A DNA stretch of 9,395 nt from Bacteroidota bacterium (lineage in GTDB: Bacteria > Bacteroidota > Bacteroidia > JACCXN01). The notes beneath the pieces are model-generated. The model saw nothing but the letters and a program-made list of their open reading frames with translations, did no database searches and had not been told where the DNA came from. Both the position numbers and the translations under genes were made by a program. How positions within the stretch are numbered: position 1 is the stretch's first letter; each line of letters opens with the position of its first letter. The stretch lies in contig JACCXN010000061.1 in the NCBI GenBank assembly GCA_013696965.1, forward strand, positions 1-9,395, written 5' to 3'. This document shows, one piece after another, positions 1 through 9,395 of the stretch.

Positions 1-2
1 CA

Positions 3-1277
3 ATGCAGGGAGGGTTACAGGCATTGCAAGAACTGCTTTATAAAGAGCCTGAATCTGGCCAAGCTGTTCCTGATTGTTCTCCAACTTTCAATAAACCTAA
101 GTGGGTGAATGCACCATATAAAATGTACCTTTTTGAAGCATGTCCCTCTAAAGTTGGAATAGGAACTACTAACCCAATAGAAAAACTACATGTAAAAGGA
201 ATAACTGAACATATAATATGTGATGGTTGTACTGCCCCTCATGAAGACAAAACTACATACATAGCTCTTGAAGACCAGTTGGTAGATCAATCTGGTAATT
301 TCATTGCGAAGAATTTGTGGAAAATGGGTGTAAGCGCAGGCACGGATAATAGCTATTTTTTAATTAGGCATGATACAGATAGACCAAGTTTATTTATAAC
401 CCAGGATGGCAGAGCTAGTTTATTTTCTTCTACCGATCCTGCTGCCTCATTAGAAATAACTCAGGCTGCCGAACTAAATTATGACCTTTTAAGACTTAGG
501 AAAACTGGTAAAGGGGTAGTTTTTAGTGTAAAAAGAAGCGGTCGCGTTGGAATAGGAACGCCTACTCCTGAAGAAATGCTAGATGTAAGAGGAAATGGAT
601 ATTTTGAAGGCAATGTTGGTGTTGGAACAATACCTCAGACCCTATTACATCTAAAGGGAACATCCTCTATTAATACCATACTATTTATGGAACCAGGTGA
701 GTGGAACTCAACCGGAGATTATGCCGAAATACGCTTTGGAGATGCGAATCATTACATAAAAGGTGAATTTGGGAGAGGAACCACAATTTTTGATTTAGAT
801 AAAATACAACTAATGGGAGGAAATGTGGGGATAGGTACAGATACGCCCATTGCCAAATTAAGTGTTGATGGTGGATCAAGCGGTCTTACACTTTTTGAAT
901 TAAGAAATAGTGATGGTGTAAGATTTAGAGTTCAAAGTAATGGTCATGTCTTGACAAGAAGAGTTGTTGTAAATCAAAATTGGGCGGATTTTGTTTATGC
1001 TCCGGATTATATTTTACGGCCTTTGTCCGAACTTGCTAAAGTTATTGATGAAATAGGTCATCATCCTGAATTTCCTTCTCAAAAAGAGATAGAAGAAGGA
1101 GGATTAGATTTAGGGGATATAACCTATCGCCAACAAATTGTACTTGAAGAAGTGACCCGGTACCTGATACAGCAGGATAAAATTATAACAGAATTAAAAA
1201 ACGAAATGAGAGAACTGAAATCAGAAAATCAAGAATTGAAAACGATATTTAAAATTTCAAAAAGAAGCCGAAAATAA
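3..1277 (+). CDS. Tail-fibre-like surface protein with VGIGT repeats and C-terminal coiled coil (5' partial)
   Basis: The frame is open to the window edge, so the ATG at 3 is probably internal and the N-terminus, with any signal peptide, is missing. Four repeats of the VGIGTxxPxxxLxVxG type lie at residues 51-66, 182-197, 205-219 and 275-290, separated by beta-rich spacers. From about residue 325 (NWADFVYAPDYILRPLSEL, then GHHPEFPS and a conserved G-LDLGDI) it has the C-terminal module often seen at the end of Bacteroidota tail-fibre-like proteins. That module normally reads GHLPGIPS, so this copy is somewhat diverged. Residues about 375-415 are a charged heptad-like helix (EVTRYLIQQDKIITELKNE) expected to form a trimeric coiled coil. 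By analogy with fibre proteins it should be an elongated trimeric surface or secreted fibre. Ligand and function are unknown. No T9SS sorting domain is visible. A relic of a related gene lies at 5263-5388. The family call is solid; the trimeric fibre is inferred. Confidence 0.85.
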   Translation: MQGGLQALQELLYKEPESGQAVPDCSPTFNKPKWVNAPYKMYLFEACPSKVGIGTTNPIEKLHVKGITEHIICDGCTAPHEDKTTYIALEDQLVDQSGNFIAKNLWKMGVSAGTDNSYFLIRHDTDRPSLFITQDGRASLFSSTDPAASLEITQAAELNYDLLRLRKTGKGVVFSVKRSGRVGIGTPTPEEMLDVRGNGYFEGNVGVGTIPQTLLHLKGTSSINTILFMEPGEWNSTGDYAEIRFGDANHYIKGEFGRGTTIFDLDKIQLMGGNVGIGTDTPIAKLSVDGGSSGLTLFELRNSDGVRFRVQSNGHVLTRRVVVNQNWADFVYAPDYILRPLSELAKVIDEIGHHPEFPSQKEIEEGGLDLGDITYRQQIVLEEVTRYLIQQDKIITELKNEMRELKSENQELKTIFKISKRSRK

Positions 1278-1300
1278 CTTAATAAAAATAAAGATAGGAT

Positions 1301-1493
1301 ATGAAAACACATCACTTTAAACAAATGAATATCCTAATACTTTCTTTTTTTGCTGCTGGCAAATATGGCTTGTAAAAAAGATAAGTGGGGGAAATGTCCT
1401 GATGATTTTGAAACTAGTAATTACGAGCATTTTGCTCTATTGAAAATAGTGCAGGCTAATTCTTTCAATGATAACTTTTTTATTTACTTTTAA
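1301..1493 (+). pseudogene. Small lipoprotein gene frameshifted inside its signal peptide
   Basis: An ATG at 1301 opens a typical signal peptide (MKTHHFKQMNILILSF) but this frame stops at 1373-1375 after 24 codons. In the +1 frame the sequence continues from a hydrophobic stretch into a cysteine (LLLANMACKKDKWGKCPDD) and runs to the TAA at 1491-1493. Removing one T from the seven-T run at 1345-1351 joins the two parts into a 63-residue protein with a lipoprotein signal (Cys about residue 24, weak lipobox NMAC). It starts 23 bp after the fibre-like gene and could be co-transcribed with it. The mature part (about 40 residues) is not recognised and may itself be truncated. It could be a true pseudogene, a slippage-controlled (phase-variable) gene or a sequencing error in the homopolymer; the sequence alone cannot decide. 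Confidence 0.6.
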
Positions 1494-1529
1494 TAAATAT
1501 GAAAGGTTAATTAGTAAAAAAAATTAAAT

Positions 1530-2393
1530 ATGAAAAAAATTGGAATTCTTATCTTTGGAATATTAGTTTTCAACAATGCAATTATTAGCCAAAATAAATT
1601 TTCAGTTGGTCTGTCCATTTCACCTGATTTATCTTACCGATTTTTAACCCCCATTCATATTAAAAGTTCTTATCATGATATTGATATGATTAATGAGCAT
1701 AATGAATGGCTAGTAAATAATCTAAATGAAATTGAAAGCCCTAAATTTGCAACAACAACTTGTTTAAATGTAAAATACAAAATAAGTAAAAAATTGCTTT
1801 TTGCAACCGGTATTTGGTATTCTGACAAAGGTATTTCCTCAAGAGGATTTGCTTCCTTTCAAGGAAGTTATCGTTTTTCAGTATCGAGATTTCCAATTTC
1901 AGATCATACACAACAAAAATCAAAAAATTTATTTTTAGAAATACCATTATCTTTTAATTATATAGTTAAAGAAAGTGATTTAAATATGTTTACAGTTGAT
2001 TTAGGTATGGGATTTGGACTAAACGCTAACAAATATAATAGTATAAGCAGAAGGGCGAAAACAGATTATATCACCTATCCTGTAAGTACAATTGAAAATA
2101 CGGTGCCAACCACAATTGACCCATTTCAAATGCTTTTAATCGGCTTCTATAGTGGATTTAGTATGGAAAGAAAAATTTACAAGAATTTTTCTTTTATACT
2201 AAATCCGATATTTAGATTTTATCCATTCACTTTTTTTAGTGAAGAAAACACAAGGAATTTTGATTATGCTTTCCGTATTACTAATATCGGGTATTATAAT
2301 AGTAATATCCCGGTTACAGTGTTTCCGGTAAAAGATAAACCTTTTTCGATAGGTTTGAATGTAGGAATAAATTACAAGTTTGATAAAAATTGA
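1530..2393 (+). CDS. Outer-membrane beta-barrel-like protein, paralog 1
   Basis: A 287-residue protein with a clear Sec signal peptide (MKKIGILIFGILVFNNAIIS, cleavage likely near SQ|N at 20-22). The mature part alternates polar and hydrophobic residues in strand-like stretches such as SVGLSISPDLSYRF, LLFATGIWYS, LFLEIPLSFNYIV, TVDLGMGFGLNA and MLLIGFYSGFS. It ends in SIGLNVGINYKF followed by DKN, which suits a barrel closing strand near the C-terminus. This matches the general pattern of Bacteroidota outer-membrane beta-barrel proteins of about 200-300 residues; no specific subfamily or substrate is recognised. The ATG at 1530 follows an A-rich leader and begins the signal peptide directly, so the start is well supported. 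A close paralog follows at 2605-3456. The barrel assignment is inference from sequence pattern. Confidence 0.75.
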   Translation: MKKIGILIFGILVFNNAIISQNKFSVGLSISPDLSYRFLTPIHIKSSYHDIDMINEHNEWLVNNLNEIESPKFATTTCLNVKYKISKKLLFATGIWYSDKGISSRGFASFQGSYRFSVSRFPISDHTQQKSKNLFLEIPLSFNYIVKESDLNMFTVDLGMGFGLNANKYNSISRRAKTDYITYPVSTIENTVPTTIDPFQMLLIGFYSGFSMERKIYKNFSFILNPIFRFYPFTFFSEENTRNFDYAFRITNIGYYNSNIPVTVFPVKDKPFSIGLNVGINYKFDKN

Positions 2394-2435
2394 TACCAAT
2401 GAGGAAATTACTCAATATAATTAACTTAATGAAAT

Positions 2436-2589
2436 AACCGTGCACTACTTGTTCCGATTTAACTGGAATAGTAATGAATATATCATGTCGTCCCGAATAA
2501 ATCGGGATGACAATTAAAAAACAAATGCTTTAGCCTTCATGAGTTCCATAGAGGAATAATTAAAAACGAATAAATCATGTACTTATGAA
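2436..2589 (+). repeat. Dispersed leader element, copy A (upstream of beta-barrel paralog 2)
   Basis: This intergenic stretch is homologous to the sequence before the response regulator start (9126-9252 on the - strand). Shared blocks in the same order are: an AACC(G/A)TGCAC box (2436-2445); a CCGA-ATAAA-TCGGGAT hairpin; a 25-nt block at 2510-2534 (ACAATTAAAAA...TGCTTTAGC) matching 9177-9202 except for one extra A; a 24-nt block at 2552-2575 matching 9140-9163 with one mismatch; and AAATCATGTACTTATGAAAA against AAATTATATACATATGAAAA at the end. The element thus ends on a start codon (2585-2587). Function is unknown; a 5' untranslated or promoter element copied with its start codon is the simplest reading. 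Confidence 0.7.
2486..2512. other. Palindromic hairpin within leader element A
   Basis: TGTCGTCCCGA and TCGGGATGACA form an 11-bp stem around the loop ATAAA, with one G-T (G-U in RNA) pair at 2490/2508. There is no T-run after it on either strand, so it is not a typical intrinsic terminator. The same TCCCGAT/ATCGGGA core returns at 9205-9220 and 9299-9314. Confidence 0.7.
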
Positions 2590-2608
2590 AACAGTATTTT
2601 ACTTATGA
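2585..2608 (+). other. Seven-codon upstream ORF (MKTVFYL) overlapping the paralog 2 start
   Basis: The ATG at 2585 is the start codon carried by leader element A. It reads seven codons and ends in a TGA that overlaps the downstream ATG as ATGA (2605-2608), an arrangement typical of translational coupling. Its coding text, ATGAAAACA then TATTTTAC, is nearly the same as at 3494-3512, the original start of the T9SS-sorted protein gene. It may therefore be a truncated copy of that start rather than a selected leader peptide. Expression is not shown. Confidence 0.35.
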
Positions 2609-3456
2609 AAAAATTCATCGTTTTTCTTTTTGGAATACTCATATTCCAGGCATCATCTATCAGTCAAGATAGGCTTTCAGTAGGGCTTTCCATTTCTCCT
2701 GATTTATCTTATCGATTTTCAAAACCCATTCAAATTAAAAACTCTAATTATAATACAGATGCCGCTGATGCACATAATGAATGGCTTGCAAATCACCTTA
2801 ATGAAATTGAAAGCCCTAAACTTGCTACAACAACTTGTTTAAATATAAGATATAAAATAAGTAGGAAATTGCTTTTAACAAGCGGAATCTGGTACTCTGA
2901 CAAAGGTATTACTTCAAGAGGATTTGCTGTCTATCAGGGCGGTAATCATTTTTCAGTAAAAAGGTCAGATTATAAACAAGAAAAATCAAAAAATTTATTT
3001 TTAGAAATACCCCTATCTTTTAATTATATAGTTAAAGAAGGTGATTTATCTAAGTTTACAGTTGATTTAGGTATGGGATTAGGACTAAATGCTAACAAAT
3101 ATAAAAGTATGAGCAGAAGGGCAAGAACAGATTACAGGAGTTCGGCATATACCTTTGAAAACACTTTGCCAACTACAACTGAACCATTTCAAATGCTTTT
3201 AATCGGCTTCTATAGTGGAATAAGTGTTGAAAGAAAAATTTATAATAATTTTTCTTTTTTACTAAATCCGACATTTAGATTTTATCCATTCACTTTTTTC
3301 AATGATAAACATTTAAGGAATTTCGATTATGATGGATATAAAAACAATTATTCCTATTACAATAGGAACACTCCCGTTACAGTGTTTCCGGTAAAAGATA
3401 AACCTTTTTCCATAGGTTTAAATATGGGTATAAATTATAAATTCGATAAAAACTGA
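2605..3456 (+). CDS. Outer-membrane beta-barrel-like protein, paralog 2
   Basis: A 283-residue protein with a Sec signal peptide (MKKFIVFLFGILIFQASSIS, cleavage near SQ|D). It aligns almost end to end with the product of 1530-2393, at roughly 70% identity by eye. Long identical stretches include SVGLSISPDLSYRF, KNLFLEIPLSFNYIVKE, FQMLLIGFYSG and TVFPVKDKPFSIGLN. Differences concentrate at residues about 39-60, 110-125, 175-185 and 240-260, as expected for exposed loops of a barrel. This tandem copy probably arose by local duplication, but the DNA in front differs: leader element A lies here and not before paralog 1. The start at 2605 is chosen because it begins the signal peptide at the same place as in the paralog. 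Ligand unknown. Confidence 0.75.
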   Translation: MKKFIVFLFGILIFQASSISQDRLSVGLSISPDLSYRFSKPIQIKNSNYNTDAADAHNEWLANHLNEIESPKLATTTCLNIRYKISRKLLLTSGIWYSDKGITSRGFAVYQGGNHFSVKRSDYKQEKSKNLFLEIPLSFNYIVKEGDLSKFTVDLGMGLGLNANKYKSMSRRARTDYRSSAYTFENTLPTTTEPFQMLLIGFYSGISVERKIYNNFSFLLNPTFRFYPFTFFNDKHLRNFDYDGYKNNYSYYNRNTPVTVFPVKDKPFSIGLNMGINYKFDKN

Positions 3457-3493
3457 AGACTCGTAAGCAGTTTTCCCAATAAAATTAACTTTT

Positions 3494-3527
3494 ATGAAAA
3501 CAAATATTTTACACAGGCCTTTTATTG
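3494..3527 (+). pseudogene. Out-of-frame signal-peptide start of the T9SS-sorted protein
   Basis: ATG at 3494 begins MKTNILHR, a standard signal-peptide n-region, 37 bp after paralog 2. Its frame is one base off the long downstream frame and ends at a TGA shortly after. Removing one base in the CCTTTT stretch (3518-3523) gives MKTNILHR followed by PLLASIIPLRLIAQ or RLLLASIIPLRLIAQ, a normal signal peptide ending in AQ|Q. The original start was therefore most likely 3494. In the long frame an in-frame TGA at 3495-3497 blocks any start further upstream. Confidence 0.6.
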
Positions 3528-5129
3528 GCTTCTATTATTCCTTTGAGATTAATAGCTCAACAACAATCTGTCAACCTAGTTTCAAATCCTTCTTTTGAAG
3601 AAATAAAAACTTGTCCATGGCTTGCTCAGACCCCGGGTGATTTTGAGCAAATAGCTGCTGCCTGGAGTAATCCAACAGCTAATACTCCTGATATTCATCA
3701 TGAATGTGGTTCAAGCTCAGTAGGTGTTCCATATAATATGTTTAGCTTTCCTCAACCTGTAAATGTACGTTCGGGTGGTCTTGCTTATGCTGGGGTTCAT
3801 ACGCTGTATAATCATCAATTGGATGTTCATACTAATTCAAGAGAATATATTCAAACGGAAATATATTTAAAGAGCGGCATTAAGTACAATATTAGGTATT
3901 TTGTGAGGTTATCTGATAAATCAGGCTATGCAACAAAGATGGGCTTTTATATTTCCACTACAAGACCTACATCAAATAATACTCTTGTTCTTCCAACTTC
4001 TTCTTCTGGCTTTCTTCATCCAGGGGTAATACAACATCAAAAAGATTGGAATTTAGTAGAAGGATCTTATGATGCAGAATCATCAGGCATTCATTATTTA
4101 ACCATAGGTAATTTTGATTCAGATGATGGCAAGGCTGATCGTATAGATAATAACAAGGCTTATTATGCCTATTATTACATTGATGATGTAAGTGTTACAG
4201 CAGAAGTATGCTGCCTGCATATATTGAATATTTCAAATACAGATATTAGTTCATTGTCAGTGCCTTATGTTGCCTCGGCAAATCACACTGTAAATGTTGG
4301 CCTGGGAGTAACTGTGCAAAGTGGTGCGAATGCAATTTTTACAGCAGGTAGTTCTATTGAATTTTCTTCTGATTTTGATGGAACTGATTTTGAAGCATAT
4401 ATCAGCCCTTGTCCTGAAGAAACTCAGATAAAAAAAGCCGCTGGTTTAGGACCCACTATAATTACTCCATATAATACTGGAGGAGATAATAATCAATTAT
4501 GCCTGAATTATGTTTCTGGAGCAACTTCATATATTGTTGAAGTATATACTACAACGGGAGCTTTGGTGTATTCAAATACTCAATTTATTATAGGACTGCC
4601 AGTGTGTGTGTGGAATGGAAAATCTGCAGGAGGTAATCCAGTTGCTGAGGCAGTTTATGAGGTTGAGATAACACTAAAAGGTTGTGATGATAAATCACTA
4701 TTAGTAAAAGGTAGTGTAAAAGTCTCGAACAGTCAATTCATGATTGTAAATAATAGTGAATTTGAGGAACTTGTTCAGCTTAATTTTGCTGAGGAAACAT
4801 TTGATGATGTTATAGAAGCATTTAATAAAAAAGAATCAATGGTCAAGTCGAATATTGAGAATACTGAGAAAAATATAGAAAGTAGTCATTCCAACTATAA
4901 ATTATTTCCTAACCCTTCTTCTGGAATATTTGATATTCAACTTCCTTTGGGCTCAACTGAACCTACAATAATTCGGATTTTCAATGGAGAAGGAAAAATT
5001 ATTTTCCAAGAGAAAACATTTAATGATCTTTTAAAAGTAAATATATCTTGCTTTGCGAGGGGAACATATTATCTAAAAGCAATGAAAGGAGAAGATATAT
5101 TGATTATTGAGAAAGTAATTATCAATTAA
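3525..5129 (+). CDS. Large secreted protein with T9SS type A sorting domain (start probably frameshifted)
   Basis: The 534-codon frame has only a TTG (3525) as a possible start, giving half a signal peptide (ASIIPLRLIAQ). See the out-of-frame ATG at 3494. Residues about 17-225 begin NLVSNPSFEE and end YYYIDDVSVT, the pattern of a jelly-roll (carbohydrate-binding-like) domain common in Bacteroidota secreted proteins, with TPDIHHECG and SREYIQTEI inside. Residues about 255-296 (AIFTAGSSIEF...FEAYISPCPEE) and about 335-400 (YIVEVYTTTGALVY, VWNGKSAGGNPV) are beta-rich modules resembling regions of gliding-motility-associated proteins. Residues 457-534 (NYKLFPNPSSGIFDIQLP to the C-terminus) are a T9SS type A sorting domain, so the product should cross the outer membrane and be anchored or released. 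Substrate unknown. Without a working signal peptide it may not be exported: it is either a recent pseudogene, a slippage-controlled gene or a sequence error. Confidence 0.8.
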   Translation: MASIIPLRLIAQQQSVNLVSNPSFEEIKTCPWLAQTPGDFEQIAAAWSNPTANTPDIHHECGSSSVGVPYNMFSFPQPVNVRSGGLAYAGVHTLYNHQLDVHTNSREYIQTEIYLKSGIKYNIRYFVRLSDKSGYATKMGFYISTTRPTSNNTLVLPTSSSGFLHPGVIQHQKDWNLVEGSYDAESSGIHYLTIGNFDSDDGKADRIDNNKAYYAYYYIDDVSVTAEVCCLHILNISNTDISSLSVPYVASANHTVNVGLGVTVQSGANAIFTAGSSIEFSSDFDGTDFEAYISPCPEETQIKKAAGLGPTIITPYNTGGDNNQLCLNYVSGATSYIVEVYTTTGALVYSNTQFIIGLPVCVWNGKSAGGNPVAEAVYEVEITLKGCDDKSLLVKGSVKVSNSQFMIVNNSEFEELVQLNFAEETFDDVIEAFNKKESMVKSNIENTEKNIESSHSNYKLFPNPSSGIFDIQLPLGSTEPTIIRIFNGEGKIIFQEKTFNDLLKVNISCFARGTYYLKAMKGEDILIIEKVIIN

Positions 5130-5262
5130 AAACAGGATTAAACTTTTTTTGTTCCAAAAAAAATTATTTCAGGTAGTGTAGGAGGTTTTGGTAATTATTT
5201 CTTATTTGCACATACACTTTAAATTGTTATTGAAAAAATACTATTTTGAAAAATTTTCCTGA

Positions 5263-5388
5263 AACTTGGCTGAAGATTTCCTAAGAACATTTATTATTAA
5301 GGAAAATGGAAATATTGGAATTAATACAAATGCCCCTCAATCGAAGCTACATATTACACAAAATGCAGGTGAATTAAATAAAAGTTAA
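5263..5388 (+). pseudogene. Relic of a VGIGT-repeat tail-fibre-like gene
   Basis: An open stretch with no start codon, bounded by a TGA just upstream (5260-5262) and a TAA at 5386-5388. It translates to NLAEDFLRTFIIKENG followed by NIGINTNAPQSKLHITQNAG and ELNKS. NIGINTNAPQSKLHI matches the VGIGTTNPIEKLHV repeat of the gene at the left edge, and ITQNAGELN resembles its ITQAAELN (residues 152-159). Only about 41 codons survive, with unrelated sequence on both sides. It is best read as a decayed fragment of a second fibre-like gene. Confidence 0.65.
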
Positions 5389-5542
5389 AGTGCCATTTTC
5401 TGCGTTGGCAATTTTTTTCTTTGGGTATGGAAAAAAAATACTGCACGAAGCAATGGGAGCCGAAAGTTGCAAGTTTGTAGGTTTGGAAATTAGACTTTTG
5501 TATTACTAGATATTTTTGAATTCGCACCGAAAAAAAAGCTTG

Positions 5543-5571
5543 TTGCTAACTATCTGATATCTCTATATTTT
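5543..5571 (+). promoter_or_regulatory. Candidate Bacteroidota-type promoter for the prolyl oligopeptidase gene
   Basis: TTG at 5543-5545 and TATATTTT at 5564-5571 are separated by 18 bp and resemble the -33 (TTG) and -7 (TAnnTTTG) elements, with the last G missing. Transcription would start near 5578, leaving a leader of about 35 nt. In AT-rich DNA such matches occur by chance, so this is tentative. Confidence 0.3.
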
Positions 5572-5613
5572 TTCCTATTTTTAAACCTTCAAAAATTTAT
5601 TCAACACCTAGTA

Positions 5614-7731
5614 ATGAAAAAAAATATTTTTCTCCCTATTCTATTCGTTGCAGCAATAGCCTGTAATGAAAAAGAAAAAAATGAAACGCCAAGTCTTGTT
5701 TATCCATTAACTGTTAAAACCAACCAGAGTGATACTTATTTTGGAACAGTTATCCAGGATCCTTATCGTTGGTTGGAGGATGATAATTCAGAAGAAACAG
5801 CAGAATGGGTGAAGGCCCAAAATGAAGTAACATTTAATTTTCTTTCCACAATTCCTTTTAGGAATAAGATCAAGGACCGGCTTACCGAAGTTTGGAATTT
5901 CGCCAAATATTCCACTCCCTTTAAAGAATCAGGCAAGTACTATTTTTATAAGAATGACGGAATCCAAAACCAAAGCGTGCTTTATGTTCAGGATTCATTA
6001 ACAAGCGAGCCAAGGGTTTTAATTGATCCGAATAAATTTTCGCAGGATGGTACTTCAGCATTAACGAATTTTACAATTTCGAACAACGGAAAATATGCAG
6101 CCTATGGAATATCAAAGGCCGGATCAGACTGGAAAGAATTTTTTGTAATGGACTTAAAAACAGGTGAAAATTTAAGTGATCACATTAAATGGGTGAAATT
6201 TTCTGGCACTGCCTGGAAAGGCGATGGTTTTTACTATACCAGGTATGATGTAAAAGATGAGAAGCATCTGCTTTCAGAAAAAAATGAATTTCCAAAGGTA
6301 TATTACCATAAAATTGGAGAACTTCAAGAGAAAGATGTGCTTATACATGGAGATAATGTAAATGCATTACGTGGGTTTTATGCAGGTGTAACTGAGGATG
6401 AAAAATTTATTTATTTATCTGAAACCGAAACTACAAGTGGTAATGCCCTGTATTTTAAAAAATCAGATTCCAAAACAGGATTTATAAAAATTGCTGATGG
6501 TTTTGTTAATGACTATAATGTAATTGATAACATTAACGAAGATCTGCTTATTCTTACCAATGACAATGCACCTCGATACAGGCTTATTCGCGTTGATACG
6601 AAAAATCCAGGAAGAGAAAACTGGAAAGAAGTTATTCCCCAAAACCAGGATGTTTTACAAAGAGTAGAAATTGCCAACGGGAAAATAATAGCCAATTACA
6701 TGAAAGATGTCAGCACAAGGCTATACTGTTATACATTGGATGGAACTTTTGAAAAAGAAATAACACTTCCCGGGCTTGGAATTGTAAATTCTTTCAGCGG
6801 AAAAAAAGATGAGTCTGTTTCTTTTTTCTCCTTCTCCACATTTACTGCTCCAACAATAATTTATAAATACGATTTAAATTCAGGTGTGACCGAAATTTTC
6901 AGAAAGCCCGAGGTTAATTTCAACCACGAGGAATATGAAACCGCACAGGTGTTTTATCCGAGCAAAGATGGCACTAAAATCCCGATGTTTATTACCCATA
7001 AAAAAGGGATAAAACTCGATGGAAAAAACCCGGTAATGTTATATGGCTATGGCGGTTTTAATATTTCTGTAACACCGGGTTTTAAAGTTGAAAACACAGT
7101 TTTTCTTGAGAATGGAGGAATTTACGCAGTGGCAAATATAAGAGGTGGTGGAGAATATGGAAAAGATTGGCACAACGCAGGAACTCAATTAAAAAAACAG
7201 AACGTTTTTGATGATTTTATTGCCGCAGCGGAATATTTAATAAACCAAAAATACACATCGGCTGATAAATTAGCCATTAGTGGGCGCTCAAATGGGGGAT
7301 TACTTGTTGGTGCAGCAATTACCCAAAGGCCCGATTTGTTTAAAGTAGCCATTCCAGGGGTAGGTGTTTTGGATATGCTAAGGTATCATACCTTCACAAT
7401 TGGTTATGCGTGGGCAACAGATTACGGAAAAAGCGATGATGAAATTCAGTTTAAGAACCTTTTAAAATACTCTCCATTGCATAATGTGAATGCATTAGCC
7501 TATCCGGCAACATTGGTTATTACTGGTGATCATGATGACCGTGTAGTACCGGCACATTCATTTAAATTTATTGCAGAATTACAGGAAAAACAAACAGGAA
7601 AAGAACCTGTGTTGATTCGAATAGATGTGAATGCAGGGCATGGTGCTGGAAAGCCTGTATCAAAACAAATTGACGAGGCTGCTGATACCTGGGCTTTTAT
7701 ATTCCATCATTTGGGCATGGAAGTAAAATAA
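5614..7731 (+). CDS. Prolyl oligopeptidase family serine peptidase (S9A), predicted lipoprotein
   Basis: A 705-residue protein, close to the usual family length of about 710. Prolyl oligopeptidases cleave short peptides after proline; a beta-propeller restricts access to the active site. The propeller spans about residues 30-430 (starting YPLTVKTNQ...DPYRWLEDDNSEET) and the alpha/beta-hydrolase domain about 460-705. The catalytic triad is visible: Ser559 in GRSNGGLL, Asp641 in GDHDDRVVP and His676 in NAGHGAGK. Arg643, the counterpart of the substrate-binding Arg, and the IRGGGEYG loop (about 509-516) are also present, so it should be active. The N-terminus MKKNIFLPILFVAAIAC has a lipobox-like AIAC with Cys17, predicting a lipid-anchored periplasmic or envelope enzyme. 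The gene stands alone, with a candidate promoter before it and a terminator after it. A role in peptide scavenging is inferred. Confidence 0.95.
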   Translation: MKKNIFLPILFVAAIACNEKEKNETPSLVYPLTVKTNQSDTYFGTVIQDPYRWLEDDNSEETAEWVKAQNEVTFNFLSTIPFRNKIKDRLTEVWNFAKYSTPFKESGKYYFYKNDGIQNQSVLYVQDSLTSEPRVLIDPNKFSQDGTSALTNFTISNNGKYAAYGISKAGSDWKEFFVMDLKTGENLSDHIKWVKFSGTAWKGDGFYYTRYDVKDEKHLLSEKNEFPKVYYHKIGELQEKDVLIHGDNVNALRGFYAGVTEDEKFIYLSETETTSGNALYFKKSDSKTGFIKIADGFVNDYNVIDNINEDLLILTNDNAPRYRLIRVDTKNPGRENWKEVIPQNQDVLQRVEIANGKIIANYMKDVSTRLYCYTLDGTFEKEITLPGLGIVNSFSGKKDESVSFFSFSTFTAPTIIYKYDLNSGVTEIFRKPEVNFNHEEYETAQVFYPSKDGTKIPMFITHKKGIKLDGKNPVMLYGYGGFNISVTPGFKVENTVFLENGGIYAVANIRGGGEYGKDWHNAGTQLKKQNVFDDFIAAAEYLINQKYTSADKLAISGRSNGGLLVGAAITQRPDLFKVAIPGVGVLDMLRYHTFTIGYAWATDYGKSDDEIQFKNLLKYSPLHNVNALAYPATLVITGDHDDRVVPAHSFKFIAELQEKQTGKEPVLIRIDVNAGHGAGKPVSKQIDEAADTWAFIFHHLGMEVK

Positions 7732-7774
7732 ACACTTTATTAAATAATGTCCTGAAATAAATTGACAAAATTTT

Positions 7775-7811
7775 AAAAATCCCGACTGCCTCGGCTAGTC
7801 GGGATTTTTTT
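7775..7811. terminator. Intrinsic terminator after the prolyl oligopeptidase gene
   Basis: AAAAATCCCGACT (7775-7787) pairs perfectly with AGTCGGGATTTTT (7797-7809) around a 9-nt loop that can itself pair GCC/GGC. T7 follows on the + strand (7805-7811) and an A-run precedes it, so it can work in both directions. It lies 43 bp after the peptidase stop. Confidence 0.9.
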
Positions 7812-7993
7812 AATATTAAAATAGGGGTATTTTCTTAAATTTCATATTTAAGTTTGTCAAGCTTGATTAAAATGTTCTTTTATAACTTATTCTAAAATCT
7901 TAAAATAACGTTGAACTTTAATCATTTGGAGACCGTTTGGTTATTCTAAATTATCAAATATTGATAATGGTTACACTATACCTATTTCAGAAC
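7812..7993. other. AT-rich spacer between terminator and repeat cluster
   Basis: No coding frame of useful length, RNA gene or clear promoter is seen. One small inverted repeat, TTATCAAATATTGATAA (7950-7966), is present; it could be an operator-like site but nothing supports a function. Confidence 0.5.
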
Positions 7994-8104
7994 ATGAAAT
8001 TACTTTTTAAGAAAAAAGGAATTACTTTCTTGCTAAGGAAAGAGACATTTATTTCAAGAGGCATTACTTTCTTTTTAAGAAAGGAGACATTTATAACTTT
8101 TTAA
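7994..8104 (+). CDS. Possible 36-residue repeat peptide (doubtful gene)
   Basis: ATG at 7994 reads MKLLFKKK, then two 14-residue repeats: GITFLLRKETFISR (8018-8059) and GITFFLRKETFITF (8060-8101), ending in TAA at 8102. The peptide would be strongly basic and hydrophobic, like some toxic or membrane-active small peptides. The repeat continues past the stop only in degenerate form, and no conserved family is recognised. The repeat may be DNA-level only, with the open frame a by-product of a 42-bp (3 x 14) unit. It sits between two strong terminators and has no clear promoter. Confidence 0.25.
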   Translation: MKLLFKKKGITFLLRKETFISRGITFFLRKETFITF

Positions 8105-8143
8105 GAAAAAGGCATTACTTTTTAACAAAAGAGGCCATTTGTT
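7997..8143. repeat. Cluster of imperfect 42-bp tandem repeats with small hairpins
   Basis: Two full 42-bp units, 8018-8059 and 8060-8101, match at 31 of 42 positions (30 of the first 35), sharing ATTACTTTCTT and GAGACATTTAT. Partial units flank them: 7997-8019 and 8093-8111 (both containing ACTTTTTAAGAAAAA) and 8112-8143 (GGCATTACTTT then GAGGCCATTTG). ATTACTTT recurs at 7999, 8021, 8063 and 8114. Units can fold into small stems such as CTTTCTT-TTT-AAGAAAG (8068-8084). The last partial unit runs into the left arm of the terminator at 8127, suggesting that the terminator stem grew from a repeat copy. Confidence 0.75.
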
Positions 8144-8163
8144 TTCCAAATGGCCTCTTTTTT
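8127..8163. terminator. Strong bidirectional terminator downstream of the YtxH gene
   Basis: A perfect 15-bp stem, AAAAGAGGCCATTTG (8127-8141) and CAAATGGCCTCTTTT (8147-8161), with the loop TTTTC. T-tracts follow on the + strand, and the left-arm A-run gives Ts on the - strand. It lies 19 bp after the - strand YtxH stop and serves the convergent arrangement with the peptidase gene. Confidence 0.9.
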
Positions 8164-8182
8164 ACATCCCACAAAAAATTAA

Positions 8183-8416
8183 TTACCTTCTTCCTGTAGT
8201 TCTTTCAACCATTTCATTGGCTTTTCTATAAGCTCTCTCACCTGATTCAGCCATTTCATCCATTGTTGATTCAACATTTCCTGTAAACTCATCAGTTAAT
8301 CTTCGCGTTTTGCTAGCAATTTTTCTTCTTGTTTCGGTTCCTCTGTCAGGTGCATATAATATTGCAATGATAGTTCCTGCAGCTACTCCGGTAAAAAATG
8401 TCCAAAATGTTCTCAT
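8183..8416 (-). CDS. YtxH-family small membrane protein
   Basis: A 77-residue protein. Residues 4-22 form one transmembrane segment with a GxxxG pattern (G10, G14) followed by LYAPDRGTETRRKI (20-33), the hallmark of the YtxH family, whose usual text is G-x-LfAPksGkeTRkkI. The remainder (about 34-77) is a charged amphipathic helix (KTRRLTDEF, MDEMAESGERAYRKANEMVE), likely a cytoplasmic coiled coil. Members are often linked to general stress responses but have no defined biochemical activity. The ATG at 8416 follows an A-rich leader (ACAAAAAAAC). A 204-bp gap without a clear terminator separates it from the response regulator upstream on the same strand, so co-transcription is possible but unproven. 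I saw no convincing promoter in the gap. Confidence 0.88.
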   Translation of the reverse strand: MRTFWTFFTGVAAGTIIAILYAPDRGTETRRKIASKTRRLTDEFTGNVESTMDEMAESGERAYRKANEMVERTTGRR

Positions 8417-8620
8417 GTTTTTTTGTTTTTAAGTTAGAAATGTGAATAAAAAGATTGGTATTTGTAATGTGTATTATTTGTTAAAAATCTTGCCAAAATT
8501 TTCTTTTCAAACAAACATTGATTTATGCTATTAAGCTTGAATGAGAAAATGCAGGTTCTGATTTTGATTAGGAAAAAATTCCACAAAAGGGGAAAAACAA
8601 CCACGGATTGCAATTTATGT

Positions 8621-9130
8621 TTAAGGATTGTAAATGAAACTCAAGGTTAAGAAAACAAGAACTGTAATTAAAAAAACACTTGCAGTTAATCTTAACCATA
8701 ACCTTTGATCCTTTGCTTCGTCTTTAAGCTTTTTTGCATGTACAATATTATTTATTGCGTTTTGTGTACGTACAAATGCGCTTTCGCTTTTAGATACATA
8801 ATCGAAAGCCCCTTCTTTAACCGATGTTACTGCAATATCAATCTTGTCTTGTCCTGATAAAATAACCACCTTGGTTTCCGGGCTTAACTTTTTAATTTCC
8901 TGCATTGTTTGTATACCATTAATTGCTTTAGGATTTGTTCCATTAAGAAAATAATCCAGCACAACAACATCAGGTTTAATGTTCATGTTCTTCAGGCATT
9001 CCTCTCCAGAGGTAAATGTATGGATGTTACTGGAATAATGCCTGGAATGTTTTAAATTGTTCTCCAACATTTTTAAATAGATGAGATCATCATCCACAAA
9101 AAAGATATTTATTTTTTGTTTGTTTTTCAT
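8621..9130 (-). CDS. Receiver-domain response regulator with a C-terminal transmembrane helix
   Basis: A 169-residue protein. Residues about 6-128 form a CheY-like receiver: acidic pocket in FFVDDDL (Asp13-15), phosphoacceptor Asp59 in VVVLDYFL, Ser92 of the conserved Ser/Thr switch in VVILSGQ, and Lys114 in YVSKSES. All phosphorylation residues are present, so it should accept phosphate from a histidine kinase. There is no DNA-binding or enzymatic output domain. After a short charged linker (HAKKLKDEAKDQR, 131-143) comes one hydrophobic helix at about 146-166 (RLTASVFLITVLVFLTLSFI) and then YNP, which would tether the receiver to the inner membrane by its C-terminus. No partner kinase is in the window. 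The start codon at 9130 lies inside a repeated leader element (AAATTATATACATATGAA), and YtxH lies downstream. Output by protein-protein contact at the membrane is inference. Confidence 0.9.
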   Translation of the reverse strand: MKNKQKINIFFVDDDLIYLKMLENNLKHSRHYSSNIHTFTSGEECLKNMNIKPDVVVLDYFLNGTNPKAINGIQTMQEIKKLSPETKVVILSGQDKIDIAVTSVKEGAFDYVSKSESAFVRTQNAINNIVHAKKLKDEAKDQRLWLRLTASVFLITVLVFLTLSFIYNP

Positions 9131-9252
9131 ATGTATATAATTTATTCGTTGTTAATTATTCCTTTATTGAATGCATGCTAAAGCATTTGTTTTTTTAATT
9201 GTTATCCCGATTTATCGAGAGCAATTTATATCATTCCTGTTTGTGCATGGTT
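9126..9252 (-). repeat. Dispersed leader element, copy B1 (upstream of the response regulator)
   Basis: Read on the - strand it runs from AACCATGCAC (9252-9243) through the imperfect palindrome TCTCGAT-AA-ATCGGGA, the 9202-9177 block (ACAATTAAAAA...TGCTTTAGC) and the 9163-9140 block to AAATTATATACATATGAA, which includes the response regulator start. The same blocks stand in the same order at 2436-2589 on the + strand. Copy B1 lacks about 25-30 bp that copy A has between the first box and the palindrome. It is the likely 5' leader of the response regulator mRNA. Confidence 0.7.
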
Positions 9253-9265
9253 AATTTTTAGCTAT

Positions 9266-9376
9266 TTCATATGTATATAATTTAACTGTTAATTGACATC
9301 CCGATTTATCGGGAGCCATGTTATATTCATTAGCGTTTGTGAACGGTTCGTGCATGGCTACCCGATAGCTATCGGG
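9266..9376 (-). repeat. Leader element, copy B2 (shortened tandem copy)
   Basis: This 111-bp unit repeats the 18-mer TTCATATGTATATAATTT (9266-9283; also 9126-9143 and 9377-9394) and a 26-nt palindrome block (9291-9316) that matches 9197-9222 at 23 of 26 positions. It lacks the 9140-9190 part of copy B1. Its ATG on the - strand gives ATG AAA TAG, so no gene is attached; it is a start region without a gene. Confidence 0.7.
9299..9314. other. Palindrome in leader copy B2
   Basis: TCCCGAT-TT-ATCGGGA, a perfect 7-bp stem. The equivalent in copy B1 (9205-9220) has one mismatch, and copy A has TCCCGA-ATAAA-TCGGGA. There is no T-tract, so it is not an obvious terminator. It could be an operator or a structural element of the repeat. 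Confidence 0.65.
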
Positions 9377-9377
9377 T
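9360..9377. other. Perfect 18-bp palindrome
   Basis: ACCCGATAGCTATCGGGT is self-complementary without a loop. It sits at the junction of two tandem leader copies, directly beside the third TTCATATGTATATAATTT. Loop-less palindromes suit a dimeric DNA-binding protein or a repeat boundary. Confidence 0.65.
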
Positions 9378-9395
9378 TCATATGTATATAATTTC
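9377..9395 (-). repeat. Third copy of the leader start region, cut by the window edge
   Basis: TTCATATGTATATAATTT (9377-9394) is identical to 9126-9143 and 9266-9283, so the tandem array continues beyond the window. On the - strand its ATG reads seven codons (MNPIAIG) before TAG. Confidence 0.6.

Follow-up and report, generated by a model that had tools for sequence, protein, structure and literature searches.

Introduction

In IS608, an internal guide pairs with the cleavage site and with the target, a fixed target is kept at the left, and the ends are folded (PMC5934647). Subclasses of tnpA_REP with atypical or inserted repeats are present in Bacteroidetes (PMC6006769). The repeat described here was found in a Bacteroidota genome of approximately 3.9 Mb (3.86 Mb in 106 contigs), and is most probably a non-autonomous, site-specific mobile element (probability of about 80%). 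The stretch of DNA that was analysed (9,395 nucleotides, referred to as the window) is the entire contig C61, which ends within an array of this element. Hardly any site is worse for an insertion than a start codon, yet the element targets these codons and leaves the gene translatable. Automatic annotation overlooks it. Repeats that target start codons and rebuild the start were not found in the literature searched, which is no proof of novelty.

Results

Element copies in the window

An earlier note on this DNA had reported that the sequences upstream of beta-barrel paralog 2 and of the response regulator gene on the opposite strand share several blocks. Local alignment of positions 2401-2604 with the reverse complement of 9101-9395 gave a score of 169, as against 94.5 for the best of 200 dinucleotide-preserving shuffles, and the blocks were in the order described. 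The two leaders were likewise confirmed, with exact bounds slightly wider than first given (Table 1). The element's own ATG, which had been taken as the gene start in both cases, serves as such for the response regulator, but not for beta-barrel paralog 2, which starts at 2605. The ATG of copy 1 (2585) opens a 7-codon frame (MKTVFYL), the TGA of which (2606-2608) overlaps the ATG of paralog 2; judged from this overlap, translational coupling of the two frames is possible. Copy 2 belongs to a tandem array, since a third unit and the end of a fourth unit reach the contig end.

Table 1. Positions of the element copies and their parts in the window
Feature	Position	Strand	Basis
Left ATGAA of copy 1, upstream target copy	2429..2433	+	sequence, array parse
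Element copy 1, single long-form unit 5' of beta-barrel paralog 2	2429..2584 (with right ATGAA to 2589)	+	
Palindrome TGTCGTCCCGA...TCGGGATGACA, occupying the position of the short-form CCATATG	2486..2512	+	fold, short-form comparison
TTCATGAGT, internal antisense of the right end, candidate long-form guide	2536..2544	+	predicted pairing with 2581-2589
Right end of copy 1, ACTTATGAA	2581..2589	+	
Right ATGAA of copy 1	2585-2589	+	sequence, array parse
Element copy 2, long-form unit immediately 5' of the response regulator	9131..9270	-	
Right ATGAA of copy 2, serving the response regulator as start codon (ORF 8621-9130; ATG 9130-9128)	9126..9130	-	
Third unit, head to tail with copy 2; CCCGATAGCTATCGGG palindrome right behind its ATGAA	9271..9381	-	
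Fourth unit, right end alone, cut at the contig end	9382..9395	-	

A CCCGAT...ATCGGG palindrome lies directly after ATGAA at 9361-9376, as if it were itself mobile, and the same palindrome occurs in place of the element's CCATATG in different families (L181, 1300-1510; units of G000). The module bearing TTCATGAGT is also present in L181, of another family. Elsewhere, the window encodes type IX secretion sorting domains, as expected of Bacteroidota. In a 534-amino-acid sorting-domain protein, the ATGAAAACAAATATTTTACACAGG start (within 3485-3530) is seemingly one base out of frame with the remaining signal peptide, and this offset seems to be a frameshift or an assembly error. Imperfect repeats of approximately 42 bases (GGCATTACTTTTTAAGAAAAAGG, AGACATTTAT) occupy positions 7977-8136, in the interval between a prolyl oligopeptidase gene and a YtxH-like gene, with a terminator-like hairpin at the end.

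The family in the genome

All places were taken with approximately 3 kb of flank, and arrays were parsed by successive ATGAA, so that a unit extends from one ATGAA to the next. The family comprised approximately 150 units at approximately 88 places in this genome, with 78 matches by blastn and at least 153 by profile. The left-end word ATGAAATAGCCATGCA had 135 matches with up to 2 mismatches (reversed-pattern control, 0) and the right-end word AAATTATATACATATGA had 150 (control, 2); one left-end match, on C90 (L109), was set aside as, by eye, coding sequence of a broken gene. Short units were 86-99 nt and long units 135-156 nt, the latter carrying an additional module of approximately 48 nt ahead of ATTATATACATATGAA. 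Neighbouring units were often head to tail with the ATGAA common to both, and many contig ends in this assembly were array copies. Hairpins vary among the units of one array, and the arrays are therefore mosaic. The flanks were unique on both sides, on the left up to ATGAA and on the right after ATGAA. Insertion was in one orientation only, at TATGAA, and the rightmost ATGAA served in most cases as start codon for an unrelated gene.

Empty sites and target

The dprA genes of one genus were compared across 61 genomes and the best 30 loci were read. At two of these (L247 and L248), a unit stood precisely at the start codon, flanked by ...AATAATTAGC and the coding sequence, whereas a locus encoding a 92% identical DprA (L250) read ...AATAATTAGC-ATGAACGAGCAGG without the unit. 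In the blastn alignment of the filled with the empty site, query positions 1-155 matched 1351-1505 and 248-396 matched 1501-1649, and the five shared bases were ATGAA. The insert was accordingly 97 bp, with ATGAA repeated at the junction. The element of L247 and L248 together with approximately 150 bases upstream was 98-100% identical between the two species, while the surroundings were 86-95% identical; this raised identity may reflect either constraint or recent transfer.

The second empty site was provided by a Y1-transposase gene (L044) interrupted by a 90-bp unit, again with ATGAA repeated at the junction. After removal of the 90 bp from ATGAA to ATGAA, the gene aligned without gaps to two paralogues (82% over 443 columns and 88% over 227 columns). 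Insertion was thus shown at both empty sites.

A T at position -1 of ATGAA was found in 56 of 66 insertions (30/33, 14/18, and 12/15 left flanks in three genome sets). Native ATGAA starts had this T in 38% and 24% of cases, and the difference from the insertions was significant by Fisher's test (1e-7, 0.0012, and 0.0014). The target is TATGAA, more than ATGAA alone, and the flanks showed no conservation past this T. The right ATGAA is either a duplicated target or borne by the element, the same pattern resulting from either.

Start codons and downstream genes

Of the right ends, 47 of 70 in this genome and 25 of 35 in G048 had an ATG that opened a frame of 50 codons or more. Outside the element, 503 kb of this genome contained 158 ATGAA at starts, 567 at other non-coding positions, and 1856 inside genes; starts therefore account for 22% of the non-coding sites (158/725), as against 67-71% of the element ends. 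The remaining copies were at non-start ATGAA or ahead of broken frames. Approximately 100 downstream frames, named by eye from their sequences, were unrelated to each other and included NuoA, trigger factor, PurT, ribulose-phosphate epimerase, DprA, glycogen synthase, and many exported proteins, nearly all with an N-terminal MK or MN. Unrelated genes, including the housekeeping gene nuoA and the trigger factor gene, gain the same new leader. Few sites were shared between genomes, and these between close relatives only.

The earlier note had considered a small non-autonomous element with a preference for gene starts, and this idea is now strongly supported by the approximately 150 copies, the two precise empty sites, the TATGAA target, and the enrichment at starts. 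It had also held that copies at random positions, or the lack of further copies, would speak against such an element; further copies were abundant and not randomly placed, a minority being at non-start ATGAA and one within a gene. Its interpretation as a whole is borne out in part, namely in the mobile, non-autonomous, start-targeting reading. For common control of the unrelated genes, which it had also proposed, position alone speaks; the functionally unrelated downstream genes and the lack of shared sites between distant genomes argue for drift or mobility and not for a regulon.

Distribution in relatives

Approximately 395 genomes were searched at the class level and as many at the phylum level, and every match of the phylum-level search was inside the same class (Bacteroidia). 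Carriers included G048 (60 matches), G359 (contig C191, Vicingaceae bacterium KA17), G156, G081, G363, and G245, and the repeat was also present in families f54, f22, f15, and f40. The right ends in these carriers were CATATGAA or CACATGAA, and coding sequence almost always came next. With only 9 and 13 genomes above the threshold, the repeat family is widespread without being universal, or has diverged past what blastn can detect. The first search of relatives also gave matches in G001 and G025, which were rejected as short AT-rich chance matches, and a collection-wide DNA pattern scan, the pattern of which was too strict, returned two genomes only. In glgA, the element was at the same place in HGW-Bacteroidetes-12 (L226) and in the Vicingaceae genome (L181), once in the short and once in the long form, indicating that the long module of a copy can be acquired or lost in situ.

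Folded structure

Three stems were recognised, with P1 just inside the left end, P2 enclosed by P1, and P3 formed by the internal TTC(C)AT(ATG) with the right-end CATATGAA, in which the internal C(C)ATATG pairs with the right-end CATATG. P1 occurred as GCCATG/CATGGC, GTCATGC/GCATGAC, CCCTATGC/GCATAGGG, and ATGCCC/GGGCAT. On 25 sequences, 91.6% of the cells paired and 8 of 15 pairs changed on both sides, values of which neither was reached in 500 shuffles. Slid control structures gave 12-61% pairing and were lower on those measures. Compensatory changes support both P1 and P2.

P3 was nearly invariant. Compensatory pairs were CATGTG/CACATG (L193 and L236) and CATCTG/CAGATG (L243), and P3 taken alone was paired in 407 of 426 cases (shuffle mean 402.5; reached in 3 of 5000). 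With most copies showing no variation, and with sliding by +2 still keeping a fair score, the covariation of P3 is thin and its support modest. DNA folding reproduced the three stems, and the short-form P3 included the AUG in the predicted RNA and DNA folds. In the long copy of the window, TTCATGAGT was predicted to pair with ACTTATGAA, which suggests a different antisense to the right end in long forms. Units of 98 nt, which are abundant in this genome, carry the CCCGATAAATCGGG palindrome where TTC(C)ATATG would stand; they lack a TTCAT guide and have spread nonetheless. Near the right end, short forms lacked a compact hairpin. A hammerhead-like CTGATGA in the linker was rejected as it was unconserved between genomes.

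Discussion

Mechanism and alternative explanations

With ATGAA at both ends after insertion, a gene hit at its start codon still has a start codon and the element becomes its new 5' leader. Tentatively, at somewhat less than even odds, we propose that the internal antisense serves as a guide, and that an HUH-type (IS200/IS605-like) transposase acting in trans moves the folded strand. The antisense would base-pair both to the right end and to the target, the enzyme would act on the folded single strand, the left ATGAA would be the old target, and the right ATGAA would arrive with the element. Insertions that break genes would be removed by selection, while an insertion at a start codon would be nearly harmless, and this could explain part of the enrichment at starts. 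Single-strand HUH transposition is favoured, with a recombinase second, because the antisense, the left-kept target, and the folded ends resemble IS608. If the guide model is true, the element would be a natural inserter of very small size, guided by sequence and placing a leader precisely at open reading frames. It is conceivable, with about the same reserve, that a start-codon-homing family extends across Bacteroidia, with its own antisense TATGAA guide, sense insertion, a rebuilt start, leader exchange, and an unrecognised enzyme.

No linked transposase was found, the Y1_Tnp genes of seven genomes being without flanking element ends. A RAYT/IS200 partner was rejected since the Y1_Tnp genes inspected in these genomes are flanked by other repeats, as was an IS91/Helitron partner since six of the seven (G000, G048, and four other carriers) had no Y2_Tnp (PF04986). 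The genome carries 12 or more Y1 transposase genes or gene fragments, of several types (L044, L043, L048, and others), and several of them are flanked by repeats of their own (e.g. GGTTCCACACTAAGCCCTTCCCACAGGCT).

The fixed short core at both ends, the head-to-tail arrays, and the precise insertion would also suit a tyrosine or other site-specific recombinase, by which small element circles would enter TATGAA through a 5-6 bp crossover, as in integron cassettes and conjugative transposons, and the folded single strand could serve as its substrate. We regard this as unlikely, as the core at the array junction is without inverted arms, the unit is only approximately 90 bp, and its flanks are conserved at the T at -1 alone. 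Still less probable is a cis-regulatory RNA leader, in which P3 would hide the start codon, the element would control translation, and selection for regulation would have spread it. Such a leader would account for the AUG lying within the predicted short-form P3, for the share of right ends that are starts (approximately 70%, three times that among non-coding ATGAA), and for the dprA leader region being more conserved than its surroundings in two species. It is at odds with the unrelated genes and the little sharing of sites between distant genomes, with the tandem arrays and the copies at non-start ATGAA and inside a gene, and with the start of paralog 2 in the window, which differs from the element's ATG; an Rfam match is also lacking.

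Mobility at the RNA level, with leader RNA inserting beside the AUG in mRNA and being copied back by a reverse transcriptase, appears very improbable: the structured strand and an enrichment at starts exceeding that of the motif itself would agree with it, but a copy lies within a coding region, others are at non-coding ATGAA, and no intron or ribozyme family was matched. Plain recombinational duplication of gene starts without any mobile element is hardly credible. The array units are near-identical and so have surely undergone unequal exchange or gene conversion, but the left and right flanks are unique, the downstream genes are unrelated, and the two precise empty sites already refute duplication for single insertions.

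Comparison with known systems

No Rfam match was obtained for the window at the gathering threshold, nor for the element in five array loci at E<=2. Like IS200/IS605 members, the element inserts 3' of a fixed short target that is kept at the left, although a duplicated target would look alike, and it has subterminal folds and a candidate guide. It differs from them in that no transposase was found, in having one candidate guide instead of two, in short forms without a compact hairpin near the right end, and in its target, TATGAA at start codons. With the REP and REPIN sequences of tnpA_REP (RAYT) it shares small size, lack of coding capacity, high copy number, palindromes, and presumed movement in trans, but it is longer, inserted in a single orientation, and targeted to start codons. 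No element repeats flanked the RAYT-like genes inspected, the sole association being the insertion inside the Y1 gene (L044).

MITEs are likewise short, non-autonomous, and present in many copies with a short sequence repeated at both ends. The flanking repeat of the element, however, is fixed and not variable, the units form head-to-tail arrays, and terminal inverted repeats, a feature of DDE MITEs, are absent, the left ATAGCCATGCAC and right AAATTATCTACAT not being inverted copies. Integron cassette arrays resemble the element in having tandem units joined at a common site and a folded single strand, whereas the units of the element are dispersed over many loci, carry no gene, and are joined at ATGAA and not at an attC core. 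The element falls within the broad class of small non-autonomous repeats that includes REP, MITE, and IS605 derivatives, but it lacks defining features of each among those that were tested.
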